Of a stretch of DNA of 64,000 bases, positions 1 to 64,000 are shown in pieces. Under the pieces are notes generated by a model that worked only from the letters and a program-made list of their open reading frames with translations, did not search any database and was not told the DNA's origin. The stretch comes from Hymenobacter aquaticus (GTDB taxonomy: Bacteria > Bacteroidota > Bacteroidia > Cytophagales > Hymenobacteraceae). Position 1 is the first letter of the stretch; the number at the start of each line of letters is the position of its first letter. The DNA lies in assembly GCF_004765605.1 (NCBI RefSeq), contig NZ_SRLC01000002.1, forward strand, positions 682,001 through 746,000. Reading direction: 5' to 3'. A program made the translations under genes and the position numbers.

Positions 1-2520
1 CTCGACCAGCTTGCCATCCACGAGTACCGCCACGTGGTGCAGTACGAAAAAGGCCAGCAGGGCCTGGGGCGGCTGGCTTACTCGCTCTTCGGCTACGGCG
101 GGCTGGGCGTGGTCACGCTGGGCATTCCCGACTGGTTCTGGGAGGGCGACGCGGTGGGCACCGAAACCCTGCTCACGCGCAGCGGCCGGGGCCGGATTCC
201 GTACTTCGACCTGGGCCTGCGGGCCAACCTGCTGGCCGGCCGGCGCTTCAGCTACAGCAAGGCCGTGGCCGGCTCCTTCCGCGACAATGTGCCCAACCAC
301 TACGTGCTGGGCTATTTTCTGACCACCAACTACAAGCGCACCAACGGCGCCCGGGCCTGGAGCGAGGTGCTGAACCGCTACTACCGGTTTCCGATCTACC
401 CGTTCTCGTTTTCCAACAGCCTGAAGCACGCCTCGGGCCACGGGCTGCGCGTGGATGACCTCTACCAGCGCACCATGCAGCAGCTCGACTCGACGTGGCG
501 GGCTCAGCAGCAGCAGCTGACGTTGACCAACGTGGCCGAGTTCCGGACGCGGGCCGAGCCCCGGGTGTTTACCGAGTACCAATACCCGCAGTACGTTACC
601 GACAGCACGGTGCTGGCCGTGAAAGTCGGCCTCGGCGACATCTCCCAGCTGGTGCTCCTGAGCCGCCAGGGAGCTGAGCGGCGGGTGTTTGTGCAGGGCC
701 CGGTGAACAACCCCGAGCTGCTGTCGGTGGGCGGGGGCAAGGCCTGCTGGCTGGAGTTCCGGCCCGACGTGCGCTGGGGCCAGCGCGTGTACTCCGACAT
801 CAAGGTGCTGGATCTGACCAGCGGGCAGCTCACCCGCCTCACCACCCAGGCGCGCTACACTACCGCCGCTCTGTCGCCCGACGGCCGCACCCTGATTGCC
901 GTGCGCGCCACTACTGACTACCAAAACCAGCTGGTGGTACTGGACGCGCGCACCGGCCAGGAAAAGCGCGTATTGCCCAACCCCGCCAACGACTTCTACC
1001 TGCAGCCGCGCTGGCGCGCCGACGGCCGCTCCATCGTGGTCGTGACCTTGCAAGCCGGCGGCAAAACCATTGAAACCATCGACACCGAAACCGGCCAGCA
1101 CCAGGCCCTGCTGCCCGTAAGCAACGTGAACCTGAGCCACCCCCAGCCCTGGGGCGACTACGTGCTCTGCAACTCGCCGCAGTCGGGCATCGACAACCTC
1201 TACGCCCTGGATACCCGCTCGGGCCAGGTGCGCCAGGTTACGTCGCGGCCCCTGGGGGCCTACCACGCCGCCGTAGCTCCCGACGGCCGCCACCTAGCCT
1301 TCCACGATTTCCGGGCCGAGGGCGCGCGGGTCGTCGAAATGCCGTTGCAGCCCGATACGTGGCCAGCCGCCCCGGCTGCCCCCGCCACGCCCGCCGCCTA
1401 CACCGACCCGTTGCTAAGCCAGGAACCCGGCGCGGCTACGGTGGGCGCGGTGCTGCCCGGCGCGGCGGCTCCCGAAGCCGCACCCCTGGCCACGGCGCGC
1501 TACCACCGGCTCAGCCACGCCTTCAACGTGTTCAGCTGGGGCCTGATTCAGGCGCCAACGGGGCAGGGCCTGAGCGTGGGCATTCGCTCCCAGGATATTC
1601 TCAACACTACCCAGGCCGTGGTGGCCGCCGGCTACGACCAGACCGAGCGCACCACCAACGTTTCGGCCAACGTAAGCTACCAGGGCCTGTTTCCGGTGCT
1701 GGATCTGGGCTTCCAGCGCGGGGGCCGGCGCGCGTCGCAGTACATCGACCGGCGCCTGCCCGTCGACAGCCTGCGCTCCGACCGGTGGACCTACAACCGC
1801 TTCACGGCCGGGGTGCGCCTGCCCTTCAACTTTACCCGCTCCAAGTACCAACACGGCCTCACGCTGGGTGCCTACTACAGCGGCGAGCAGGTGCAGGGCT
1901 ACGATTTGCCGGTGCGCTTCCTCGACGAAGTCGGGTTTGGTAAAAGTCTGCACGCGCTGAACTACACCCTGGCTTACTCGCACACGCTGCGGCAAAGTAA
2001 GCGCGACATGGCCCCGCGCTGGGGCCAGGCCCTCACGGCTTCCTGGCGCAATACGCCCTTCGGCGTGGGCCTGCCGGCCCGGCAGTGGGCCGTGTTTGGC
2101 AGCCTCTACCTGCCCGGTCTGGGCAAGCACCACTCGTTGCGGCTGCGCGGCGGCTACCAGGACCAGCAGCAGCGCCTCTACCAGTTCAGCCCGGCCGTGT
2201 TCTATCCGCGCGGCGAAGGCTACGTGAGCTTCAACCAGCTGCGCGTGGGCAGCGTGGAATACCGCCTGCCCCTGGCCGACCTGCACCTGGAGCTGGGCCG
2301 GCTGCTGTACGTGCAGCGCATCAAGGCCATGGGCTTCTTCGATGCCGCCGTGGGCCGCAACACCATCGACCGGCAGTACCGCACGACCGGCCTCGACGTG
2401 TCGTTCGTGTTCAACCCGCTGCGGCTGCGCACCCCGCTCGAAGCTGGGTTCCGGACCATCTACAACGTGCGCACCGGCCAGTGGCAGGTGCAGCCCCTGG
2501 TGCTGGATATTGGCTTCTGA
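1..2520 (+). CDS. Surface metallopeptidase-like protein: HEXXH motif, TolB-type beta-propeller, outer-membrane barrel (5' truncated)
   Basis: The frame is open from base 1, so the N-terminus lies outside the window. Bases 19-33 encode HEYRH, an HEXXH zinc-protease motif, directly followed by VVQYEK, as in peptidase MA-like proteins. The middle (about 600-1350) has WD40/TolB-like repeats with phrases such as SPDGRTL and RADGRSIVV. The last ~350 residues (about 1500-2520) alternate aromatic and polar residues and end in a terminal Phe (VLDIGF), typical of an outer-membrane beta-barrel. I infer an envelope protein with a periplasmic or surface peptidase and propeller anchored by its own barrel. 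Substrate unknown. The family resemblance is recalled, not searched. Confidence 0.8.
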   Translation, partial: LDQLAIHEYRHVVQYEKGQQGLGRLAYSLFGYGGLGVVTLGIPDWFWEGDAVGTETLLTRSGRGRIPYFDLGLRANLLAGRRFSYSKAVAGSFRDNVPNHYVLGYFLTTNYKRTNGARAWSEVLNRYYRFPIYPFSFSNSLKHASGHGLRVDDLYQRTMQQLDSTWRAQQQQLTLTNVAEFRTRAEPRVFTEYQYPQYVTDSTVLAVKVGLGDISQLVLLSRQGAERRVFVQGPVNNPELLSVGGGKACWLEFRPDVRWGQRVYSDIKVLDLTSGQLTRLTTQARYTTAALSPDGRTLIAVRATTDYQNQLVVLDARTGQEKRVLPNPANDFYLQPRWRADGRSIVVVTLQAGGKTIETIDTETGQHQALLPVSNVNLSHPQPWGDYVLCNSPQSGIDNLYALDTRSGQVRQVTSRPLGAYHAAVAPDGRHLAFHDFRAEGARVVEMPLQPDTWPAAPAAPATPAAYTDPLLSQEPGAATVGAVLPGAAAPEAAPLATARYHRLSHAFNVFSWGLIQAPTGQGLSVGIRSQDILNTTQAVVAAGYDQTERTTNVSANVSYQGLFPVLDLGFQRGGRRASQYIDRRLPVDSLRSDRWTYNRFTAGVRLPFNFTRSKYQHGLTLGAYYSGEQVQGYDLPVRFLDEVGFGKSLHALNYTLAYSHTLRQSKRDMAPRWGQALTASWRNTPFGVGLPARQWAVFGSLYLPGLGKHHSLRLRGGYQDQQQRLYQFSPAVFYPRGEGYVSFNQLRVGSVEYRLPLADLHLELGRLLYVQRIKAMGFFDAAVGRNTIDRQYRTTGLDVSFVFNPLRLRTPLEAGFRTIYNVRTGQWQVQPLVLDIGF

Positions 2521-2687
2521 TTTTTTTGTTGATTGGTATACTATTGATTTAAAGTGCTTTGATGCGCAGGTTAGGGGTTCGAAAACCTAAGCTCAACCAA
2601 GAAATATTCGGGTTCTGAAATCCGGTGGGGAAAGGGGCTGCGTAAGTGCCCGCAGTTCCGATCCAACCTTTTTCTGCAAAAAGAACC

Positions 2688-3266
2688 ATGAAAAAAAATC
2701 TGTTTTCCCTCGCCCTCGTTGCCCTGCTGGGCGCTGCCAGTGTTCAGTCGGCTTCGGCCCAGGCCAAGATGACGCCCGCCGGTACCGTGATGGTCGGTGG
2801 TGAAGCCATGTACGCCAACAAGAACATCGTGGAAAACGCGGTGAACTCGAAGGACCACAAAACCCTGGTGGCCGCCGTGAAAGCCGCCGGCCTCGTGGAA
2901 ACTCTGCAGGGCAAAGGTCCCTTCACCGTATTCGCCCCCACCGACGCGGCCTTCAACGCCCTGCCCGCCGGCACCGTGGAAACCCTGGTGAAGCCCGAGA
3001 ACAAGGCTACCCTCACCAAAATCCTGACCTACCACGTGGTAGCCGGCAACATGACGGCCGAGAAGATTATGGCCGCCATTAAAGCCGGCAAAGGCACCGC
3101 CACGCTGAAAACCGTTAGCGGCGGCGCCCTCTACGCCACCATGAACGGCCCCAAAAATGTCGTGCTGACCGACGAGAAAGGCAACGTATCCAGCATTTCG
3201 ACCTACGACGTGATTCAGAGCAACGGCGTGATTCACGTAATCGACAAAGTGTTGATGCCCAAATAA
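2688..3266 (+). CDS. Secreted fasciclin (FAS1) domain protein
   Basis: A 192-residue protein. The ATG at 2688 is chosen because a classic signal peptide follows at once (MKKNLFSLALVALLGAASVQ, cut near ASAQ); the frame stays open upstream but without a signal. The mature part is one FAS1 domain with the typical phrases GPFTVFAPTDAAFNALP, LTKILTYHVVAG and a C-terminal NGVIHVIDKVLMP. FAS1 domains are known for adhesion, and small secreted single-domain forms are common in Bacteroidota. It stands alone and ends at a strong bidirectional terminator. Confidence 0.93.
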   Translation: MKKNLFSLALVALLGAASVQSASAQAKMTPAGTVMVGGEAMYANKNIVENAVNSKDHKTLVAAVKAAGLVETLQGKGPFTVFAPTDAAFNALPAGTVETLVKPENKATLTKILTYHVVAGNMTAEKIMAAIKAGKGTATLKTVSGGALYATMNGPKNVVLTDEKGNVSSISTYDVIQSNGVIHVIDKVLMPK

Positions 3267-3310
3267 GTAACGTACCCGTCTACTTCATCAGGTAGATTTT
3301 CCTCCCGAAA

Positions 3311-3340
3311 AAGCCCGGCTCCCTGAGCCGGGCTTTTTTT
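3311..3340. terminator. Bidirectional intrinsic terminator
   Basis: AAGCCCGGCT (3311-3320) pairs with AGCCGGGCTT (3326-3335), followed by a T run. The A-rich left flank lets it also serve the convergent reductase gene on the minus strand. Confidence 0.85.
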
Positions 3341-3350
3341 GTGCGGGTTG

Positions 3351-4397
3351 CTACGTTATTTCCAGCGTCGCGGGGCCGCCCACGGGGTAGCCGGTGCAGG
3401 TAAGCACCAGGCCCCGGGTGGTTTCCCGCTCGGTCAGCACTTCGTTGGTGGCCATCCAGATGGTGCCCTGGGTGCAGCGGGCGGCGCAGTTGCCGCACTG
3501 CCCGGCCTCGCAGCTGTAGGGTAGCACCAGGCCCTGCCGCCGGGCCGCCTGCAAGATCGTCTGCGGATACTGCACCAGCACCCGGTGCTCCTGGCCCCGC
3601 AGCCGGATGGTGACGGGGTGGGCGTCGGTGTCGGGCGGGATGCTGTGGGGCACGGTGGCCGCGCCGGTATTGAACAGCTCGCGCCGGATGTGGCTGAGCG
3701 GCAGCCCGGCTTCGTGCAGGCCGTAGGTGCCCATGCGCATGTAGTTCAGCGGCCCGCAGAGGTACGCCAGCGTCTGGGCCGGCGGGGTGGGGGCGTACCG
3801 GGCCACCAGGGTTTCGAGCAGCTCCTTGTGCAGGTGGGCCCGGGCCAGGTTGGGGTCATTGCTGTAGAGCAGCTCCAGGTGCAGCTGCGCCGCATACTGC
3901 CCGGCCAGCTGCGCCAGTGCGGCCCGGAAAATGGTGGTGGCCGGCGTCCGGTTGCTGTAGACGAGCAGCACCCGCAGGTGCGGGTAGTCGCGCAGCGCGG
4001 TTTTGAGCAGGGAAAAAATGGGCGTGATGCCGCTGCCCGCCGCCAGCAGCACCAGCTGCCGGTACCGGCCAATATCCTCGGGCAACGTGAAAAAGCCGGC
4101 TGCGCCCAGCGTAAGCAGCGGGTCGCCGACGCGGGCCTGGTCAATCAGGCGGCGGGAAAGCAGGCCGTTGTCCACGCGCTTTACCGTGATGGTCAGCGGC
4201 TCGTGCCAGGCCGGGGCCGAGCTGATGGAGTAGGAGCGCCGGATTTCCTGGCCGTGCTGCTGGTGCACCAGCGTGAGGTACTGGCCGCTCTGGTACTGGA
4301 TTTCCTGGCCGGGCGGGGCCGCCAGCACGAAGCTTTTGGTATCCGGGGCCTCCTCCCGGATTTCCTGGATGGTGAGAGTGGTGTAGGGCGAAGTCAT
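3351..4397 (-). CDS. FAD/2Fe-2S ferredoxin reductase (PaaE-like flavodoxin/ferredoxin-NADP reductase family)
   Basis: About 348 residues, three domains in order: an FAD-binding barrel with RRSYSIS near residues 53-59, an NAD(P)-binding domain with LAAGSGITPIFSLLK and CGPLNYMR, and a C-terminal plant-type 2Fe-2S ferredoxin domain with CEAGQCGNC and a further Cys in LTCTG. It should pass electrons from NAD(P)H through FAD to the cluster and on to an oxygenase or desaturase. No oxygenase subunits lie nearby, so the partner is unknown and a PaaE role in phenylacetate breakdown is not implied. The ATG at 4397 is preferred over a TTG 15 bases upstream. Confidence 0.9.
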   Translation of the reverse strand: MTSPYTTLTIQEIREEAPDTKSFVLAAPPGQEIQYQSGQYLTLVHQQHGQEIRRSYSISSAPAWHEPLTITVKRVDNGLLSRRLIDQARVGDPLLTLGAAGFFTLPEDIGRYRQLVLLAAGSGITPIFSLLKTALRDYPHLRVLLVYSNRTPATTIFRAALAQLAGQYAAQLHLELLYSNDPNLARAHLHKELLETLVARYAPTPPAQTLAYLCGPLNYMRMGTYGLHEAGLPLSHIRRELFNTGAATVPHSIPPDTDAHPVTIRLRGQEHRVLVQYPQTILQAARRQGLVLPYSCEAGQCGNCAARCTQGTIWMATNEVLTERETTRGLVLTCTGYPVGGPATLEIT

Positions 4398-4410
4398 GCG
4401 CGGACTGGGC

Positions 4411-4447
4411 AAAAAATAAGGTCGTGGAAGCAGCTTCCACGACCTTA
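4411..4447 (-). terminator. Intrinsic terminator of the aldo/keto reductase gene
   Basis: A long near-perfect hairpin (arms ATAAGGTCGTGGAAGC and its complement) with six T residues on the minus strand at 4411-4416. It separates the aldo/keto reductase from the ferredoxin reductase although both are on the minus strand. Confidence 0.85.
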
Positions 4448-4479
4448 TGCTACGAACTATCGGGCACTAATGGGCCACG

Positions 4480-5484
4480 TTAGGCTTTGGCGGGCTCCAG
4501 CTGGGCCAGCGCCTGGCTGATGAAGTCCAGCTCCTCGCTCGACAGCTTCACGTCGATGGCCTTGGCGTTTTGCACGGCCTGCTCGGCGTTGCGGGCGCCC
4601 ACCAGGGCCACCGTAATGCCGGGCTGGGCCAGCGTCCAGCGCAGCACCACCTGCGACAGGGTGGCGTTTTTGCTTTCCGCCATCGGCCGGATCTTGTCCA
4701 GGAAGCTGTTCACGCGGGTCACGAACTCGGGCTTGAACAGCGGGTGGCTGGCGCGCAGGTCGCTGGCGTCGAAGTGCTGGCCGGGCTTGATTTTGCCGGT
4801 CAGCAGCCCCAGCTGCAGCGGGCTGTAGGCCAGAATAGCCTTGTGGTGCTCGATGCAATACGGCACTACCTCCTTTTCAATATCGCGCCGCACCATGCTG
4901 TAGGGCACCTGGTTGGAGGCCAGCTGCACGGTTTTCTCGGCTTCGGCCATCTGCTGGGCCGAGTAGTTGCTCACGCCCACGGCCCGCACCTTGCCCTGCT
5001 CCACGAGGCGCGCCACGGCTTCCATCGTCGCGTCGATGGGCGTGGTCACGTCGGGCCAGTGAATCTGGTAGAGGTCAATGTAGTCGGTGCCCAGGCGGCG
5101 GAGGCTGTCCTCGCACTCCCGGATGATGCTTGCCGGGGCGGCGTACTTGTACACGTCCAGGTCGCGGCCGTCGTTGTCCTTGGTTTTGAAGCCGAAGTCG
5201 CCCTTGGGCTCGGCCAAATCCCAGCACATGCCGAACTTGGTCAGGATCTGCACCTTGTCGCGCGGCAGGCCCTTGATGGCTTCACCCACGATCTGCTCGC
5301 TGAGGCCCATGCCGTAAATCGGGGCCGTGTCGATGGAGGTCACGCCCAAATCGTAGGCGGCCCGGATGGCGCCCACCGCGTCGTTTTGCTCGGTGCCGCC
5401 CCACATCCAGCCGCCGGCGGCCCAGCTGCCAAACGTAATAACCGACGCCTGCACGCCGGAGGTGCCCAACTCTTTGTATTCCAT
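4480..5484 (-). CDS. Aldo/keto reductase
   Basis: A 334-residue TIM-barrel oxidoreductase of the AKR superfamily, NADPH-dependent. The catalytic tetrad is visible: Asp52 and Tyr57 in DTAPIYG, Lys83 in LTKFG and His142 in QIHWPD. The C-terminal coenzyme signature is present as ALVGARNAEQAVQNAKA. It most resembles the YghZ/general stress type AKRs (opening ELGTSGVQASVITFGSWAAGG). The ATG at 5484 gives the expected N-terminal beta-hairpin. It is monocistronic with its own terminator; the physiological substrate cannot be told. Confidence 0.93.
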   Translation of the reverse strand: MEYKELGTSGVQASVITFGSWAAGGWMWGGTEQNDAVGAIRAAYDLGVTSIDTAPIYGMGLSEQIVGEAIKGLPRDKVQILTKFGMCWDLAEPKGDFGFKTKDNDGRDLDVYKYAAPASIIRECEDSLRRLGTDYIDLYQIHWPDVTTPIDATMEAVARLVEQGKVRAVGVSNYSAQQMAEAEKTVQLASNQVPYSMVRRDIEKEVVPYCIEHHKAILAYSPLQLGLLTGKIKPGQHFDASDLRASHPLFKPEFVTRVNSFLDKIRPMAESKNATLSQVVLRWTLAQPGITVALVGARNAEQAVQNAKAIDVKLSSEELDFISQALAQLEPAKA

Positions 5485-5609
5485 GTTTCCTGGCTTAACG
5501 AATCAGATAAAAGCCAGCCCACCGGGCCGGCACGTAGCCTGACTAACTACTTCCCGGGGCCGAAGGTTATGGCTCAGCGGCGCGGAACAGGGTGGAATCA
5601 GCCCCCAAA

Positions 5610-6302
5610 TCAGGGCCGGTAGGGGAAGGTGCGGGCCGAATTGCGCACCAGAATGCGGGCCAGCGTGGCGGGGTTGGTGCTCAGGTCGCCCACGAGCTGG
5701 TGGTCAAACTTCCAGACCAGGTCGCCGCTGCGGCAGTCGTGAATCGTGACGCTGGTTTGCACCTCGTTCTGCGGAATGCTGCCGTTGGTGAGCACCAGCA
5801 GGGCCACGGCCACGCCGTTGGGCATGGGCTGAAACAGCGAGGTTTCGCCCGACAATACCGCGTCGACGCCCAGGGCGGCTTGCAGCTCGGCCATGCTGTG
5901 GTCGTTGAGGTTGTCGTAGGTGATGCCGGCCCGCTCCAGGCGGTTGTTGGTTTCCGTCACGTTCTGAAACTGCACCTTGTAGGGGTGCTTGGCCTGGCGG
6001 GCTACCAACTGATTCAGCAGCTCCTGCTGCAGCTGGTAGGCCACCTCCCGGCGCTGGCTGATCTGTTTTTCCTCCCAGTTTTTCCGGTGCTGCTCGATGG
6101 TCGTCTCCGAAGGCGTACCCGTGCCGGCGTAGGTAATGTCCTGCATCCGGATTCGGTCGAGCCGCACCTCAAACGGCAGAATGGCCACCAGCTTGTGCTG
6201 GGTCAGGGCTTCGGGCACCAGCGCCTTGGCCGTGTACACGCGCTGGCTGCACGCCGTCATTGTGAGAGCAAAAACCAGGGCAACACCGAGGGAACGGAGC
6301 AT
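5610..6302 (-). CDS. Predicted lipoprotein, CsgG/LpoB-like fold possible
   Basis: A 230-residue protein with a type II signal: a hydrophobic stretch ending in LTMTACSQ, so Cys18 would be lipidated. The mature part starts with KLVAILPFEV, followed by a helical segment and GVDAVLSGETSLF, a layout reminiscent of CsgG/LpoB/DUF799-type lipoproteins (a strand-helix domain opening with VAVLPF). The similarity is from recall of the pattern; no specific function is claimed. Neighbours give no hint. Confidence 0.75.
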   Translation of the reverse strand: MLRSLGVALVFALTMTACSQRVYTAKALVPEALTQHKLVAILPFEVRLDRIRMQDITYAGTGTPSETTIEQHRKNWEEKQISQRREVAYQLQQELLNQLVARQAKHPYKVQFQNVTETNNRLERAGITYDNLNDHSMAELQAALGVDAVLSGETSLFQPMPNGVAVALLVLTNGSIPQNEVQTSVTIHDCRSGDLVWKFDHQLVGDLSTNPATLARILVRNSARTFPYRP

Positions 6303-6369
6303 AACGGATAGAATAAGATGGGCCGGCGAATATCCGGACTTATCGGCTAAAAAGCCCCACCCGCGGCGG

Positions 6370-6873
6370 TTAGTCTTTCGGAGCCCGGAACGGGTGGCCG
6401 CCCACGGCCAGCTGCCGCAGCACCTGCACGGTGCGGTTCAGGCGGGTTTCGGGGCGCTTGGCCGTGTCGATGTGGTAGGCAATGGCCCGCTTCATGCCGC
6501 CGGTAAGCTGCTCGAAGCCGGCGGCGGCTTCGGGCCAGTCGGCCAGGCCCTCGGCCAGCTCGGCGGGCAGGTCTACGGCGTCGGGAGTAGGGTCGGGGGC
6601 CAGGGTCACGGTCAGCTGCTGGCCCAGGTGCAGGCCGGCGGCTTTGCAGGTGTCCTTGTTCACCATCAGATACCGTTCGCCGCTGCTCAGGGGCATAAGG
6701 CCCAGGCGCACGGCGTAGCCATTCAGGGTGCCCACCACCCGGCGGGTGGCCTTGCCGCCGAGGGCTGCCACCACGTCCAGGGGCACAATTACGACCTGGG
6801 TGGGCATAAAGCTCGGGCCGCCCGGTTCGAGCAGGGCCGAGAAGGTAACGGAGGCGGATAACGGGGAAGACAT
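6370..6873 (-). CDS. YdeI/OmpD-associated family protein (DUF1905 plus YdeI tail)
   Basis: About 167 residues. The first ~95 form a DUF1905-like barrel (FMPTQVVIVPLDVVAALGGKATRRVVGTLNG, written here only in part) and the tail carries the YdeI/OmdA region (GGMKRAIAYHIDTAKRPETRLNR). Family members in enterobacteria have been linked to bacteriocin or antibiotic resistance, but a role here is not established. The ATG at 6873 (MSSPLSAS) is preferred over a TTG at 6897. Confidence 0.85.
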   Translation of the reverse strand: MSSPLSASVTFSALLEPGGPSFMPTQVVIVPLDVVAALGGKATRRVVGTLNGYAVRLGLMPLSSGERYLMVNKDTCKAAGLHLGQQLTVTLAPDPTPDAVDLPAELAEGLADWPEAAAGFEQLTGGMKRAIAYHIDTAKRPETRLNRTVQVLRQLAVGGHPFRAPKD

Positions 6874-7036
6874 GCGCGAGCCAGCTTTTTTGGCCAAGGT
6901 AATGCCGCGCGGGCAACCGGGAAAACCCCGCCGGAACCCGGCGGCCCGGCCCGGGTGTTACAGCCCGTCGGGCCGGCCCAAACCTTTTGGCGGGTTCCGG
7001 CTTATTACGCCTTCCCAATCTTACGACAACGACGAT

Positions 7037-7732
7037 ATGCAACTAGAAATCTGGTCTGATATCATGTGCCCGTTTTGCTACATCGGCAAGCGGCGCCTCG
7101 AAACCGCGCTGGCCCAGTTTCCCCACCGCGACGACCTGACTATCACCTGGCGCAGCTTCGAGCTGGACCCCACCATGCAGACCACGCCCGGCCAAAGCAT
7201 CCACGAGCTGCTGGCCGAGCGCAAGGGCGTGTCGGTGGAGCAGGGCCGGCAGATGAACGCTCACATGGCCCAGGTTGCCCGCGAAGTCGGCCTCGACTTC
7301 GACTTCGATCAGGTGGTGCCGGTCAATACCTTCTTGGCCCACCGCTTCCTGCACCTGGCCGCCCGGCACGGCCGGCAGGACGCGGCCAAGGAGCGGGTGC
7401 TGGCCGCCTACTTCACCGAGGGCCGCAACGTGGCCGACCTCGACACCCTGGCCGAGCTGGGCGCGGAGCTGGGCCTCGACCCGGCCGAAATCCGGGAAAC
7501 CCTCCAAACCGACGCCTACGCCCAGGAAGTGCGCCATGACGAGTACCAGGCCCGGCAGATCGGGGTGCGGGGCGTGCCCTATTTCGTGTTCGACAACAAG
7601 TACGCCGTATCCGGGGCCCAGCCCAGTGAGCTGTTCCTGGAAGTGCTGGACAAGGTGTGGGAGGAAAAGCACCCCGCGCCCCAGGTGCTGGCCAGCGGCC
7701 CCGCCTGCGGTATTGACGGCACCGACTGCTAA
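7037..7732 (+). CDS. DsbA-family oxidoreductase (FrnE-like)
   Basis: 231 residues. The start ATG at 7037 gives MQLEIWSDIMCPFCYIGKRR, with a CPFC thioredoxin-type active site at residues 11-14. A helical insert follows, and the C-terminal thioredoxin part has GVRGVPYFVFDNKYAVSGAQ with the cis-Pro of GVP. FrnE-like proteins lack a signal peptide and act in the cytoplasm as 2-hydroxychromene-2-carboxylate isomerase/DsbA relatives. The very C-terminus has two further Cys residues (PACGIDGTDC). Monocistronic. Confidence 0.92.
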   Translation: MQLEIWSDIMCPFCYIGKRRLETALAQFPHRDDLTITWRSFELDPTMQTTPGQSIHELLAERKGVSVEQGRQMNAHMAQVAREVGLDFDFDQVVPVNTFLAHRFLHLAARHGRQDAAKERVLAAYFTEGRNVADLDTLAELGAELGLDPAEIRETLQTDAYAQEVRHDEYQARQIGVRGVPYFVFDNKYAVSGAQPSELFLEVLDKVWEEKHPAPQVLASGPACGIDGTDC

Positions 7733-7754
7733 GCCCTTCTTTTGGTACAACAGA

Positions 7755-7786
7755 AACGGCCACTTCCCTCGCGGGGAGTGGCCGTT
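7755..7786. terminator. Hairpin downstream of the DsbA-like gene
   Basis: AACGGCCACT (7755-7764) and AGTGGCCGTT (7777-7786) form a perfect 10-bp stem with further C/G pairing in the loop. There is no T run after it, so it may be a weak terminator or part of the repeat cluster that follows. Confidence 0.45.
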
Positions 7787-7803
7787 GGCGTTGTACTCGA
7801 AAA

Positions 7804-8034
7804 GGCCCCGCTTCTACTCGTGAGGGATTTTCGCAATGCGTAAAGCGCCCCGCGAGTAGAAGCGGGGCGTAAATACACTTATAAAAGTGCCTCGCGAGTA
7901 GAAGCGGGGCCCTTCCATAACTCCTGAACTGCCTCGCGAGTAGAAGCGGGGCGCAAATACACGTACAAAAGCGCCTCGCGAGTAGAAGCGGGGCCCTTCT
8001 CACATTCTAAAAGGCCCTCGCTTCTACTCGCGAA
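7804..8034. repeat. Six-copy array of a 22-bp GC-rich unit with ~42-bp period
   Basis: The unit core is CGCGAGTAGAAGCGGGGC. Four copies lie head to tail (7845-7869, 7889-7911, 7931-7952, 7973-7994) and one copy at each end (7804-7826, 8013-8034) is inverted. Spacers are about 20 bp and come in two alternating kinds: one containing AAATACAC and AAAAG, the other beginning CCTTC. The true period is therefore about 84 bp. The array fills the gap between the convergent DsbA-like and HAD genes. Confidence 0.85.
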
Positions 8035-8055
8035 GCAGTTCAGCAGGGAAAGCCG

Positions 8056-8694
8056 CTAAACCGATGGCGCCGCCAGTAGGCCCCGCTCCCGCAGCTCCTG
8101 CCGCAGCTGCGCGCCCGACTGGAAATGCACCGTCTGCATGCCCGCCGCTCGGGCCGCGTGGATGTTGCGCGCGTTGTCGTCGATAAACAGGGCCTGGCCC
8201 GGCTCGATGCCGTAGCGCGTGAAAAGGGTCTGGTAGAAGTCGGGGAAGGGCTTGCGCGACTTCTCCGTGCCCGACACCACGATGCCCTCGAACCAGTGCA
8301 GAAACTCGAACTGTGCCAGGGCCACCGGAAACGTCTCGGCCGACCAGTTGGTGAGGGCGTAGAGGCGGTAGCGGCCACTGGCGCGCAGCTCGGTCAGCAC
8401 CTCCACGGCTTCGGGGATGGGGCCGCCCAGCATCTCGGGCCACCGGCCGTAGAAGTGCTCAATCAGCTCCCGGTGCTCGGGGTGCTGCGCCACCAGCAGG
8501 GCCGTGCCCTCGGCCAGGGAGCGGCCCGCGTCCTGCTCCTCGTTCCAGTCCGGGGTAGTGATGGTGCTCAGGAAGTGGTCCAGTGCCGCCGCGTCCGGAA
8601 TCAGCTTCTGGTAGAGGTAGCGCGGGTTCCAGTCGATCAGCACGCCGCCGAGGTCGAACACGATGGTCGTAACGGGGGAGGAGGTTGAAGTCAT
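8056..8694 (-). CDS. HAD-IA family hydrolase (YihX-like phosphatase)
   Basis: 212 residues from the ATG at 8694. Motif I is FDLGGVLIDWN (nucleophile Asp in DLGG), motif II is LYALTNWS, motif III Lys lies in KSRKPFPDFY and motif IV is LFIDDNARN. The helical cap between motifs I and II is type C1. GGVLIDWNP and TNWSAETFP are typical of YihX-like sugar-phosphate phosphatases. Nothing in the neighbourhood fixes the substrate. An in-frame ATG 9 bases upstream (MLLMTSTSS context) is a possible alternative start. Confidence 0.92.
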   Translation of the reverse strand: MTSTSSPVTTIVFDLGGVLIDWNPRYLYQKLIPDAAALDHFLSTITTPDWNEEQDAGRSLAEGTALLVAQHPEHRELIEHFYGRWPEMLGGPIPEAVEVLTELRASGRYRLYALTNWSAETFPVALAQFEFLHWFEGIVVSGTEKSRKPFPDFYQTLFTRYGIEPGQALFIDDNARNIHAARAAGMQTVHFQSGAQLRQELRERGLLAAPSV

Positions 8695-8736
8695 CAGCAG
8701 AAGGTGAAAAGTCGGGCCCGAAGCGTTGGCCGTCGT

Positions 8737-8744
8737 TATATTTG
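8737..8744 (+). promoter_or_regulatory. Candidate Bacteroidota -7 box upstream of the first TonB-like gene
   Basis: TATATTTG fits TAnnTTTG exactly and lies 72 bases before the ATG at 8817. No good TTTG -33 box is visible at the usual distance, so support is moderate. Confidence 0.4.
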
Positions 8745-8816
8745 AAGACGGGTAAACCCGCCCGGTGGTATTGAGTTCGACAAAAATCAAGATTACTCCT
8801 CTTTCTAACGACGTAT

Positions 8817-9581
8817 ATGTTCCCCTGTGTATCCCGCCTGGCTGCTACGCCTTTCCTCACCGGTACGCTGCTCGCCCTGCCGCTGCTGGGCTTCGGCCAG
8901 GAAACCAAGAAAGTAAAGACGTTTCTTTCGAACCCCCGGCGCACGGAGCTGTATTCGGTGCTCCAGTCCGATAAAACGGTGCGCCACGGCAGCTACCGCC
9001 TGCTCAATTTTCAGCACAACCCCATCGTTACGGGCCATTATACCCAGGGCGTGAAAGACAGCACCTGGACGCACTACGGCTGGAACGGCAAAAACCTCTT
9101 CACCAAAGGGGCCTACCAGGACGACCGGCGCGTGGGCGAGTGGGAGCTCTACAACGACAAGGGCGAGCTGCTCAGCAAGTACAATTTCACTACCCAGCAA
9201 CTGACCATTATCAAGCCCGCCACCGCGCCCGAGCCGAAGGCGCCGGTGGTGCGGCTGCTGCACCCCGCCCCCAACGGCCAGACCACCCCGGATGCCAACC
9301 CGTTCCTGCTGGCCGGCGACGCACTTGCCTACATGCTCAACATCCGCTACCCCAGTGCGGCCCTCCAGAAGCAGGTGACCGGGGTAGTCAAAATTGCCTT
9401 CACCATCGACCAGCACGGTCAGCCCTCCGACTACCACCTCACCCAGGGCATCGGCTCCGGCTGCGACGAAGAGGCCATGCGCGTCGTGAAAAGCTACCCC
9501 AACGACTGGCTGCCGGCGTATCTGGCGGGCCAGCCCGTGGCCGTGGAATACGAGGTGCCTGTGACGTTTACTATCCTGTAG
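8817..9581 (+). CDS. Secreted MORN-like/TonB C-terminal domain protein, paralogue 1
   Basis: 254 residues with a signal peptide ending near LLGFGQ. Residues ~45-130 hold YwqK/MORN-like antitoxin-type repeats (GHYTQGVKDSTWTHYGWNG, GAYQDDRRVGEWELYNDKGE). Residues ~170-254 are a TonB C-terminal domain (VTGVVKIAFTIDQHG, GCDEEAMRVV). With no transmembrane anchor for ExbB/ExbD contact beyond the signal, it is probably a periplasmic or exported protein using the TonB fold, as is frequent in Hymenobacter. The next gene is a close paralogue, and a third copy sits at 33044. Confidence 0.88.
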   Translation: MFPCVSRLAATPFLTGTLLALPLLGFGQETKKVKTFLSNPRRTELYSVLQSDKTVRHGSYRLLNFQHNPIVTGHYTQGVKDSTWTHYGWNGKNLFTKGAYQDDRRVGEWELYNDKGELLSKYNFTTQQLTIIKPATAPEPKAPVVRLLHPAPNGQTTPDANPFLLAGDALAYMLNIRYPSAALQKQVTGVVKIAFTIDQHGQPSDYHLTQGIGSGCDEEAMRVVKSYPNDWLPAYLAGQPVAVEYEVPVTFTIL

Positions 9582-9628
9582 CCAGGCGCACCGCGCCAGT
9601 GCTGATTACCTTCTTATTTCCTGCTACT

Positions 9629-10426
9629 ATGGCCCCCATGCCATTCCGCTTACCCCACCTGGCAGCTGCTTCGCTGTGGCTTGCTTTGCTGACAACGTCC
9701 CGGCCGGGCTTCGGCCAGGAAACCAGGAAAGTCACCAGTTACAGCACCACGCCCATTTCCAACGAGGTGTACTACGTGCTCAAATCCGATAAGGCGGTGA
9801 AGCACGGCCCCTACAGCCTGTACCGGGGCCGGCAGCTGGCTTTGGCCACGCAGGGGCACTACACCCAGGGCCGCAAAGACAGCATCTGGACTTCCTACGA
9901 CTGGAACGGCAGCACCGTGGTGGCCCGGGGGGCCTACCAAAACGACCAGCGGGCGGGCCTCTGGGAGTTTTTTACCAGCAAGGGCGAGCTGGAGCAGAAG
10001 TACGACTACGACGCCCGCCAGATGGTGTACCGGCGCCCCGGCAAAAACCGGAGTATGTCCGTCACGCTGCGCGAGCCTACCGCCGCCGGCCAGACCTGGC
10101 CCGACGTCGACCCGGTGTACATTGGGGGCTCCTCGGCCGTGCTCAGCCAGCTGCTGCTGCTGCGCTACCCGCCCGAGGCCATGCGCGGCGGCATCAGCGG
10201 CACAGTGCAGGTCGCCTTCACCATTGGCAAAGACGGCACCGCCGCCAACTACCGCGTGAGCCAGGGCATTGGCGGCGGCTGCGACGAAGAAGCCCTGCGG
10301 GTGGTGCAGAGCATGGCCAACGGCTGGGTGCCGGCCCAGCTGGCGGGGCAGCCCGTGGCCGTCGAGTGCGAGTTTCCGGTGAAGTTTAGCCTGCAAAAGC
10401 CCGTGACGACGCCCGCCCGGCCGTAG
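9629..10426 (+). CDS. Secreted MORN-like/TonB C-terminal domain protein, paralogue 2
   Basis: 265 residues from the ATG at 9629 (an ATG at 9638 is also possible). Same architecture as the gene upstream: signal peptide ending RPGFGQ, YwqK-like repeats (KHGPYSLYRG, GHYTQGRKDSIWTSYDWNG, GAYQNDQRAGLWEFF), and a TonB C-terminal domain (ISGTVQVAFTIGKDG, GGCDEEALRVVQ). It lies 47 bases after paralogue 1 and is probably a tandem duplicate in the same transcript. Ends at a strong bidirectional terminator. Confidence 0.88.
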   Translation: MAPMPFRLPHLAAASLWLALLTTSRPGFGQETRKVTSYSTTPISNEVYYVLKSDKAVKHGPYSLYRGRQLALATQGHYTQGRKDSIWTSYDWNGSTVVARGAYQNDQRAGLWEFFTSKGELEQKYDYDARQMVYRRPGKNRSMSVTLREPTAAGQTWPDVDPVYIGGSSAVLSQLLLLRYPPEAMRGGISGTVQVAFTIGKDGTAANYRVSQGIGGGCDEEALRVVQSMANGWVPAQLAGQPVAVECEFPVKFSLQKPVTTPARP

Positions 10427-10445
10427 CGGTGGTCTGCCTAAGAAA

Positions 10446-10485
10446 ACGGAAAGAGCCTGCTCCATTTGGGGCAGGCTCTTTCCGT
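10446..10485. terminator. Bidirectional hairpin terminator
   Basis: A perfect 15-bp stem (ACGGAAAGAGCCTGC at 10446-10460 with its complement at 10471-10485) between the convergent TonB-like and dipeptidase genes. Confidence 0.8.
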
Positions 10486-10505
10486 AAGGGCGCCGTGGGC
10501 AGGGC

Positions 10506-11765
10506 TTATTTCTTCACCGGGGCGGCCGCGCGCAGCTTTTCGGCCGCCTTCAGCACCCGGAAAAAGTTGCCGCTCCAGATCTTGTAGATGTCTTTGTCCG
10601 AGTAGCCGCGCTTCACCAGCTCCAGGGTCAGGTTGGGCAGCTCGCCCACGTCGGCCAGGCCCGCCAGGCGGGAGCCGCCGTCGAAGTCGGAGCCAATGCC
10701 CACGTGGTCGATGCCGGCAATCTTGACGATGTGGTCAATCTGGTTTACCGCGTCCTGCACCGAGGCCAGCGCCACCGGGAATTTCGCGTTGAGCTGTTCC
10801 TCCTCGGCCAGGGCCTGCTGCTGCTCGGCGGCGGGCAAGGCGTACACGTTCAGGAAGTTCTTGATTTTCCACTTCGTGAAAAAAGCCTGCTCGGCGTTCA
10901 GGCGCTCAGCCGTTTTGAGCTCGGTTTTCACGTAGGGGCTGTACAGGTTCACCTGCACCACGCCCTGGTTGCGGGCCAGCGCCCGCAGCATGTCGTCGCT
11001 CAGGTTGCGGGGCGTTTCGGCCAGGGCCCGGCTGCTGGAGTGGGAGGCAATAACGGGCGCTTTGCTCAGGCGCAGCACGTCGTAGAACGTCGAGTCGGAG
11101 GCGTGCGACACGTCGATGAGCATGCCCAGGCGGTTCATTTCCACCACGGCCTGCTTCCCAAAGGCGCTGAGGCCCTGGTGCTCGGGGCCGTTAGGGTCGG
11201 TAGCCGAGTCGCAGAGGTCGTTGTTGGAAGAGTGGCACAGGGTCAGGTAGCGCACGCCCAGATCGTAGAACGACTTGAGCAGCCCCAGGTCCTGCCCGAT
11301 GGGGTAGCCGTTTTCCATGCCGATGAACACGGCCCGCTTGCCCACCCGCCGAATCTGCAGGGCTTGCTCTTCGGTCGTGGCCAGGTCCAGCTGGGCAGAG
11401 TGCGTCTGAATGGTAGTGCGGATGGCGTTGAAAATCAGCAGTGCTTCCTGCTTGGCGGCGGCGTTGCCTTCCGGCGTGCGCGGCCCCTGCCCCATATATA
11501 CCGCCCAGAAGGCCCCATCGAGGCCCCCGCGCTGCATTTTGGGAATATCTACCTGGGCTTCCTGCGCGCTGTGGTCCTTGCTGATGTCGAAGCCCGGCTT
11601 CACCAGGTTGATGGGCGTGTCTTCGTGCGAGTCCAGGACAAAGGCCTGGTTATGAATGGCGTTGGCTTTGGCCGTGAGGGCCGCATCGGCTTTCTGGGCC
11701 CAGGCGGCCACCGGGGTCAGCAGGGCCAGGGCCAGCGGGAGCGCACGGAAGGAAGAATTTTGCAT
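10506..11765 (-). CDS. Membrane dipeptidase (peptidase family M19)
   Basis: 419 residues with a signal peptide (ATG at 11765, cleavage near AAWAQ). The zinc-site motifs of renal-dipeptidase-like enzymes are present: DSHEDTP (His47, Asp49), the bridging Glu region MENGYPIGQ, LCHSSNN, DVSHASD, ASHSSSRAL and HVGIGSDFDGG near the C-terminus. It hydrolyses dipeptides, probably in the periplasm. Spacing to neighbours suggests a single-gene unit. The HEDT form of the first motif differs slightly from the more usual DGHND but keeps both ligands. Confidence 0.95.
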   Translation of the reverse strand: MQNSSFRALPLALALLTPVAAWAQKADAALTAKANAIHNQAFVLDSHEDTPINLVKPGFDISKDHSAQEAQVDIPKMQRGGLDGAFWAVYMGQGPRTPEGNAAAKQEALLIFNAIRTTIQTHSAQLDLATTEEQALQIRRVGKRAVFIGMENGYPIGQDLGLLKSFYDLGVRYLTLCHSSNNDLCDSATDPNGPEHQGLSAFGKQAVVEMNRLGMLIDVSHASDSTFYDVLRLSKAPVIASHSSSRALAETPRNLSDDMLRALARNQGVVQVNLYSPYVKTELKTAERLNAEQAFFTKWKIKNFLNVYALPAAEQQQALAEEEQLNAKFPVALASVQDAVNQIDHIVKIAGIDHVGIGSDFDGGSRLAGLADVGELPNLTLELVKRGYSDKDIYKIWSGNFFRVLKAAEKLRAAAPVKK

Positions 11766-12035
11766 AAAATCAGGTCGGCGGATAAAGCCGCCCCGCAAAA
11801 ATACTTAATAGCCGGCAGGTTATAGTCGGCATGCCGAATTTATTGCAACTCTCAATAAATTCAATATTCTGATAAGCAATAGTTTGCGTGATAAAAATAA
11901 TTCTGCATGCCTACTATATTACAGCCGGCTTCTTGACTGGCTGAGCTGGCGCGGTTGGTATAAAGTTGGGGTCGTTATGACTTTTTAAAGGCCCGCTATG
12001 GAAGTCGGCTCCGAGGGCAACGGGAAGCAGGGCAA
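11766..12035. other. Intergenic region, no gene seen
   Basis: Upstream region of the dipeptidase gene (minus strand). Bases ~11810-11930 are clearly AT-rich compared with the flanks and probably hold its promoter. I see no RNA gene, repeat or reading frame with support. Confidence 0.5.
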
Positions 12036-12063
12036 CAAAAAACGCCCGGTACGACCGGGCGTT
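12036..12063 (-). terminator. Intrinsic terminator of the repeat-protein gene
   Basis: AACGCCCGGT (12041-12050) pairs with ACCGGGCGTT (12054-12063); the A run at 12037-12042 becomes a T run on the minus strand. Confidence 0.85.
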
Positions 12064-12088
12064 TTCTTAGTAGTTGCCGACGGCTGAC

Positions 12089-12616
12089 TTAGCGCATGCC
12101 ACCCGTGGTACGGCCACTGGTCGAGGTGCCGCTGGTGCTGGAGCCGCTGCGGCCCTTGGTACGGGTGCTGCCCGACGTGGTCGAGCTTTTACGGCTGCCC
12201 GAGCGCCCGGACGCAGTGGTGCGGCCCGACGTAGTACCCGAGGTGGTCCCACTGGTCATGGTGCCCGAGCCGGCGCCGGAAGTCGTGCCGCTGGTCATGG
12301 TACCGGAGCTCGCCGTAGTACCCGACGTCATGGTGCCCGAGGTGGTGCCTGATGTCATGGTGCCGGAAGTCGTGCCGCTGGTCATGGTGCCACTGGTCAT
12401 CGAGCCGGAAGTCATGGTCCCAGAAGTCATAGTGCCCGAGGTGGTGCCGCTGGTCATAGTGCCGGTGGTGGTGCCGCTCGTCATGGAGCCGGAGGTGGTG
12501 CCGCTCGTCATGGAGCCGGAAGTAGAACCGCTGGTGGAAGTGCCGGAAGTGGTCTGGGCTTTGGCGGTAGCCATGCTGGCAGCCACAACGGCTACCATTA
12601 ACAATACCTTTTTCAT
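12089..12616 (-). CDS. Secreted low-complexity Thr/Ser/Gly repeat protein
   Basis: 175 residues. A clear signal peptide (MKKVLLMVAVVAASMATAKA) is followed by about 110 residues built almost only from the units MTSGT, MTSGS and TTSGT, then a basic tail (GRSGSRKSSTTSGSTRTKGR and ending RTTGGMR). No fold is recognisable. A complementary frame is also open but lacks a signal, so the minus strand is taken as coding. The gene has its own terminator. A role in the cell envelope, as a linker or as a target of O-glycosylation on Thr/Ser is conceivable, but nothing in the sequence proves it. Confidence 0.8.
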   Translation of the reverse strand: MKKVLLMVAVVAASMATAKAQTTSGTSTSGSTSGSMTSGTTSGSMTSGTTTGTMTSGTTSGTMTSGTMTSGSMTSGTMTSGTTSGTMTSGTTSGTMTSGTTASSGTMTSGTTSGAGSGTMTSGTTSGTTSGRTTASGRSGSRKSSTTSGSTRTKGRSGSSTSGTSTSGRTTGGMR

Positions 12617-13037
12617 AAAACTAACGGGTTGGGTGAAAGAAGTTTAAGGCGTTTAGGGCTTGTGTTTCAGGGTATTACGGGTAGTAATACGATGGTGTTC
12701 TAAAATACTTGCCTGGCAACGCCAAACTGGCTCAGCATCAATCCGTTGTTTTTAGCCCGCAGTTGCGCTTGACGGGTAACACGGTTTAGCTTGTTTCGCA
12801 ACAACCTGAACCGTAAGCTAATTGGTAAGGAAAACGGCCGCCCGGGGCCGGTTCATGCGTTTTTGGCGCGCAGAGCCCGGGCCATGCAGTGCGCGGCAGG
12901 AGCGGCGCCGACGGTCGGGCGAAGCGAATATTTGGGCTGAAATGCTTGGCTTTCCGCCCGAATATCTGCTTCGCCACCGCACTCAGCTGCCCGCTACGCT
13001 ACTGGCGCGCCCAGTTACTGAACCAGTACCGAAGCGC
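12617..13037. other. Intergenic region with an imperfect inverted repeat, no gene seen
   Basis: Contains the upstream region of the repeat-protein gene. An imperfect inverted repeat spans 12917-12975 (GGGCGAAGCGAATATTTGGG against CCCGAATATCTGCTTCGCC, loop about 20 bases). It could be a terminator-like structure or a dispersed element. Short open frames here show no coding signs. Confidence 0.5.
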
Positions 13038-13463
13038 CTATTGTGCCGCACCGGGCTTGTCGTAGTTAAACATCCAGTCGATGCCGAACTGGTCGGTGAG
13101 CATCCCGAATTTGGCGCCCCAGAACGTGTCGTCCAGGGCCATGGTCACGTGGCCACCTGCGCCCAGGGCGTTGAACAATCGGGTGATTTCCTCGTCGCTG
13201 TGGCAGTTGATGGACAAGGAAACCATCGAGCCTTTGGTCACGGGCTGGGTGCCGGTATCGGAAGCCATCAGCAGCAGGCTACCATTGCTGAGCACGGCGT
13301 GCATAACGCCATCCTGGGCTTCGGCGGGCACGTGTTCGGCGGCGGGCGTGCCGGCAAAGGTCTGCACCTGCAAATCGCCGCCCAGGCACTGCTGGTAGAA
13401 GGTCATGGCGGCCCGGCAGTTGCCGTTGAAGGTGAGGTAGGGAGTGAGGGGGGAGGTAGACAT
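13038..13463 (-). CDS. VOC family protein, PhnB-like
   Basis: 141 residues from the ATG at 13463. It begins SPLTPYLTFNGNCRAAMTFYQQCLGG, the hallmark of the PhnB/3-demethylubiquinone methyltransferase-like branch of the vicinal-oxygen-chelate superfamily, with VMHAVLSNGSLLLMASD and a C-terminal DTFWGAKFGMLTDQFGIDWM. These small cytoplasmic proteins act as dimers; exact reactions are mostly unknown. The frame runs further upstream but without a plausible start. It is divergent from the DJ-1/AraC regulator gene 193 bases away. Confidence 0.92.
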   Translation of the reverse strand: MSTSPLTPYLTFNGNCRAAMTFYQQCLGGDLQVQTFAGTPAAEHVPAEAQDGVMHAVLSNGSLLLMASDTGTQPVTKGSMVSLSINCHSDEEITRLFNALGAGGHVTMALDDTFWGAKFGMLTDQFGIDWMFNYDKPGAAQ

Positions 13464-13656
13464 GGAAAATGAATATGGTGGGTGAAAGATATTTCTGGGG
13501 AAAGCGGCCGGTTTTACTGCTAATATTTGTAGTATTGCTGGCCGCTTTCGGAAACCTTGTGCCAGCAAAATTAGTAATAGCCAGGGCCTATATAGGGGTG
13601 AATTCCGACGAATAGCGGGTTGATTGCGACACCATGTCCCACTAGCACGAACGATC

Positions 13657-14637
13657 ATGAAAAACATTGCCATCCTGGTTCCCCAAGGGGCCGTTCTGGG
13701 CAGCATCGAAGGCCCACGCCTGGTTTTTTCGGAGGTAAATGCCCTGCTGCGGCGCATGGGCAAGTCGCCGCTATTCGCTATTCAGCTGGTGGGCCTCGCG
13801 CACGAAACGCCGGTGTGCGGCGGCCTCTACTCGGTGTATACCCCGCTGCTGACTACCGACGTGCCTACTCCCGACCTGGTAATCATCCCGGCGGTGGATG
13901 GCGACCCGGCCCAGGCCCTGGAAGCCAACCGCGACTTTCTGCCCTGGATAACGGCCCAGTACCACGCCGGGGCCGAAGTAGCCTCGCTGTGCCTGGGGGC
14001 TTTTCTGCTGGCCGCCACCGGCCTGCTCGACGGGCGGCACTGCACCACCCACTGGGCCGCCGCCCACGACTTCCGCCGGATGTTTCCGGCCGTGGAGCTG
14101 GTCGAGGATCAGGTGATTACCGATGAGCACGGCATTTACTCCAGCGGCGGCGCTTTTTCCTACCTGAACCTGGTGCTGTACCTGGTGGAAAAGTACGCGG
14201 GCCGGGAAATGGCCGTGGTATGCGCCAAGGTCTTCCAGATTGATATTGAGCGGGTTAGTCAGTCGGCCTTTATCATGTTCAACGGGCAGAAGGAGCACGG
14301 CGACGAGCCCATCAAACGGGCCCAGAACTACATTGAGGACCACTACCAGGATAAAATAACGGTGGAGCAGCTGGCCGACATGCTGGCCCTGGGCCGCCGC
14401 AACCTGGAGCGGCGCTTCAAGAAGGCGACGTCCAACTCGGTGGTCGAATACATTCAGCGGGTGAAGATTGAGGCGGCCAAAAACAGCCTCGAATCGTCGC
14501 GGGAAAACGTGAACGAGGTAATGTACCAGGTGGGCTACACCGACCCCAAAGCGTTTCGTAGTACTTTTAAGCGCCTGACGGGCTTGTCGCCGAAGCAGTA
14601 CCGCACCAAGTACAACCGCGCCCTGGCCGCCGTCTGA
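13657..14637 (+). CDS. GlxA-type transcriptional regulator (DJ-1/PfpI domain plus AraC HTH)
   Basis: 326 residues. Residues ~1-190 are a DJ-1/PfpI-like domain with the nucleophile-elbow region ASLCLGAFLLAATGLLDG (Cys112) and a conserved THWAAAHDF. Residues ~225-320 are an AraC/XylS helix-turn-helix pair (ITVEQLADMLALGRRNLERRFKK and VNEVMYQVGYTDPKAFRSTFKRLTG, quoted in part). GlxA-type regulators sense small metabolites. The divergent VOC gene upstream is a possible target. The ATG at 13657 gives the usual MKNIAILVPQGA opening. Confidence 0.93.
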   Translation: MKNIAILVPQGAVLGSIEGPRLVFSEVNALLRRMGKSPLFAIQLVGLAHETPVCGGLYSVYTPLLTTDVPTPDLVIIPAVDGDPAQALEANRDFLPWITAQYHAGAEVASLCLGAFLLAATGLLDGRHCTTHWAAAHDFRRMFPAVELVEDQVITDEHGIYSSGGAFSYLNLVLYLVEKYAGREMAVVCAKVFQIDIERVSQSAFIMFNGQKEHGDEPIKRAQNYIEDHYQDKITVEQLADMLALGRRNLERRFKKATSNSVVEYIQRVKIEAAKNSLESSRENVNEVMYQVGYTDPKAFRSTFKRLTGLSPKQYRTKYNRALAAV

Positions 14638-14698
14638 TTTTTCCGCGCCCTGGCCCCTGAACCGGCCGGCCGATGTACTTCTAACTTTTGCCGCCGGT

Positions 14699-15682
14699 AT
14701 GGAGTGGTTACGCGTTTCGGAAATCGGGTTGCAGGAGCGGGGCAACCCGGTGTTGCAGCACATCAGCTTCGGGCAACGGCAGTTTCAGAAGCTGGCCATT
14801 GCGGGCGAAACCGGGGCCGGCAAAAGCACCCTGCTCCAGATTATTGCCGGCCTGACCCAGCCCACGGCCGGCACGGTGCACTTCGAAAACCGCCGCGTAA
14901 AGGGCCCCACCGAAGTGCTGATTCCGGGTCACCCGGGCATTGCCTACCTCTCGCAGCACTACGAGCTGCCCCATTCCCTGCGCGTCGAGCAGGTGCTGCG
15001 CTACGCCGATAAGCTGGCCCCCGGGGCCGCCGAGCAGCTGTACGCCGTCTGCCGCATCGGGCACCTGAGCACGCGCCGCACCGACCAGCTGTCGGGCGGG
15101 GAGCGGCAGCGCATTGCCCTAGCCCGTCTGCTGCTGGCCTCGCCCCGCCTGCTGCTGCTCGACGAGCCCTACTCCAACCTGGACCGCGTGCACCGGCAGG
15201 TGCTCAAGTCCGTGATTCACGACATCGGCGCGCAGCTGGGCATCACCTGCCTGCTGATTTCGCACGACCCGGCCGATACGCTTTCCTGGGCCGATGAAAT
15301 CCTGGTGCTGCGGCAGGGGCAGCTGGTGCAGCGCGGCACCCCCACCCAGATTTACCGGCAGCCCGTGGACGAGTACACCGCCGGCCTGTTTGGCGACTAC
15401 AACCTGCTCACGGGCAAGCTGGCCGCGGCCCTGGTAGCCGCCGCCGGCACGCCCAAGCGGCGACGCCCGTTGCTGGTGCGGCCCGAAAGCTTCCGGCTTT
15501 CGGCCGCCACCGGCCATTCCATTGTCGGCGCGGTGCGGGAAGTGCGGTTTTTTGGCAGCTACTCCGAAGTGCAGGTGCATGTGCTGGGCACCGACATCAC
15601 CGTCCGAACTTCGGAAACCGGGGCGGCACCCGGGCAGGCGGTGGCCGTTGCGGTGGGCCCCGACGACCTGTGGTACCTGTAA
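14699..15682 (+). CDS. ABC transporter ATP-binding protein (MalK/PotA-like with TOBE region)
   Basis: 327 residues. Walker A is GETGAGKST (36-44), the Q-loop region is AYLSQHYELP, the signature is LSGGERQRIALARLLL, Walker B is LLLLDEPYSNLD and the H-loop is LLISHDPADTL. The last ~90 residues (LLVRPESFRL, GAVREVRFFGSYSEVQV) look like a TOBE domain, which points to an importer of sugars, polyamines, sulfate or iron. No permease or binding protein is adjacent, so the partner membrane subunits must be elsewhere. Confidence 0.9.
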   Translation: MEWLRVSEIGLQERGNPVLQHISFGQRQFQKLAIAGETGAGKSTLLQIIAGLTQPTAGTVHFENRRVKGPTEVLIPGHPGIAYLSQHYELPHSLRVEQVLRYADKLAPGAAEQLYAVCRIGHLSTRRTDQLSGGERQRIALARLLLASPRLLLLDEPYSNLDRVHRQVLKSVIHDIGAQLGITCLLISHDPADTLSWADEILVLRQGQLVQRGTPTQIYRQPVDEYTAGLFGDYNLLTGKLAAALVAAAGTPKRRRPLLVRPESFRLSAATGHSIVGAVREVRFFGSYSEVQVHVLGTDITVRTSETGAAPGQAVAVAVGPDDLWYL

Positions 15683-15817
15683 ATGCCGCCGCCCGTGAGC
15701 AGGAGCGGGGGCGGGCCAGCCTTTGGCCGGACTGAAATATCTGTCTAATAAAATATTTATCTTCCTCGTCGGAAGCCGCAACGCCGCAGTTTCCCGGGCC
15801 GCCGGAGGGCCCCTCGT

Positions 15818-17449
15818 ATGAAACAGGTAGTGCTGAGCGTGGGAATAGTGCTGGGACTGGGACTCGGGGTAAGCGCCCAAACGGGGCCGCCGCCCGATAT
15901 GGTGCTGCTCAACGGGCAGGTGTTCACGGCCGATGCGGCCCACCCCACGGCCCAGGCCCTGGCCATTCGGGGGGAGCGGATAGTGGCCGTGGGCACCACG
16001 GCCGAAATAACCCGGCTGGCCGGCCCCGGCACGCGGCGTATTGATGTGCGGGGGCGCGTCGTCACGCCCGGCTTCAACGACGCCCACAATCATTTCGGCG
16101 CGTGGCCGGCCGGCGTGCAGCTGCAGTTCAAAACAATGGAGCCGACCTGGGCGGAAACCCAGGACGCTATTCGGGAAGCGGTGCGGAAAGCGCCGCCGGG
16201 CACCTGGATTTTTGGCAGCGTGGGTGCTACCGTGGTGCTCGATACGCTCGTGAACCGGGCGGCGCTGGATGGGCTGGCCCCCAATCACCCCGTGCTGCTG
16301 AGTGCCTACTACGGGCATTTGCGCATCATCAATGGTAAAGCCATGCCCCTGCTGCGCATTGGGGCCGAGCAGCCCGACCCGCTGGGCGGCACGTTTGAGC
16401 GGGTGCGGGGCACGCGCCAGATCAACGGCCGGCTGCGGGAGTACGCCGAGTGGGAGTCCGACAAGCTGCTGCTGGCCCAGGTGCCCGACTCGGCCGTTAT
16501 CCGGGAGCTGCGGCAGCTGGCGGCCCAGGCGGCGGGCTTCGGCATTACCACCGTGCAGTTGTTTACCACCATGCCCATGGCCCGCTTTGCCCGCTTGGCG
16601 CAGCAAGCCGATCTGCCGTTGCGGGTGCACGCCCGCCCGTTTGGCACTACCACGGCCCGGGGGCGCGAAACCACCGAGCAGCGCCAACTGAGCAAGCTGC
16701 CCAGCTATGGCCCCAAAGTGCGGGTGAGCGGCCTGAAATGGGTGCTGGATGCCACGCCCTACGAGCGGGGCGCGGCCCTGCGCTACGATTACCTCGACCA
16801 GCCCGGGTGGCGCGGACAGCTCAACTTCAGTGCGGCCGAAGTAGCCAAGATGGTGCAGGAAGGCCTGAGCTGGCAGCAGCCCCTGCTGTTTCACTGCGCT
16901 GGCGACCGGTCGGCGGAGCTGGTGCTGAGCACGCTGGAAAGCTACGGTACCAAGGTGAGCTGGCCGGCCCAGCGCGTGCGCATCGAGCACGGCGACGGAG
17001 TAATTGAGGACCTGCTGCCGCGGGCCAAAAAGCTGGGCGTGGTCGTGGTGCAAAACCCCGCGCACTTTACCGAGCCCGCGCTGTTTCACCGGCGCTGGAA
17101 AACCACCATGCAGCCGCTCCGCTCCCTGCTGACGGCCGGCGTGCCGCTGGCCCTCGGCTCGGATGGCCCGCTGAACCCGTTTCTGAACATCATGCTGGCC
17201 AGCCTCGCACCTTCTAACCCGGCCGAGGCCATTACCCGCCAGCAGGCCGTGCAGGCCTACACCACCGGCTCCGCCTTTGCCGAGTTTGCGGAAAAAGACA
17301 AGGGCACTATTGCGGTGGGCAAGCTGGCCGATGTGGCCGTGTTATCACAGGATATTTTCGTCGTGCCGCCGCCCGAGCTGCCCCGCACTACCAGCGTGCT
17401 GACCATTCTGGGAGGCAAGGTGGTGCACGATGCCGGGGCGCTGAAGTAG
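15818..17449 (+). CDS. Secreted amidohydrolase, YtcJ-like (amidohydrolase 3 family)
   Basis: 543 residues with a signal peptide (MKQVVLSVGIVLGLGLGVSA). It opens with the urease-like barrel DMVLLNGQVFTAD and the metal-binding FNDAHNHFG (His90, His92). Later ligands are likely in LLFHCAGDRSAE, RIEHGDGV and LALGSDGPLNPF. The C-terminus (TIAVGKLADVAVLSQDIF) is the usual closing strand set. Members hydrolyse N-substituted amides or amidines, but the YtcJ branch is poorly characterised. Export to the periplasm is typical for Bacteroidota versions. Confidence 0.93.
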   Translation: MKQVVLSVGIVLGLGLGVSAQTGPPPDMVLLNGQVFTADAAHPTAQALAIRGERIVAVGTTAEITRLAGPGTRRIDVRGRVVTPGFNDAHNHFGAWPAGVQLQFKTMEPTWAETQDAIREAVRKAPPGTWIFGSVGATVVLDTLVNRAALDGLAPNHPVLLSAYYGHLRIINGKAMPLLRIGAEQPDPLGGTFERVRGTRQINGRLREYAEWESDKLLLAQVPDSAVIRELRQLAAQAAGFGITTVQLFTTMPMARFARLAQQADLPLRVHARPFGTTTARGRETTEQRQLSKLPSYGPKVRVSGLKWVLDATPYERGAALRYDYLDQPGWRGQLNFSAAEVAKMVQEGLSWQQPLLFHCAGDRSAELVLSTLESYGTKVSWPAQRVRIEHGDGVIEDLLPRAKKLGVVVVQNPAHFTEPALFHRRWKTTMQPLRSLLTAGVPLALGSDGPLNPFLNIMLASLAPSNPAEAITRQQAVQAYTTGSAFAEFAEKDKGTIAVGKLADVAVLSQDIFVVPPPELPRTTSVLTILGGKVVHDAGALK

Positions 17450-17478
17450 GTTGGGTAGCACTGCGGCACCCTGCGCAC

Positions 17479-17916
17479 TCAGCGCGAATAGGTGCATTTT
17501 ACCGTGGTGCGGCCACCGTCTCCCAGCGCGTACGAAAGGCGCGTAGTGAGGCGATGAGCCCGCACCTCGAGTAGGGAGTAGAAAGTATCAACCGCCTGAG
17601 CTCCTGCGTAGTGGCGCAAAACGATGGTGCTGTCGGTGGGGCGGGTGTAGCTGTAGTGCTCCCGAAAACCAGTGGTATGGGTGAACGTCCAGGTTGTATC
17701 GGCTATTTCGAGGTGGTTGTCGGGGCGGGAAAGGACGTCCGTGACTTCCTGCGAAACACCTGCAGCATCGGTTGTCTTCACCGTTTGCTTGTCGAGCTTC
17801 CAGACGCCGCGCAACTCGGCCGGCTCAGCATCGGCAGCGTCTTTTGTACAGGCGCTGAGCAGCACCAGAAAACCGAGCGGAACAAGGGCCAGCCGGCGAA
17901 CGGGAAGGAGGAACAT
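17479..17916 (-). CDS. Small lipoprotein, lipocalin-like
   Basis: 145 residues with a lipobox LLSAC (Cys23), so probably anchored to a membrane. The mature part starts LRGVWKLDKQTV and has several short strands (TTWTFTHTTGFREHYSY, DSTIVLRHY, TTVKCTYSR), the pattern of Bacteroidota lipocalin-like lipoproteins. No binding partner can be named. Convergent with the amidohydrolase gene, only 29 bases apart. Confidence 0.8.
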   Translation of the reverse strand: MFLLPVRRLALVPLGFLVLLSACTKDAADAEPAELRGVWKLDKQTVKTTDAAGVSQEVTDVLSRPDNHLEIADTTWTFTHTTGFREHYSYTRPTDSTIVLRHYAGAQAVDTFYSLLEVRAHRLTTRLSYALGDGGRTTVKCTYSR

Positions 17917-18157
17917 CAGAAAGCAGATAAGGTGGCTATGTTAAGGGGTAAACGCGGCCAGGCCGGGGCAAAGTATGGCCGGGGCCGTCGGGCGGACCAG
18001 CGCGGCGCTACCCAATAACCGTCACCAGCTGTGTGTCATAGAGTTGGCACCAGTCGCGGTGTGGAATAGCAGAGCGGTATCCGTTCCCAAACTCGCCGTC
18101 ATCGTTCCGGCCCGGTTATGCCTGTGGACGCTTGGAGAGAATCGAGACTCGGAAAAG

Positions 18158-18197
18158 TAAAAAAGCGGGCCTGCTTCCCCTGGGGAAACAGGCCCGC
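18158..18197 (-). terminator. Intrinsic terminator of the pectate lyase gene
   Basis: GCGGGCCTG (18165-18173) pairs with CAGGCCCGC further on, with inner TTCCCC/GGGGAA pairing; an A run at 18159-18164 gives the T tract on the minus strand. The 240 bases to the left (17917-18157) hold nothing else I can support. Confidence 0.85.
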
Positions 18198-18221
18198 GGC
18201 CGGCCAATCAGAACCGGGATT

Positions 18222-19331
18222 TTAGATGGCGCTGCTGGCGCAGGTGTTGCCCGCAATAGTAGCCCCGGCCCCAGCGGAGGCCGTGACGGCAGCCTTCACG
18301 CTGGTAGCACCCAGTGCCGATACCGCGTAGGGTGGCGTGAAGGCGGTTTTGCCGTTGCCCACCTTGGCGCCGGTCACGTTGGTGTAGAGGTTGCCGGTTT
18401 CCTGCACGGCCGTGGCGGTTTTGTCCATCAGGTCGATGGGGTTGGCTACGTTCTCAAACACGTTGTTCTGAATCAGCAGGTTGGCCTCGAAGCCGGCCTG
18501 CACGCACGACTTGCTGACGGTGCTGTTGAACAGGTTGTTGACCAGGTGCACCTTGCCGAAGCGCACCCGCGGCATGCGGGCCACGCAGCCCTGGGCCCAC
18601 CAGCAGCGGGCAAAGGTGATGCGCAGCGTGCCCCGGTCGGCGGTGGCCCCGTCCGAGGAGCCGATCAGGTCGGAGAAGCGGTGGTCGTCGGAGCCGCCCG
18701 AGCCGCCGGCTTTCGGGGGCTTCAGGTAGGCAAACTTGGTCCAGGAAACGGTGATGTAGTCGGAGGTATTCTTGATGTCGAAGTTGCCGTCGACCCCGTC
18801 GCGAAACTCGCAGTGGTCCACCCACACGTTGGTCGAGGCATCCAGGGTGCAGTTGTCCCAGCCGTCGGTGTCGTAGGCGCCGGGGCCCTCAAACACGAGG
18901 TTGCGGATAACCACGTTTTTGCAGCGCTTCACGTACAGAATGCCCGAGTTGTCCTTGGTCTGGTCGGCCGAGACGAGCTTGGCGCCGGTGGTGCCGAAGA
19001 TGGTTTTGCCGGTCTGGTCCTGGAAGGAAATGCGGCCCCCCGAGGGAATCGTAATCGTGCCGCTGACCTGCACCACCTTCACGCTGCTGCTTTGAATGGC
19101 GGCCTTGAGCTGGGCGTAGGTGGTCACGATGGTGGGCGTGGCCGTGCCGCCGCCCGTGGTGCCCCCGTTCTGCGAGGCCCAGCCCGGGGCGGTGCAGCTG
19201 GCTTCTACGTCGGCCGCTACGGAAGCGGCGTGGGGCGTGGGCGTGGCGGGTGTGGGGCTGCTGGTTTCGCAGCCGGTCAGCAGGCCGGAAAGCGAGGATA
19301 GCACGAGGGCTACCAGGGTGTTGGTTTTCAT
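18222..19331 (-). CDS. Pectate lyase, polysaccharide lyase family 1, lipoprotein
   Basis: 369 residues from the ATG at 19331, with a lipobox LLTGC (Cys20) and a Thr/Pro linker. The parallel beta-helix of PL1 is evident: TIFGTTGAKL, NVVIRNLVFEGP, calcium-site NVWVDHCEFRDGVDGNFDIK (first part), and the catalytic stretch ARMPRVRFGKVHLVNN with RMPRVR holding the key arginine. It cleaves polygalacturonate by beta-elimination at the cell surface or periplasm. It is alone, with no SusC/SusD pair or other pectin genes in the window, so it is not part of a visible utilisation locus. Confidence 0.94.
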   Translation of the reverse strand: MKTNTLVALVLSSLSGLLTGCETSSPTPATPTPHAASVAADVEASCTAPGWASQNGGTTGGGTATPTIVTTYAQLKAAIQSSSVKVVQVSGTITIPSGGRISFQDQTGKTIFGTTGAKLVSADQTKDNSGILYVKRCKNVVIRNLVFEGPGAYDTDGWDNCTLDASTNVWVDHCEFRDGVDGNFDIKNTSDYITVSWTKFAYLKPPKAGGSGGSDDHRFSDLIGSSDGATADRGTLRITFARCWWAQGCVARMPRVRFGKVHLVNNLFNSTVSKSCVQAGFEANLLIQNNVFENVANPIDLMDKTATAVQETGNLYTNVTGAKVGNGKTAFTPPYAVSALGATSVKAAVTASAGAGATIAGNTCASSAI

Positions 19332-19838
19332 AGAATGGGGGTAGGAGTGAAAGGTGGGTGCCGACGAGGGGGCCGCACCGCGCAAGCCGCTCCCCCGGAA
19401 CGCTGCAATACTACCTCACCCCACCCCGCGCGGGAAAGGACAACTCCCCCCCGGACGTGACATCGGGCCGGTTTGCCAATGCCATTTATTCTGCGTAGAG
19501 CTTCGGGGTGACAAAGTAAATAATTGACTTGTAGTAGTTTAATAGGATGTCTTAGCTGGTCAAAGCTCCCCATTACCTGCCCGCAGTAGGCTGCCCAAGG
19601 AGCCGGAAGCCGCTGACTGAACTCTTGCAAACGTTCCCGGCAACGTTTGCATAGATAAATAACGATATAAGTATTGGCGCTCAGGCAGAAAGGATTTGTC
19701 TGCCCCAGGCCGGGGCCTTGGTCCGGGCCCGGCCTGGCTGCCTATTCTGCGGCCTTTCGGTTAGGGGCAGCCGGGCTACCAACAGCAACGCCCCAGCCGA
19801 TGGCTGAGGCGTAGGGAAAACCAGCGTATCCGGCCTGC
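19332..19838. other. 507-bp intergenic region with three inverted repeats, no gene seen
   Basis: It holds the upstream region of the pectate lyase gene, the palindrome at 19626-19651, a GGCAGA/TCTGCC pair at 19684-19704 and a 10-bp GC-rich hairpin (CCAGGCCGGG at 19705-19714 with its complement at 19728-19737). The hairpin may end the S74 protein transcript, which runs leftward from 19839. No coding frame is convincing. Confidence 0.55.
19626..19651. promoter_or_regulatory. LacI-type operator-like palindrome upstream of the pectate lyase gene
   Basis: TGCAAACGTT and AACGTTTGCA form a perfect 10-bp inverted repeat around CCCGGC. The AAACGTT half-site resembles LacI/GalR-family operators, though these usually have little or no spacer. 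It sits 295 bases upstream of the lyase start codon. Confidence 0.4.
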
Positions 19839-21356
19839 TTAACGTTGGGCCTGGGCGCCGAGCAACGCTTCGAGGCGGCGCACCCGCTCTTCGAGGGCGG
19901 CCGTGGGGGCCGGCGCATTACCCGGCTGGTCGGGGTGCCGGGCCTGCACCTGGCGGCGCAGTTGGGCGTTTTCGGCTTCCAGGGCCAGCACGCGGCGGTA
20001 GAGGGCCTGAATGGCAATGAGGTTGACCCCGTCGAAGTCGGCCTGGTTGATGGTCGTGTCGTTGCCGATGGTACCCAGCGCGTCGTGGCCGAAAGCCTGG
20101 TAGAAATCCTGGGCCATGGGGCCGTAGTGGCGGAAGGTGCGCGGGTCTTGGCCGCGGTAGTTCCAGGAGCCCAGGCGCAGGCGGTTGATGCGCTCCAGAA
20201 ACAGGTTGCCGTCGGCCGGGCGCACCAGCTCCTTACGGGTCGAGTCGGAGAGGGTACTCCAGGCCGTCTGGCCGGTTTGCAGCTGGGCCCCGATGGTCAT
20301 CAGGCTGTTGGTAAAGAGGCGGTAGCCACCGGCGTAGCGGGCCGAAAACTGGTTGTTAGCCGAGGCCCGCAGCGAGTCGTTGACGGAGAAGTCGGCCAGG
20401 GTGAAGGTGCCGCTGCGGCCGTTGGCCGAGGCGTAGCGGCCCAGGGCCACGGCGTAGTCGGCGTTGGCGGTGCACCGCTCGCCCAGGGCCACGGCCGCTA
20501 CTCCCTGGGCCTTGTTGTTGTAGCCCCCGGCAATGCTGTAGTTGTCCTGCACGCGGCAGTCGCGGCCGAAGACGGTGGAGGCCAACGACACCGGCGCGAC
20601 GAAGTTGCCGCGGCCCAGGGCCGAGCCGTAGGAGCCGCGCACCTCGTTGGCGAAGCCAACGGCAAAGCTATAAACCGAGGCGGCAATGGTGTTGTAGCCC
20701 AGGGCGGTGGAGTAGAAGCCCATGTTGGCCGCGTCCCACTGGGTGCCATCGACGCCGCCGGCCCGGAAGGAGCCGTAGTAGCTGGTCCACATCAGCCGGT
20801 CGCCCAGGCCGGAGGCGGGCGGGTTATTGTCGCCGTAGCCGATGGCGGTGCGCACCAGCAGGCCCGCGTCGGCATTAAACACGTGCAGGCCGATGCCGTT
20901 GGCGTAGGAGCCGGAGGGGCGGATGTAGCCGTTGTTGAGGCGCACCAGGCCGTTGGCGTCAATGGTCAGGCCCACGGTGCCGGGGGCGGCGGCCGTGCCG
21001 CCCACCAGGCGCTTGCCGTTCAGCACCAGGTTTTGGGTGGCCACGTGGTTGCCCAGGTTGTCGGCGGCGCGGGCTTTGTCGGGAATGAACAGCCAGGTGC
21101 CGTCGGTGGCGTACCAGAAGCCCCGGCGGCCGTCGGTCTGGAACACCATCAGCCCGTCGGGCGGGGTGCTGATGCCCACGCGGGTGACCGAGTCCATGCG
21201 CGGGATGAGCAGGCCCTTGCCCTGGGCGTCGAGGTCGAGGATGGCGGCGGCGTGGGGCGAGCCGGCCGTGCCGATGCGCACCCCGCCGGGCGTGGTTTGG
21301 GCCCGGGCCGCCGTAGCAAGCAACAGGATGGGTAGCAGCGTGTAAAGTGTTTTCAA
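19839..21356 (-). CDS. Surface protein with YadA-head-like repeats and C-terminal S74 chaperone domain, paralogue 1
   Basis: 505 residues if started at the TTG at 21356, which gives a signal peptide (LKTLYTLLPILLLATAARA); no ATG precedes a signal. Residues ~60-110 have the common DSVTRVGISTPPDGLMVFQTDG module. The middle carries SxAxG head-type repeats (NMGFYSTALGYNT, SYGSALGRGNF, GVAAVALGERCTANADYAVALG, in part). The C-terminus has the S74 intramolecular-chaperone signature STLSDSTRKE, LGSWNYRG, RHYGPMAQDFYQAFG, then a coiled coil. Such proteins trimerise and are often self-cleaved. Partner of the paralogue at 21590. Confidence 0.9.
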   Translation of the reverse strand: MKTLYTLLPILLLATAARAQTTPGGVRIGTAGSPHAAAILDLDAQGKGLLIPRMDSVTRVGISTPPDGLMVFQTDGRRGFWYATDGTWLFIPDKARAADNLGNHVATQNLVLNGKRLVGGTAAAPGTVGLTIDANGLVRLNNGYIRPSGSYANGIGLHVFNADAGLLVRTAIGYGDNNPPASGLGDRLMWTSYYGSFRAGGVDGTQWDAANMGFYSTALGYNTIAASVYSFAVGFANEVRGSYGSALGRGNFVAPVSLASTVFGRDCRVQDNYSIAGGYNNKAQGVAAVALGERCTANADYAVALGRYASANGRSGTFTLADFSVNDSLRASANNQFSARYAGGYRLFTNSLMTIGAQLQTGQTAWSTLSDSTRKELVRPADGNLFLERINRLRLGSWNYRGQDPRTFRHYGPMAQDFYQAFGHDALGTIGNDTTINQADFDGVNLIAIQALYRRVLALEAENAQLRRQVQARHPDQPGNAPAPTAALEERVRRLEALLGAQAQR

Positions 21357-21589
21357 AGCGCAGGAGGTAAGTAGGTACAGGCCGGCAAGACTATTTGAAC
21401 TCGTTGAAACATACCCCCTTGCGCTACAATAAGATCTTGGGGATATACTGCGGGCGGGGCCGAACAGAACAAAAAGCCCTCCGGCCTTCCCCGGGGAAAT
21501 CCCGACGATTAACCAGGCCAACCGCCGTGCGTCGGCGGGTGTGCTGGCGCACGTTGCTGACGGGGGCCGGCTTGCGGGGCCGCTCGGAC

Positions 21590-22870
21590 TTAGTTGGCCG
21601 CTACGTTCTGGGGCACCCCGTTTGGCTTACGACGGGCGGGGCGGGTGGCGGGCTGCTCCAGGGCGGCCAGGCGTTCGTTGAGGGTGCGCAATTGCTGGGC
21701 GAGCTGCTCGTCCTTGTGGCGGAGCTGGGCCCGGAGCTGCTCGTTTTCCTGCTGGAGCTGGGCGGTGCGCTTTTCCAGGGCCTGAATGGCGACCATGCTC
21801 ACGCCGTCGATGTCGACGGTGTTGATGGTGGTGTCGCGGCCGATGCCGTCGAGGCGGAAGGCCTGGTAGAAATCCTGAGCCATGGGGCCGATGTGGCGCT
21901 GGGTGGCGGGCTGCGACTTGTAGTTCCACTCGGTGATGGGCAGCGCGGCCACTTTGCGCAGCACCTGCTCGGCGTCGAGGGGGCGGAAGTTTTCCTTGGC
22001 GCGCCGGTCGCTCAGCGTCGTCCAGGAGCCGGCGCCGGCGGTCAGCTCCACGCCGGTGATGGGGCCCGTTTCGAAGGTCGTCGGGGAGTTGCCCCGCCGG
22101 GAGGTGATGAGCCGGTAGCCGCCGGCAAAGCGCATGGTCATCTGGTTGTTGGTCGTGCTGGTGACGTAGTCGTTGGAAAAGCCGGCGCTGGCGTCGCCCA
22201 GGGTCATGGCGCCCTGGTGGGCGACGCGGGCGTTTTTGCCGATAGCGGTGCCAAACTGGCCCGTCACCAGGTTGCTCAGGCCGATAGCCACGGAGTAGCC
22301 GACGCTGACCGTTGAGGATCCGATGCAGATGCTGGCAATGCCCTGGGAAACGGCGCTGGGGCCCAGCGCCACGGCTTCGGGGCCGGTAGCCAGGGTGCCG
22401 GTGCCCAGGGCAATGGCGCCCTCCGCGGAAGCGTTGCCGTTGAAACCCATACTGCGGAGGCCGCTGGCGGTGCCGTAGCGGCCCAGCGCCACGGCTGCTT
22501 CGCCGGAAGCCGTGGTGGCGTTGCCGGCCGCAAAGGAATATTGGCCCGAGGCAAGCGGGTTGTAGCCGGTGGCGAAGGAGTAGAGGCCGATGTTGGCGTC
22601 GTCCCAGTAATTGCTGCCGTAGCTGCCCACGTAGCCCACCCGGAAGGCGGCCTTGTCGGCGTACCAGAGCAGGCGCCGGCCTTCGCCGGTGAGGGGCAGG
22701 GCGTTGCCGGACACGTCGCCGGCGGTGGAAAACAGTACGCTGCCGCCCGCCACGTGCAGGCGGCTGAGGGGAACGGCGACGCCGATACCGACGCCGGGCG
22801 TGGTTTGGGCGTGGGCGGCAGCAGGGGAGAGCAACAGGGCGGCGAGCAGCAGGCGGTAGTGGGTCTTCAT
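21590..22870 (-). CDS. Surface protein with YadA-head-like repeats and C-terminal S74 chaperone domain, paralogue 2
   Basis: 426 residues with a signal peptide (MKTHYRLLLAALLLSPAAAH). The middle has about eight head-type repeats such as GLYSFATGYNPLASGQYSFA, GEAAVALGRYGTASG, EGAIALGTGTLATG and YSVAIGLSNLVTG. The S74 part reads TTLSDRRAKENF, ITEWNYKS, RHIGPMAQDFYQAF, with the conserved Ser-Asp pair, followed by a ~50-residue coiled coil (QALEKRTAQLQQENEQLRAQ). Probably a trimeric stalk or fibre on the cell surface. It lies 233 bases from its paralogue and is read in the same direction. Confidence 0.9.
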   Translation of the reverse strand: MKTHYRLLLAALLLSPAAAHAQTTPGVGIGVAVPLSRLHVAGGSVLFSTAGDVSGNALPLTGEGRRLLWYADKAAFRVGYVGSYGSNYWDDANIGLYSFATGYNPLASGQYSFAAGNATTASGEAAVALGRYGTASGLRSMGFNGNASAEGAIALGTGTLATGPEAVALGPSAVSQGIASICIGSSTVSVGYSVAIGLSNLVTGQFGTAIGKNARVAHQGAMTLGDASAGFSNDYVTSTTNNQMTMRFAGGYRLITSRRGNSPTTFETGPITGVELTAGAGSWTTLSDRRAKENFRPLDAEQVLRKVAALPITEWNYKSQPATQRHIGPMAQDFYQAFRLDGIGRDTTINTVDIDGVSMVAIQALEKRTAQLQQENEQLRAQLRHKDEQLAQQLRTLNERLAALEQPATRPARRKPNGVPQNVAAN

Positions 22871-23102
22871 AGAGTGGAGCGGTGGAGTAGCTACGGGGCG
22901 AAATAAGGCCGCCGCCGGAATAGCCGCGCGCGTTGGTAAGCCGACAACGGCTGGCCGGGGGTGAACAACGCCGTGGGGTGTGCCGGGCGCGGGCCGGGGG
23001 CAGGTACCGCCCACGCCCGGCTTCCCTGGCAGCAGGCCGGGCGTTGGCCGGTTACCCTAGACAGGGCGAGGTAGGATGGTGGGGTCAACGCGGCCAGCCG
23101 GG
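22871..23102. other. Intergenic region, no gene seen
   Basis: GC-rich upstream region of the S74 paralogue 2 gene. I see no box or frame that I can support. Confidence 0.4.
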
Positions 23103-23140
23103 CAAAAAAAGCCCGCCCCGACCGGGCGGGTCGGGGCGGG
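23103..23140 (-). terminator. Intrinsic terminator of the DUF1772-like/cupin operon
   Basis: CCCGCCCCGA pairs with TCGGGGCGGG around a GC loop; the A run at 23104-23110 gives a T tract on the minus strand. Confidence 0.85.
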
Positions 23141-23168
23141 GGTGGGGCAAGGGGAAAAGGGGGGCGGC

Positions 23169-23750
23169 CTACGCGGCTACCGGGGCGGGGGCCCCCGCGA
23201 ATTTGCGGTACTTGCCCAGCAGCTTTCCGGCCAGGTAGGTGGTCGGGATGACGACCTGACGGACGAGGCGGGGCAGCTCGGGCAGGTCGTACTCGCGGGC
23301 GTAGCGGGTCAGCAGGTAGGCCGCGTCAAAGGCTTCGGGCTGGAGCCGGCCCGACTTGCGCTGCGCCTGGTAGATGGCCGAGAGGAAAAACACGATGGTG
23401 TGGGCGGGCTTGATCCAGCCGTGGCAGTGCAGCGGGTCGGGGCCGGCGTTCCAGAAGCGGTGAGGGGTGCCGCGGGCAAACAGGACGGTGTCGCCGGGGC
23501 CGGCGTACTGGGTGGGCTGGCCCAGCACCTGGTAGGCCAGCCGGCCCCGCACCACGGTCAGGCTTTCGTCTTGCAGCCAGTGGGTGTGCATCAGGGGGCC
23601 CAGGCCGGGCGCCACGGTATTCTCGACCAGCAGCCGGTCGCCGTCGGGCTCGGGCTGCACGCCCAGGAAGGTGAGCTGCTCGCCCAGGCCGTTGTCGATG
23701 GTGAGGGGGTAGGTGGGCGAAGCGGGGGAGGGAGGCAGGTTGGTTTTCAT
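23169..23750 (-). CDS. Cupin domain protein
   Basis: 193 residues, no signal peptide. Cupin motif 1 is seen as PGLGPLMHTHWLQDESLTVV (two His and a Glu as metal ligands) and motif 2 as GDTVLFARGTPHRFWN followed by PLHCHGW. A helical C-terminal tail (IYQAQRKSGRLQPEAFDAAY) extends it beyond a minimal cupin. The reaction is unknown. It lies 27 bases after the DUF1772-like gene and is almost certainly cotranscribed with it. Confidence 0.9.
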   Translation of the reverse strand: MKTNLPPSPASPTYPLTIDNGLGEQLTFLGVQPEPDGDRLLVENTVAPGLGPLMHTHWLQDESLTVVRGRLAYQVLGQPTQYAGPGDTVLFARGTPHRFWNAGPDPLHCHGWIKPAHTIVFFLSAIYQAQRKSGRLQPEAFDAAYLLTRYAREYDLPELPRLVRQVVIPTTYLAGKLLGKYRKFAGAPAPVAA

Positions 23751-23777
23751 AGCGCAGAAAGAGTGGGGGCAGCGGGG

Positions 23778-24347
23778 TTAGTAGGTCAGGGTGGGGCGCA
23801 GCTCGGGCAGGGGCGCGGCGTCGGGGGCGGGCTGGGGCGGGGCGTCGAGCAGGCGGTGGGCCTTCAGGAAGCTGAGCATGACCAGGCCGCTCAGGGCCAG
23901 GCGCAGGTAGTTGGCCAGCTGCCACTCCCGGGCGAAGGTGTTGATGGTCACGTCGGGCGTGTCATCGAGGGGGGTGAGAAACAGCACCACGTTGCGGGGC
24001 ATGAAATAGGCCACGGTGAAAAGCTCGTTGAGCAGGATGCCGGCCAGCAGCAGCAGCCCCCGGCGCAGGGGGCCGGCCTGGGGCCAGAGCAGCGCGGTGG
24101 CCGCGCCCAGGCTCAGGAGGGCCAGGGGCATCAGGGTCTGGAAGAAGTAGCCCGCGTGCGACACCCGGAAGAAGTTCTGGTAGGCTATCAGGGCCCGGGG
24201 CACGTCGGGGGTGGCCCAGTTGGGAACTTCCGCAATGAGCTGGTAGAGGCTGCCGCCCAGCACGGCGCCGTAGCTGAGCAGGGCCAGGGAAAAGAAGGTG
24301 TTGCCCAGGCGGCGGCGCAGGGGCGGAAGAGCGGGGAGTGTGTTCAT
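23778..24347 (-). CDS. Integral membrane protein, DUF1772/anthrone-oxygenase-like
   Basis: 189 residues with four hydrophobic segments (about residues 17-40, 68-92, 98-118 and 148-165). The loop AYFMPRNVVLF and the Trp/Asn-rich segment REWQLANYLR resemble DUF1772 membrane proteins, a family related to anthrone oxygenases. First gene of a two-gene unit with the cupin. The AraC gene upstream on the same strand may regulate it. Family match is by recall and should be read as tentative. Confidence 0.72.
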   Translation of the reverse strand: MNTLPALPPLRRRLGNTFFSLALLSYGAVLGGSLYQLIAEVPNWATPDVPRALIAYQNFFRVSHAGYFFQTLMPLALLSLGAATALLWPQAGPLRRGLLLLAGILLNELFTVAYFMPRNVVLFLTPLDDTPDVTINTFAREWQLANYLRLALSGLVMLSFLKAHRLLDAPPQPAPDAAPLPELRPTLTY

Positions 24348-24773
24348 AGCCTTTGTGAGGGTTGGTACGGCACAAAGGTCGGGGGGAGGGTAGTCGATTA
24401 CTTGTATGTAACGGACATTGTGGGGGGGCGCTTCTGGCCCCGTTCTAATGTGCGCCTCACCCCCCGCCCCCTCTCCGAAAAAGGAGAGGGGGAGCCGGAC
24501 GGGTATGGGGCGTTTTGGCGGGGCTCACCCCGGCCGCATCTGCTTTAGGCGCAGAGTCTCCGAAAAAGGAGAGGGGGAGCCTGACGATAGATTTGGGTAG
24601 GCGTTTTGGTTGGCTTTCTGGGCGCTGTTGCTGGGAGCTGTTTAAGGCTGGTGCGGTACCGGGCTTTGGGGCGTTGGTAGTACCGGCGGTGGGGTAGGCG
24701 AGGAAGGTCCTTCGTTACGCTGCGCTTCACTCAGGATGACAGGCGGGCGGGGTGGGCTGTTGCTGCGCGGGGC
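24348..24773. other. Intergenic region made mostly of dispersed repeats
   Basis: It holds two copies of a 25-base hairpin element (24472-24496 and 24557-24581) and near 24706-24740 a stretch CTTCGTTACGCTGCGCTTCA followed by CTCAGGATGAC, which resembles intergenic sequence also seen near 32830. No gene is supported. Confidence 0.6.
24472..24581. repeat. Two copies of a 25-base hairpin repeat
   Basis: TCTCCGAAAAAGGAGAGGGG plus GAGCC occurs identically at 24472-24496 and 24557-24581. CTCTCC/GGAGAG forms the stem around GAAAAA. Each copy is set in a similar GC-rich context (CTCACCCC). Confidence 0.8.
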
Positions 24774-25583
24774 TTACTGGGGGGTGGTGAAGAGGTGGCC
24801 GGGGAGGTGGCTTTTGTGGCGGCGGTAGTCGCGGGGGCTGAGCTGGGTGAAGGCGCGGAAGGTGCGGCTGAAGTGGGCCTGGTCGACGAACTGGCAGGCG
24901 TGGGCTATTTCCGTCAGCGAGAGGGAGGTGGTGTGGATCAGCTCCACGGAGCGGCGGTACTTGTGGTAGAGCAGGGTTTGCTCGGTGTTCATGCCCGTCA
25001 GGGTCTGGAGCTTGCGGGTTAGGTGGCGGGGCGAGTAGCACAGCTCGTCGGCCAGGGCCGGCACGCTCAGGGCGGCGGCGGCGGGGGTGTTGAGGTAGTG
25101 GTCCAGGAACTGCTCCTGGGGCGTGAGCTGGGGCAGGCGGGGCCGCAGCCACTGCTGCACCCGGGCCACGCGGGCCGGGAAGTCGGGCTGCTCGAGCAGC
25201 TGGTGCCACAGCGCCAGCAGCGGGGCGTGGGCCAGGGTCAGATCCAGGCACTGGTTGACGAAGTCGGCGGCTTCGAGGCGGAAGAGGCGGCCCACGGCGG
25301 TGGGGTTGAGCACCATGCCGAACAGGGTGTGGCGCCGGGGCAGCCAGGTGTGGAGGGGCACCGAGTGGAAGCCGCTCAGAAAGCAGCGGGGCAGCCGGAA
25401 GGTTTCCGTTTCGATGCGGGCCGTGACCGGCCCGGCCTCGTTGAGGTTGAAGATGACTTCGACCAGGCCCTTGGGAATGATGGTTTCGTGGGTGAGGGCC
25501 GGGCCCTGGTGGTCCATCTGCCAGCAGTGGCGCAGGGCGGCGCTCAGGGGCGAGTCGGGCGGGATGGGGTAGAACTGCTCCAT
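24774..25583 (-). CDS. AraC family transcriptional regulator
   Basis: 269 residues. The N-terminal half starts QFYPIPPDSPLSAALRHCWQ and contains a cupin-like effector domain (HETIIPKGLVEVIFNL). The C-terminal HTH pair is SVPALADELCYSPRHLTRKL and LTEIAHACQFVDQAHFSRTF with the closing LSPRDYRRHK. No signal or membrane part. It is read in the same direction as the DUF1772-like/cupin operon 427 bases downstream, a possible target. Confidence 0.92.
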   Translation of the reverse strand: MEQFYPIPPDSPLSAALRHCWQMDHQGPALTHETIIPKGLVEVIFNLNEAGPVTARIETETFRLPRCFLSGFHSVPLHTWLPRRHTLFGMVLNPTAVGRLFRLEAADFVNQCLDLTLAHAPLLALWHQLLEQPDFPARVARVQQWLRPRLPQLTPQEQFLDHYLNTPAAAALSVPALADELCYSPRHLTRKLQTLTGMNTEQTLLYHKYRRSVELIHTTSLSLTEIAHACQFVDQAHFSRTFRAFTQLSPRDYRRHKSHLPGHLFTTPQ

Positions 25584-25858
25584 AGCGTAGCGGCGGGCAG
25601 GTGGCAGGATAACTTCCCTAGTAAAATAAGCAAAAATTCGTCTTGGCCCCGGGCCGGGGGGCGCTGGCGCGCGTCTTTGACGCGGGCCTTACGGTTTCGC
25701 GTCTCTGACGCGGCTGTTAGCACAACGGGCGTGCACAATTCGCGTCAGAGCCGCGGGGCCAGCAGGGTCTGCGGGATGCTACGAAGTCGGCTCCAATGCT
25801 AAGATTTCCCGCCCGCTCCTCCAACGCAACCAGGAATACCGTAAACCGCGTTTTACTG
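25584..25858. other. Intergenic region with palindromic repeats, no gene seen
   Basis: Upstream of the AraC gene (minus) and the HTH gene (plus). It contains three related short palindromes at 25670-25756, listed separately. Nothing coding is visible. Confidence 0.5.
25670..25756. repeat. Three copies of a CGCGTCtntGACGCG palindrome
   Basis: CGCGTCTTTGACGCG (25670-25684), CGCGTCTCTGACGCG (25698-25712) and, inverted and imperfect, CGCGTCAGAGCCGCG (25741-25755). Copies 2 and 3 face each other and together could form a larger hairpin. Probably a dispersed intergenic repeat. Confidence 0.75.
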
Positions 25859-25913
25859 TTGTACCAAAATACCTTGTACCAAAAATAAATTGGTACAAGG
25901 TATTTTGGTACAA
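25859..25913. promoter_or_regulatory. Perfect 24-bp inverted repeat with four TTGTACCAA boxes, likely operator
   Basis: The arms are 25859-25882 and 25890-25913 with a 7-base AT loop. Each arm holds two copies of TTGTACCAA (or its complement TTGGTACAA) separated by AATACC/GGTATT. It ends 20 bases before the ATG of the HTH regulator gene. It contains TATTTTG, which could serve as a -7 box, so binding here would block transcription. Confidence 0.65.
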
Positions 25914-25933
25914 GCTAATCCCGCTCTCCTTCT

Positions 25934-26527
25934 ATGCGTCATCTCCCCGCTCAGTACAGCACAGCCCGCATCGTGCGCGACTACTTCGGGCTTTCCCAAA
26001 CCGCCCTGGCTGGCTATCTGGATGTGTCCCGTGAGCTGCTTTCAGCCGCCGAAACCGGGCGGCGTGAGCTGCCCACCGCTAGCCTGCTCCGTTTGGCCGT
26101 GCTGGCTCAGGCCGTGGGCACTACCGCCGTGCCCGCCGCCGGAGCGGCTACCCCGCCGGCGGCCCCTGAGCTGTTGCCCGTTACGCTGTTGCCGGGGCTG
26201 CGCCCCCTGCTGGCCCGCCACGAAGCCTGCCTGCTCGAAGCCGACCGCCTGCGCCACGCCGCTGCCTTGTTGCTGCGCAAAGCCGAGCAGGCCCGCCGCC
26301 TGCACGCCGTGCTCCCGGCTCTGGCAGCGGCCCTGGATCCGCTGCCCGCCGACGAGCGGCCCCGCCGCTGGCTCACCCAGCTCACCGCCGACGTGGCCCA
26401 CCTGCTGAGTCCCGCCGCCGACGCGCCCCGCGCCCGCCTGGCCGCCCGCGAAGCCGGGCTCCGGGCCGAAGCCGCCTGGATCCGGTCTTATTTTGAGAAT
26501 ATTGCCGCTGATGATGTCTTATTTTGA
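25934..26527 (+). CDS. HTH (XRE-type) regulator with helical C-terminal half
   Basis: 197 residues. Residues ~8-55 are an XRE-type helix-turn-helix (STARIVRDYFGLSQTALAGY, then LDVSRELLSAAETGRRELPT). The rest is Ala/Arg/Leu-rich and helical (EACLLEADRLRHAAALLLRK), likely for dimerisation, ending in WIRSYFENIAADDVLF. The perfect inverted repeat immediately upstream suggests autoregulation. The last codons and stop overlap the first two copies of a 16-base direct repeat. The 26645 gene downstream may be a target or partner. Function otherwise unknown. Confidence 0.82.
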   Translation: MRHLPAQYSTARIVRDYFGLSQTALAGYLDVSRELLSAAETGRRELPTASLLRLAVLAQAVGTTAVPAAGAATPPAAPELLPVTLLPGLRPLLARHEACLLEADRLRHAAALLLRKAEQARRLHAVLPALAAALDPLPADERPRRWLTQLTADVAHLLSPAADAPRARLAAREAGLRAEAAWIRSYFENIAADDVLF

Positions 26528-26562
26528 GAATTTTGCAGAAAATAGCCTCCTATTTTGAGAAT
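26485..26562. repeat. Three direct repeats GTCTTATTTTGAGAAT at exact 31-bp spacing
   Basis: Copies start at 26485, 26516 and 26547; the third differs at two bases (CTCCTATTTTGAGAAT). The first lies inside the HTH gene, the second covers its stop codon and the third precedes the coiled-coil gene. The 15-base spacers are unrelated. TATTTTG in each resembles a -7 box. A period of about three helical turns suits cooperative binding on one face of the DNA. Confidence 0.8.
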
Positions 26563-26644
26563 GTGTTTTATGGAATATGGTTTTGTGCTAGTATTAGAGC
26601 CGTTGGGCAATTCATGTATAGCACTCTCTACTTCCCTTATCTCA

Positions 26645-27067
26645 ATGGCTTACTCCGTTAACAAACTTACTACCCCCGCCCAGTGCGACGCCGTGCTGGC
26701 TCTCATCGCCGAAGAGCGCGAAAATCTCGACCTGCAACAGCGCATCCTCGACAAACGCCGTGGCAACCTCAGCGACGACGTCACGGAAGTAGACGCCGAG
26801 CTGACGGCCAAGCAAACCGAGCTGGCCTCCCTCACCACCCTCATCAACGGCCTGGCCGACGGCGACACCAAAACCGACTACGAGCGGCGCCGGCGCACCC
26901 TAAGCCGCCGCATCACCGAGCTCCAGGACCGGCAGCTCGAATTCAACCCCGTCGCCCTCATCGACCGGGAATTCGACGTGGCCCGCCTCACCAAATCCCT
27001 GGCCGAAGCAGACACCCTCGAAGCCGAGGTCAAGGCCCGCAAAGCCGTCCTCGAAGCCGCCCAGTAG
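26645..27067 (+). CDS. Small coiled-coil protein of unknown function
   Basis: 140 residues from the ATG at 26645 (MAYSVNKLTTPAQCDAVLAL). Most of it is charged heptad-rich helix: EERENLDLQQRILDKRRGNL, DAELTAKQTELASLTTLING, then YERRRRTLSRRITELQDRQL. No signal, no membrane segment, no recognised domain. It follows the HTH gene by 117 bases, behind the three direct repeats, and ends at a strong terminator. Codon use is as GC-rich as the host, so it is not part of the AT-rich island that begins about 150 bases further on. Confidence 0.78.
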   Translation: MAYSVNKLTTPAQCDAVLALIAEERENLDLQQRILDKRRGNLSDDVTEVDAELTAKQTELASLTTLINGLADGDTKTDYERRRRTLSRRITELQDRQLEFNPVALIDREFDVARLTKSLAEADTLEAEVKARKAVLEAAQ

Positions 27068-27102
27068 CCAAGGTTTCTGCCCAACCCATCCGCTACAAGC
27101 CC

Positions 27103-27142
27103 CAACGCCCCCGGCCAGCAGGTCGGGGGCGTTGTGTGTTTT
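27103..27142 (+). terminator. Intrinsic terminator after the coiled-coil gene
   Basis: CAACGCCCCCGGCC (27103-27116) pairs with GGTCGGGGGCGTTG (27121-27134) around AGCA, followed by TGTGTTTT. It marks the left end of host-like composition before the AT-rich island. Confidence 0.8.
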
Positions 27143-27310
27143 AGGGGATTATGGTTCAGCGTTGCCCTCGCCGAAGCGGAAGGGGGACGTATACATAACT
27201 GGTGTATGACCTACATAAGTTACAAGATTGTACCAAGGAAGGAAAGCGTATAAACTTAGTTTATCTTGTAATAGCGTAGTAGCTTTACGAAAACAGTAAA
27301 AAGAGTTTAG

Positions 27311-28609
27311 ATGTCACTTTCATTTGAAAAAGCAAAGGTTTTAAATCCGAAAAGGAGTAGTGATACTACAACTAATCGTGTCAATTGGCATGATTACTAT
27401 GCTGGTTACTCTTCTGAATTTGCTTATGCTATACTAAGTTCAATTGGGCTAAATAAAGAAAGTTTAGTTATGGATCCTTGGAATGGAGCCGGTACAACTA
27501 CACTTGCAGCTAGCGCTATTGGTTACAAATCGGTAGGATTCGACCTTAATCCTGTTCCTGTAATAATAGCTAAAGCGTTTAAAATTAGTTACGGTGAGAA
27601 GCCTAGTATTGTTCCTTTGCTAAGTAAAATAATTAATAAGTTTAAAGTAATCAATATTAAATATGATTCCAATGATCCATTGAGATTATGGTTTAAGGAA
27701 GATTCTTCTTGTTATATTAGGGCTCTTGAGCGTTCAATTCAATATTTTTTGATTCAAGAGCAAAAAGGAAAATATGTGTTTATTAAATCTAATGTTAATT
27801 TAGTGTCCGAAATAGCTGCCTTTTTTTACTTGGCTGTTTTTCGAGTTGTACGGTCGTTAATAGGGCAATTTCAATCTTCTAACCCAACTTGGGTGAAACA
27901 GCCTAAAGATGAACATAGTAAAGTTTCGATTGATAAGAACTCTATTCGTTTAGCGTTCGTGTCAGAAGTTAATGCTATGTTAGAAAATTTTGATCCGGTT
28001 TTTGATAACAGTGCTAATGCTGAGTCTAAGTTATTTATAGGTAACTCACTAAATATACAATGCGAAAAAAATTCTGTTGACTTTGTTTTATCTTCTCCTC
28101 CTTATTGTACTAGAATAGATTATGGTGTGTATACTATGCCAGAACTATGCGTTCTTGGTTTATTTAAAAGTGAATTAGATAATTTGCGTAGGAGCCTAAT
28201 TGGGTCAACTACTGTTCCAAAGAATGCTCCTGCCTCCTCTGTAGAGTGGGGTGAGGTCTGTAATTCGTTTTTGGATGAAGTGAAAAATCATCCATCAATA
28301 TCTTCTGATACATACTACTTGAAAAATCACTTACAGTATTTTGATCTAATGTTTAGTTCTCTGTTGGAAATAAATAGGGTGTTGAAAAAAGGTGGCGCCT
28401 GTACGCTAGTTGTTCAAGACTCTTATTATAAAGATGTTCATAATGATCTTCCTGAAATAATTTCTCAAATGGGGAATAATTTAGGTTGGAGTTTGGCGAT
28501 TAAGAAAGAATTTCCTTCTTTGTTTAATATGTCAGGTGTCAATCCTGGGGTAAAAAGATACCGTAAGCAAACCGATGCGACGGAGAGTGTTCTGGTTTTT
28601 TCAAAATAA
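27311..28609 (+). CDS. DNA amino-methyltransferase-like protein (AT-rich island)
   Basis: 432 residues. The AdoMet-binding motif I is MDPWNGAGTTTLAASA (Asp55), followed by VGFDLNP (motif II type). The catalytic motif IV is SSPPY at 261-265, of the N4-cytosine/N6-adenine class. Between them is ~170 residues of unrecognised sequence in the position of a target-recognition region. A late segment (LEINRVLKKGGACTLVVQDS) is typical of this fold. Base composition is far more AT-rich than the neighbours, a clear sign of transfer. First gene of a tight operon with the DUF262 gene (11-base gap) and the HEPN gene. Likely self-marking, but the target base is unknown. Confidence 0.88.
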   Translation: MSLSFEKAKVLNPKRSSDTTTNRVNWHDYYAGYSSEFAYAILSSIGLNKESLVMDPWNGAGTTTLAASAIGYKSVGFDLNPVPVIIAKAFKISYGEKPSIVPLLSKIINKFKVINIKYDSNDPLRLWFKEDSSCYIRALERSIQYFLIQEQKGKYVFIKSNVNLVSEIAAFFYLAVFRVVRSLIGQFQSSNPTWVKQPKDEHSKVSIDKNSIRLAFVSEVNAMLENFDPVFDNSANAESKLFIGNSLNIQCEKNSVDFVLSSPPYCTRIDYGVYTMPELCVLGLFKSELDNLRRSLIGSTTVPKNAPASSVEWGEVCNSFLDEVKNHPSISSDTYYLKNHLQYFDLMFSSLLEINRVLKKGGACTLVVQDSYYKDVHNDLPEIISQMGNNLGWSLAIKKEFPSLFNMSGVNPGVKRYRKQTDATESVLVFSK

Positions 28610-28620
28610 AATATTAAACA

Positions 28621-29763
28621 ATGTCAAAAAAGACTAATTCTGTCACCGTTCTAAGTGCAGTAGACGCTAAACTTCAAAAAGTTCATACCCAAAGTTTGGA
28701 TCTTTCTTTTAATGAACTATTAGATATGTATGTAAGTGGGGAATTAATAATCAATCCTGATTACCAACGTGTATTTAGATGGTCAGAGGGGGCTCAGTCA
28801 AGATTTATTGAATCTCTGTTATTGGAAATGCCAGTTCCGCCTATCTACGTGGTAGAAGTAAAGGAAGGTAGGTACATGCTCATAGATGGTTTACAGCGCA
28901 TTTCAACATACCTGCATCTGCGAGGAGAACTTAAAGCAAGCCATTTGACTCCTCCAATAAATAAAGGGGATGTTTTGAAATTGGTGGATTGTGACATCGT
29001 GGAGGAACTTAACGGAATGACTTTTGATACTTTGGGTGTTGCGTTGCAAATTAGACTGAAGAGGGCTTTTGTTAGAGTAGAAGTCGTTAGAAAAGGCAGT
29101 GATAAGAAGTTTAAATATCATATGTTTAAGAGATTGAATACTGGTGGAGAATTGCTTACTGGGCAGCAACTTAGAAACTGCACTATACGGCTGTTGGATG
29201 ATAAGTTTAATGATTTTATTATTAAATTAAGTACTAAAGACGAATTTGTGACTTGTATAGACTCAATAACTTATGAACAGAGGTTGGGGGCCTTTGATCA
29301 AGAATTAGTTTTACGATTTTTTGCTCTTAAAAATGACATAACCTCATTCAAGCATGATGTTGCTGATTTCTTAACCGATTATATGGAGAAAGTTGCCGAG
29401 TCTAATGATAAGAGTTTTTTTGTGTACAAAGATGAGGAAAAGATTTTTGTGAAAACCTTTTCTATATTTTACAATACTCTAGGAGATTACAGTTTTGGGC
29501 AGGTTAATAAAGGTGCAATTACTCGTGGGTTTGGGGTATATCAATTTGAAGCATTGTCTGTAGGTATACAGCCTTATATAGATAAAATAGACCTAAAAAG
29601 CAAGAAGCAATTAGAGGATATTTCTCAGAAAATACGTCAAATAAAGCTTGATCCTACATTCGTTTCCTTAACTACAGGTGGTGGTAAAAATTCTCCCGGA
29701 CTTTTAAGGAAGCGTATTCAATTTGTTGTTGAGGAATTGAAAAGCTTTTTCAGTGCGATATGA
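28621..29763 (+). CDS. DUF262 (GmrS-like ParB/nuclease-fold) protein
   Basis: 380 residues. The N-terminal DUF262 domain is complete: IINPDYQRVFRWSEGAQSRF with FIESLLLEMPVPPIYV, the DGLQR motif at 89-93, and FKRLNTGGELLTGQQLRN. DUF262 is the NTP-using half of the GmrSD type IV restriction enzymes and of several defence systems. No C-terminal DUF1524 HNH domain is visible, so the usual GmrD nuclease is missing here. It shares an ATGA overlap with the HEPN gene, suggesting coupled synthesis. AT-rich like its neighbours. Confidence 0.9.
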   Translation: MSKKTNSVTVLSAVDAKLQKVHTQSLDLSFNELLDMYVSGELIINPDYQRVFRWSEGAQSRFIESLLLEMPVPPIYVVEVKEGRYMLIDGLQRISTYLHLRGELKASHLTPPINKGDVLKLVDCDIVEELNGMTFDTLGVALQIRLKRAFVRVEVVRKGSDKKFKYHMFKRLNTGGELLTGQQLRNCTIRLLDDKFNDFIIKLSTKDEFVTCIDSITYEQRLGAFDQELVLRFFALKNDITSFKHDVADFLTDYMEKVAESNDKSFFVYKDEEKIFVKTFSIFYNTLGDYSFGQVNKGAITRGFGVYQFEALSVGIQPYIDKIDLKSKKQLEDISQKIRQIKLDPTFVSLTTGGGKNSPGLLRKRIQFVVEELKSFFSAI

Positions 29764-30452
29764 TAGCTGACGATTTAATAGCCGAGTTGGAGTTTGATAT
29801 AGAGTGGAGGTTTGACGAAATTAGGTTCTATCATAATATAATAGCTAGGTTAAGTGATAATGGTGAAAAAATGCGGATGCGTAGAGCTGTAATCGTAATG
29901 CTATATGCACACTTTGAAGGGTTTGCAAAGTTTGCATTTCAGGTTTATGTGAAGTTTATTAATATATCTAACGTAAAAGGCCGAGATGTCGTGTATCCTG
30001 TGCTTGCTGCTAGTATAATGAAAGAAATAAAGGGGTTAAATAATTTGAATCAAAAATCTCCAATATTTAGAAATGAATCTCCAGAGGATACTGATTTGCA
30101 TCTTCTGGCTAGAAGTATAGAATTCGTTGAAAGGCTTGGTGAATTAAGTGAAAGGTGTATTAATTTGAAAGAAGATGATGTCGTGAATACCGAATCAAAT
30201 CTTACTCCTGTTGTTATGAGAAAGATATTATTTAGGCTAGGTTTTCCATATAATGATTTATCAAGCGTTGAAAGTAGTATTCAAAAACTACTAGGTTTTC
30301 GGAATGCTATTGCTCATGGAAAGATGAGAGAAGGAATAGAAGCTAGTGTGTATGAAAAGATACATCAAGATGTCTTTGCGCTAATTAATGCAGTTAAGAG
30401 AAAAGTAAGTGCCGCAATAATGGGTTCAGAATTTCTGAAAACGGCAACGTAA
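29760..30452 (+). CDS. HEPN nuclease, MAE_28990/MAE_18760-like
   Basis: 230 residues, helical. It starts with the family's typical region (EFDIEWRFDEIRFYHNIIAR) and RRAVIVMLYAHFEGFAKFAF, and ends with the HEPN RNase motif RNAIAH (Arg181-x4-His186) within GFRNAIAHGKM. HEPN proteins of this kind are usually RNA-cleaving toxins in defence systems. Its ATG overlaps the stop of the DUF262 gene (ATGA). I infer that it is the effector of the three-gene operon. Family placement is by recall of the motif pattern. Confidence 0.85.
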   Translation: MIADDLIAELEFDIEWRFDEIRFYHNIIARLSDNGEKMRMRRAVIVMLYAHFEGFAKFAFQVYVKFINISNVKGRDVVYPVLAASIMKEIKGLNNLNQKSPIFRNESPEDTDLHLLARSIEFVERLGELSERCINLKEDDVVNTESNLTPVVMRKILFRLGFPYNDLSSVESSIQKLLGFRNAIAHGKMREGIEASVYEKIHQDVFALINAVKRKVSAAIMGSEFLKTAT

Positions 30453-30461
30453 AATATAGTG

Positions 30462-30495
30462 TTGAAACATGGTCTAGGTAATGACCATGTTTCAA
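30462..30495 (+). terminator. Hairpin after the HEPN gene
   Basis: TTGAAACATGGTC (30462-30474) and its perfect complement (30483-30495) flank an 8-base loop. No T run follows. It may end the island operon. Confidence 0.55.
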
Positions 30496-30511
30496 TCCTC
30501 AAGCACTCTCT

Positions 30512-30690
30512 CTACACTCCCGCCTTCTCCTCACCGCCCAGCTCACTCAGAATCTGCTTCGCCGCGCCCACGCTTTTCACCTCCTCGATGCTGATGATGA
30601 GCTGTTCCTTGCGCTCCTTCATGGAGGCGGAGCGGGGGTGGGTCTGGATGTAGTTGAGGATGTTGCCGAACTGGTCGCCCTAGAAGTAAG
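30512..30690 (-). pseudogene. Relic 1 of the mfd 3' end
   Basis: On the minus strand this reads as the last ~59 codons of mfd with its own stop (TAG at 30512-30514), ending GGEEKAGV. By hand I count about 16 mismatches and no gaps against 35275-35453 of the intact gene, many at third positions. An internal stop has arisen (AYF-stop-GDQFG, TAG at 30680-30682). Homology stops abruptly after 30690. It lies between the HEPN and ATPase cassettes. The similarity suggests a copy from a related strain, not a recent local duplication. Confidence 0.9.
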
Positions 30691-30768
30691 CATTTAGCCG
30701 GGCTTCGGGCACCATACCCACATTCCGGCCCAACCCGCGTACTTTGTGGCAAATCCTTGCTTTGCCTT

Positions 30769-32025
30769 ATGCCTGACTCTGCCGCGGCCCCTGGTTTTCC
30801 TCGCCTCACCTACCTGCGCATCAAGAACTACCGCGCCCTGCGCGACGTGGAGCTGCGCGACCTGACGCCGCTGACGGTGTTTATCGGGCCGAATGGGAGC
30901 GGGAAGTCCACGGTGCTGGATGCGCTGGCCTTTCTGGCCGAGGCGGTGAGCGGGAATTTGCAGCAGGCCTGGGAGAAGCGGAACCGGTTTGCCGGCATGC
31001 GCACGCGGGGGCAGGAGGGGGCTATTGAGTTTGAGGTAAAAATCTCTCTCGATTCTGGAGAAATATTGACCTATGTATTTCAAGTAGATGAAAGAGACGG
31101 TTTAGTGTGGGTTACGGATGAAGTGCTACATGTCGGTTTTCAGGATGAGGGGGTGAAAATATTCTATCTTGATGAGTCAGCCTTTTCGAGAACAACTCTT
31201 GGAAGATCAAATATTTATAGAAGCGAAAAACTCACGGATATAGGCATTACAAAAACATCGGCTTTAGAGTCTTTACTACTACTTCGAAGTCGGACAGGAG
31301 AATACTACCAGATAGCACATCAACTTGGTTTAGAGCCATCTTTTGAAGTTATATTCTCACAAATCCTCACCTCCTACCGCTACATCCACCTCACCGACGA
31401 CCACCTGAAGGGCTACTCCGATGCCGGGCCGCGGGAGAAGCTGTCGGCCAACGGGGACAACCTGCCCAACGTGCTGTATTACCTGCACACCCGGCACCCG
31501 GCGGCGCTGGCCCGCGTCACGGAGAAGCTGCGGCGCTGGGTGCCGGGGCTGGCCGACGTGGTGCCGGAAATTACCTCGGATGAGCGGCTGCTGCTGCGCT
31601 TCCGGGATGCGCCGTTTGAGAAGCCCCTGCCGGCCCAGTATATGTCGGACGGCACGATGCGGCTGGCGGCGCTGCTCACGCTGCTCTACGAGCCGCAGGC
31701 TACCGGGCTGCTGGGCATCGAGGAGCCGGAAAACGAGCTGCACCCGCGCCTGCTGGCCCGGCTGGCCGAGGAGCTGGTGGCGGCCACCGCGACGCGGCAG
31801 CTGCTGGTGGCTACCCACTCGCCCTTGCTGCTGGATGCCCTGGAGCCCGAGCAGGTCTGGATTCTGCACCGGGGCGCGGATGGCTACACCCGGGCCACGC
31901 GCACGGCCGATATTGCGCAGGTGAAGGAGGCGGTGGCGGATGGCTCGCCGCTGGGCTACCTCTGGACCAGCAACTTCTTCCGCCTCGGCGACCCGCTGGC
32001 CCCCCTTACCTCAGCCGACCGGTAG
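30769..32025 (+). CDS. AAA-type ATPase (OLD/ABC-like, COG4637-type)
   Basis: 418 residues from the ATG at 30769. Walker A is IGPNGSGKST (39-48), the ABC-like signature region is YMSDGTMRLAALLTLLYEP, Walker B is LLGIEEPENELHP and the switch His is in LLVATHSPLLLDAL. Such stand-alone ATPases pair with TOPRIM-type nucleases in defence systems. Residues ~88-200 are coded by DNA much richer in A/T than both ends of the gene, so the gene is a mosaic. The downstream gene starts one base after the stop, so the two form an operon. Confidence 0.9.
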   Translation: MPDSAAAPGFPRLTYLRIKNYRALRDVELRDLTPLTVFIGPNGSGKSTVLDALAFLAEAVSGNLQQAWEKRNRFAGMRTRGQEGAIEFEVKISLDSGEILTYVFQVDERDGLVWVTDEVLHVGFQDEGVKIFYLDESAFSRTTLGRSNIYRSEKLTDIGITKTSALESLLLLRSRTGEYYQIAHQLGLEPSFEVIFSQILTSYRYIHLTDDHLKGYSDAGPREKLSANGDNLPNVLYYLHTRHPAALARVTEKLRRWVPGLADVVPEITSDERLLLRFRDAPFEKPLPAQYMSDGTMRLAALLTLLYEPQATGLLGIEEPENELHPRLLARLAEELVAATATRQLLVATHSPLLLDALEPEQVWILHRGADGYTRATRTADIAQVKEAVADGSPLGYLWTSNFFRLGDPLAPLTSADR

Positions 32026-32026
32026 G

Positions 32027-32629
32027 ATGCACATCGAGTTTCTGCTGGAAGAAGAATCGGCCAAGGCCGCCCTGGATCTGCTGTTGCCCAGGCTGCTGCC
32101 GGCCGGGGTGACGTGGTGGTGCCATTTTCACCGGGGCAAAACCGACCTGCTGCACCGCTTGCCCGGCCGGCTGAAAACCTACGCCCGGCAGTTGGCCGGC
32201 CAGCCCGATTTGCGGGTGGTGATTCTGATGGATGCCGATACGGACTGCCGGCGGGCGAAGGCCGAGCTGGAGAAGATGGTAGCCGACGCGGGCCTGCTAA
32301 CCAAAGCCACGGCGGCCGGGCGGCCTTACCATATTCTTACCCGGCTGGCGGTGCAGGAGCTGGAAGCCTGGTTTCTCGGCGACCGGGACGCTATTCGGGC
32401 GGCCTACCCCCGGGTCCGGCCCCAGCACTTCAGCGGCCTGCCCCCCGACCCGGATACCATAGCCGACACCTGGGAAACGCTGTTGCGGGTGTTGCAAAAG
32501 GCCGATGCCGGGGCCACGAAAGGAAAAATACGGTGGGCCGAAACCATTGCCCCGCACCTGGAGCCAGCCCGGAATAAGTCGGCCAGCTTTCAGGTTTTCC
32601 GGCAGGGGCTGGCGGCGTTATCGGCGTAA
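32027..32629 (+). CDS. DUF4276-like protein, probable TOPRIM fold
   Basis: 200 residues. The N-terminus has the acidic start HIEFLLEEESAKAALD, in the place of the TOPRIM Glu, and VVILMDADTDCRRAK at 64-78 supplies a DxDxD acidic cluster (Asp69, 71, 73). AVQELEAWFLGD is characteristic of DUF4276 proteins. The ATPase stop and this ATG are one base apart. By analogy with ATPase/TOPRIM pairs such as PARIS or OLD/Gabija-type systems, it may be the nuclease effector. Assignment to DUF4276 is from pattern recall. Confidence 0.8.
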   Translation: MHIEFLLEEESAKAALDLLLPRLLPAGVTWWCHFHRGKTDLLHRLPGRLKTYARQLAGQPDLRVVILMDADTDCRRAKAELEKMVADAGLLTKATAAGRPYHILTRLAVQELEAWFLGDRDAIRAAYPRVRPQHFSGLPPDPDTIADTWETLLRVLQKADAGATKGKIRWAETIAPHLEPARNKSASFQVFRQGLAALSA

Positions 32630-32655
32630 GAAAAGCCGCCCGCCCGTCAGCCCGT

Positions 32656-32850
32656 CATGCTGAGCGCAGCGGAGCGGAATCGAAGCATCTCTACCGCTTC
32701 GTCGCAACGGTATAGGATTACTACCGCGGTAGAGATGCTTCGGCTTCGCGGACGCCAGATCAGGCATGACGTTCTGTTCCCAACAACGTCAGCACGCGAG
32801 ATTCCTCGGACTCTGCTTCATGCGCAGAATGCTCGGAATGACGTTCTGTT
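32656..32850. repeat. Dispersed intergenic element with a 17-bp inverted repeat
   Basis: CGAAGCATCTCTACCGC (32681-32697) and its complement (32726-32742) form a stem. The flanks carry CATGCTGAGCGCAGCGGAGC to the left and, to the right, GCATGACGTTCTGTT (32764-32778) and GGAATGACGTTCTGTTTGCC (32836-32855), so the right part contains a direct repeat about 72 bases apart. The sequence style matches the stretch near 24706-24740. Confidence 0.7.
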
Positions 32851-32871
32851 TGCCCGGCTGCTGCCCGGCTG

Positions 32872-32976
32872 CTACAGGCCCACCTCCTCCTCGCTGCCCA
32901 GCGCGCTCAGGATTCGCATGGCGGCGCCTGCGCTTTTCACCTCCTCGCTGCTGAGCTGTTTCTTGCGCTCCTTCAT
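32872..32976 (-). pseudogene. Relic 2 of the mfd 3' end
   Basis: Minus-strand reading is MKERKKQLSSEEVKSAGAAM followed by RILSALGSEEEVGL and a TAG stop at 32872-32874, matching the last 36 codons of mfd (MKERKEQLIISIDEVKSVGA and so on). Relative to mfd two codons are missing. It is more diverged than relic 1. It closes the ATPase/TOPRIM cassette on its right side; the next cassette's promoter starts ~20 bases later. Confidence 0.88.
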
Positions 32977-32998
32977 ACCGACAGAAAGGAACTACAAG

Positions 32999-33006
32999 TA
33001 CCTTTG
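32999..33006 (+). promoter_or_regulatory. Candidate -7 box of the third TonB-like gene
   Basis: TACCTTTG matches TAnnTTTG and lies 37 bases before the ATG at 33044. No clear -33 TTTG is visible. Confidence 0.4.
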
Positions 33007-33043
33007 GCTACGGTAGCAGTTAGCTACTGCATACCTATCTGTC

Positions 33044-33793
33044 ATGCGAAAACCATACGCTCTGCCTGTAGCAGCCTTATTGACCCTTCTTCCGCTCGTC
33101 AGCTTCGGGCAGGAAACCAAACAGGTAAACGTTAAATCTCAGAATCCCTGGCAGCGGGAGGAGTACTCGGTGCTGAAGTCGGATCCGAAGGTCAAGCACG
33201 GGCTATACCGTGGGTATGTAGGAGGCGCGCGGGAGGTGCTGGCAATGGAAGGGTATTACACCAACGGCCAGAAAGACAGTCTGTGGACGCTATACAACCG
33301 GTGGTCGAACAAGCCGGAGCTGCAGGCCCGGGGCCGCTACCAGCAAGGCCAGAAAGTGGGCGTGTGGGAATACTACGCGGGCAAGAATGAACTCGAACAG
33401 CGCTACGACCATACCCGGGGGCAGCTGCTGCTGCACAAGGCGGACGAGAAGTCTAAGATTACGTTTACCCCGGTGGGTACGTCAGCCGCTCTCGAACGGG
33501 AAGCCGTGTATATCGGCGGAATCACGACGGTGATGAACTTTATCGGGACCAACGTGCGGTACCCGGTAGACGCCCTGCGCGCCCAGAAGTCGGGCACGGT
33601 GCGCATCGCCTTTACCATTGCCCCGGATGGTTCGGTTTCTAATTATCGGGTGGCTAAGTCGGCTTTTGCTAGTCTGGATGAAGAATCGTTACGGGTCATA
33701 AAGCTCGTGCCGGCTACGTGGGTGCCGGCGCAGGCCGCCGGCCAGCCGGTGGCAGTCGAGTGTGAGATACCCGTAGTCTACACCGTGCGATAG
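33044..33793 (+). CDS. Secreted MORN-like/TonB C-terminal domain protein, paralogue 3
   Basis: 249 residues with a signal peptide ending PLVSFGQ. It shares the architecture of the genes at 8817 and 9629: SVLKSDPKVKHGLYRGY, GYYTNGQKDSLWTLYNRW, GRYQQGQKVGVWEYYAGKNE, then a TonB C-terminal domain (KSGTVRIAFTIAPDGSVSNY, DEESLRVIKLVPATWVPAQA). The C-terminal copies of the third paralogue lack the GCDEE cysteine (here SLDEE). It lies alone between two mfd relics, so it looks like a separately acquired cassette. Confidence 0.88.
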   Translation: MRKPYALPVAALLTLLPLVSFGQETKQVNVKSQNPWQREEYSVLKSDPKVKHGLYRGYVGGAREVLAMEGYYTNGQKDSLWTLYNRWSNKPELQARGRYQQGQKVGVWEYYAGKNELEQRYDHTRGQLLLHKADEKSKITFTPVGTSAALEREAVYIGGITTVMNFIGTNVRYPVDALRAQKSGTVRIAFTIAPDGSVSNYRVAKSAFASLDEESLRVIKLVPATWVPAQAAGQPVAVECEIPVVYTVR

Positions 33794-33797
33794 GAGC

Positions 33798-33836
33798 ACA
33801 AAAAAAGCCTGCCCCATTCCGGGGCAGGCTTTTTTG
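33798..33836. terminator. Intrinsic terminator after the third TonB-like gene
   Basis: AAAAAAGCCTGCCCC (33800-33814) pairs with GGGGCAGGCTTTTTT (33821-33835). Confidence 0.9.
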
Positions 33837-33851
33837 GGGCTAATTTGGCTG

Positions 33852-33946
33852 CTACACGCCCACCTTCTCGATGCTGACGCTGAGCTGTTCCTAGTGCTCC
33901 TTCTCATGGAGGCGGAGCGGGGGTGGGGGGCAGGAGGTAGTGGAGG
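33852..33946 (-). pseudogene. Relic 3 of the mfd 3' end, internally deleted
   Basis: Reads EKVGV and a TAG stop at its end (33852-33854), then jumps over about 60 bases of mfd and resumes with the part complementary to GAACAGCTCAGCGTCAGCAT and GGAGGCGGAGCGGGGGTGGG. Further bases (AGGTAGTGGAGG) match mfd up to ~33946. It directly abuts the stop codon of the M50-like gene. Confidence 0.82.
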
Positions 33947-33950
33947 GAGG

Positions 33951-35171
33951 TTAGATGGCGGTAGCCGCCGCGCGAGAGGCCTGCCGAATCTGGGTTTGCA
34001 GCTGGTCCATTCGCTCGAAGGCTTGGAGGGTGCTACCGCTGCTGGGTTGCTCCTGAAGCTGCTTCTGGGCGGCTTGCAGCCAGTTGTCGGCTTCGTGCAT
34101 CCGGCCTTCCACGTAGGCTACGGCCGCTCGGGCAAACAGGGCTTCGTCTTTGCCAAAGGGCTTTGCCTGCTGGGCAAGCTCAAGCCAGTACCGGGCCTGC
34201 TGGGCGTCCTGCGAATGCAAAGCGGCGACATACGCGCCTTCCGCAAACAAGTATTGCTGCATGCTCACAGAGGTGGTATGGCGACGGTCGATGGCTTCAT
34301 TGAGGTGCAGGCGCAGCGCTTCGGCGTCATTGCAGTCGTGGTAGTAGCTGTAGGCGTACAGGTGCGCGTAGCAGTCGAGGGCGGTATTGCTGGGGTGGGC
34401 CAGCAGCTGCTCAAGCAGCGCCGGGTCCCAGTCGCGGGGGCGGGTACTGCGGTTGGGCAGGCTGGAAAGGTGGAGAATGGCTAACTGCTGGTGCATGGCC
34501 GGGCCGCCTTGGTATAGGTGCTTCAGCTGGGTGCCATCGTTCAAATAGCCGGAAGCCGACTTAACCGGTAAAAGGTTTGTTAGCGCTACCAGCATAGACA
34601 GCCAGCCGAACACCAAAAGGAAGTTGGTGAACAGGTAGCCTCCCAGCGTTAGCCAGGCGGCAGCGTCATCCTTCAGTATCCGATGTATTATCAGCGCCGC
34701 GGCTCCACTGAGGAGCGTAGCGGCCGGGCCTCCCGCAATGAACAGGAAATAGCGTGAGCGTAGGCGCCGGGTATGCGTCGGTAGCGCCTCGACCAAGCCT
34801 CCCACTTTATGTTCCGGTTTCTTGAAGCGGACTTTCCAGGCGGTTGCTTTCCGCTCGATGCGCAGCCAGCTAGCATAGAACTTCTGTATCTGGAATTTCG
34901 CCAGGAGTGCTCCCACGGCATGGCCTGCCTCGTGCACCAGCACTATTAGCCGCAAGGCCACCAGCAGGCTACTACCCCAAATGCCTATCAGGACCGGCCC
35001 GGACAGTTGCAAAATAGCCGCCTGGGCTTGCAGCTGATTTTTCCAATCCTCCCCCTTTAGTGCCCAGAATAACACGATCCAGAAAGCCAGGAAAGCTCCG
35101 ATCATCCATCCTTTCTGGCGTTTCTCCTTCACTGGGTCACGCGGAGCATCGGGCTGCGAAAGGTCTATCAT
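33951..35171 (-). CDS. M50-type membrane zinc metalloprotease (site-2-protease-like) with helical C-terminal region
   Basis: 406 residues. Segments at ~22-40, 55-80, 140-162 and 172-200 are hydrophobic. The zinc motif VHEAGHAVGALLAKF (HEAGH) lies in the second, and the third ligand is probably Asp in GYLNDGTQLKHLY. The last ~180 residues are soluble and helical with a TPR-like rhythm (ARYWLELAQQAKPFGKDEAL). It probably cleaves membrane-embedded or membrane-near substrates. It is the last cassette before mfd, read in the same direction as mfd but separated from it by a terminator. Confidence 0.85.
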   Translation of the reverse strand: MIDLSQPDAPRDPVKEKRQKGWMIGAFLAFWIVLFWALKGEDWKNQLQAQAAILQLSGPVLIGIWGSSLLVALRLIVLVHEAGHAVGALLAKFQIQKFYASWLRIERKATAWKVRFKKPEHKVGGLVEALPTHTRRLRSRYFLFIAGGPAATLLSGAAALIIHRILKDDAAAWLTLGGYLFTNFLLVFGWLSMLVALTNLLPVKSASGYLNDGTQLKHLYQGGPAMHQQLAILHLSSLPNRSTRPRDWDPALLEQLLAHPSNTALDCYAHLYAYSYYHDCNDAEALRLHLNEAIDRRHTTSVSMQQYLFAEGAYVAALHSQDAQQARYWLELAQQAKPFGKDEALFARAAVAYVEGRMHEADNWLQAAQKQLQEQPSSGSTLQAFERMDQLQTQIRQASRAAATAI

Positions 35172-35214
35172 AAGTCAGCGAAGGATAAAAAGCGGGTGCT
35201 CGTTGTGAGGGCAA

Positions 35215-35250
35215 TAAAAATAGGCGCTATTCCCGGAGAAATAGCGCCTA
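35215..35250 (-). terminator. Intrinsic terminator of mfd
   Basis: TAGGCGCTATT (35221-35231) pairs with AATAGCGCCTA (35240-35250); the A run at 35216-35220 gives T residues on the minus strand. Confidence 0.85.
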
Positions 35251-35274
35251 TCAGCGTTTGGGCTAAGGATTAAT

Positions 35275-38200
35275 TCACACCCCCACCTTCTCTTCACTGC
35301 CCAGCTCGCTCAGAATCCGCTTGGCTGCGCCCACGCTTTTTACCTCGTCGATGCTGATGATGAGCTGTTCCTTGCGCTCCTTCATGGAGGCGGAGCGGGG
35401 GTGGGTCTGGAGGTAGTGGAGGATGTTGCCGAACTGGTCGCCCTGGAAGTAGGCTTCGTTGTTGGTGGCCGGGATGTAGCCTTTGAGCAGGTTTTTCTTG
35501 AGGGTGAGCTTTTCGAAGCCCACCTGGCAGGCCTGCCAGCGCAGGCGCACGATGTCGGCCAGCTGCTCGACCTCCTGGGGCAGGGGGCCGAAGCGGTCCA
35601 CGATGCCGGCCACGAGCTTGCGCAGCTCCTCGGGGCCTTTCACCCGGTCGAGCTTGCTGTAGAGCTGGAGGCGCTCGGAGACGTTGCTCACGTAGTTATC
35701 GGGGATGAGGATTTGCAGGTCGGTTTCGATGTTGCACTCCTTGGGACCCTTGGTGGCGGCGGCTTCCTGGAGGCGCTGGGTGGGGTCGCCGAGGAACAGG
35801 TCGCGGAACTCGGTTTCCTTGAGCTCCTGCACGGCCTCGTCCAGGATCTGGTGGTAGGTTTCGAAGCCCAGGTCGTTGATAAAGCCTGACTGCTCGCCGC
35901 CCAGCAGGTTGCCGGCCCCGCGAATGTCCAGGTCGCGCATGGCTACCTTGAAGCCGTCGCCGAGGTCGGAAAATTCTTCCAGGGTGCTCAGGCGCTTGCG
36001 GGCATCACTGGGCAGGCCGGCCACGGGCGGGGTGAGCAGGTAGCAGTAGGCCTTTTTGTTGGAGCGGCCCACGCGGCCCCGCATCTGGTGCAGGTCGGAG
36101 AGGCCGTGCATGTGGGCGCGGTTGATGATGATGGTGTTGGCGTTCGGGATGTCGAGGCCCGACTCAATCAGGTTGGTGCTCACCAGCACGTCGTACTCGC
36201 CGTCGACGAACTTCATCATGCGCTTTTCGAGCTGGTCGCCTTCCATCTGCCCGTGGATGGTGGTGACGCGGGCGTCGGGCACGAGGCGCAGAATCATGTT
36301 GGCCAGCTCGTCGATGTCCTTCACCCGGTTGTGCACGAAGAACACCTGGCCGCCGCGCTTCAATTCGCGGGCCACGGCGTCGCGCACCAGCAGCTCGTCG
36401 AAGACGTGCAGCTCGGTCTGAACCGGCTGGCGGTTCGGCGGGGGCGTGGCAATAACCGACAGGTCGCGGGCGCCCATCAGGGAGAAGTGCAGGGTGCGCG
36501 GAATGGGCGTGGCCGAGAGGGTTAGCGTGTCCACGTTCACCTTCAGCTCCTTGAGCTTGTCCTTGGTCTTGACCCCGAACTTCTGCTCTTCGTCGATGAT
36601 GAGCAACCCCAGGTCCTTGAACTTGATGTCCTTGTTGGTGAGGCGGTGGGTGCCGATGAGGATGTCGGTTTTGCCCTCGGCCACCCGGGCCAGCGTCTCC
36701 TTGATTTGCTTGGTGGTCTTGAAGCGGTTCACGTACTCCACCGTCACGGGCAGGTTGGCGAGCCGCTCGCGGAAGGTTTTGTAGTGCTGCATGGCCAGGA
36801 TGGTAGTGGGCACCAGCACGGCCGCCTGCTTGCCATCGGCCACCGACTTGAACGCGGCCCGGATGGCTACCTCGGTTTTGCCGAAGCCCACGTCGCCGCA
36901 CACGAGGCGGTCCATGGGGTGGGGCTGCTCCATGTCGTGCTTCACGTCCTCGGTGGCCTTGGCCTGGTCGGGCGTGTCCTCATATATAAAGCTGGATTCC
37001 AGCTCGGCCTGCATAAAGGAGTCGCGGGCAAAGGCGTGGCCGGGCGCGGTTTTGCGCTTGGCGTAGAGCCGGATCAGCTCGGCGGCAATGTCCTTGACCT
37101 TTTTCTTAACCGACTTCTTCTTGTTTTCCCACTCCGGGGAGCCCAGCTTACTCATGGTGGGCGGCGTGCCCTCGGCCCCGGAGTACTTGGCAATCTTGTG
37201 CAGGGCGTGGATGCTGACGGTCAGCACGTCGTCGTCGCGGTAGACGAGGCGGATGGCCTCCTGGAGCCGGTCGTTGATTTCGACCTGGGTGAGGCCGGCG
37301 AAGCGGGCAATGCCGTAGTCCTGGTGCACCACGTAGTCGCCGGGCACCAGGGTGCGCAGCTCCTTCAGGGTCAGGGCCTTTTTCTTGGAGAACTTCCGGC
37401 CTTCCTGAGCCCGGTAGAACCGCTCAAACAGCTGGTGGTCGGTGTAGACCACGAGCTTGAGCACGTCGTCCACGAACCCCTCGCGCAAACCCAGCAGCAG
37501 GTGCTGAAACTGCACGTTGTTATCGAGCTCGTCGAAGATGGTGCGCAGCCGGTCGGCCTGCCGGACGGATTCGGCCGCAATGACGTTGGTAAAGCCCTTT
37601 TCCTGGTTGTCGTGCAGGTTCTTGACCAGGCGGCTGAAGTCCTTGTTGAAGCTGGGCTGGGGCTTGGCGCTGAACGAAAACTCCTCAGCCCCGGCCTTGA
37701 AGTGAAACCGTTTGCCGAACTCCACGATGGGAAACCCGTCGAGCAGCTTCTTGAACGACTTGCCCGACTCGAACAAATCCTCGGGCTTGCTCACGATCTG
37801 CACGCCGCCGGCCGCGGCCAGCATTTCCTTGAAGCCCGCCTCGGCCCGGTCGAACGATTCCTCCACAATGTCCAGGGTCTGGCGCACGTCCTTGGCCCAG
37901 ATGGCGGTGTTGCGGGGGATGAAGTCCAGAAACGCCTCCCGGGTTTCCTGGAGCAGCTTGGTTTGCACGTTCGGGATGATGCTCACCTGCTGGCGCTTCT
38001 CCACCGACAATTGGCTTTCGGGGTCGAAGGTGCGGATGGTTTCCACCTCGTCGCCGAACAGCTCGATGCGGTAGGGCAGCTCGTTGGCGTAGCTGAAGAT
38101 GTCCACGATACCGCCGCGCACGGCAAACTGGCCCGCCTCGTACACAAAGTCGCTCCGCTCGAAGTCGTACTCGGCCAGCATGTCGCTGATAAAGTTGACG

Positions 38201-38805
38201 TCGAGCTTGTCGCCGACCTTCACAATAAAGGTGTTGGCCACCAGGCTTTTCTTGTTGATAACCTTCTCGAACAGCGCCTCGGGGTAGGTGACGATGAGGG
38301 CCCCGGCCGTATCCTTCACGCTGATTTTCTTGCCCTTTTTGCTCTTCTCCGCGCCTTCCGGCAGGGCGTCGTCGGCATCCTCGGAGGCCTTTTCGGCGGC
38401 GGTTTTCGGGCCCCGGTGGCTATTGAGCTTGTTGAGCACCTCGGCCCGCATCAGCACGTTGGCGTTTTCCGTCTCGTCGAAGGCGTAGGGGCGCTTGTAG
38501 GAGCTGGGGAACAAGAGCGGCTCTTCGTCGGGGGCCAGGTGCTGGAGGTCGGCCAGGAAGTAGGCGGCCTCGTCCCGGTCGTGGAGGATGAAGAGGTGGT
38601 GCTGATCCGGGAACTCCTGGTGCAGGGCGGCGGCCAGCACGGCGTCCTGGCTGCCCACCAGGCCGCGCAGGTGCAGGCGCGCGGGTGCGTCGGCCTTGGC
38701 GTCGGCGGGGCGCAGGGAGTGGCGGGTGGCCGGGTTCAGGCGGGCTCCCACGGTCAGCACGGTGGGGTCAAGGGAGTAGAGCTGGAGGAAATCGGAAACC
38801 TTCAA
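35275..38805 (-). CDS. mfd: Transcription-repair coupling factor Mfd
   Basis: 1176 residues, full length for the family. In order: UvrB-like N-terminal domains, the RNA-polymerase-interaction domain with LVPGDYVVHQDYGIARFAGL, helicase motifs GDVGFGKTEVAIRAAF (Walker A), IDEEQKFGV (DEEQ box), LSATPIPRTL, VSTNLIESGLDIPNANTIII, MRGRVGRS, and the C-terminal TRCF domain. Mfd removes stalled RNA polymerase and recruits UvrA. The start is a TTG at 38805 (reads LKVSDFLQLYS); no ATG is available nearby. Its 3' end is the sequence found three more times as relics between 30.5 and 34 kb. Confidence 0.97.
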   Translation of the reverse strand: MKVSDFLQLYSLDPTVLTVGARLNPATRHSLRPADAKADAPARLHLRGLVGSQDAVLAAALHQEFPDQHHLFILHDRDEAAYFLADLQHLAPDEEPLLFPSSYKRPYAFDETENANVLMRAEVLNKLNSHRGPKTAAEKASEDADDALPEGAEKSKKGKKISVKDTAGALIVTYPEALFEKVINKKSLVANTFIVKVGDKLDVNFISDMLAEYDFERSDFVYEAGQFAVRGGIVDIFSYANELPYRIELFGDEVETIRTFDPESQLSVEKRQQVSIIPNVQTKLLQETREAFLDFIPRNTAIWAKDVRQTLDIVEESFDRAEAGFKEMLAAAGGVQIVSKPEDLFESGKSFKKLLDGFPIVEFGKRFHFKAGAEEFSFSAKPQPSFNKDFSRLVKNLHDNQEKGFTNVIAAESVRQADRLRTIFDELDNNVQFQHLLLGLREGFVDDVLKLVVYTDHQLFERFYRAQEGRKFSKKKALTLKELRTLVPGDYVVHQDYGIARFAGLTQVEINDRLQEAIRLVYRDDDVLTVSIHALHKIAKYSGAEGTPPTMSKLGSPEWENKKKSVKKKVKDIAAELIRLYAKRKTAPGHAFARDSFMQAELESSFIYEDTPDQAKATEDVKHDMEQPHPMDRLVCGDVGFGKTEVAIRAAFKSVADGKQAAVLVPTTILAMQHYKTFRERLANLPVTVEYVNRFKTTKQIKETLARVAEGKTDILIGTHRLTNKDIKFKDLGLLIIDEEQKFGVKTKDKLKELKVNVDTLTLSATPIPRTLHFSLMGARDLSVIATPPPNRQPVQTELHVFDELLVRDAVARELKRGGQVFFVHNRVKDIDELANMILRLVPDARVTTIHGQMEGDQLEKRMMKFVDGEYDVLVSTNLIESGLDIPNANTIIINRAHMHGLSDLHQMRGRVGRSNKKAYCYLLTPPVAGLPSDARKRLSTLEEFSDLGDGFKVAMRDLDIRGAGNLLGGEQSGFINDLGFETYHQILDEAVQELKETEFRDLFLGDPTQRLQEAAATKGPKECNIETDLQILIPDNYVSNVSERLQLYSKLDRVKGPEELRKLVAGIVDRFGPLPQEVEQLADIVRLRWQACQVGFEKLTLKKNLLKGYIPATNNEAYFQGDQFGNILHYLQTHPRSASMKERKEQLIISIDEVKSVGAAKRILSELGSEEKVGV

Positions 38806-39033
38806 AACGACGAGCGGCTAGGAGACAGGCAAAAGGGAACAGCCCGGCCGAAGACAAATCCGGTCGGGCAGGGTTCGGGCACGGGTGCTAAGCAATACCG
38901 CCGCCAAGGTCCGAAAGTTTCCGCGAAGCCCGAATGAAAAATGGTTACGGTTGAGTTGGCGGAAAAATGATAAATTGGTCTTTGCTTTGCTTCGCCCTGC
39001 CGCTCCAATCACCCCCCAATTCCCCTGTTGCGT

Positions 39034-39225
39034 ATGGACCCCACCCGTAACCCCGCCGAGGACCAGGATTTCAATTTCGACGCCTGGGTGCGTTGGCAAA
39101 CCCTGAAAAATGCCTGGGTCGGCGTGCAGGAAACCCGCCTGCGGGCCGCCCGGCCCCAGCCCGCCCCGGCGCCCGAGCCGCCCTTCGAGCCGGAAATCGT
39201 GTACCTGCTGCCCGTGCCCAACTAA
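39034..39225 (+). CDS. Small hypothetical protein
   Basis: 63 residues, ATG at 39034, sequence MDPTRNPAEDQDFNFDAWVR opening, then a Pro-rich tail (PQPAPAPEPPFEPEIVYLLP). No signal or known domain. GC-rich third positions and a clear start support coding, but length is short. It is divergent from mfd, with 228 bases between them. Confidence 0.55.
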   Translation: MDPTRNPAEDQDFNFDAWVRWQTLKNAWVGVQETRLRAARPQPAPAPEPPFEPEIVYLLPVPN

Positions 39226-39327
39226 GCCCGGCCCGGCTATTCCCGCGTAAGCCGCCGATATTTTTCCGCCCGCCCTGAGTGGCGGGCCCGTACCTTCGTG
39301 CTTTAGCAATTCTATTCCGATTCTGAA

Positions 39328-40071
39328 GTGCGCGGTTCTTCTCATCTGGCCATTGGCCTGATTACTGGCGTGGCCGTGGGCGGCCTGGTGGCGGGCGTGC
39401 CGTTTTCCCCCGCCGGCATTGCCCTGGCCGGCTTTTCGGCCCTGGCTCCCGACCTCGACCACCCCAGCTCCCGCCTGAGCAAGCGCCTGAGCTTTTCGCA
39501 GAACTACGTGCGCTTTGCCTTCGCGCTCGTGGCCCTGGGCCTGGCCGGCTACACGCACTACATGCTGCCCCTGGGCTCGTCCGACCGGCGTATGGGCTTC
39601 ACCGCGGCCCTGGCGTTCGGCCTGATCGGGGTGGCCATGCAGGGCGGCTCGGCCCGCAAGCTGGCCCTCATGTTCACCGGCATCTGCACCGGCCTGGCTG
39701 GGCTCTACTTCGGGTTTCTGTGGCTGAGTCTGCTGGGGACGTTCGTGGCGCTGGCGCCCTACACCTCCCACCGCACCTGGACGCACACCATCTGGGCCAC
39801 CGCCCTGTGGACCTACATCGGCTACCTGGCCAACAACACCCTGGGCTGGCACGGCGTGGCCCACTTTGCCGGGGCTGGCTACGCGTCCCACCTCGTGGCC
39901 GACTCCCTGACCAAAGCCGGGGTGAAGTGGTTTATGCCCCTGTCCGACTACTCCTTCAAGATTCCGCTGATCCGGACCGGCTCGACGGCCGGCAACCTGC
40001 TGGAAGTTGGCATTTGCGTGGGCTACGCGGCCGTCGTGCTGGTGCTCATCGTCGCCGGCCTGCATTTCTAA
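39328..40071 (+). CDS. YdjM-like integral membrane metal-dependent hydrolase
   Basis: 247 residues starting with GTG at 39328 (RGSSHLAIGLITGVAVGGLV). Features of the YdjM/LexA-regulated membrane hydrolase family are the early SSHLAIG, the acidic LAPDLDHPSS, HRTWTHTIWA and AGYASHLVADSLTKAGVKWF, which give a set of His/Asp residues at the membrane face. Five or six hydrophobic segments. The physiological substrate is unknown. The ATG-less start is accepted because the conserved opening follows at once. Confidence 0.88.
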   Translation: MRGSSHLAIGLITGVAVGGLVAGVPFSPAGIALAGFSALAPDLDHPSSRLSKRLSFSQNYVRFAFALVALGLAGYTHYMLPLGSSDRRMGFTAALAFGLIGVAMQGGSARKLALMFTGICTGLAGLYFGFLWLSLLGTFVALAPYTSHRTWTHTIWATALWTYIGYLANNTLGWHGVAHFAGAGYASHLVADSLTKAGVKWFMPLSDYSFKIPLIRTGSTAGNLLEVGICVGYAAVVLVLIVAGLHF

Positions 40072-40806
40072 GGCTCGTTTGAGGCTCGCCGCCCGTCCGG
40101 GGCTACCGCCGCGTTGCCGGGTCCGGCGGCGGCGCGCAACGCGGCCGGAAACAAACCCGCAGCGGCCGACAGAAACCGCAAAAAATGGGAATCCTATTGC
40201 CCGGATGACGTGTTAGGAGCAAAGAGGAGGAAAGTGAAAAAACGCTTTTTTTGGGCTGAATAGAGTGCCTTTTTTTGCTCAATAATGTATTATTCCGATA
40301 TTCTATCGGATATATCGAAAGTGGGCCACGGGTGAAGATAGGATGATGGAAAGGACAATTTCAGTGCGCCGTTCAAGCTCATAGCTCTGACGATGCTGGC
40401 TAATGGAGATAAAAGTTGCACTGCTATGATTAAGCTGTTAGCTTCGCACCTATCAGGACAACTTTTCTGAAATTGTACTACGTTGGCGGTATGGCAGAAT
40501 GCATTTTCGCTAATATTGTTTTAACTTACCGTACTTCAGGGAGGGAAGATTGAGTTGGATATAGGACTTTATACATGCCAAATTGTTGGGAGCTGATGTT
40601 CGGATAGCCGGATAAAGCATTTTTGTAAACTGAACCGTAGCCTTGTTTGTCACATAATCATGTGATACCCCCAAGTAGGCCGTGGTAAGAGCGCTAACCT
40701 ACGAACTCAGATCTGTATCTTTGATCATAGCTACCTTAGCACCTTCGAACCGACTCTAACCATTTCTGCCCTGATTGCACACCTCTCGCATTAAAGCTTT
40801 TTTTGT
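40072..40806. other. 735-bp AT-richer intergenic region, no gene seen
   Basis: Composition drops clearly from about 40200 on. I find no convincing reading frame or tRNA. A small palindrome CCGATAttcTATCGG lies at 40295-40309. A TATCTTTG box at 40716-40723 could be the -7 element of the NYN gene. It could hide a small RNA or be the remains of a lost gene. Confidence 0.55.
40716..40723 (+). promoter_or_regulatory. Candidate -7 box of the NYN/cold-shock gene
   Basis: TATCTTTG fits TAnnTTTG, 83 bases before the ATG. No good -33 box is seen at the usual distance. Confidence 0.35.
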
Positions 40807-41802
40807 ATGAACCAGATGAATAGCCCACTGATAAGGATCGGCGTCTTTTACGACGGCAATTATTTCCTGAAAATCAGTGATTACTACTACTTTCAGCACG
40901 AGCGCAAAGCTCGGATTAGTTTAGAAGGCCTGCACGAGTACATCCGGCATCAGGTCGCCGAAGAGGAAGACGTTGATGTGCGCCTGAGCCAGATTACGGA
41001 CGCGCATTTCTTCCGCGGCCGCCTGTCGGCCACCGAGGCCCGCGACAAAGACCGGCTGTTTCACGACCGGCTGCTGGACGACATTCTGATGAACCTGAGC
41101 ATCGCCACGCACTACATGCCGCTCAAAACCCGCGACGGTCGTCTGCAGGAAAAGGGCATCGACGTGTGGCTGGCCCTGGAAGCCCTCGAACTGGCCCTGC
41201 ACAAGAGCTTCGACGTAATCGTGCTCATCGCCGGCGACTCGGACTACGTGCCCCTGATCAAGAAGCTCAACACCATCGGCACCCGCGTGATGCTGCTGAA
41301 CTGGGACTTCAAATACGTGGACTTCAAAGGCGAAAACCGTGTAACCCGCGCCTCGCAGCAGCTGCTGGAGCACGTGACCTACCCCGTGGCCATGCACGAC
41401 GTCATCGACAGCGGCCTGTCGAGCAGCGACGAGCTGATCGAGAGCCTGTTCGTGAATACGCCCGAGCCCGTGGCTTTCCCCTCGGTGAAGCCGGTGCGCC
41501 CCACGGGCCCCACGGCCGCTGGTCCGGTGGGTACGGTGGGCATCAGCACCATCAAGAACCTCAAGAACGGCTTCGGCTTCGTGGTCATGCCGCCCAATAA
41601 CCTGTTCTTCAGCTACGCCGACATGGCCGAAGGCGACTTCAACGACCTGCGTGAAGGCGACTGGGTGGAGTTTACGGTGGGCCGCAACCACCGCGACGAA
41701 GACTGCGCCCGCAACGTGCGCAAGGTGCAGCCCCCGCAGGAAGGTGACGGCGACGAGTACGAAGAGCACGAGCACCAGTCGGCCTCGTCGGATCTGCTCT
41801 AA
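40807..41802 (+). CDS. NYN (LabA/PIN-like) nuclease domain fused to a cold-shock-like domain
   Basis: 331 residues. Residues ~8-190 are an NYN domain: IGVFYDGNYFLK (first Asp), EKGIDVWLALEALELALHKS and VIVLIAGDSDYVPLIKKLNT with the conserved DSD and a later RVMLLNWDF. Residues ~240-310 resemble a cold-shock domain (GISTIKNLKNGFGFVVMPPN, LFFSYADM, LREGDWVEFTVGRN), a nucleic-acid binding fold. The tail is acidic (EGDGDEYEEHEHQ). The pairing suggests an RNA-processing nuclease with its own RNA-binding module. Cytoplasmic, monocistronic. Confidence 0.9.
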   Translation: MNQMNSPLIRIGVFYDGNYFLKISDYYYFQHERKARISLEGLHEYIRHQVAEEEDVDVRLSQITDAHFFRGRLSATEARDKDRLFHDRLLDDILMNLSIATHYMPLKTRDGRLQEKGIDVWLALEALELALHKSFDVIVLIAGDSDYVPLIKKLNTIGTRVMLLNWDFKYVDFKGENRVTRASQQLLEHVTYPVAMHDVIDSGLSSSDELIESLFVNTPEPVAFPSVKPVRPTGPTAAGPVGTVGISTIKNLKNGFGFVVMPPNNLFFSYADMAEGDFNDLREGDWVEFTVGRNHRDEDCARNVRKVQPPQEGDGDEYEEHEHQSASSDLL

Positions 41803-41828
41803 GCCCGCGGTATACCATCCCGGATAAT

Positions 41829-41872
41829 GGAAAAAGCCGGACCCTCCCAACTCTGGGGGCGTCCGGCTTTTC
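41829..41872. terminator. Bidirectional intrinsic terminator
   Basis: AAAAGCCGGAC and GTCCGGCTTTT form the stem between the convergent NYN and thioesterase genes. Confidence 0.88.
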
Positions 41873-41891
41873 TGTTTTCGGGCGGGGCGGG

Positions 41892-42377
41892 CTACAGCTC
41901 GGCGGGGCCGTTGTCGACGTCGGGGAACAGCAGGCGGTGGAAGTCGCGCTTGTCGGCCGGGTAGCGGTTGAAGGTACCCATACCCCGGGCCACGACCAGC
42001 TCGCGGCTGGCGCAGGTTATTTCGGCGCTGCTCACAATCAGGGTTTTGCCCGAGTGGTCGACGCGGGCTCTGGCCACCAGAAAGTCGTGCAGGCGCACGG
42101 GGTGCAGGTAGTTGATCTTAAACTCCACGGTCGAGACCAGCTCGCCGCTCTGGAAGGAGAGAGTGAGGGCCGCCGCGCCCAGGGCCGCATCCATCAGGCC
42201 GGCAATGACGCCCCCGTGGCAGGTGCCCGGCGACGAGAGGTGGTCGGGGCGCACCGTCATGGTGTACTCTACCTGGCCGGGACTGGTCACCGTGAGCTGC
42301 ATGCCGTTGGTGCGCCCGTAGTGGTTGATCTGATTATAAATAGCTACCAGCGTAGCGACGTCGAAGGAGGGGTCCAT
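41892..42377 (-). CDS. PaaI-type hotdog-fold thioesterase
   Basis: 161 residues. The hotdog catalytic stretch is GTCHGGVIAGLMDAALGAAA and the later strand STVEFKINYLHPV is typical of PaaI/4HBT thioesterases, which hydrolyse acyl-CoA esters in the cytoplasm. The N-terminus (DPSFDVATLVAIYNQINHYG) is helical. No pathway partner is next to it; the acyl specificity is open. Confidence 0.9.
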   Translation of the reverse strand: MDPSFDVATLVAIYNQINHYGRTNGMQLTVTSPGQVEYTMTVRPDHLSSPGTCHGGVIAGLMDAALGAAALTLSFQSGELVSTVEFKINYLHPVRLHDFLVARARVDHSGKTLIVSSAEITCASRELVVARGMGTFNRYPADKRDFHRLLFPDVDNGPAEL

Positions 42378-42455
42378 GGTGGGAAAGGAACTGGGCGGAA
42401 AAGAACTGGATATTGGCTGAAAAGTTAGGTTTCTTTACCCAATAACCCCACCGCC

Positions 42456-42761
42456 ATGTCTGCTGCGCCCCTTTCCTTCGCCGAGTTTTATCCGCGCTAC
42501 CTGCGCGAGCACAGCAAGCGCGGCACCCGGGTGCTGCACTTCCTCGGCACCACGCTGTTTCTGACGGCCTTCGTGCTGGCGCTGGTGTGGCAGCGCTTCA
42601 ACCTGATTCCGCTGGGCATCGTGGCGGCTTACGGCTTTGCCTGGATCGGTCACTTTTTCGTGGAGCGCAACCGGCCGGCTACGTTTCAGCACCCCTGGTA
42701 TTCGCTGCTCGGCGACTTCCGGCTGTACTTCGACCTGCTGCGCGGCCGGGAGCGTTTCTAA
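42456..42761 (+). CDS. Mpo1/DUF962 family membrane protein
   Basis: 101 residues. The pattern FAEFYPRYLREHSKRGTRVL, HFLGTT, then HFFVERNRPATFQHPWYSLL and GDFRLYFDLL matches the Mpo1-like (DUF962) family, in which yeast Mpo1 is an iron-dependent dioxygenase in fatty acid alpha-oxidation. Conserved His residues (His19, His28, His57, His69 by rough count) are in place. Two hydrophobic segments. Divergent from the thioesterase by 78 bases. Confidence 0.9.
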   Translation: MSAAPLSFAEFYPRYLREHSKRGTRVLHFLGTTLFLTAFVLALVWQRFNLIPLGIVAAYGFAWIGHFFVERNRPATFQHPWYSLLGDFRLYFDLLRGRERF

Positions 42762-42802
42762 GTCACGGATTCGGGCGGGTTTTTTGGATGTTGGGCCTAA
42801 GG

Positions 42803-43240
42803 CTACAAGTCTTTGCGCATCAGAAAGTGCGGGATGGAGCCAAACAGCGTGTGCGAGGGCGCCACGACCCGGTAGCCCTGCCGCTCATAAAACGGCACGG
42901 CTGCCTGGCGGGCGTGCAGCACGCACTCGGTGAGGCCCTGGCGACGGGCGGCATCTTCCAGGTACGCCAGCAGCTGCCCGCCGATGCCCTGCCCCTGATG
43001 CGCCGCATCGACGGCCATGTAGCGCACCTGGGCCTGGCCGGGGCCGCTGGGGTGGAGGCGGGCTACGCCGGCTACGTGGCCCTGCGCGTCGGCGTAGAGG
43101 GCGTGAATGGTCGTGGGGGCCGCGTCGTCGTCGGCCCGCTCCGAGCCCGGGGGCTGGTGCCAGGGCTGGCGCAGCACCTGGTAACGAAGCTGGTAGTAGG
43201 CGGCGAAGTCGGCGGGGGAGTGGGGGGCACGGATGGGCAT
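42803..43240 (-). CDS. GNAT family N-acetyltransferase
   Basis: 145 residues from the ATG at 43240. Motif A for acetyl-CoA binding is VRYMAVDAAHQGQGIGGQLL (Q-x-x-G-x-G) and motif B is CVLHARQAAVPFYERQGYRV. It resembles the ElaA-type GNATs (FAAYYQLRYQVLRQP). Cytoplasmic. The frame is open further upstream, but MPIRAPHS is the best start. The substrate is unknown. Confidence 0.9.
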   Translation of the reverse strand: MPIRAPHSPADFAAYYQLRYQVLRQPWHQPPGSERADDDAAPTTIHALYADAQGHVAGVARLHPSGPGQAQVRYMAVDAAHQGQGIGGQLLAYLEDAARRQGLTECVLHARQAAVPFYERQGYRVVAPSHTLFGSIPHFLMRKDL

Positions 43241-43393
43241 GGGCGGGCGGCTGAGGGGACGAGTTACGCAAGGACCGCCGAAAATCTGCGTGGGTTGCGG
43301 CGGGCATTTGATACTTTTGCCGTTCAACTTCGTACCAACACCTCTGGCCCGGGCCAGAGCTTTTCGGCCACCATTTCACCCAATCGCACGATT

Positions 43394-43888
43394 ATGCCTT
43401 CTTTCGACATTGTAAGCAAAGTAGACCCCCAAACGCTGGAAAACGCGGTAAACACGGCTAAGAAGGAGCTGCAAACCCGCTACGACCTGCGCGACACGAA
43501 AGGCGGCATCGAGCTGGACAAGAAGGCCAACACGATTCAGCTGAGCTCGGAAAACTCGATGCGGGTAAAAGCATTGGAAGACATTCTGCTGGGCCGCGTG
43601 GTGAAGCAGGGCCTGGATGGCACCTGCCTCGACTTTTCGGCCGAGGAGCAGCCTTCCGGCAACCTGGTGAAGAAAACCATCAAGGTGCGCGCCGGCATCG
43701 ACAAGGAAGCCAGCCGCAAGATCATGAAGCTTATCAAGGACAGCAAAATCAAGGTCGATGCCCAAACCCAGGACGAGCAGATCCGGGTGTCGAGCAAAAA
43801 GATTGACGAGCTCCAGCAGGTTATTGCCCTGCTGCGGCAGAAGTCGGCCGAAGTGGGACAGCCGCTGCAATTCGTGAATATGAAATAA
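43394..43888 (+). CDS. yajQ: YajQ family nucleotide (cyclic di-GMP)-binding protein
   Basis: 164 residues, the usual size of the UPF0234/YajQ family. It opens MPSFDIVSKVDPQTLENAVN and has two ferredoxin-like halves, with KTIKVRAGIDKEASRKIMKL and IKVDAQTQDEQIRVSSKKID (conserved QDEQIRV). YajQ proteins bind nucleotides, in Xanthomonas cyclic di-GMP; the ligand here is not known. Divergent from the GNAT gene. Confidence 0.95.
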   Translation: MPSFDIVSKVDPQTLENAVNTAKKELQTRYDLRDTKGGIELDKKANTIQLSSENSMRVKALEDILLGRVVKQGLDGTCLDFSAEEQPSGNLVKKTIKVRAGIDKEASRKIMKLIKDSKIKVDAQTQDEQIRVSSKKIDELQQVIALLRQKSAEVGQPLQFVNMK

Positions 43889-43898
43889 AGGTTTCTTT

Positions 43899-44014
43899 TA
43901 ATGTGCTAATTACTAATGTGCTGATGTGCTAATGGTTCGTGTAGTCAGGAGCCAGCATAGCAGCCCGTTTTTCCAGATTAGCACATCAGCACATTTTTCC
44001 ATATTAGCACATTA
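43899..44014. repeat. Nested inverted repeat built on ATTAGCACAT units
   Basis: AATGTGCTGATGTGCTAAT (43915-43933) is the exact complement of ATTAGCACATCAGCACATT (43977-43995). An outer pair (TAATGTGCTAAT at 43899-43910 and ATTAGCACATTA at 44003-44014) encloses it. It fills nearly the whole gap between yajQ and the TerC gene, so both genes use or border it. Confidence 0.85.
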
Positions 44015-44018
44015 ACGC

Positions 44019-44786
44019 GTGTTCGACTTTTCTGTTTTTTCCAGCCCTCAGGCGTGGGTTAGCTTGCTTACCCTCACGTTCATGGAAATCGTGCTGGGCA
44101 TCGACAACATCATCTTCATTTCCATCGTCGTCAACCGGCTGAGTCCGGAACAGCAGAAGCGGGGGCGCACCATCGGTTTGTTGCTGGCCCTGCTCATCCG
44201 CATCGGCTTGTTGATGAGTATTTCCTGGATTGTGGGCCTGAAAGCGCCGCTTTTCCACATCGACGTGCCGTGGGCCGACCACGACTTCGGCGTGACCGGG
44301 CGCGACATTATCCTGCTCATCGGGGGCTTGTTCCTGATTGGCAAGAGCACCACCGAAATCCACACCAAGCTACAGGGCGAGGAAGAGGAAGCCGGGGCTA
44401 CGCCCACCTACAGCTCCATGGGCCGCATCATCGTCCAGATCGTACTGATTGACATCGTGTTCAGCTTCGACTCGATTCTGACGGCCGTGGGCCTGGTCGA
44501 CAACGTGCTGATTATGATTCTGGCCGTGGTGCTGTCGATGGGCGTGATGCTGGTTTTCTCGGGCGTGGTCGGCGAGTTCGTCAACCGCAACCCCACCATC
44601 AAGATGCTGGCCCTGTCGTTCCTGATTATGATTGGGGTGATGCTGGTGATGGAAGCCTTCCACAAGGAAATCGAGAAAGGCTACATCTACTTCGCCATGT
44701 TCTTCTCCTTGCTGGTGGAGCTGCTCAACATGCGGCTGCGCAAAAAAGCCAAGCCCGTGCAGCTGCGCGAGTCGCAGTACGACTAA
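44019..44786 (+). CDS. TerC family integral membrane protein
   Basis: 255 residues, GTG start at 44019 (FDFSVFSSPQAWVSLLTLTF). Family hallmarks are MEIVLGIDNIIFISIVVNRL and VLIDIVFSFDSILTAVGL, each with acidic residues inside membrane helices for metal binding. Seven or more hydrophobic segments. TerC proteins are implicated in tellurite resistance and in manganese export/metalation of secreted proteins. The inverted repeat ends four bases before the start, so the start codon lies practically at the repeat edge. Confidence 0.95.
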   Translation: MFDFSVFSSPQAWVSLLTLTFMEIVLGIDNIIFISIVVNRLSPEQQKRGRTIGLLLALLIRIGLLMSISWIVGLKAPLFHIDVPWADHDFGVTGRDIILLIGGLFLIGKSTTEIHTKLQGEEEEAGATPTYSSMGRIIVQIVLIDIVFSFDSILTAVGLVDNVLIMILAVVLSMGVMLVFSGVVGEFVNRNPTIKMLALSFLIMIGVMLVMEAFHKEIEKGYIYFAMFFSLLVELLNMRLRKKAKPVQLRESQYD

Positions 44787-44807
44787 GCACCTGCGCAGTC
44801 TTCGTAC

Positions 44808-44844
44808 AAAAAAAGCCTCTTCCACGGTTGGAAGAGGCTTTTTT
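44808..44844. terminator. Bidirectional intrinsic terminator
   Basis: AAAAAAGCCTCTTCCA and TGGAAGAGGCTTTTTT form the stem between convergent TerC and DnaJ-domain genes. Confidence 0.9.
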
Positions 44845-44860
44845 CATTTAGTGCGGCAAG

Positions 44861-45646
44861 TCATTTCCCGAGCATGAGCAGCACCAGGCTGGCCAGGGCC
44901 GTGGCAATGATAACGGCGTTGATCCGGCCGGCGTCGCCGAGCAGGCGGCCCTGGGTGAGGCCGGCCATGAGCAGTAGTAGCCCAGTAAACGTGAACAGTG
45001 CCTGGTGGCGGAACAGCACGGGCAACGGCCGCCCCCCCTGCAACAGCCGCGCCTCCCGGATAAAGTGAAACAGCACCGACACCCGTAGCCGCAGCCGGGT
45101 ATTGGTAGCAAACATGGTTTCCACCGATTCGTCCCGGGTCAGGAAGCGGCCCTTATCCGTCTGAACCACGTACCGGTCGTGGCCCGGGTCGTAGAGGGCC
45201 GGGCCGGTGAAAGAGGCCGTAGTGGGGTAGCTCAGGCCAAAATAATCGACGAAAACCAGCAGCGCCAACGCTAGTAGCACCTTGCCCAAGAACCGGCTGC
45301 TGGCCTGGTATTTCCGGAAGTCGATGGGCGGGGTGGCCCGGCGCCGGAACGACTGCCGCGGCGGGGCGGCGGCCCGGGGTGGGGGCGTAGCGCGCGGTGG
45401 CGGCGCTGCTGGGCTGGCCGGGCGCGGCGGGTTGCGGTAGGCGCTCAGCAGCGCGTCGTAGCCCCGGCGGCGGGCCGGGTTGCTGAGCACGTCGTACGCT
45501 TCGTTCACGAGCAGAAACTGCTGGTGGGCGGCCGGGTCGGTGGTCCGGTCGGGGTGGGTGAGTAGCACCAGCCGGCGGTAGGCCCGCCGGATGTCGTCGG
45601 TGGTGGCCTGCTCACTCACGCCCAGCGTGTGGTAATGGTTACGCAT
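44861..45646 (-). CDS. Membrane-anchored DnaJ-domain protein
   Basis: 261 residues. An N-terminal J domain (YHTLGVSEQATTDDIRRAYR, then LTHPDR with the HPD motif, and NEAYDVLSNPARRRGYD) is followed by a Pro/Ala/Arg-rich linker and three hydrophobic segments (about 122-140, 210-232 and 240-258). No zinc-finger or substrate-binding domain, so it is a type III J protein that would recruit DnaK to the membrane. It starts three bases after the stop of the gene at 45650, so the two are cotranscribed. Confidence 0.9.
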   Translation of the reverse strand: MRNHYHTLGVSEQATTDDIRRAYRRLVLLTHPDRTTDPAAHQQFLLVNEAYDVLSNPARRRGYDALLSAYRNPPRPASPAAPPPRATPPPRAAAPPRQSFRRRATPPIDFRKYQASSRFLGKVLLALALLVFVDYFGLSYPTTASFTGPALYDPGHDRYVVQTDKGRFLTRDESVETMFATNTRLRLRVSVLFHFIREARLLQGGRPLPVLFRHQALFTFTGLLLLMAGLTQGRLLGDAGRINAVIIATALASLVLLMLGK

Positions 45647-45649
45647 ACC

Positions 45650-46081
45650 TTAGGCCGGCCCAGTCGTCGCAAGTTCGGCTACGGTGGCCAGCTGGCTTTG
45701 CACGCGCTGGGTGGCCAGCTCCAGAATCCGCCGGCTGACCTCCGGCCGGTGCTGGCGGTAGAACCGCCGCTCGGCGCTCGTAAACAGCCCGATAATGCTG
45801 CCGATGATGGTGTAGCGCAGCTTCACGTTGCGGGCCAGCAGCTCGGCTACCTGCCGGTGCTGCTCGGCCGGGCTGCGGCCCGCGAATATGACGTGGTGCT
45901 CGCGCAGGAAGTCGGCTACCACAGCCAGCAGCAACTCGTTCTGTAGCTTGAGCACGGGCCGCAGGGTGCGGTGCAGAAAGTCGCCGACGGTAGCCTCTGG
46001 TTCGGCGGGCGCGGCGGCGGGCAGCACGGGGCGCAACGCCAGCAGCGCGGCATCGGTGGGCGTAGATGTTTCGGGAGCCAT
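45650..46081 (-). CDS. Hypothetical protein upstream of the DnaJ-domain gene
   Basis: 143 residues from the ATG at 46081. An Ala/Pro-rich opening is followed by a helical domain (TVGDFLHRTLRPVLKLQNEL, then LREHHVIFAGRSPAEQHRQV) and a short hydrophobic stretch (LRYTIIGSIIGLFT). I do not recognise a family. Cotranscription with the J-protein suggests a shared job, possibly as its substrate or partner at the membrane, but that is inference only. Confidence 0.75.
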   Translation of the reverse strand: MAPETSTPTDAALLALRPVLPAAAPAEPEATVGDFLHRTLRPVLKLQNELLLAVVADFLREHHVIFAGRSPAEQHRQVAELLARNVKLRYTIIGSIIGLFTSAERRFYRQHRPEVSRRILELATQRVQSQLATVAELATTGPA

Positions 46082-46111
46082 AAAACGGTGGGTGAAGCGG
46101 GTTTTTAACCG

Positions 46112-46149
46112 CAAAAAACCCGCCCGGCAGGGTGCCAGACGGGTTTTGC
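46112..46149 (-). terminator. Intrinsic terminator of the M36 protease gene
   Basis: CAAAAAACCCG and CGGGTTTTG arms with an inner GCC/GGC region; the A run at 46113-46118 gives T residues on the minus strand. Confidence 0.8.
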
Positions 46150-46175
46150 TATACGTAAACGAAATGCCGCAGGAC

Positions 46176-48833
46176 TTAGTGCTGCACCATTACCTTCTTG
46201 GTAATCGTGCCTTCCGAGGTCGTCAGGCGCACTACGTACATGCCGTTGGCCAGCTCCGTGGTGTTGAGGCGGGCACCTTCGGCCTGGATGTGCGCGGCCG
46301 AAGCCGACGTACCCAGCACCTTGCGGCCCATCATGGTCAGCATCTCGATTTGCACCGGAGCCTTGCTGCTCACCTGGGTCCGCACGATCAGCTGATCAGC
46401 GGCGGGGTTCGGATACACTTCCAGCAGCTTCTCGTTGAGAACCTTCTGCGTGCTCAGCACGGTGGGCAGCTCGAAGCCGGCGGTGTTGTCGCCGACGCTG
46501 GCTGTGCCCTGTACGGCGTTGGCACCCATGCCCCGACGGGCGAATACCTGCCAGATCAGGGCCGAGTTGGCGTGGCGGTTGTTCAGGCTGTCGGCCTTCA
46601 GGATGGCGTCGCGGCCGTCGAGGAAGCCGGGCGTGCACTTCTGCAGCTTGCAGCCGTCGAGTACCAGTTGCAGGCAGATGTTGTTGCCGCCGGTTGCGGC
46701 CGTGAGGTCGGCGTTGTAGCCGTATTTGTTGATCAGCGCCCAGTTCAGGTCCCACAGCACCGTGGCCCATACCTCACCCACGTCGTGGGTTTCCGAGTAC
46801 TGGCCGCTGCCCGTGCCGATGAAGGCGTAGGTGTAGTTGTTCACCGTGAAGTCGGTCGAGTAAGGCTTGCGGCGAATACCGGCGCCGGTGGGCAGCTGGT
46901 TTACGGCGTAAGTCCCTACGCCGCGGGCGGTGGTGCCTACGTCGCCGGGCTTGGTGGTCATCCACAGGCCGAAGAAGTCGCTCCAGCCTTCACCCATCGT
47001 TTCGTTGGGAACCCCGTTGGTAGAGGTCGGCAAGCAGGCGCCCGTACCGCCGCCGGTGAGGCGGTTGGAGATGCCGTGGCCGTATTCGTGGGCCACGATG
47101 CCGTTGTCGAAGTCGCCATCGGGGCCAGCGCCGCCGGTGCCACCCACCATCACGGGGCCGCCTTCCATGGCCTGCTTAAGCCGGGCACCCAGGGCCTGGG
47201 TGATGAAGACCGACGGAATCCGGATGCCGACCGTGTCGGGGGAAGCGCCGGTCATGCCGCCCACGGTGGCCGCGCCGGCCGTATCCACTACTACCACCAT
47301 GCGGGCACCAGCGGCCTGCGCCAGCTGGATTTTCGAGGCAAACGTGCACTTGCCCCGGTCGATTACGGCGATGTTGCCGCTCAGGGCGGCCGGGTTCAGC
47401 AGGGGGCCGTTGCAGCCGCGGGAGGGCTTGGCCGAGCCGTCGTTTACCAATACCAGCTTGCCGCGGTAGGTGCTACCCAGCGAGTTGACGGTGCGGCCGA
47501 AATCGGCCAGACCGGCGGGGTAGGTGCCGGCTACCGAAGCGGGCGAGGCCACAATCAGGGTGCCGGGGGCGGCGCTCCAGTTGTACATCTGCATTTTGCC
47601 GCGCGTGCCATCGGGCGGGGTGCTGAAGTTGGCGTTGTTGGTGCCGCCGCCGTCCTGCGCCTCCGCCTTCACCTGGTCGTTGCCCAGGCCCAGGTTTGTG
47701 TAGTTCTTCTGCTGGAAGTTGGCGGCGCCTTCCGTGAAGCCCTTGCGGAACATGATGTCGTGCATCACGTTGTTCCAGTAGAACAGGTTGGTAACGGCTA
47801 GCTTCAGGTTGCCGACCTGGCGCAGGTTGGGGTCGTAGGGGAAGTCAAATTCCAGGTTGGGGCCGCCATCGGGGCTCACGCTGGAGTTGGCAATGTAGGC
47901 GTTCCGGTTGTTGCGGTCGTCGTAGGCGTGCACGTTGTTGCCGCGCGTGATGGTGTACTCCGGGCCGGCTACGCCGTTGTCGTCGTGCCAGCCGAAGGGC
48001 GAGGCCACGGCGTCAGCGGGATTGACGGCAAGCTGACGCGGGCCGTGGATGGGGCTTTCCACGGTAATGGGCCACACGTTGTAGCTGTTGGGCACGTTCA
48101 CCTTGTTGGCGGTGGCCGGTGCCGTTTCGGGCATCTTCATCACCGACACGGCGCGCTCCGTGAGCTGGGCAAACGACACGGGCTCGTGTACCGTGTAGGA
48201 ATACTTGCTCACCAGGGCGCCGGTGCGGGCATCCACGCGCACCGACCAGGCGTCGTCGCTGGTAGTGGGCCACAGCAGCACGTCGTACACCAGGCGCAGG
48301 TCGCCGCCGGCTACGGGCAGGTACATCAGCTTGGCTTTGATCTTGTCCTGCGAAATGCCGCCGTCGCTGAAGGTCAGGCCTTCGGCCGGAGTGGCGGCCA
48401 CTTCCGCGTTCAGGCTGCGGGGGGCAGCTACCTGCAGGGCGCGGGCGGCGGCTTCCACGGCCTGGGCCGGCGTCAGGGTAGGCGTGGTGGTGCGGGCCGC
48501 GGCGGCTACGTTGGGCAGGAAGGTGCTGTGCAGCGCCGTTACCTTGCCCGTGCTCGTGACGTGGGCATCGGCTACGGCATCCAGAATTTCAATGCCTTCG
48601 TGGCGCTGCCGCAGGTACACGTGGGTCACCCCGTTGTGCTTGTCGGTGTACTGGTTGGTAACGGCCGGGTTGGTCAGGTCCGACTCGCTCAGACCGAAAC
48701 GGCTCCGTTGGGCCGTCAGTTGGCTCAGGGCCCGGTCGAGGGGGGCATTCTGGGCGGAACCCAGCGCCGGCACGGCCAACAGGGCCGCCAGCGCCAGCGC
48801 CCGGTACACGGACACAGTAGAAGTTAACTTCAT
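46176..48833 (-). CDS. Secreted M36 (fungalysin-type) metallopeptidase with type IX sorting domain
   Basis: 885 residues. Order: signal peptide (ending ALGSAQ), an FTP/PepSY-like propeptide (~30-230), the catalytic domain with IVAHEYGHGISNRLTGG (zinc HEYGH at about 582-586) and ETMGEGWSDFFGLWM for the third ligand, a PA-type insert (GNIAVIDRGKCTFASKIQLA), and a C-terminal sorting domain (LLEVYPNPAADQLIVRT to ITKKVMVQH) of type A for type IX secretion. It is therefore exported across the outer membrane, and probably autoprocessed. Monocistronic. Confidence 0.96.
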   Translation of the reverse strand: MKLTSTVSVYRALALAALLAVPALGSAQNAPLDRALSQLTAQRSRFGLSESDLTNPAVTNQYTDKHNGVTHVYLRQRHEGIEILDAVADAHVTSTGKVTALHSTFLPNVAAAARTTTPTLTPAQAVEAAARALQVAAPRSLNAEVAATPAEGLTFSDGGISQDKIKAKLMYLPVAGGDLRLVYDVLLWPTTSDDAWSVRVDARTGALVSKYSYTVHEPVSFAQLTERAVSVMKMPETAPATANKVNVPNSYNVWPITVESPIHGPRQLAVNPADAVASPFGWHDDNGVAGPEYTITRGNNVHAYDDRNNRNAYIANSSVSPDGGPNLEFDFPYDPNLRQVGNLKLAVTNLFYWNNVMHDIMFRKGFTEGAANFQQKNYTNLGLGNDQVKAEAQDGGGTNNANFSTPPDGTRGKMQMYNWSAAPGTLIVASPASVAGTYPAGLADFGRTVNSLGSTYRGKLVLVNDGSAKPSRGCNGPLLNPAALSGNIAVIDRGKCTFASKIQLAQAAGARMVVVVDTAGAATVGGMTGASPDTVGIRIPSVFITQALGARLKQAMEGGPVMVGGTGGAGPDGDFDNGIVAHEYGHGISNRLTGGGTGACLPTSTNGVPNETMGEGWSDFFGLWMTTKPGDVGTTARGVGTYAVNQLPTGAGIRRKPYSTDFTVNNYTYAFIGTGSGQYSETHDVGEVWATVLWDLNWALINKYGYNADLTAATGGNNICLQLVLDGCKLQKCTPGFLDGRDAILKADSLNNRHANSALIWQVFARRGMGANAVQGTASVGDNTAGFELPTVLSTQKVLNEKLLEVYPNPAADQLIVRTQVSSKAPVQIEMLTMMGRKVLGTSASAAHIQAEGARLNTTELANGMYVVRLTTSEGTITKKVMVQH

Positions 48834-49020
48834 AGGAAGAGGTTAGGAAAGAAATGCAAAAGGGAGGCGAAAAGCCGTTTCCAAATCTACACAAAATCCG
48901 CACAGATTTGCTGCCCGCCCGCTAACTTTCCTTGCCTTTTCCGGCTATTCTCTGCCGAAATAATCAGGTAATAGCCCTATTGGTGCTATTTTTCCAACAA
49001 CCATTCGGCTTGTTCTATAT

Positions 49021-49560
49021 TCAGGAGCCGGCCTGGTTCAGCTTCGCTATAAAGTCCCAGAGCACCACGCCGGCGGCCACCGATACGTTCAACGAATGCT
49101 TGGTGCCGAACTGCGGAATTTCCACCGCCGCGTCGCACAGGGCCAGCACCTCGTCGTCTACCCCGAACACCTCGTTGCCCATCACCAGGGCGTAGGGCTG
49201 GCCGGACCGGGGCCGGAAGGCGGGCAGCAGCTGGCTGGCGTCGGTTTGCTCCACGGCCACCACCACGTAGCCGGCCGCCTTGAGCTGGGCAATGGCCTCG
49301 ACGGTGGTAGCGGCGTATTCCCAGGCTACCGACTCGGTGCTGCCCAGGGCCGTCTTGGTGATTTCGCGCTGCGGGGGCCGGCCGGTGATGCCGCAGAGCC
49401 AGATTTTCTCGATGGCAAAGGCGTCGGCGGTGCGGAAGGCCGAGCCCACGTTGTGCAGGCTGCGCACGTTGTCGAGCACCAGGGTCAGGGGGAATTTTTG
49501 CGTACTTTTGAAGTCTGCCACCGAGAGCCGGTTCAGCTCTTCCATTGTTCTTTTGCGCAT
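49021..49560 (-). CDS. SpoU/TrmH-family RNA 2'-O-methyltransferase
   Basis: 179 residues from the ATG at 49560. The three SPOUT motifs are clear: NVRSLHNVGSAFRTADAFAI, ALVMGNEVFGVDDEVL and IPQFGTKHSLNVSVAAGVVL, forming the trefoil knot that binds AdoMet. It lacks an extra RNA-binding domain, so the target (tRNA or rRNA position) cannot be told. Divergent from mutS with about 185 bases between. Confidence 0.94.
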   Translation of the reverse strand: MRKRTMEELNRLSVADFKSTQKFPLTLVLDNVRSLHNVGSAFRTADAFAIEKIWLCGITGRPPQREITKTALGSTESVAWEYAATTVEAIAQLKAAGYVVVAVEQTDASQLLPAFRPRSGQPYALVMGNEVFGVDDEVLALCDAAVEIPQFGTKHSLNVSVAAGVVLWDFIAKLNQAGS

Positions 49561-49745
49561 TGCCAACGAGGTATTTTGCCCAAAGGTAGGACGGGCCGCC
49601 CGATAGGCCGCCGGCCCGGAACTGCGGCCTCGGCCCGCGCTGTTGGCAAGTAGTCCTTTCTTATAGTAACTCCCCGGCGCTTTCGGGCGCCTTATTCTCC
49701 TCGATTCCTTTGCGTACTGCCTCCACTCCGAAGAAGCCGGTGCCC

Positions 49746-52466
49746 ATGCACGGCACGCTGGGGCCCGCCCCGGTGATTGATACGCCGCTGATGAAGCAGT
49801 ATTATCAGCTCAAAGAGCAGCACCCCGGCGCCTTGCTGCTGTTCCGCGTCGGCGACTTCTACGAAACCTTCGGCGAGGATGCCGTAACGGCCTCCCGCAT
49901 TCTAGACATCACCCTGACCAAGCGCGGGGCCGGTACCTCGTCGGAAACCCCGCTGGCCGGCTTTCCCCACCACGCCCTCGACAACTACCTGCCCAAGCTC
50001 GTGCGGGCCGGGCAGCGCGTGGCCATCTGCGACCAGCTCGAAGACCCCAAGCAGGCCAAGGGCCTCGTCAAGCGCGGTATTACCGAGCTGGTCACGCCGG
50101 GCGTTTCCTTTAATGACAACGTGCTGGAGCGCCGCTCCAACAACTACCTGGCCGCCGTGCATTTCGGCAAGCAGGAGTGCGGCATTGCCTTCCTCGACAT
50201 CAGCACCGGCGAATTCCTGGTGGCCCAGGGCGACCATGCCTACCTGGGCAAGCTGCTCCAGAATTTCTCCCCGGCCGAGGTCTTGTTCTGCAAAAAGAGC
50301 CGCTCGGAGTTTGAGCAGCACTACGGCCCGGATTATTGCCACTACGCCCTCGATGAATGGGTTTTTGGCGCCGACTACACCTACGAAACCCTCACCCGCC
50401 ACTTCAACACGGCCTCACTCAAGGGCTTCGGCATCGACGGGCTGCGGGAGGGCATTACGGCCGCCGGCTGCATCATGCACTACCTGGCCGAAACCAAGCA
50501 CACCGACATCGGCCACATTGCCAGCATCGGGCGCCTGGAGGAAGACAAGTACGTGTGGCTCGACCGGTTCACCGTCCGCAACCTGGAGCTGGTCCACGCC
50601 CAGCACCCCGGCGGCGTGCCCCTGATTGACATTCTGGACCAGACCGTGACGCCCATGGGCGCCCGCCTGCTGCGCAAGTGGGTGGTGCTGCCCCTCAAGG
50701 AGCCCGCCCAGATTCAGCGCCGCCTCGACACGGTGGAAGGCTTGCTCGACAACCCCGAATTGCTGGGCGAGCTGGTGCAGCACCTCAAGCAGATCAACGA
50801 CCTGGAGCGCCTGATTTCCAAAGTCGCCGTGCGCCGCATCAACCCCCGGGAGCTGCTCCAGCTCAGCCGCGCGCTGGACGCCGTGGGCCCGATTCGGGTG
50901 CTGCTGGCCGGCTCGGGCATGCGGGCCTTGCAGAAATTAGCCGACCAGCTCAACGCCTGCGAGACGCTACGGGAGGAAATCAAGGCCAAAATCCGGCCCG
51001 ACGCGCCCATTCTCACCAACCAGGGCAATGTGCTCAACGAGGGCATTGATGCGGAGCTGGATGAGCTGCGCAGCATTGCTTTTTCGGGCAAGGACTATCT
51101 GTTTCAGCTCCAGCAGCGCGAAATCCAGAACACCGGCATTTCGTCGCTGAAAGTGGCTTACAACAAGGTATTCGGCTACTATCTGGAAGTCACCAACTCG
51201 CACAAGGATAAGGTGCCGGCCACCTGGATTCGGAAGCAGACCCTGGTGAATGCCGAGCGGTACATCACCGAGGAGCTGAAAACCTACGAGGAGAAGATTC
51301 TGCACGCCGAGGAGCGCCTGTTCGTCATCGAGCAGAACCTTTACAACGAGCTGGTGTTGTCGGCCATGGACTTCGTGCCCCAGATTCAGCAGAACGCCCG
51401 GGCCATCGGCATCATCGACTGCTTGGCCTCGTTTGCCGCCACGGCCCGGCAGCAGCGCTACGTGAAGCCCGTGGTCAACGACTCGACGCTGCTCGACATT
51501 CGGGCCGGCCGCCACCCGGTTATCGAGCGGCAGCTGCCGCCCGGCGAAGCCTACATTCCCAACGATATCCGCCTCGACCAGGACGAGCAGCAGATTGTGG
51601 TCATCACCGGGCCCAACATGGCCGGTAAGTCGGCCTTGCTGCGCCAGACGGCCCTCATCGTGCTCCTGGCCCAGATCGGCTCCTTCGTGCCCGCCGACGC
51701 GGCCACCATCGGCGTCATCGACAAGATTTTCACCCGGGTGGGCGCTTCCGATAACCTGAGCAAGGGTGAAAGCACCTTTATGGTGGAGATGACCGAAACG
51801 GCCAGCATCCTGAACAACCTCTCGGACCGCAGCCTGGTGCTGATGGACGAAATCGGGCGCGGCACCAGCACCTACGACGGTATCAGCATTGCCTGGGCCA
51901 TCGTCGAGCATTTGCACAACAACCCCAAGGCCCGGGCCAAGACGCTCTTCGCCACCCACTACCACGAGCTCAACCAGCTGGCCGACGACTGTCCGCGGGT
52001 GCGCAATTACAACGTGGCCGTGCGCGAGTCCGACGGCCGCATCCTGTTCATGCGCAAGCTCGTGGAAGGCGGCTCCGAGCACAGCTTCGGCATTCACGTG
52101 GCCCGCATGGCCGGCATGCCCACCGCCGTGGTGCTGCGCGCCAACGAAATCATGCACCACCTAGAGCAGGAGCGGGCTTCCACCGGCCTCGAAGAAGGCC
52201 CCACCGAGTTCGACGAAGTGCTGGCCGGCCTGGAAACCGCGCCTAAAAACGGCAAGGCCAGTCGGGGCCCGGTGGCCCAGCCGGCCGCCGCCGTCGCCTC
52301 GGCCCCGCGGCCGAGCTTGCAGCTCAGCATGTTCGAGCCCGCCGACCCGGTCTTGGAGCGCATCCGCGAGCAGCTCCAGCAGCTCGACGTCAACACGCTC
52401 ACGCCCATTGACGCCCTGCTAAAGCTGAACGAGCTGAAGCTGGCGTTGGGCGGGAAGGGCAAGTAA
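49746..52466 (+). CDS. mutS: DNA mismatch repair protein MutS
   Basis: About 906 residues. The mismatch-reading Phe-x-Glu motif is in FRVGDFYETFGEDA, the clamp/lever domains follow, and the ATPase has VITGPNMAGKSALLRQ (Walker A), STFMVEMTETASILNN, LVLMDEIGRGTSTYDGISIA (Walker B/signature) and TLFATHYHEL. A C-terminal dimerisation tail (LQLSMFEPADPVLERIREQL) ends the protein. It recognises mismatches and starts repair with MutL. A TTG at 49710 would add 12 residues; the ATG is preferred because the TTG lies in a possible -7-like sequence. Confidence 0.97.
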   Translation: MHGTLGPAPVIDTPLMKQYYQLKEQHPGALLLFRVGDFYETFGEDAVTASRILDITLTKRGAGTSSETPLAGFPHHALDNYLPKLVRAGQRVAICDQLEDPKQAKGLVKRGITELVTPGVSFNDNVLERRSNNYLAAVHFGKQECGIAFLDISTGEFLVAQGDHAYLGKLLQNFSPAEVLFCKKSRSEFEQHYGPDYCHYALDEWVFGADYTYETLTRHFNTASLKGFGIDGLREGITAAGCIMHYLAETKHTDIGHIASIGRLEEDKYVWLDRFTVRNLELVHAQHPGGVPLIDILDQTVTPMGARLLRKWVVLPLKEPAQIQRRLDTVEGLLDNPELLGELVQHLKQINDLERLISKVAVRRINPRELLQLSRALDAVGPIRVLLAGSGMRALQKLADQLNACETLREEIKAKIRPDAPILTNQGNVLNEGIDAELDELRSIAFSGKDYLFQLQQREIQNTGISSLKVAYNKVFGYYLEVTNSHKDKVPATWIRKQTLVNAERYITEELKTYEEKILHAEERLFVIEQNLYNELVLSAMDFVPQIQQNARAIGIIDCLASFAATARQQRYVKPVVNDSTLLDIRAGRHPVIERQLPPGEAYIPNDIRLDQDEQQIVVITGPNMAGKSALLRQTALIVLLAQIGSFVPADAATIGVIDKIFTRVGASDNLSKGESTFMVEMTETASILNNLSDRSLVLMDEIGRGTSTYDGISIAWAIVEHLHNNPKARAKTLFATHYHELNQLADDCPRVRNYNVAVRESDGRILFMRKLVEGGSEHSFGIHVARMAGMPTAVVLRANEIMHHLEQERASTGLEEGPTEFDEVLAGLETAPKNGKASRGPVAQPAAAVASAPRPSLQLSMFEPADPVLERIREQLQQLDVNTLTPIDALLKLNELKLALGGKGK

Positions 52467-52482
52467 ATGGGCGGTATGCGTA

Positions 52483-52519
52483 TTCAGGGAGAAAAATTGC
52501 TGAAATTTTTCTCCCTGAA
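52483..52519 (+). terminator. Hairpin terminator after mutS
   Basis: TTCAGGGAGAAAAATT (52483-52498) and its exact complement (52504-52519) form a 16-bp stem around GCTGA. Confidence 0.8.
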
Positions 52520-52576
52520 AATGAGCTAGAAAGGCCTTTTACAGTGAAATTTTAACGATTATTTTTGGGGTAGTAC

Positions 52577-52606
52577 TTGACTCCAAGCAAAACGGTAGTA
52601 CCTTTG
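52577..52606 (+). promoter_or_regulatory. Promoter of tRNA-Gly
   Basis: TTGA at 52577-52580 and TACCTTTG at 52599-52606 are spaced by 18 bases, close to the Bacteroidota TTTG/TAnnTTTG consensus, and lie 37 bases before the tRNA. Confidence 0.65.
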
Positions 52607-52643
52607 TCACATCAAAACGCCACTACGGCGCCAAAGATCAAAA

Positions 52644-52716
52644 GCGAGAGTAGCTCAGTTGGTAGAGCGCGACCTTGCCAAGGTCGAGGTCGCGAGTTCG
52701 AACCTCGTCTCCCGCT
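52644..52716 (+). tRNA. tRNA-Gly (anticodon GCC)
   Basis: 73 bases. D-stem GCTC/GAGC, anticodon stem CGACC/GGTCG with loop TTGCCAA (anticodon GCC), T-stem GCGAG/CTCGT with TTCGAAC. The acceptor stem GCGAGAG/CTCCCGC has an A-C mismatch at pair 4-69. The CCA end is not encoded. Followed at once by a terminator. Confidence 0.95.
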
Positions 52717-52717
52717 C

Positions 52718-52748
52718 AAAAAGGATGTTTCTTCGGAGGCATCCTTTT
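52718..52748 (+). terminator. Intrinsic terminator after tRNA-Gly
   Basis: AAAGGATGTTTC and GAGGCATCCTTT form a stem closed by a UUCG tetraloop, followed by a T run. It lies between the tRNA and the HNH gene. Confidence 0.88.
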
Positions 52749-52768
52749 TTTGTTTATTTTTCTTTGAC

Positions 52769-53281
52769 ATGGCTGCTATCCGTAAGTGCTTAAGTACCGA
52801 CGATGAGTTTCGGCAGGCCGTGGCCGAAAGCTTATCGGTGGCGCGGGTTTTGAACCGCATCGGACTGGTTCCGGCAGGAGGCAACTACAGGACGGTGCAT
52901 GCCCGCATAGCCCGGCTGGGACTTGATAAAAGCCACTTCACCGGCGCGGCGTGGAATGTGGGAAGCCGCTACCGGAACGTTAACAAGCCGGCTAATCTGG
53001 AGGCTTTGTTGGTTGAGGGGTCGAATTATCAGACCTTTAAGCTCAAAGCCCGGCTCATCGCCGAGGGCCGGTTTGTGCGAAGCTGTTCCGCTTGTAAGCT
53101 CACTCATTGGCAAGAGCAGCTGATTCCTCTGGAGCTTGACCACGTTAATGGAATCAACAATGATAATAGAATTGAGAATTTGCGCTTACTTTGCCCTAAC
53201 TGTCACGCCTTAACCGAAACATACCGGGGCAAGAATCAGAAACGCGCCAGAGTGGTGGAACGGTATACACGAAGGTCTTAA
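52769..53281 (+). CDS. HNH endonuclease lodged between two tRNA genes
   Basis: 170 residues from the ATG at 52769. The N-terminal ~60 residues are helical and HTH-like (DDEFRQAVAESLSVARVLNR, then YRTVHARIARLGLDKSHFTG). The HNH core has zinc-type Cys pairs C106/C109 and C142/C145 and the motif LELDHVNGINNDNRIENLRL with His125, Asn137 and His146. Similar proteins occur in phages and as stand-alone homing-type nucleases. The last 12 codons (residues 160-170 and the stop) overlap the 5' half of tRNA-Leu; the TAA stop at 53279-53281 is the anticodon. AT-leaning codon use toward the 3' end suggests transfer. Confidence 0.92.
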   Translation: MAAIRKCLSTDDEFRQAVAESLSVARVLNRIGLVPAGGNYRTVHARIARLGLDKSHFTGAAWNVGSRYRNVNKPANLEALLVEGSNYQTFKLKARLIAEGRFVRSCSACKLTHWQEQLIPLELDHVNGINNDNRIENLRLLCPNCHALTETYRGKNQKRARVVERYTRRS

Positions 53282-53328
53282 ACACCTTTGCCTTCAGTGG
53301 CTTACGGGTTCGAGTCCCGTCTCTGGTA
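53246..53328 (+). tRNA. tRNA-Leu (anticodon UAA)
   Basis: 83 bases. Acceptor GCCAGAG/CTCTGGT (with a G-T pair at the end), anticodon stem AAGGT/ACCTT with loop CTTAAAC (anticodon TAA at 53279-53281), a long class II variable arm (GCC/GGC), T-stem ACGGG/CCCGT with TTCGAGT, discriminator A. CCA not encoded. Its 5' half is also the 3' end of the HNH gene. Its promoter must lie within or before the HNH gene, unless there is read-through from tRNA-Gly. Confidence 0.95.
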
Positions 53329-53330
53329 CT

Positions 53331-53369
53331 AAAAAAAGCCTCTCTGTATGCTGCAGAGAGGCTTTTTTT
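53331..53369 (+). terminator. Intrinsic terminator after tRNA-Leu
   Basis: AAAAAAAGCCTCTCTG and CAGAGAGGCTTTTTTT form a 16-bp stem. Confidence 0.9.
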
Positions 53370-53510
53370 GTTGTCTGCAAGCTGGGGTTGAAGGCGTTAT
53401 ACACTGCCAGGGCGAGTGTGACAGGTCGTCAATGGATACCAACGCGCCACGGCCAGCGTTTAGGAATTGCCGCGTAGCTGAAATTAGCGCGGTTCCGGCT
53501 TACTTTGACT

Positions 53511-55901
53511 ATGTCCTCTTACTCTCTGCTGCGGGTTCTGGTATCGGCTTTTTGCCTGTTGGGCGGCACCATTAGGGCGCACGGTCAGGCAAGCTTGCCG
53601 GGGCGGCCTCCGCAGGCCCTGTTACGGGCCAGCCTGCAGCGTGCCATTACGATGACTGGCGTGTGCGGCAATAGCTACGATGAGGACCAGCGGGTCCGGG
53701 ATATTCAGGACCTCGACTCGATACAGGCCCGGTTTATCGGGCGGGCGACGGGCTGGTGGAACACTACCTACGACACGCGGGAGGACTCCCTGCACTTTGC
53801 CCGCACGTACTACAATACCCACCGGATTCAGGCTGCTGATTCGCTGGCAATTGTGCAGGGCGCCGTGTTCGAGTACATCCGCGACCGGGGCGCGACGACC
53901 AGCAACGCTGACCGGATCCGGATTCCGGGCTGGGTGCTGCAGGCCTGGGGACAGAAGGCCGATACGGTACGCTACTTCGTGAGTGCTAATATTGCCTACG
54001 CCCCCGGCGACACGCTCGACCCCATCGTGCACGACACGGCCCAGCCTTTCGAAGTGCCCGACGTAACCCGGCTCGAAGCCCGTATGTGGCTCTACTACCG
54101 GGCCTGTAGCTACCTGGCCGCCGATATTGAGGCGCTGCACATGGGCCAGATGCGGCTGATAGCCAACAAGGACCGCTACAACGACTACGCCGCCACCCGG
54201 GAGCTGTTCGACCAGATTCGCCGCTTCGCCCAGTACGGAGCGCCCGGCTTCGTGCAGCCCAATGGCCGGCAGGGAGCCCGGCGGCAGTGGGTGGCGCTCG
54301 ACTGCCACTCCAAGCGCCTGCTCAAATCCCAGGGCCAGGATCTGTTCGACTTCTACTCGATACCCATCAGAGCAGTGAAGCTGTACACCAATGCCAACAC
54401 CAAGGGCTTTTACGCCTCCGGGGTGTATGGCACCGAGCTGCTGGTCAATACGTGTCAGGAGGAGAACGGCGGTGTTTTTCAGGCCCACGAAAGCCCCGGC
54501 CTGTTTCTGGTGGAGTTTGATAACAGCCGCAGCCTGAGCGTAGCCCCTGATATCGGGACGCAGCACACGATGTGGGGCTGGGACGAAATAAGCTGGTTTG
54601 GGCAACAGCCGGCCGCTTACCGGGCCGACTGGCTACGCTACGCCCACAACTGGCTGGCCTGCAACGATACCGATGTGTTTCTGCAGATGCCCGGGCTGCG
54701 GGAGCAGTCAATTGTAGACCGTAGCAACCGGGAAGTCAAGACGCTGTACCGGTTCAGCGACACCCGGCTGGAAAAGCGGCGCATTCGCGAAATCTGGGAC
54801 GGGGTGTACGACAACTGGGTGCCTGCCTATGCCGTGCCCGGTGCGGCCACAGCCGGTAGCGTGGCTATCGAAACCGACGGAGTCATCTATTGGGTCGATT
54901 CGACGTCGCACGCTATTGTCGGGGCCCGCTGGGATGCTACGGCCCGGGTGCCGGCCTGGGCGCCCTTTCGCGTGGGCGAAGTGGCCAATGCCGCCGGCGA
55001 CCTGCGCTTTGAGGTCGCCGGCACCTTGTTTTATCGCACCCTCGACAATCATATCGAATATTATGAGTACGAAGCTGATGCACAGCGTTGGGTGCATTAC
55101 ACCACCAACGGCCCGGCTGATGTCGGCGGGAATCTGACGTTTGCAGGCGCCGGCCCGTTTCTGAACCGCCGCACCTATCCCACCATCTTCTACCGCAGCC
55201 TGACGGGCCGCCTGGAATACCTGCAATACGTGGACAGCACCGCCAGCTGGACCCACCAGGCCGTGCGCCGCGTCCGGGTAGATAACACGGCTGGTGCCAT
55301 CGTGTGCCCTACTCCCGGGCTGGTAGCCTGCATTTCGGGCAGCGACATCAAAGTGTTTCGCCGCAATGGCCCGCGCTGGCAAAACGTGTCGCCGTGGGAC
55401 GGCAAAAACGACGTGCGCAGCGACCTGAACTGGTCTAATTTCGCGGAAGATACCGAGCCGAACGGCACCATCGGCCGCTTCTACTACTGCTCTTTCACGA
55501 ACGACATCGGCACGACCCGCTACGACTACGCCTCGGGCAAGTGGGATGATGGCGGCTTCAGCTACGTGGGCGTGCGCAACGCGGCCGGCGACATCACCTT
55601 TAAAGACGCTTCGGAGATGCTCTACCGTACCACCGATAAGCGAATCGGCTCTATCCGCTGGGGCTGTCCGCAGGGCCCGGCCGGCCGCCCGGGTTGGATT
55701 CAGTCGGAGTACGTGGGCGTGCAGGACTGCTACCGCGGCCTCGTGCGGCAGCGCGACAACAGCCTGTTTTACATCGGAGCCCAAAACACGGTGCGCTACC
55801 TGACCTGGGAGGGGCTCAAATGCACTCCGCCCGCCAATGCCCTCGGCCTGCGGCAACTTTCGGGGGATGCTGCGGAGAGCAAGCTGGGTTCGGCGGAATA
55901 G
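53511..55901 (+). CDS. Secreted protein with C-terminal lectin-like (PLL/tectonin-type) beta-propeller
   Basis: About 796 residues from the ATG at 53511, with a signal peptide ending RAHGQ. Residues ~30-420 form a domain I do not recognise, rich in Trp and Tyr (ATGWWNTTYDTREDSLHFAR). From ~430 on there are six or seven repeats of about 50 residues, each with the pattern NAAGDLRFEVAGTLFYRTLD or GDITFKDASEMLYRTTDKRI, as in PLL-type or tectonin-like sugar-binding propellers. A surface or secreted sugar-binding protein with an attached, possibly enzymatic, domain is likely. No type IX sorting domain is visible. A TACTTTG box just precedes the start codon. Confidence 0.8.
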   Translation: MSSYSLLRVLVSAFCLLGGTIRAHGQASLPGRPPQALLRASLQRAITMTGVCGNSYDEDQRVRDIQDLDSIQARFIGRATGWWNTTYDTREDSLHFARTYYNTHRIQAADSLAIVQGAVFEYIRDRGATTSNADRIRIPGWVLQAWGQKADTVRYFVSANIAYAPGDTLDPIVHDTAQPFEVPDVTRLEARMWLYYRACSYLAADIEALHMGQMRLIANKDRYNDYAATRELFDQIRRFAQYGAPGFVQPNGRQGARRQWVALDCHSKRLLKSQGQDLFDFYSIPIRAVKLYTNANTKGFYASGVYGTELLVNTCQEENGGVFQAHESPGLFLVEFDNSRSLSVAPDIGTQHTMWGWDEISWFGQQPAAYRADWLRYAHNWLACNDTDVFLQMPGLREQSIVDRSNREVKTLYRFSDTRLEKRRIREIWDGVYDNWVPAYAVPGAATAGSVAIETDGVIYWVDSTSHAIVGARWDATARVPAWAPFRVGEVANAAGDLRFEVAGTLFYRTLDNHIEYYEYEADAQRWVHYTTNGPADVGGNLTFAGAGPFLNRRTYPTIFYRSLTGRLEYLQYVDSTASWTHQAVRRVRVDNTAGAIVCPTPGLVACISGSDIKVFRRNGPRWQNVSPWDGKNDVRSDLNWSNFAEDTEPNGTIGRFYYCSFTNDIGTTRYDYASGKWDDGGFSYVGVRNAAGDITFKDASEMLYRTTDKRIGSIRWGCPQGPAGRPGWIQSEYVGVQDCYRGLVRQRDNSLFYIGAQNTVRYLTWEGLKCTPPANALGLRQLSGDAAESKLGSAE

Positions 55902-55975
55902 CCGGCCGCCCGTATACCGCGCAGAGTATCGGACTGCTACCCAAGCCCGGCGCCACACGTTTCATCACCTTGCCC

Positions 55976-56374
55976 ATGAGCCAGCACCTGCTCTACGAAA
56001 CCCCGCAGATCCGGATTTGCTACGACGAGCCGGCCGGCTGGCTGCATTCCGAGTGGATCGGCAACCAGGACTACGAGTCGGTGCGCCTGGGGGCAACCCG
56101 GATGCTGGAGTGCCTGACGCAGTACCAATGCCGCAAGGTGCTCAACGACAACACGCGCGTGACCAGCATCTGGGCCGACGCGGCGCAGTGGGGCGGCACG
56201 GAGTGGTTTCCGGCCATGCGCGCCGCCGGCTGCGAGTATTTTGCCTGGGTGTATTCGCCCAACGTGTACAGCCGCCTCTCCACCGACCTGACGCTGCAGT
56301 ACACGGCGGCCGGCATCATCATCCTGACCTTCGACGACATCAACACCGCCCAGCTGTGGCTGCAGCAGATGTAG
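55976..56374 (+). CDS. Hypothetical cytoplasmic protein, STAS-like domain possible
   Basis: 132 residues from the ATG at 55976. It begins LYETPQIRICYDEPAGWLHS and has alternating strands and helices (RKVLNDNTRVTSIWADAAQW, then EYFAWVYSPNVYSRLSTDLT and IIILTFDDINTAQLWLQ). The layout resembles small SpoIIAA/STAS-type proteins of Bacteroidota, but I cannot confirm it. No signal, no membrane part. 74 bases after the lectin-propeller gene and convergent with the XrtX pair. Confidence 0.75.
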   Translation: MSQHLLYETPQIRICYDEPAGWLHSEWIGNQDYESVRLGATRMLECLTQYQCRKVLNDNTRVTSIWADAAQWGGTEWFPAMRAAGCEYFAWVYSPNVYSRLSTDLTLQYTAAGIIILTFDDINTAQLWLQQM

Positions 56375-56376
56375 GG

Positions 56377-56895
56377 CTAGGAGGGGCGCGGTGGCGCCAG
56401 CGGCACGTACCAACGCAGCAGCGGAATAAAAATGATAACCGGCAAGGGCGACACGATGAAGTCGATGAGGCGGCGCCCGAGCTGGTAGGCCCAGCTGGCG
56501 TCGCCGAGCAGCTTCCCGCCCAGCAGCAGCACGGCGCAGGCCCCAAACACGGCCGCGTAGAGGGCCAGCACCACCCGCATCCGGGCCGCGTCGAACAGCA
56601 CGGCCGTGAGCAGCACCAGGCAGGCCCCGGTGTAGAGCAGGGCATAAGACGCCACGGCCGGCAGGCTGCGCGTCGTGACCAGGCCGCTGACGCCCTGCTG
56701 CAAAGCGGCGGCCCGCTCGGCCAGGCCCAGGGCCAGAAACAGCTTCTGCCAGCCCAGCGTGAGCAGACTGAAAACCGGCTCTGCGTTCAGACCCACCAGA
56801 AAGAGCCCGGCTACCAGCAGCGCGGCTACCGTAGCGCGCAGGGCCAGCACCAGCGGGCGGCGCCGGGCGGCGGGCTTCGTGAGAGAAGTCAGCAT
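56377..56895 (-). CDS. XrtX-associated membrane protein
   Basis: 172 residues with four hydrophobic segments (about 18-38, 82-102, 108-130 and 140-160), read directly after the exosortase gene with a two-base gap. Position, size and topology fit the membrane partner that accompanies XrtX exosortases in Hymenobacter. The sequence shows a basic N-terminus (LTKPAARRRPLVLALRATVA) and a C-terminal SPLPVIIFIPLLRWYVPL. Its role in protein sorting is not known. Confidence 0.8.
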   Translation of the reverse strand: MLTSLTKPAARRRPLVLALRATVAALLVAGLFLVGLNAEPVFSLLTLGWQKLFLALGLAERAAALQQGVSGLVTTRSLPAVASYALLYTGACLVLLTAVLFDAARMRVVLALYAAVFGACAVLLLGGKLLGDASWAYQLGRRLIDFIVSPLPVIIFIPLLRWYVPLAPPRPS

Positions 56896-56897
56896 GG

Positions 56898-57440
56898 CTA
56901 GGCGCGCAGGGCTTCGGCGGCCGGGCCGGCCAGGCGGCGGGCCCACAGCATCCAGAGCAGGAAAATAAACCCGTACACGACGAAGGTAAACGTGTAGTGG
57001 TGGTTGAATTCCACGGTATCGGCCGAGTAGAGGTGGTTGAGGGCCAGGGCGGCGATGCGCACGACGTTGATGCCGTAAATCACGACCATGCCCAGGGGAA
57101 TAAACCACAGCTTGCGCTGCCAGGGCCCCGGAAAAGCCAGCACGAAGCCCGCAAACAGGGCGTAGAGCACCAACCCGTTGCACGGGTGCCCCACGTGCAC
57201 TACCGGCTGGCTGTTGAGCAGCAGCAGGTAGGGGTCGAGGCCGTGCACGCTGGTATCGAAGCCGGCTACCCGCAGGGCCGCGGCGCTGGCGGCGGTGATG
57301 TTGGCCGAGAGAAACTCGTCCAGGCGGCCGTCGGGGGCCAGGCCCCGCTCGTAGCCGAAGAACCACAGCGCGTAGAAGCCCAGGGCCAGCAGCAGAAAGC
57401 GCCGCAGCGCCACGGGTAATGAAGAGAAGACAGCAGGCAT
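56898..57440 (-). CDS. xrtX: Exosortase, XrtX type
   Basis: 180 residues from the ATG at 57440. The exosortase catalytic residues are seen: Cys in VGHPCNGLVLYALFAGF, Arg in YGINVVRIAALALNHLYS and His in FNHHYTFTFVVYGFIFLLW. About five membrane segments. Exosortases are membrane transpeptidases that process proteins with a C-terminal sorting tail. Followed by its partner gene in an operon. No PEP-CTERM-like target gene could be recognised in this window. The subtype X label comes from resemblance to Hymenobacter forms and the neighbouring gene. Confidence 0.88.
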   Translation of the reverse strand: MPAVFSSLPVALRRFLLLALGFYALWFFGYERGLAPDGRLDEFLSANITAASAAALRVAGFDTSVHGLDPYLLLLNSQPVVHVGHPCNGLVLYALFAGFVLAFPGPWQRKLWFIPLGMVVIYGINVVRIAALALNHLYSADTVEFNHHYTFTFVVYGFIFLLWMLWARRLAGPAAEALRA

Positions 57441-57603
57441 CAGCGGGCCACGAAAAATAAGATAAACAGCCAACGAATATACCGGATATCCCCTAATGCG
57501 GCACTACCGACGCGGCGGCTACCGGGGCGCGGCCGGGCTGCAAGGGGCGAGTTGGTCAGCCGGGTTTTACTACCTTTAACATCAGCTACTTTACCCCCGC
57601 CGT

Positions 57604-58602
<999 letters not shown>

Positions 58603-58632
58603 AGCGGCTTGAATCGTAGCGTTGTCAATAAT

Positions 58633-58663
58633 AAGGCCCGCTTACCGAGAGTAAGCGGGCCTT
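58633..58663. terminator. Hairpin terminator between MoxR and the type IX-secreted protein gene
   Basis: AAGGCCCGCTTAC (58633-58645) pairs with GTAAGCGGGCCTT (58651-58663). Confidence 0.7.
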
Positions 58664-58732
58664 GCTGATAGTACGCCGCTTTGGAAGTAGCGGCGGCGCA
58701 GAATGCAGTAAGCTAATGAATCAAGAAGTAAG

Positions 58733-61480
58733 TTATTGATGGATAATAGCTTGGCTGAGCGGCTGCCCGGTGGCTGGCAGCAGGCGCACAATGTAGAGCC
58801 CGGGCGCTACGGCGCGTAAGTCCAGCGTGTGGCGCAGTGGGCCGGCGGCCGTAGTCAGGGCTTGCTCCTGCACCACCCGGCCCATTGGGTCGAGCAGCTG
58901 CACCCGGATGGGGCCGGCGCTGGTCAGCTCGGTGGCAATCGTCAGCGCGTCGGTGGCCGGGTTCGGATACAGGCTCCAGGCCGCAGCCGCTTGGGCGCTG
59001 CGGGTGGGAGTGAGCACCACTACCAGCGTTCGGGCCACGTTGGTGCGCACCGGGGCTTCGTAATCGAACAGGATGCGGGCCACGTTGGGAATAACGGCGC
59101 CGGCGGCCAGCCCCGGCTGCGGCAACACCCGGAACCGGGCAAAGCCCTGGGAGGCAATAACGTTGGTCGAGCGGGGCGGCAGCTTAATGTTGGGGAAGCG
59201 TATCGACAGCACGCCTTTGTTGCTGAGGGTCCAGACGCAGTTGTGCGAATGGGCTAGCAGCTGCAAGGAGCCCGGCACCAGGCGGGAAAGCTGCAGGGTA
59301 TCTTCGAGCACCGCCGTGAAGGCCGTATCCGTGCCCATGTTCTGGAACCGCACCGTGTAGTCCAGGGGCTGGCGGGCGGCTACCTGCTGGGCCGTCAGCT
59401 GGCTGAAGTTAACCGTCAGGTCGTTGGGGTCCAGCGGACTGGTTACGGTTTGTTTTTCGGTGGTGGCGTTGTCGGTGGGCGCTACGTCGCCGGCCAGGGG
59501 AGCCGCCGCGCTGCTGTTGAGCACGGTACCAGCTGCCGTGTTAACGGGCAAACTGAACTGCACGTCGAAGGTGAGCCGCGCCAGTGGCGGCAGGCTGCCG
59601 TACGTCCAGGAAACCGTGCCGCCCGACTGCGTGCCGACCGGGGAACTGGCCACGTAGGTCGCCCGCGCATCGAGTGTGGCCGTGGCCGTGCCGCCGGCAA
59701 TGGTCGTGGTGCCCACGTTTTCCACCGTGAGGCGGTATTTGGTCAGGAAACCGGCGCGGGCATTGCCGTAGGGCGTCAGGGTCACGCGCACGTCGGGCTG
59801 GTTGGGCACGGGGCGCACTCCGAAGTTCAGACCCTCGGTGCTTTGGCCCACGCCGGGAAAAGTTGTCGAGTAAGCTGCCGGGCTCGGCTGGCTGACCACG
59901 TAGTGAGGCAAGACGGAAGCTACCGAAAGAGAAGCCGCGCCCGGCTGGCCAAACACGCTGTAGGCCCCGGTAGCTGGGTTGGTGCTGAAACTCAGCTGCT
60001 GATTGGCTTCACTGATAACTACGCTCTGCGGAAAAGCTCCTTCGCCCGCGTCCTGCTGGCCGTTGCCGTTGGCATCGAGGTACACGGTGCCGCTTAGCCC
60101 GGCCATAGCATCAAAGCGCACCAAGCTGTGGCCGGCCGTCGTCGCCGTTTGCTGGTCGAGCACGGCACCGGCCCGGGCCGTGGCCAGCAGGTAGAGGCTG
60201 CCCGCCGCCAGGCGCAGGGGTTGGGTACCCGTGCCGTTGGTGCCGGTCGGCGACAGTGCGTAGCTCCGAACCGAGCGTAGGCTGCCCGCCGCGTCGAAGC
60301 TGGCCAAGTACGATGGGCCCGCCAGCTGCACCGGGTTGGCGTTATCGATAGTGAGGCTGCTGGCCGCGCTGCCCCCGCTCAGGAAAGACGTGCCGGCCTG
60401 ATCTACTACCAGGCCCCACTGGCCGCCCACGCAGCTGGCGGCGGCGCCGCAGCCCCCCAGGCCCCGCACCCACTCGGGCTGGCCGCTGGCCGATATTTTG
60501 GCGGCGAATACGTCGGGGGTGCCCGTGGTGCTCCGCGTGCCGAACTTCACCGGCGCGCCGCCGAAGGACTGGCCCATCAGATAAGCGTTGCCGGCCCCGT
60601 CCACGGCAATGGCCCGGCCCATGTGCCGACCTTGGGTTGCCCCCGAGGAGCTGGTAACCGCCCACCGCACGACGCCGCTCGGGCTTATCCGAAACGCCAG
60701 GGCCACTTCATTGTCGGCGCCGGCCCGCACATCGGTGCCGTTCACCGTGAGCCAGCCCGAGAGGCGGCCGATGCCGTACAGGTCGCCCTGGGGGCCAATG
60801 GCCATGTCGTAGAGGGCCATTTGGTTGTCGCCCGCGCGCTTGTGGCCCACGAAGGCAGCCACATTGCGCAGCACCCCGCTGGAGTTCATGGTAACGATGA
60901 CGGAGTCTTCGGCAAAATAATACTTGTTGCCCTGGGCATCAGCCGTTAGCATGGGCGCCACGTAGTGGTGCAGCGTTATCGGTACCGGCCGCTGGGCCAC
61001 GGCCAGCACAGTGCCCTTCGGGCTGATTTCAAGCAGGTAGCGGCCAAATCCCGGCAGGGTTTGCCCGCCCAGCGTAATGCCCACGCCGGTAGTGGGTCCT
61101 CCCGGGTTACTTTGCTCGATGGTAAGCACGGCGGTCAGGTTGCCGGCCGCGTTTACCGTCAACTCGCCCAGGTGCTCGTTGCCGTTGCCGTTGGCTGTCA
61201 GCACCCAGGCCACGTCGCCGTTGGCATTGAAACGGGTGAGCAGGGCGTCGTAGTCGTTGAGGTTGGAGGGGCTGCCGTCGCAGTTGTTGCCCCAGATATG
61301 CACCGTGTTGCGGTACATCGAGCTGGTGTACACGTTGCCCGCGGCATCGGCCGCCAAGTACTGGCCGGCATTCACGGCGCTGGGAATCTGCCGGATCCAG
61401 GCCGTTTGCTGGGCCTGCACCGCCTGGCCGGTGCCGAGCAGCAAACCGGCCATCCCCACGATATAGCGTAGAAATCTCAT
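58733..61480 (-). CDS. Large secreted protein: SBBP-like repeats, DUF11-type domains, type IX sorting domain
   Basis: 915 residues from the ATG at 61480, signal peptide ending QAVQAQ. Residues ~25-480 carry beta-propeller-like repeats with DAAGNVYTSSMY and VDGAGNAYLMGQSF phrases. Residues ~490-600 have a SdrD/Cna-B-like part (SGTVYLDANGNGQQDAGEGA), then DUF11-like segments (PDVRVTLTPYGNARAGFLTK, LDYTVRFQNMGTDTAFTAVL). The last ~80 residues are a type A type IX sorting domain (AAWSLYPNPATDALTIATEL ... YIVRLLPATG). A cell-surface protein; no enzymatic motif. Monocistronic. Confidence 0.92.
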   Translation of the reverse strand: MRFLRYIVGMAGLLLGTGQAVQAQQTAWIRQIPSAVNAGQYLAADAAGNVYTSSMYRNTVHIWGNNCDGSPSNLNDYDALLTRFNANGDVAWVLTANGNGNEHLGELTVNAAGNLTAVLTIEQSNPGGPTTGVGITLGGQTLPGFGRYLLEISPKGTVLAVAQRPVPITLHHYVAPMLTADAQGNKYYFAEDSVIVTMNSSGVLRNVAAFVGHKRAGDNQMALYDMAIGPQGDLYGIGRLSGWLTVNGTDVRAGADNEVALAFRISPSGVVRWAVTSSSGATQGRHMGRAIAVDGAGNAYLMGQSFGGAPVKFGTRSTTGTPDVFAAKISASGQPEWVRGLGGCGAAASCVGGQWGLVVDQAGTSFLSGGSAASSLTIDNANPVQLAGPSYLASFDAAGSLRSVRSYALSPTGTNGTGTQPLRLAAGSLYLLATARAGAVLDQQTATTAGHSLVRFDAMAGLSGTVYLDANGNGQQDAGEGAFPQSVVISEANQQLSFSTNPATGAYSVFGQPGAASLSVASVLPHYVVSQPSPAAYSTTFPGVGQSTEGLNFGVRPVPNQPDVRVTLTPYGNARAGFLTKYRLTVENVGTTTIAGGTATATLDARATYVASSPVGTQSGGTVSWTYGSLPPLARLTFDVQFSLPVNTAAGTVLNSSAAAPLAGDVAPTDNATTEKQTVTSPLDPNDLTVNFSQLTAQQVAARQPLDYTVRFQNMGTDTAFTAVLEDTLQLSRLVPGSLQLLAHSHNCVWTLSNKGVLSIRFPNIKLPPRSTNVIASQGFARFRVLPQPGLAAGAVIPNVARILFDYEAPVRTNVARTLVVVLTPTRSAQAAAAWSLYPNPATDALTIATELTSAGPIRVQLLDPMGRVVQEQALTTAAGPLRHTLDLRAVAPGLYIVRLLPATGQPLSQAIIHQ

Positions 61481-61627
61481 GAATAATCGAGAAAAGGAAG
61501 TGAGTTGTCCGGGCGTCCTTCGCGCCGGGTACTGCGTGGCACTGCCCCGGCCGGTTAGCAGTGCTGGCGTTTCAAAGGGGTAGACCGGGGCCGGGGGCAA
61601 AAGGCTTCCGGCCGGCCGAAAAAATTA

Positions 61628-63280
61628 TCAGAACTGCCACCGCACTCCCAGCTGCAGGCCGGTGGCGGTGCTTTGCTGGCGCAGGCCGGTAGCCGTTTTG
61701 TAGACCGACAGCGCCTGCCAGCGCACCGCCGGGGCCACGCTCACGCTGAGGTGCGACGTCAGGGCGTAGTTGAGCGCCAAACTGCCCATCAAGGCCAAGT
61801 TCAGGGGCCGGAAGGGCCCTTCGGCCACGCGGACTTTTTCGGTGCGGTAGCGGTGCCCGTCGTCGGTCACGAGCTGGCTGCCACCCAGGAACAGCTGGAT
61901 CTGGGCACCCACCGTGGCATCGGCCCACCAGCGGCCCCCCGAGGGCGGCGTGAGACGGTAGCGCAGCTGCACGGGCACGGTGAAGAAGTGGTAAATCGGC
62001 TTGAGCGTGCGGTAGGTGGTGGTTTCGCGCTTGTCGATGAGGGGCGTAATCGTGCGGCGCGTGTTGCGCACCGTGTCGTTTTGCACAATGACCGTGCGCA
62101 GCGTGTCGGGCCGGCTGATGTACACCGTGTCGTAGCGAATAACCTGCCCGCTGGAGTTGAAGACGGGACTGAGCTGGGGAATCTGAATGAGCCGTACCGA
62201 ATACACCGTGTGGGTGCTGGAAAATACGTCGGTGGTGTGGGAAATCGTCGTGTCGTAGCGCACGGATATGTCGGTGCGCTGGTCGGCTACCCGCAGCTCG
62301 GCCCCGGCGCGGGTGTAGCCCAGGCCGGCGCCTACGCTCACGCGCTGGTTGAGGCGGTATTCGCCCATTACGGCCGCGCTCAGGCCTTTGCGGCCTACTT
62401 CCTGGTGGCGGCGCAGGGCCTGCATCGTGTCGTTGGGGGAGGTTTGCAGCTGCTGGTAATTCTGCTCGGGCGTTACCGTCGCCAGTAGGCTCCAGCGGCG
62501 CACGGGGCGCAGCCGGGTGGTGTCGGCCGGGGCCGGCGGCAGCGGCGTGGCGGCCAGCGCGGGCACGGTCGGCGGGGTGCCCAGGGCCAGCAGCAAACTG
62601 TCGTTGCGCCGGCGCAGGCGGCCGAGTTCGGCCTGCTCAGCCCGCAGCGTGGCCACAATTTCGGCCCGGGAAACAAAGCCCAGCGCCCGGCGCACCGTGT
62701 CGGGCACCGGCTGAAGCAGGCGGCGCTCCAGCGCCACGAACGAGCGGACCGTAGCGGGCAATGAATCGGCGGAGGCCGTAACAAGCCAGCCAGAGCGGGT
62801 ATTCAGCTCACTTCGGGTTTGAATAATCTGGCTTGAATCGGGGGAAGCAGCCGCGGGTGAGGCTATTGCCGGGGCCGGCAGCAGCGGCATGTCAGGAGCT
62901 GGGCGGTGCAGGGCAGTCCGGGCCAGGTCGGCTGCCGGGCGCAAAGGCCGGCAGGCCGCCGTAAGCTCCCGCGCCGGCCCTTGCGGCCGAAGCCCGGCGG
63001 ATAACCCGGAAGTGGCGGGCGCAGTGGTGGCGATGCGCTGCGGCTCGGGGCGGACGGGAGCCGCAACCGGCCACAGCCGGCCGCCCACAAAACTCAGCAG
63101 GGCCACCAGCGGCAACAGGGCCGGCAGCAACCGGCGGCGCCGCGCCGGGCGGGGAGCCGGCCGGGCTGGCAGCTGCTTGGCAATACCCTGCCACACCTGG
63201 TCGGTAGGGGGGAGGTGAAAATCACTGAATAGGTTACGCAGGGACTCATCCAGGCGGTTATCTTCCGAATCTTCCATCAT
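61628..63280 (-). CDS. Anti-sigma-like membrane protein with C-terminal outer-membrane-type barrel
   Basis: 550 residues. Residues 1-~45 are cytoplasmic and helical (EDNRLDESLRNLFSDFHLPP, DQVWQGIAKQL), then a basic stretch and one transmembrane segment (LLPALLPLVALLSFVGGRLW). A long Pro/Ala-rich and helical periplasmic part follows. The last ~250 residues, from LLATVTPEQNYQQL to the terminal Phe (LQLGVRWQF), alternate like an outer-membrane beta-barrel. The start ATG overlaps the stop of the ECF sigma gene (ATGA), so it is probably the regulator of that sigma factor, spanning both membranes. Confidence 0.85.
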   Translation of the reverse strand: MMEDSEDNRLDESLRNLFSDFHLPPTDQVWQGIAKQLPARPAPRPARRRRLLPALLPLVALLSFVGGRLWPVAAPVRPEPQRIATTAPATSGLSAGLRPQGPARELTAACRPLRPAADLARTALHRPAPDMPLLPAPAIASPAAASPDSSQIIQTRSELNTRSGWLVTASADSLPATVRSFVALERRLLQPVPDTVRRALGFVSRAEIVATLRAEQAELGRLRRRNDSLLLALGTPPTVPALAATPLPPAPADTTRLRPVRRWSLLATVTPEQNYQQLQTSPNDTMQALRRHQEVGRKGLSAAVMGEYRLNQRVSVGAGLGYTRAGAELRVADQRTDISVRYDTTISHTTDVFSSTHTVYSVRLIQIPQLSPVFNSSGQVIRYDTVYISRPDTLRTVIVQNDTVRNTRRTITPLIDKRETTTYRTLKPIYHFFTVPVQLRYRLTPPSGGRWWADATVGAQIQLFLGGSQLVTDDGHRYRTEKVRVAEGPFRPLNLALMGSLALNYALTSHLSVSVAPAVRWQALSVYKTATGLRQQSTATGLQLGVRWQF

Positions 63281-63858
63281 GGCCGAATAAAATTGGTCTG
63301 CCGCTGGTGCAGCAGCAGAAGGTGTTTGCGCGCCTTGCTCAGCTGCGCTTTCGACGTACTTTCCTGAATGCCCAGCAGCTCACTGATTTCGGCGTGCGAG
63401 TAGCCGTCCACGGCGTAGAGCAAGAGCACCAGCCGGCAGCCGTCCGGGAGCCGGTCAATCAGCGCCAGTACTTCCGTGACGGTCAGGCGGTCCAGCGCAT
63501 CCGCCTCGGGGGCGCTGGGCTCTTCCACGTCTTCGAGCAGCACTTTCTGGCGTTGCAGCCGCCCGCTCTGCCAATGGTTGATGGCGGTGGTAACCACGAT
63601 GCGGCGCACCCAGCCCTCGAACGAGCCTTCCCCCCGGAATTCAGCTAGCCGGGTAAAAACCTTCACAAAAGCATCCTGCAGAATATCTTCCGCCTCCGGC
63701 ACCGACCGGGCGTAGCGCCGCGCCACGCCCAGCATCTTGCTGGCGTAGAGCGTGTACAAGGCTCGTTGGGCCGCTGGCTCGCCGCGGTGGCAGCGAGCCA
63801 GCAGAAGAGGAAGGTCGGGCAGAACCGCCATGCAGAAGGGGGTGCCCAACAGGGGCAT
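63277..63858 (-). CDS. ECF-type RNA polymerase sigma factor
   Basis: 193 residues (184 if started at the ATG at 63831). Region 2 is seen as ALYTLYASKMLGVARRYARS and AEDILQDAFVKVFTRLAEFR, region 4 as LIDRLPDGCRLVLLLYAVDG and SHAEISELLGIQESTSKAQL with the RKHLL end. Such sigma factors direct RNA polymerase to stress or envelope promoters and are held by anti-sigma proteins; the overlapping downstream gene would be that partner. The ATGA overlap implies translational coupling. Confidence 0.93.
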   Translation of the reverse strand: MPLLGTPFCMAVLPDLPLLLARCHRGEPAAQRALYTLYASKMLGVARRYARSVPEAEDILQDAFVKVFTRLAEFRGEGSFEGWVRRIVVTTAINHWQSGRLQRQKVLLEDVEEPSAPEADALDRLTVTEVLALIDRLPDGCRLVLLLYAVDGYSHAEISELLGIQESTSKAQLSKARKHLLLLHQRQTNFIRP

Positions 63859-63983
63859 TCGGGGGCAAGACAGGACCCGGCGCGAAAAGGCTGCCGACGG
63901 TCCCGAAATTTTCTAAAAAGTACGCCCCGCCGGAAATTCGGCAAAACCTGCGGCCAGCGGCGGCAGAAAGTAGTGGGGAAGAG

Positions 63984-63991
63984 TAGCTTTG
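63984..63991 (+). promoter_or_regulatory. Candidate -7 box pointing out of the window
   Basis: TAGCTTTG matches TAnnTTTG on the plus strand, 10 bases before the end. It may serve a gene beyond the right edge, divergent from the ECF sigma gene. Confidence 0.35.
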
Positions 63992-64000
63992 CAGCTCGTT

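Follow-up and report, generated by a model that had tools for sequence, protein, structure and literature searches.

A probable clade-specific hotspot of gene exchange behind mfd in Hymenobacter, mostly for small predicted anti-phage cassettes

Islands and prophages that insert at the 3' ends of genes, such as tRNA genes and icd, bring a new gene end on the near side, leave the old end as a relic on the far side, and possess an integrase as well as a fixed att core. The DNA behind mfd, which encodes the transcription-repair coupling factor, shares this layout of new end and old relic in Hymenobacter, but it differs in that the relics start at varying points and no integrase is seen. Fixed chromosomal sites that gather different defence genes, as the mfd site appears to do, have been described in Escherichia coli, where some of the defence-island integration hotspots have unclear mobilisation; unlike the mfd site, however, they hold mostly prophages, satellites and integrase elements, and mfd is not mentioned in the text of that paper (PMC10121019). 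Also similar are cDHS1 and cDHS2 of Pseudomonas aeruginosa, which have conserved core flanks, are almost always occupied and show fast turnover of anti-phage genes; many of these sites are without mobility genes, and transduction and homologous recombination have been proposed to act there (PMC10250203). They differ in their much larger size (cDHS1 has a median of 26 kb), in their position next to tRNA/tmRNA genes and in frequently containing transposases (PMC10250203), whereas a cassette at the mfd site is about 2 kb long, abuts the stop codon of a protein gene and leaves relics of the gene end. One homologous and one irregular end, with partial duplication, are also features of homology-facilitated illegitimate recombination (PMC3240628) and of the merodiploids formed in transformation (PMC3784515), although both were described in the laboratory in other bacteria and do not usually produce short duplications of the target. 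The mfd site bears on a wider question, the turnover of defence genes where no mobility genes are present. Each addition would leave a dated scar in the form of a truncated neighbour gene, so that order, donor lineage and crossover point may be legible from the sequence, and the site could be a compact place to look for new defence genes. Literature searches for an mfd hotspot returned no on-topic paper.

The window, by which we mean the whole stretch of 64,000 nucleotides that was analysed (Hymenobacter aquaticus, contig NZ_SRLC01000002.1, positions 682,001 to 746,000), contains an intact mfd and three relics of its 3' end, separated by blocks of unrelated function (Table 1). The original prediction, made from this sequence alone, that three decayed copies of the mfd end lie in the orientation of the gene and finish at its stop codon was confirmed by alignment and by a search of the whole genome with the mfd end, which gave exactly four matches, namely mfd and the three relics, all of which have the mfd orientation and a stop codon at the position of the mfd stop. 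The four blocks, judged by their Pfam matches, are likewise as they had been described. Relic 1 had been said to match the local mfd without gaps at about 16 differences; positions 30514-30691 indeed align ungapped with 35277-35454, with 14 differences over the 178 nt (92%). By protein, relic 1 extends to 30718, about -205 from the mfd stop; it has an in-frame TAG at about 30683 (30683-30685), the AT-rich putative defence block comes next, and no copy of the relic was found in phage and plasmid collections. Relics bear in-frame stops and indels, and length tends to fall with decay, as though the upstream side had been trimmed away.

Table 1. Positions of mfd, its relics and the intervening gene blocks in the window
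Feature	Position	Strand	Evidence
mfd (transcription-repair coupling factor), intact	35275..38805	-	ORF of 1176 aa; 60 related loci have an orthologue that shares its 3' end
Relic 1 of mfd 3' end	30512..30718	-	92% over 178 nt to 35277-35454; tblastn residues 1109-1176
Relic 2 of mfd 3' end	32872..32976	-	about 80% over 109 columns, E 1e-21, with deletions
Relic 3 of mfd 3' end	33854..33946 (start approximate)	-	81%, E 1e-19, internal deletions
Block 1: Peptidase_M50 gene, first behind mfd	33951..35171	-	PF02163
Block 2: TonB_C-domain gene	33044..33793	+	PF03544, E 7.8e-16
Block 3: AAA_21 ATPase, probably starting at ATG 30769	30757..32025	+	PF13304, E 8e-37
Block 3: gene paired with the ATPase, DUF4276 (TOPRIM-like)	32027..32629	+	PF14103, E 1.3e-16
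Block 4, AT-rich: HEPN protein (MAE_28990/RiboL-PSP type)	29760..30452	+	PF18737, E 1.3e-30
Block 4, AT-rich: DUF262/GmrSD_N-type protein	28621..29763	+	GmrSD_N Pfam match
Block 4, AT-rich: DNA methylase (N6_N4_Mtase)	27311..28609	+	PF01555

We compared the DNA behind mfd in 61 loci, those of the window and of 60 further Hymenobacter genomes picked because their mfd ends are similar. Conservation of the coding sequence reaches up to the mfd stop, and the bases that follow are unlike in nearly every one of the 61 genomes, so that the order of cassettes is not shared among relatives; an invariant order, which the original prediction had named as a refuting outcome, was thus not seen. A conserved flank borders variable content, as in a defence hotspot flanked by core genes. 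In 39 of the 61 genomes, an AT-rich block sets in right at the mfd stop; in seven more the block lies farther downstream, and in six of these (G000, the window, and G015, G022, G030, G061 and G065) it directly follows an mfd relic. These blocks span 1.55-3.45 kb (median 2.3 kb) and have about 30-37% GC, compared with 60-65% for the genomes; in block 4 of the window, the DNA methylase gene has 35-39% against about 63% in the surroundings. By comparison, twenty random 20-kb segments of the same genomes (400 kb) contained two AT-rich blocks of at least 1.5 kb, both in one segment. With the last 600 nt of mfd as query (E<1e-6), 11 genomes gave downstream copies, every one of them on the plus strand; none appeared on the minus strand of the 61 loci or with three internal 600-nt segments of mfd as queries. 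The relics derive only from the last ~410 nt of the gene and in one orientation only, a chance origin is excluded, and the last ~100 nt of mfd are the left anchor of the hotspot. In a sister genus (including Solirubrum and some genomes named Hymenobacter), four of seven genomes have AT-rich blocks behind mfd and two of seven have relics; relics are absent from 20 more distant Hymenobacter and 13 other Hymenobacteraceae. Frame breaks or in-frame stops, possibly sequencing errors, occur in mfd or its last 2400 nt at loci L034, L040 and L051.

What the cassettes encode was assessed by a domain scan of the main AT-rich ORF of 40 genomes together with the GmrSD protein of the window, 41 in all. ATPase domains (AAA_15/AAA_21) of the OLD/GajA/PtuA type occur in 15 of the 41, about 11 more have NACHT, GmrSD, AIPR, HATPase, HD-CE, STAND, KAP or M78 domains, and about a third have no informative Pfam match; PADLOC matches to OLD/GajA/PtuA also occur among cassette proteins. 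The content is therefore enriched for predicted anti-phage genes, as would be expected of a defence hotspot between core genes. One to four genes, mostly in the same direction, make up an AT-rich block. Other recurrent cassettes are GC-rich and host-like: ATPase/DUF4276, M50, TonB_C and a HicAB-like small pair, the second gene of which matches HicA weakly (E 3e-4, below Pfam's cut-off). As had been noted at the outset, no integrase is visible: none of the Pfam matches listed for cassette proteins belongs to an integrase or transposase family, although one listing ends at its first 25 families and a weak match may lie beyond it, and the nearest tyrosine recombinase of this genome is about 140 kb from the locus, so that the integrase within the element that characterizes integrase-type islands was not found. 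Tn7-like elements are recognised by TnsABC/TniQ genes and end repeats, and no transposition gene is among the listed matches. Taken together, these genome comparisons give good support to the view that the DNA behind mfd is a new, clade-specific hotspot of gene exchange, mostly for small cassettes of predicted anti-phage genes.

The M50 cassette type of the window is also found, as shared segments, behind mfd or a relic in G004, G050 and G092, and there are terminator relatives in G102 and G117. Close homologues of the window ATPase were found in 12 of 24 other genomes tested, solely at the mfd locus each time, which makes this cassette patchy (13 of 25 genomes with the window) and always placed at mfd. 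The ATPase of the window is 88% identical to that of G050 and 74% identical to that of G015, whereas mfd identity for the same pairs is 89% and 94%; relatedness of the cassette, as judged from these sequences, conflicts with that of the hosts. The 1.5 kb behind the G013 relic is 94% identical to the sequence immediately behind mfd in G015, and modules headed by an mfd end stand in opposite order in these two genomes. At its end, the ATPase/DUF4276 cassette has a conserved promoter-like stretch upstream of 30769, with homologues in 12 genomes, and an inverted repeat of the type AATGTGGGTA-NNN-TACCCGCATT, perhaps an operator.

The clearest trace of exchange within mfd itself comes from G065. The last 97 nt of its working gene match G068 at 88 and the sister species G004 at 70 positions, whereas those of its relic match G004 at 88, G034 at 91 and the G068 lineage at 72 of 97. 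Most of the G065 mfd matches G004 at 94-99%, and between -450 and -180 only at 86-97%. The relic is thus the native end, and the gene has an imported one. In this one clear case, the sequences show a foreign end on the working gene with the displaced original behind it, as in integrase-type islands; this agrees with the prediction that insertions bring a replacement end, and it speaks against relics being merely local tandem duplicates, as the G065 relic is not a simple copy of the local end. For other genomes, replacement is suggested. The G092 relic aligns with its mfd from -406 at 98%, reaching 100% from -250 to -60 and falling to 75% over the last 60 nt; the G061 relic is 97-100% identical and then 81%, with a break near -60, and G079 has a similar break. 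G022 has the opposite gradient (98% over the last 60 nt), and the remainder are ambiguous, such that G065 is the sole clear example of a foreign end with a native relic. That relic 1 of the window came from a related strain, as had been proposed, could not be demonstrated: over the last 60 nt, the relic resembles sister species no more than the local end does. In sliding windows along mfd, synonymous divergence peaks in the last 60 nt (0.25 for close pairs, with a mean of 0.12), but other windows come near, so that the phylogenetic signal is at most weakly indicated to be lost at the mfd end through exchange.

The reading we favor, and consider fairly probable, is that homologous recombination feeds this exchange hotspot, with one junction anchored in the mfd end and the second one irregular. 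We infer recombination at the gene end to be the driver: donor DNA would enter there, and if its other end recombined in shared right-flank sequence, a clean swap of cassettes would result. If instead the second junction were irregular and fell within the resident mfd end, the new cassette would be added before the old one and a truncated mfd end would be left. Such an insertion would bring a new last ~60-100 nt of mfd and turn the old end into a downstream relic, and repeated additions, together with recombination between copies of the mfd end, could build the serial array of the window. Natural transformation and transduction are candidate carriers; ComEC and DprA are present. Of the readings considered, this one best fits the hypervariability, the AT-rich blocks at the mfd stop, the specificity of the relics, the replaced end of G065, the falls in identity within the G092 and G061 relics, the module swap between G013 and G015, the varying relic starts, the patchy ATPase cassette that is always at mfd and at odds with host relatedness, and the lack of an integrase. 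However, several points argue against it. G065 alone shows a clear foreign end, and G022 has the reverse gradient. No relic is detectable at most occupied sites, 39 in number. Relic and mfd of G065 and of G092 are alike upstream of the crossover, which calls for a duplication of the target, and ordinary homology-facilitated illegitimate recombination does not obviously give one. Lastly, HicAB-like cassettes, found with a relic in G022, G061, G065 and G079, always end 0-3 nt before it, counted from the last stop codon of the pair, which a random second junction would not predict. In the window, about 4 nt similarly separate the M50 stop codon from the start of relic 3; tight packing of cassette against relic might reflect trimming of idle DNA.

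It would be tempting to see here the work of elements with a tyrosine or serine integrase, inserted at an attB in the mfd 3' end, bringing a replacement end and losing the integrase later, as at tRNA genes or icd. The displaced gene end on the far side with the replaced end of G065, the strict orientation of the relics, a target confined to one gene end and the confinement of the hotspot to clades with particular mfd tails would all suit such integration. The relic starts do not: they range from about -406 to -132, with values of about -242, -233, -215 and -173 behind the HicAB-like cassette and about -205, -278 and -141 behind the ATPase cassette, so that even one cassette gives no single crossover core, and this variation disfavors a fixed att core. 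Relics also include mfd sequence upstream of the inferred crossover. With variable starts and no integrase near, we regard site-specific integration as unlikely, and the analogy with tRNA genes drawn in the original prediction is not borne out, recombination in the mfd end being the better fit. A circle carrying its own mfd fragment and entering by a single crossover was also considered and rejected; under that model each cassette should have a single relic start and the 5' part of the relic should be of donor type, the latter not seen in G065.

The right border offers a further candidate signal. A palindrome of ~145 nt, which folds into a long hairpin, has an arm at the right end of 17 of the 46 blocks. 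With a covariance model built from nine of its copies, which match by construction, about 12 of the 61 loci have strong copies (three in one locus) and several further loci have weaker copies. Matches in 906 kb of control DNA and distant loci were marginal only, and in G014, G059 and G110 the only good matches to the core are at the mfd locus. The palindrome has no match in Rfam. It might be supposed that a dedicated exchange system, integrase-free or trans-acting, recognises the mfd end and this single-copy palindrome and renews the mfd end at each exchange, which we consider improbable; that the two serve as cassette borders for a recombinase encoded elsewhere seems to us about as improbable. 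In support of such a trans-acting system, the variable segment runs from the mfd stop to the palindrome in a subset of genomes, once into it (in G062, the stop codon of a cassette gene lies inside the palindrome), and the element is nearly confined to the locus. On the other hand, strong copies are restricted to the dozen or so loci above, the palindrome is absent from the window and from many occupied sites, it resembles a conserved part of the right flank, and no common motif was seen at cassette ends. Nor is this the arrangement of an integron, with an attC per cassette and IntI: the palindrome usually occurs once per locus and is missing in most, and no integrase lies at the locus. A simple tandem duplication of the local mfd end, with later decay and insertion of unrelated genes, is very improbable. 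Several relics do have the local mfd as their nearest match (G022, 98% over the last 60 nt; G092, 98% over 400 nt), but only the 3' end is ever copied and always with a cassette between, G013 and G015 have swapped modules, and in G065 relic and mfd ends come from different lineages, which already refutes the duplication for that genome if the sequence holds.

Several smaller features of the flanks deserve mention. Near-perfect hairpins with stems of about 25-29 bp, different in each genome, lie within the first ~80 nt past the mfd stop at L087, L035, L034 and L065; they were rejected as a common element, as they share no sequence and look like bidirectional terminators of convergent genes. The palindrome at the right end is imperfect (-75 to -85 kcal/mol), with copies at L048:11700-11846, L037:11190-11333, L066:7228-7374, L084:6696-6840, L035:6122-6263 and others. 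The right flank is formed in 26 of the 61 genomes by a 230-aa gene that has no Pfam match, upstream of which degenerate tandem repeats of ~24 nt (TTGCCACGGTCGGTGAG...) occur at L034, about 2247-2540 nt behind the mfd stop, and also at L035, L045, L048 and L039.
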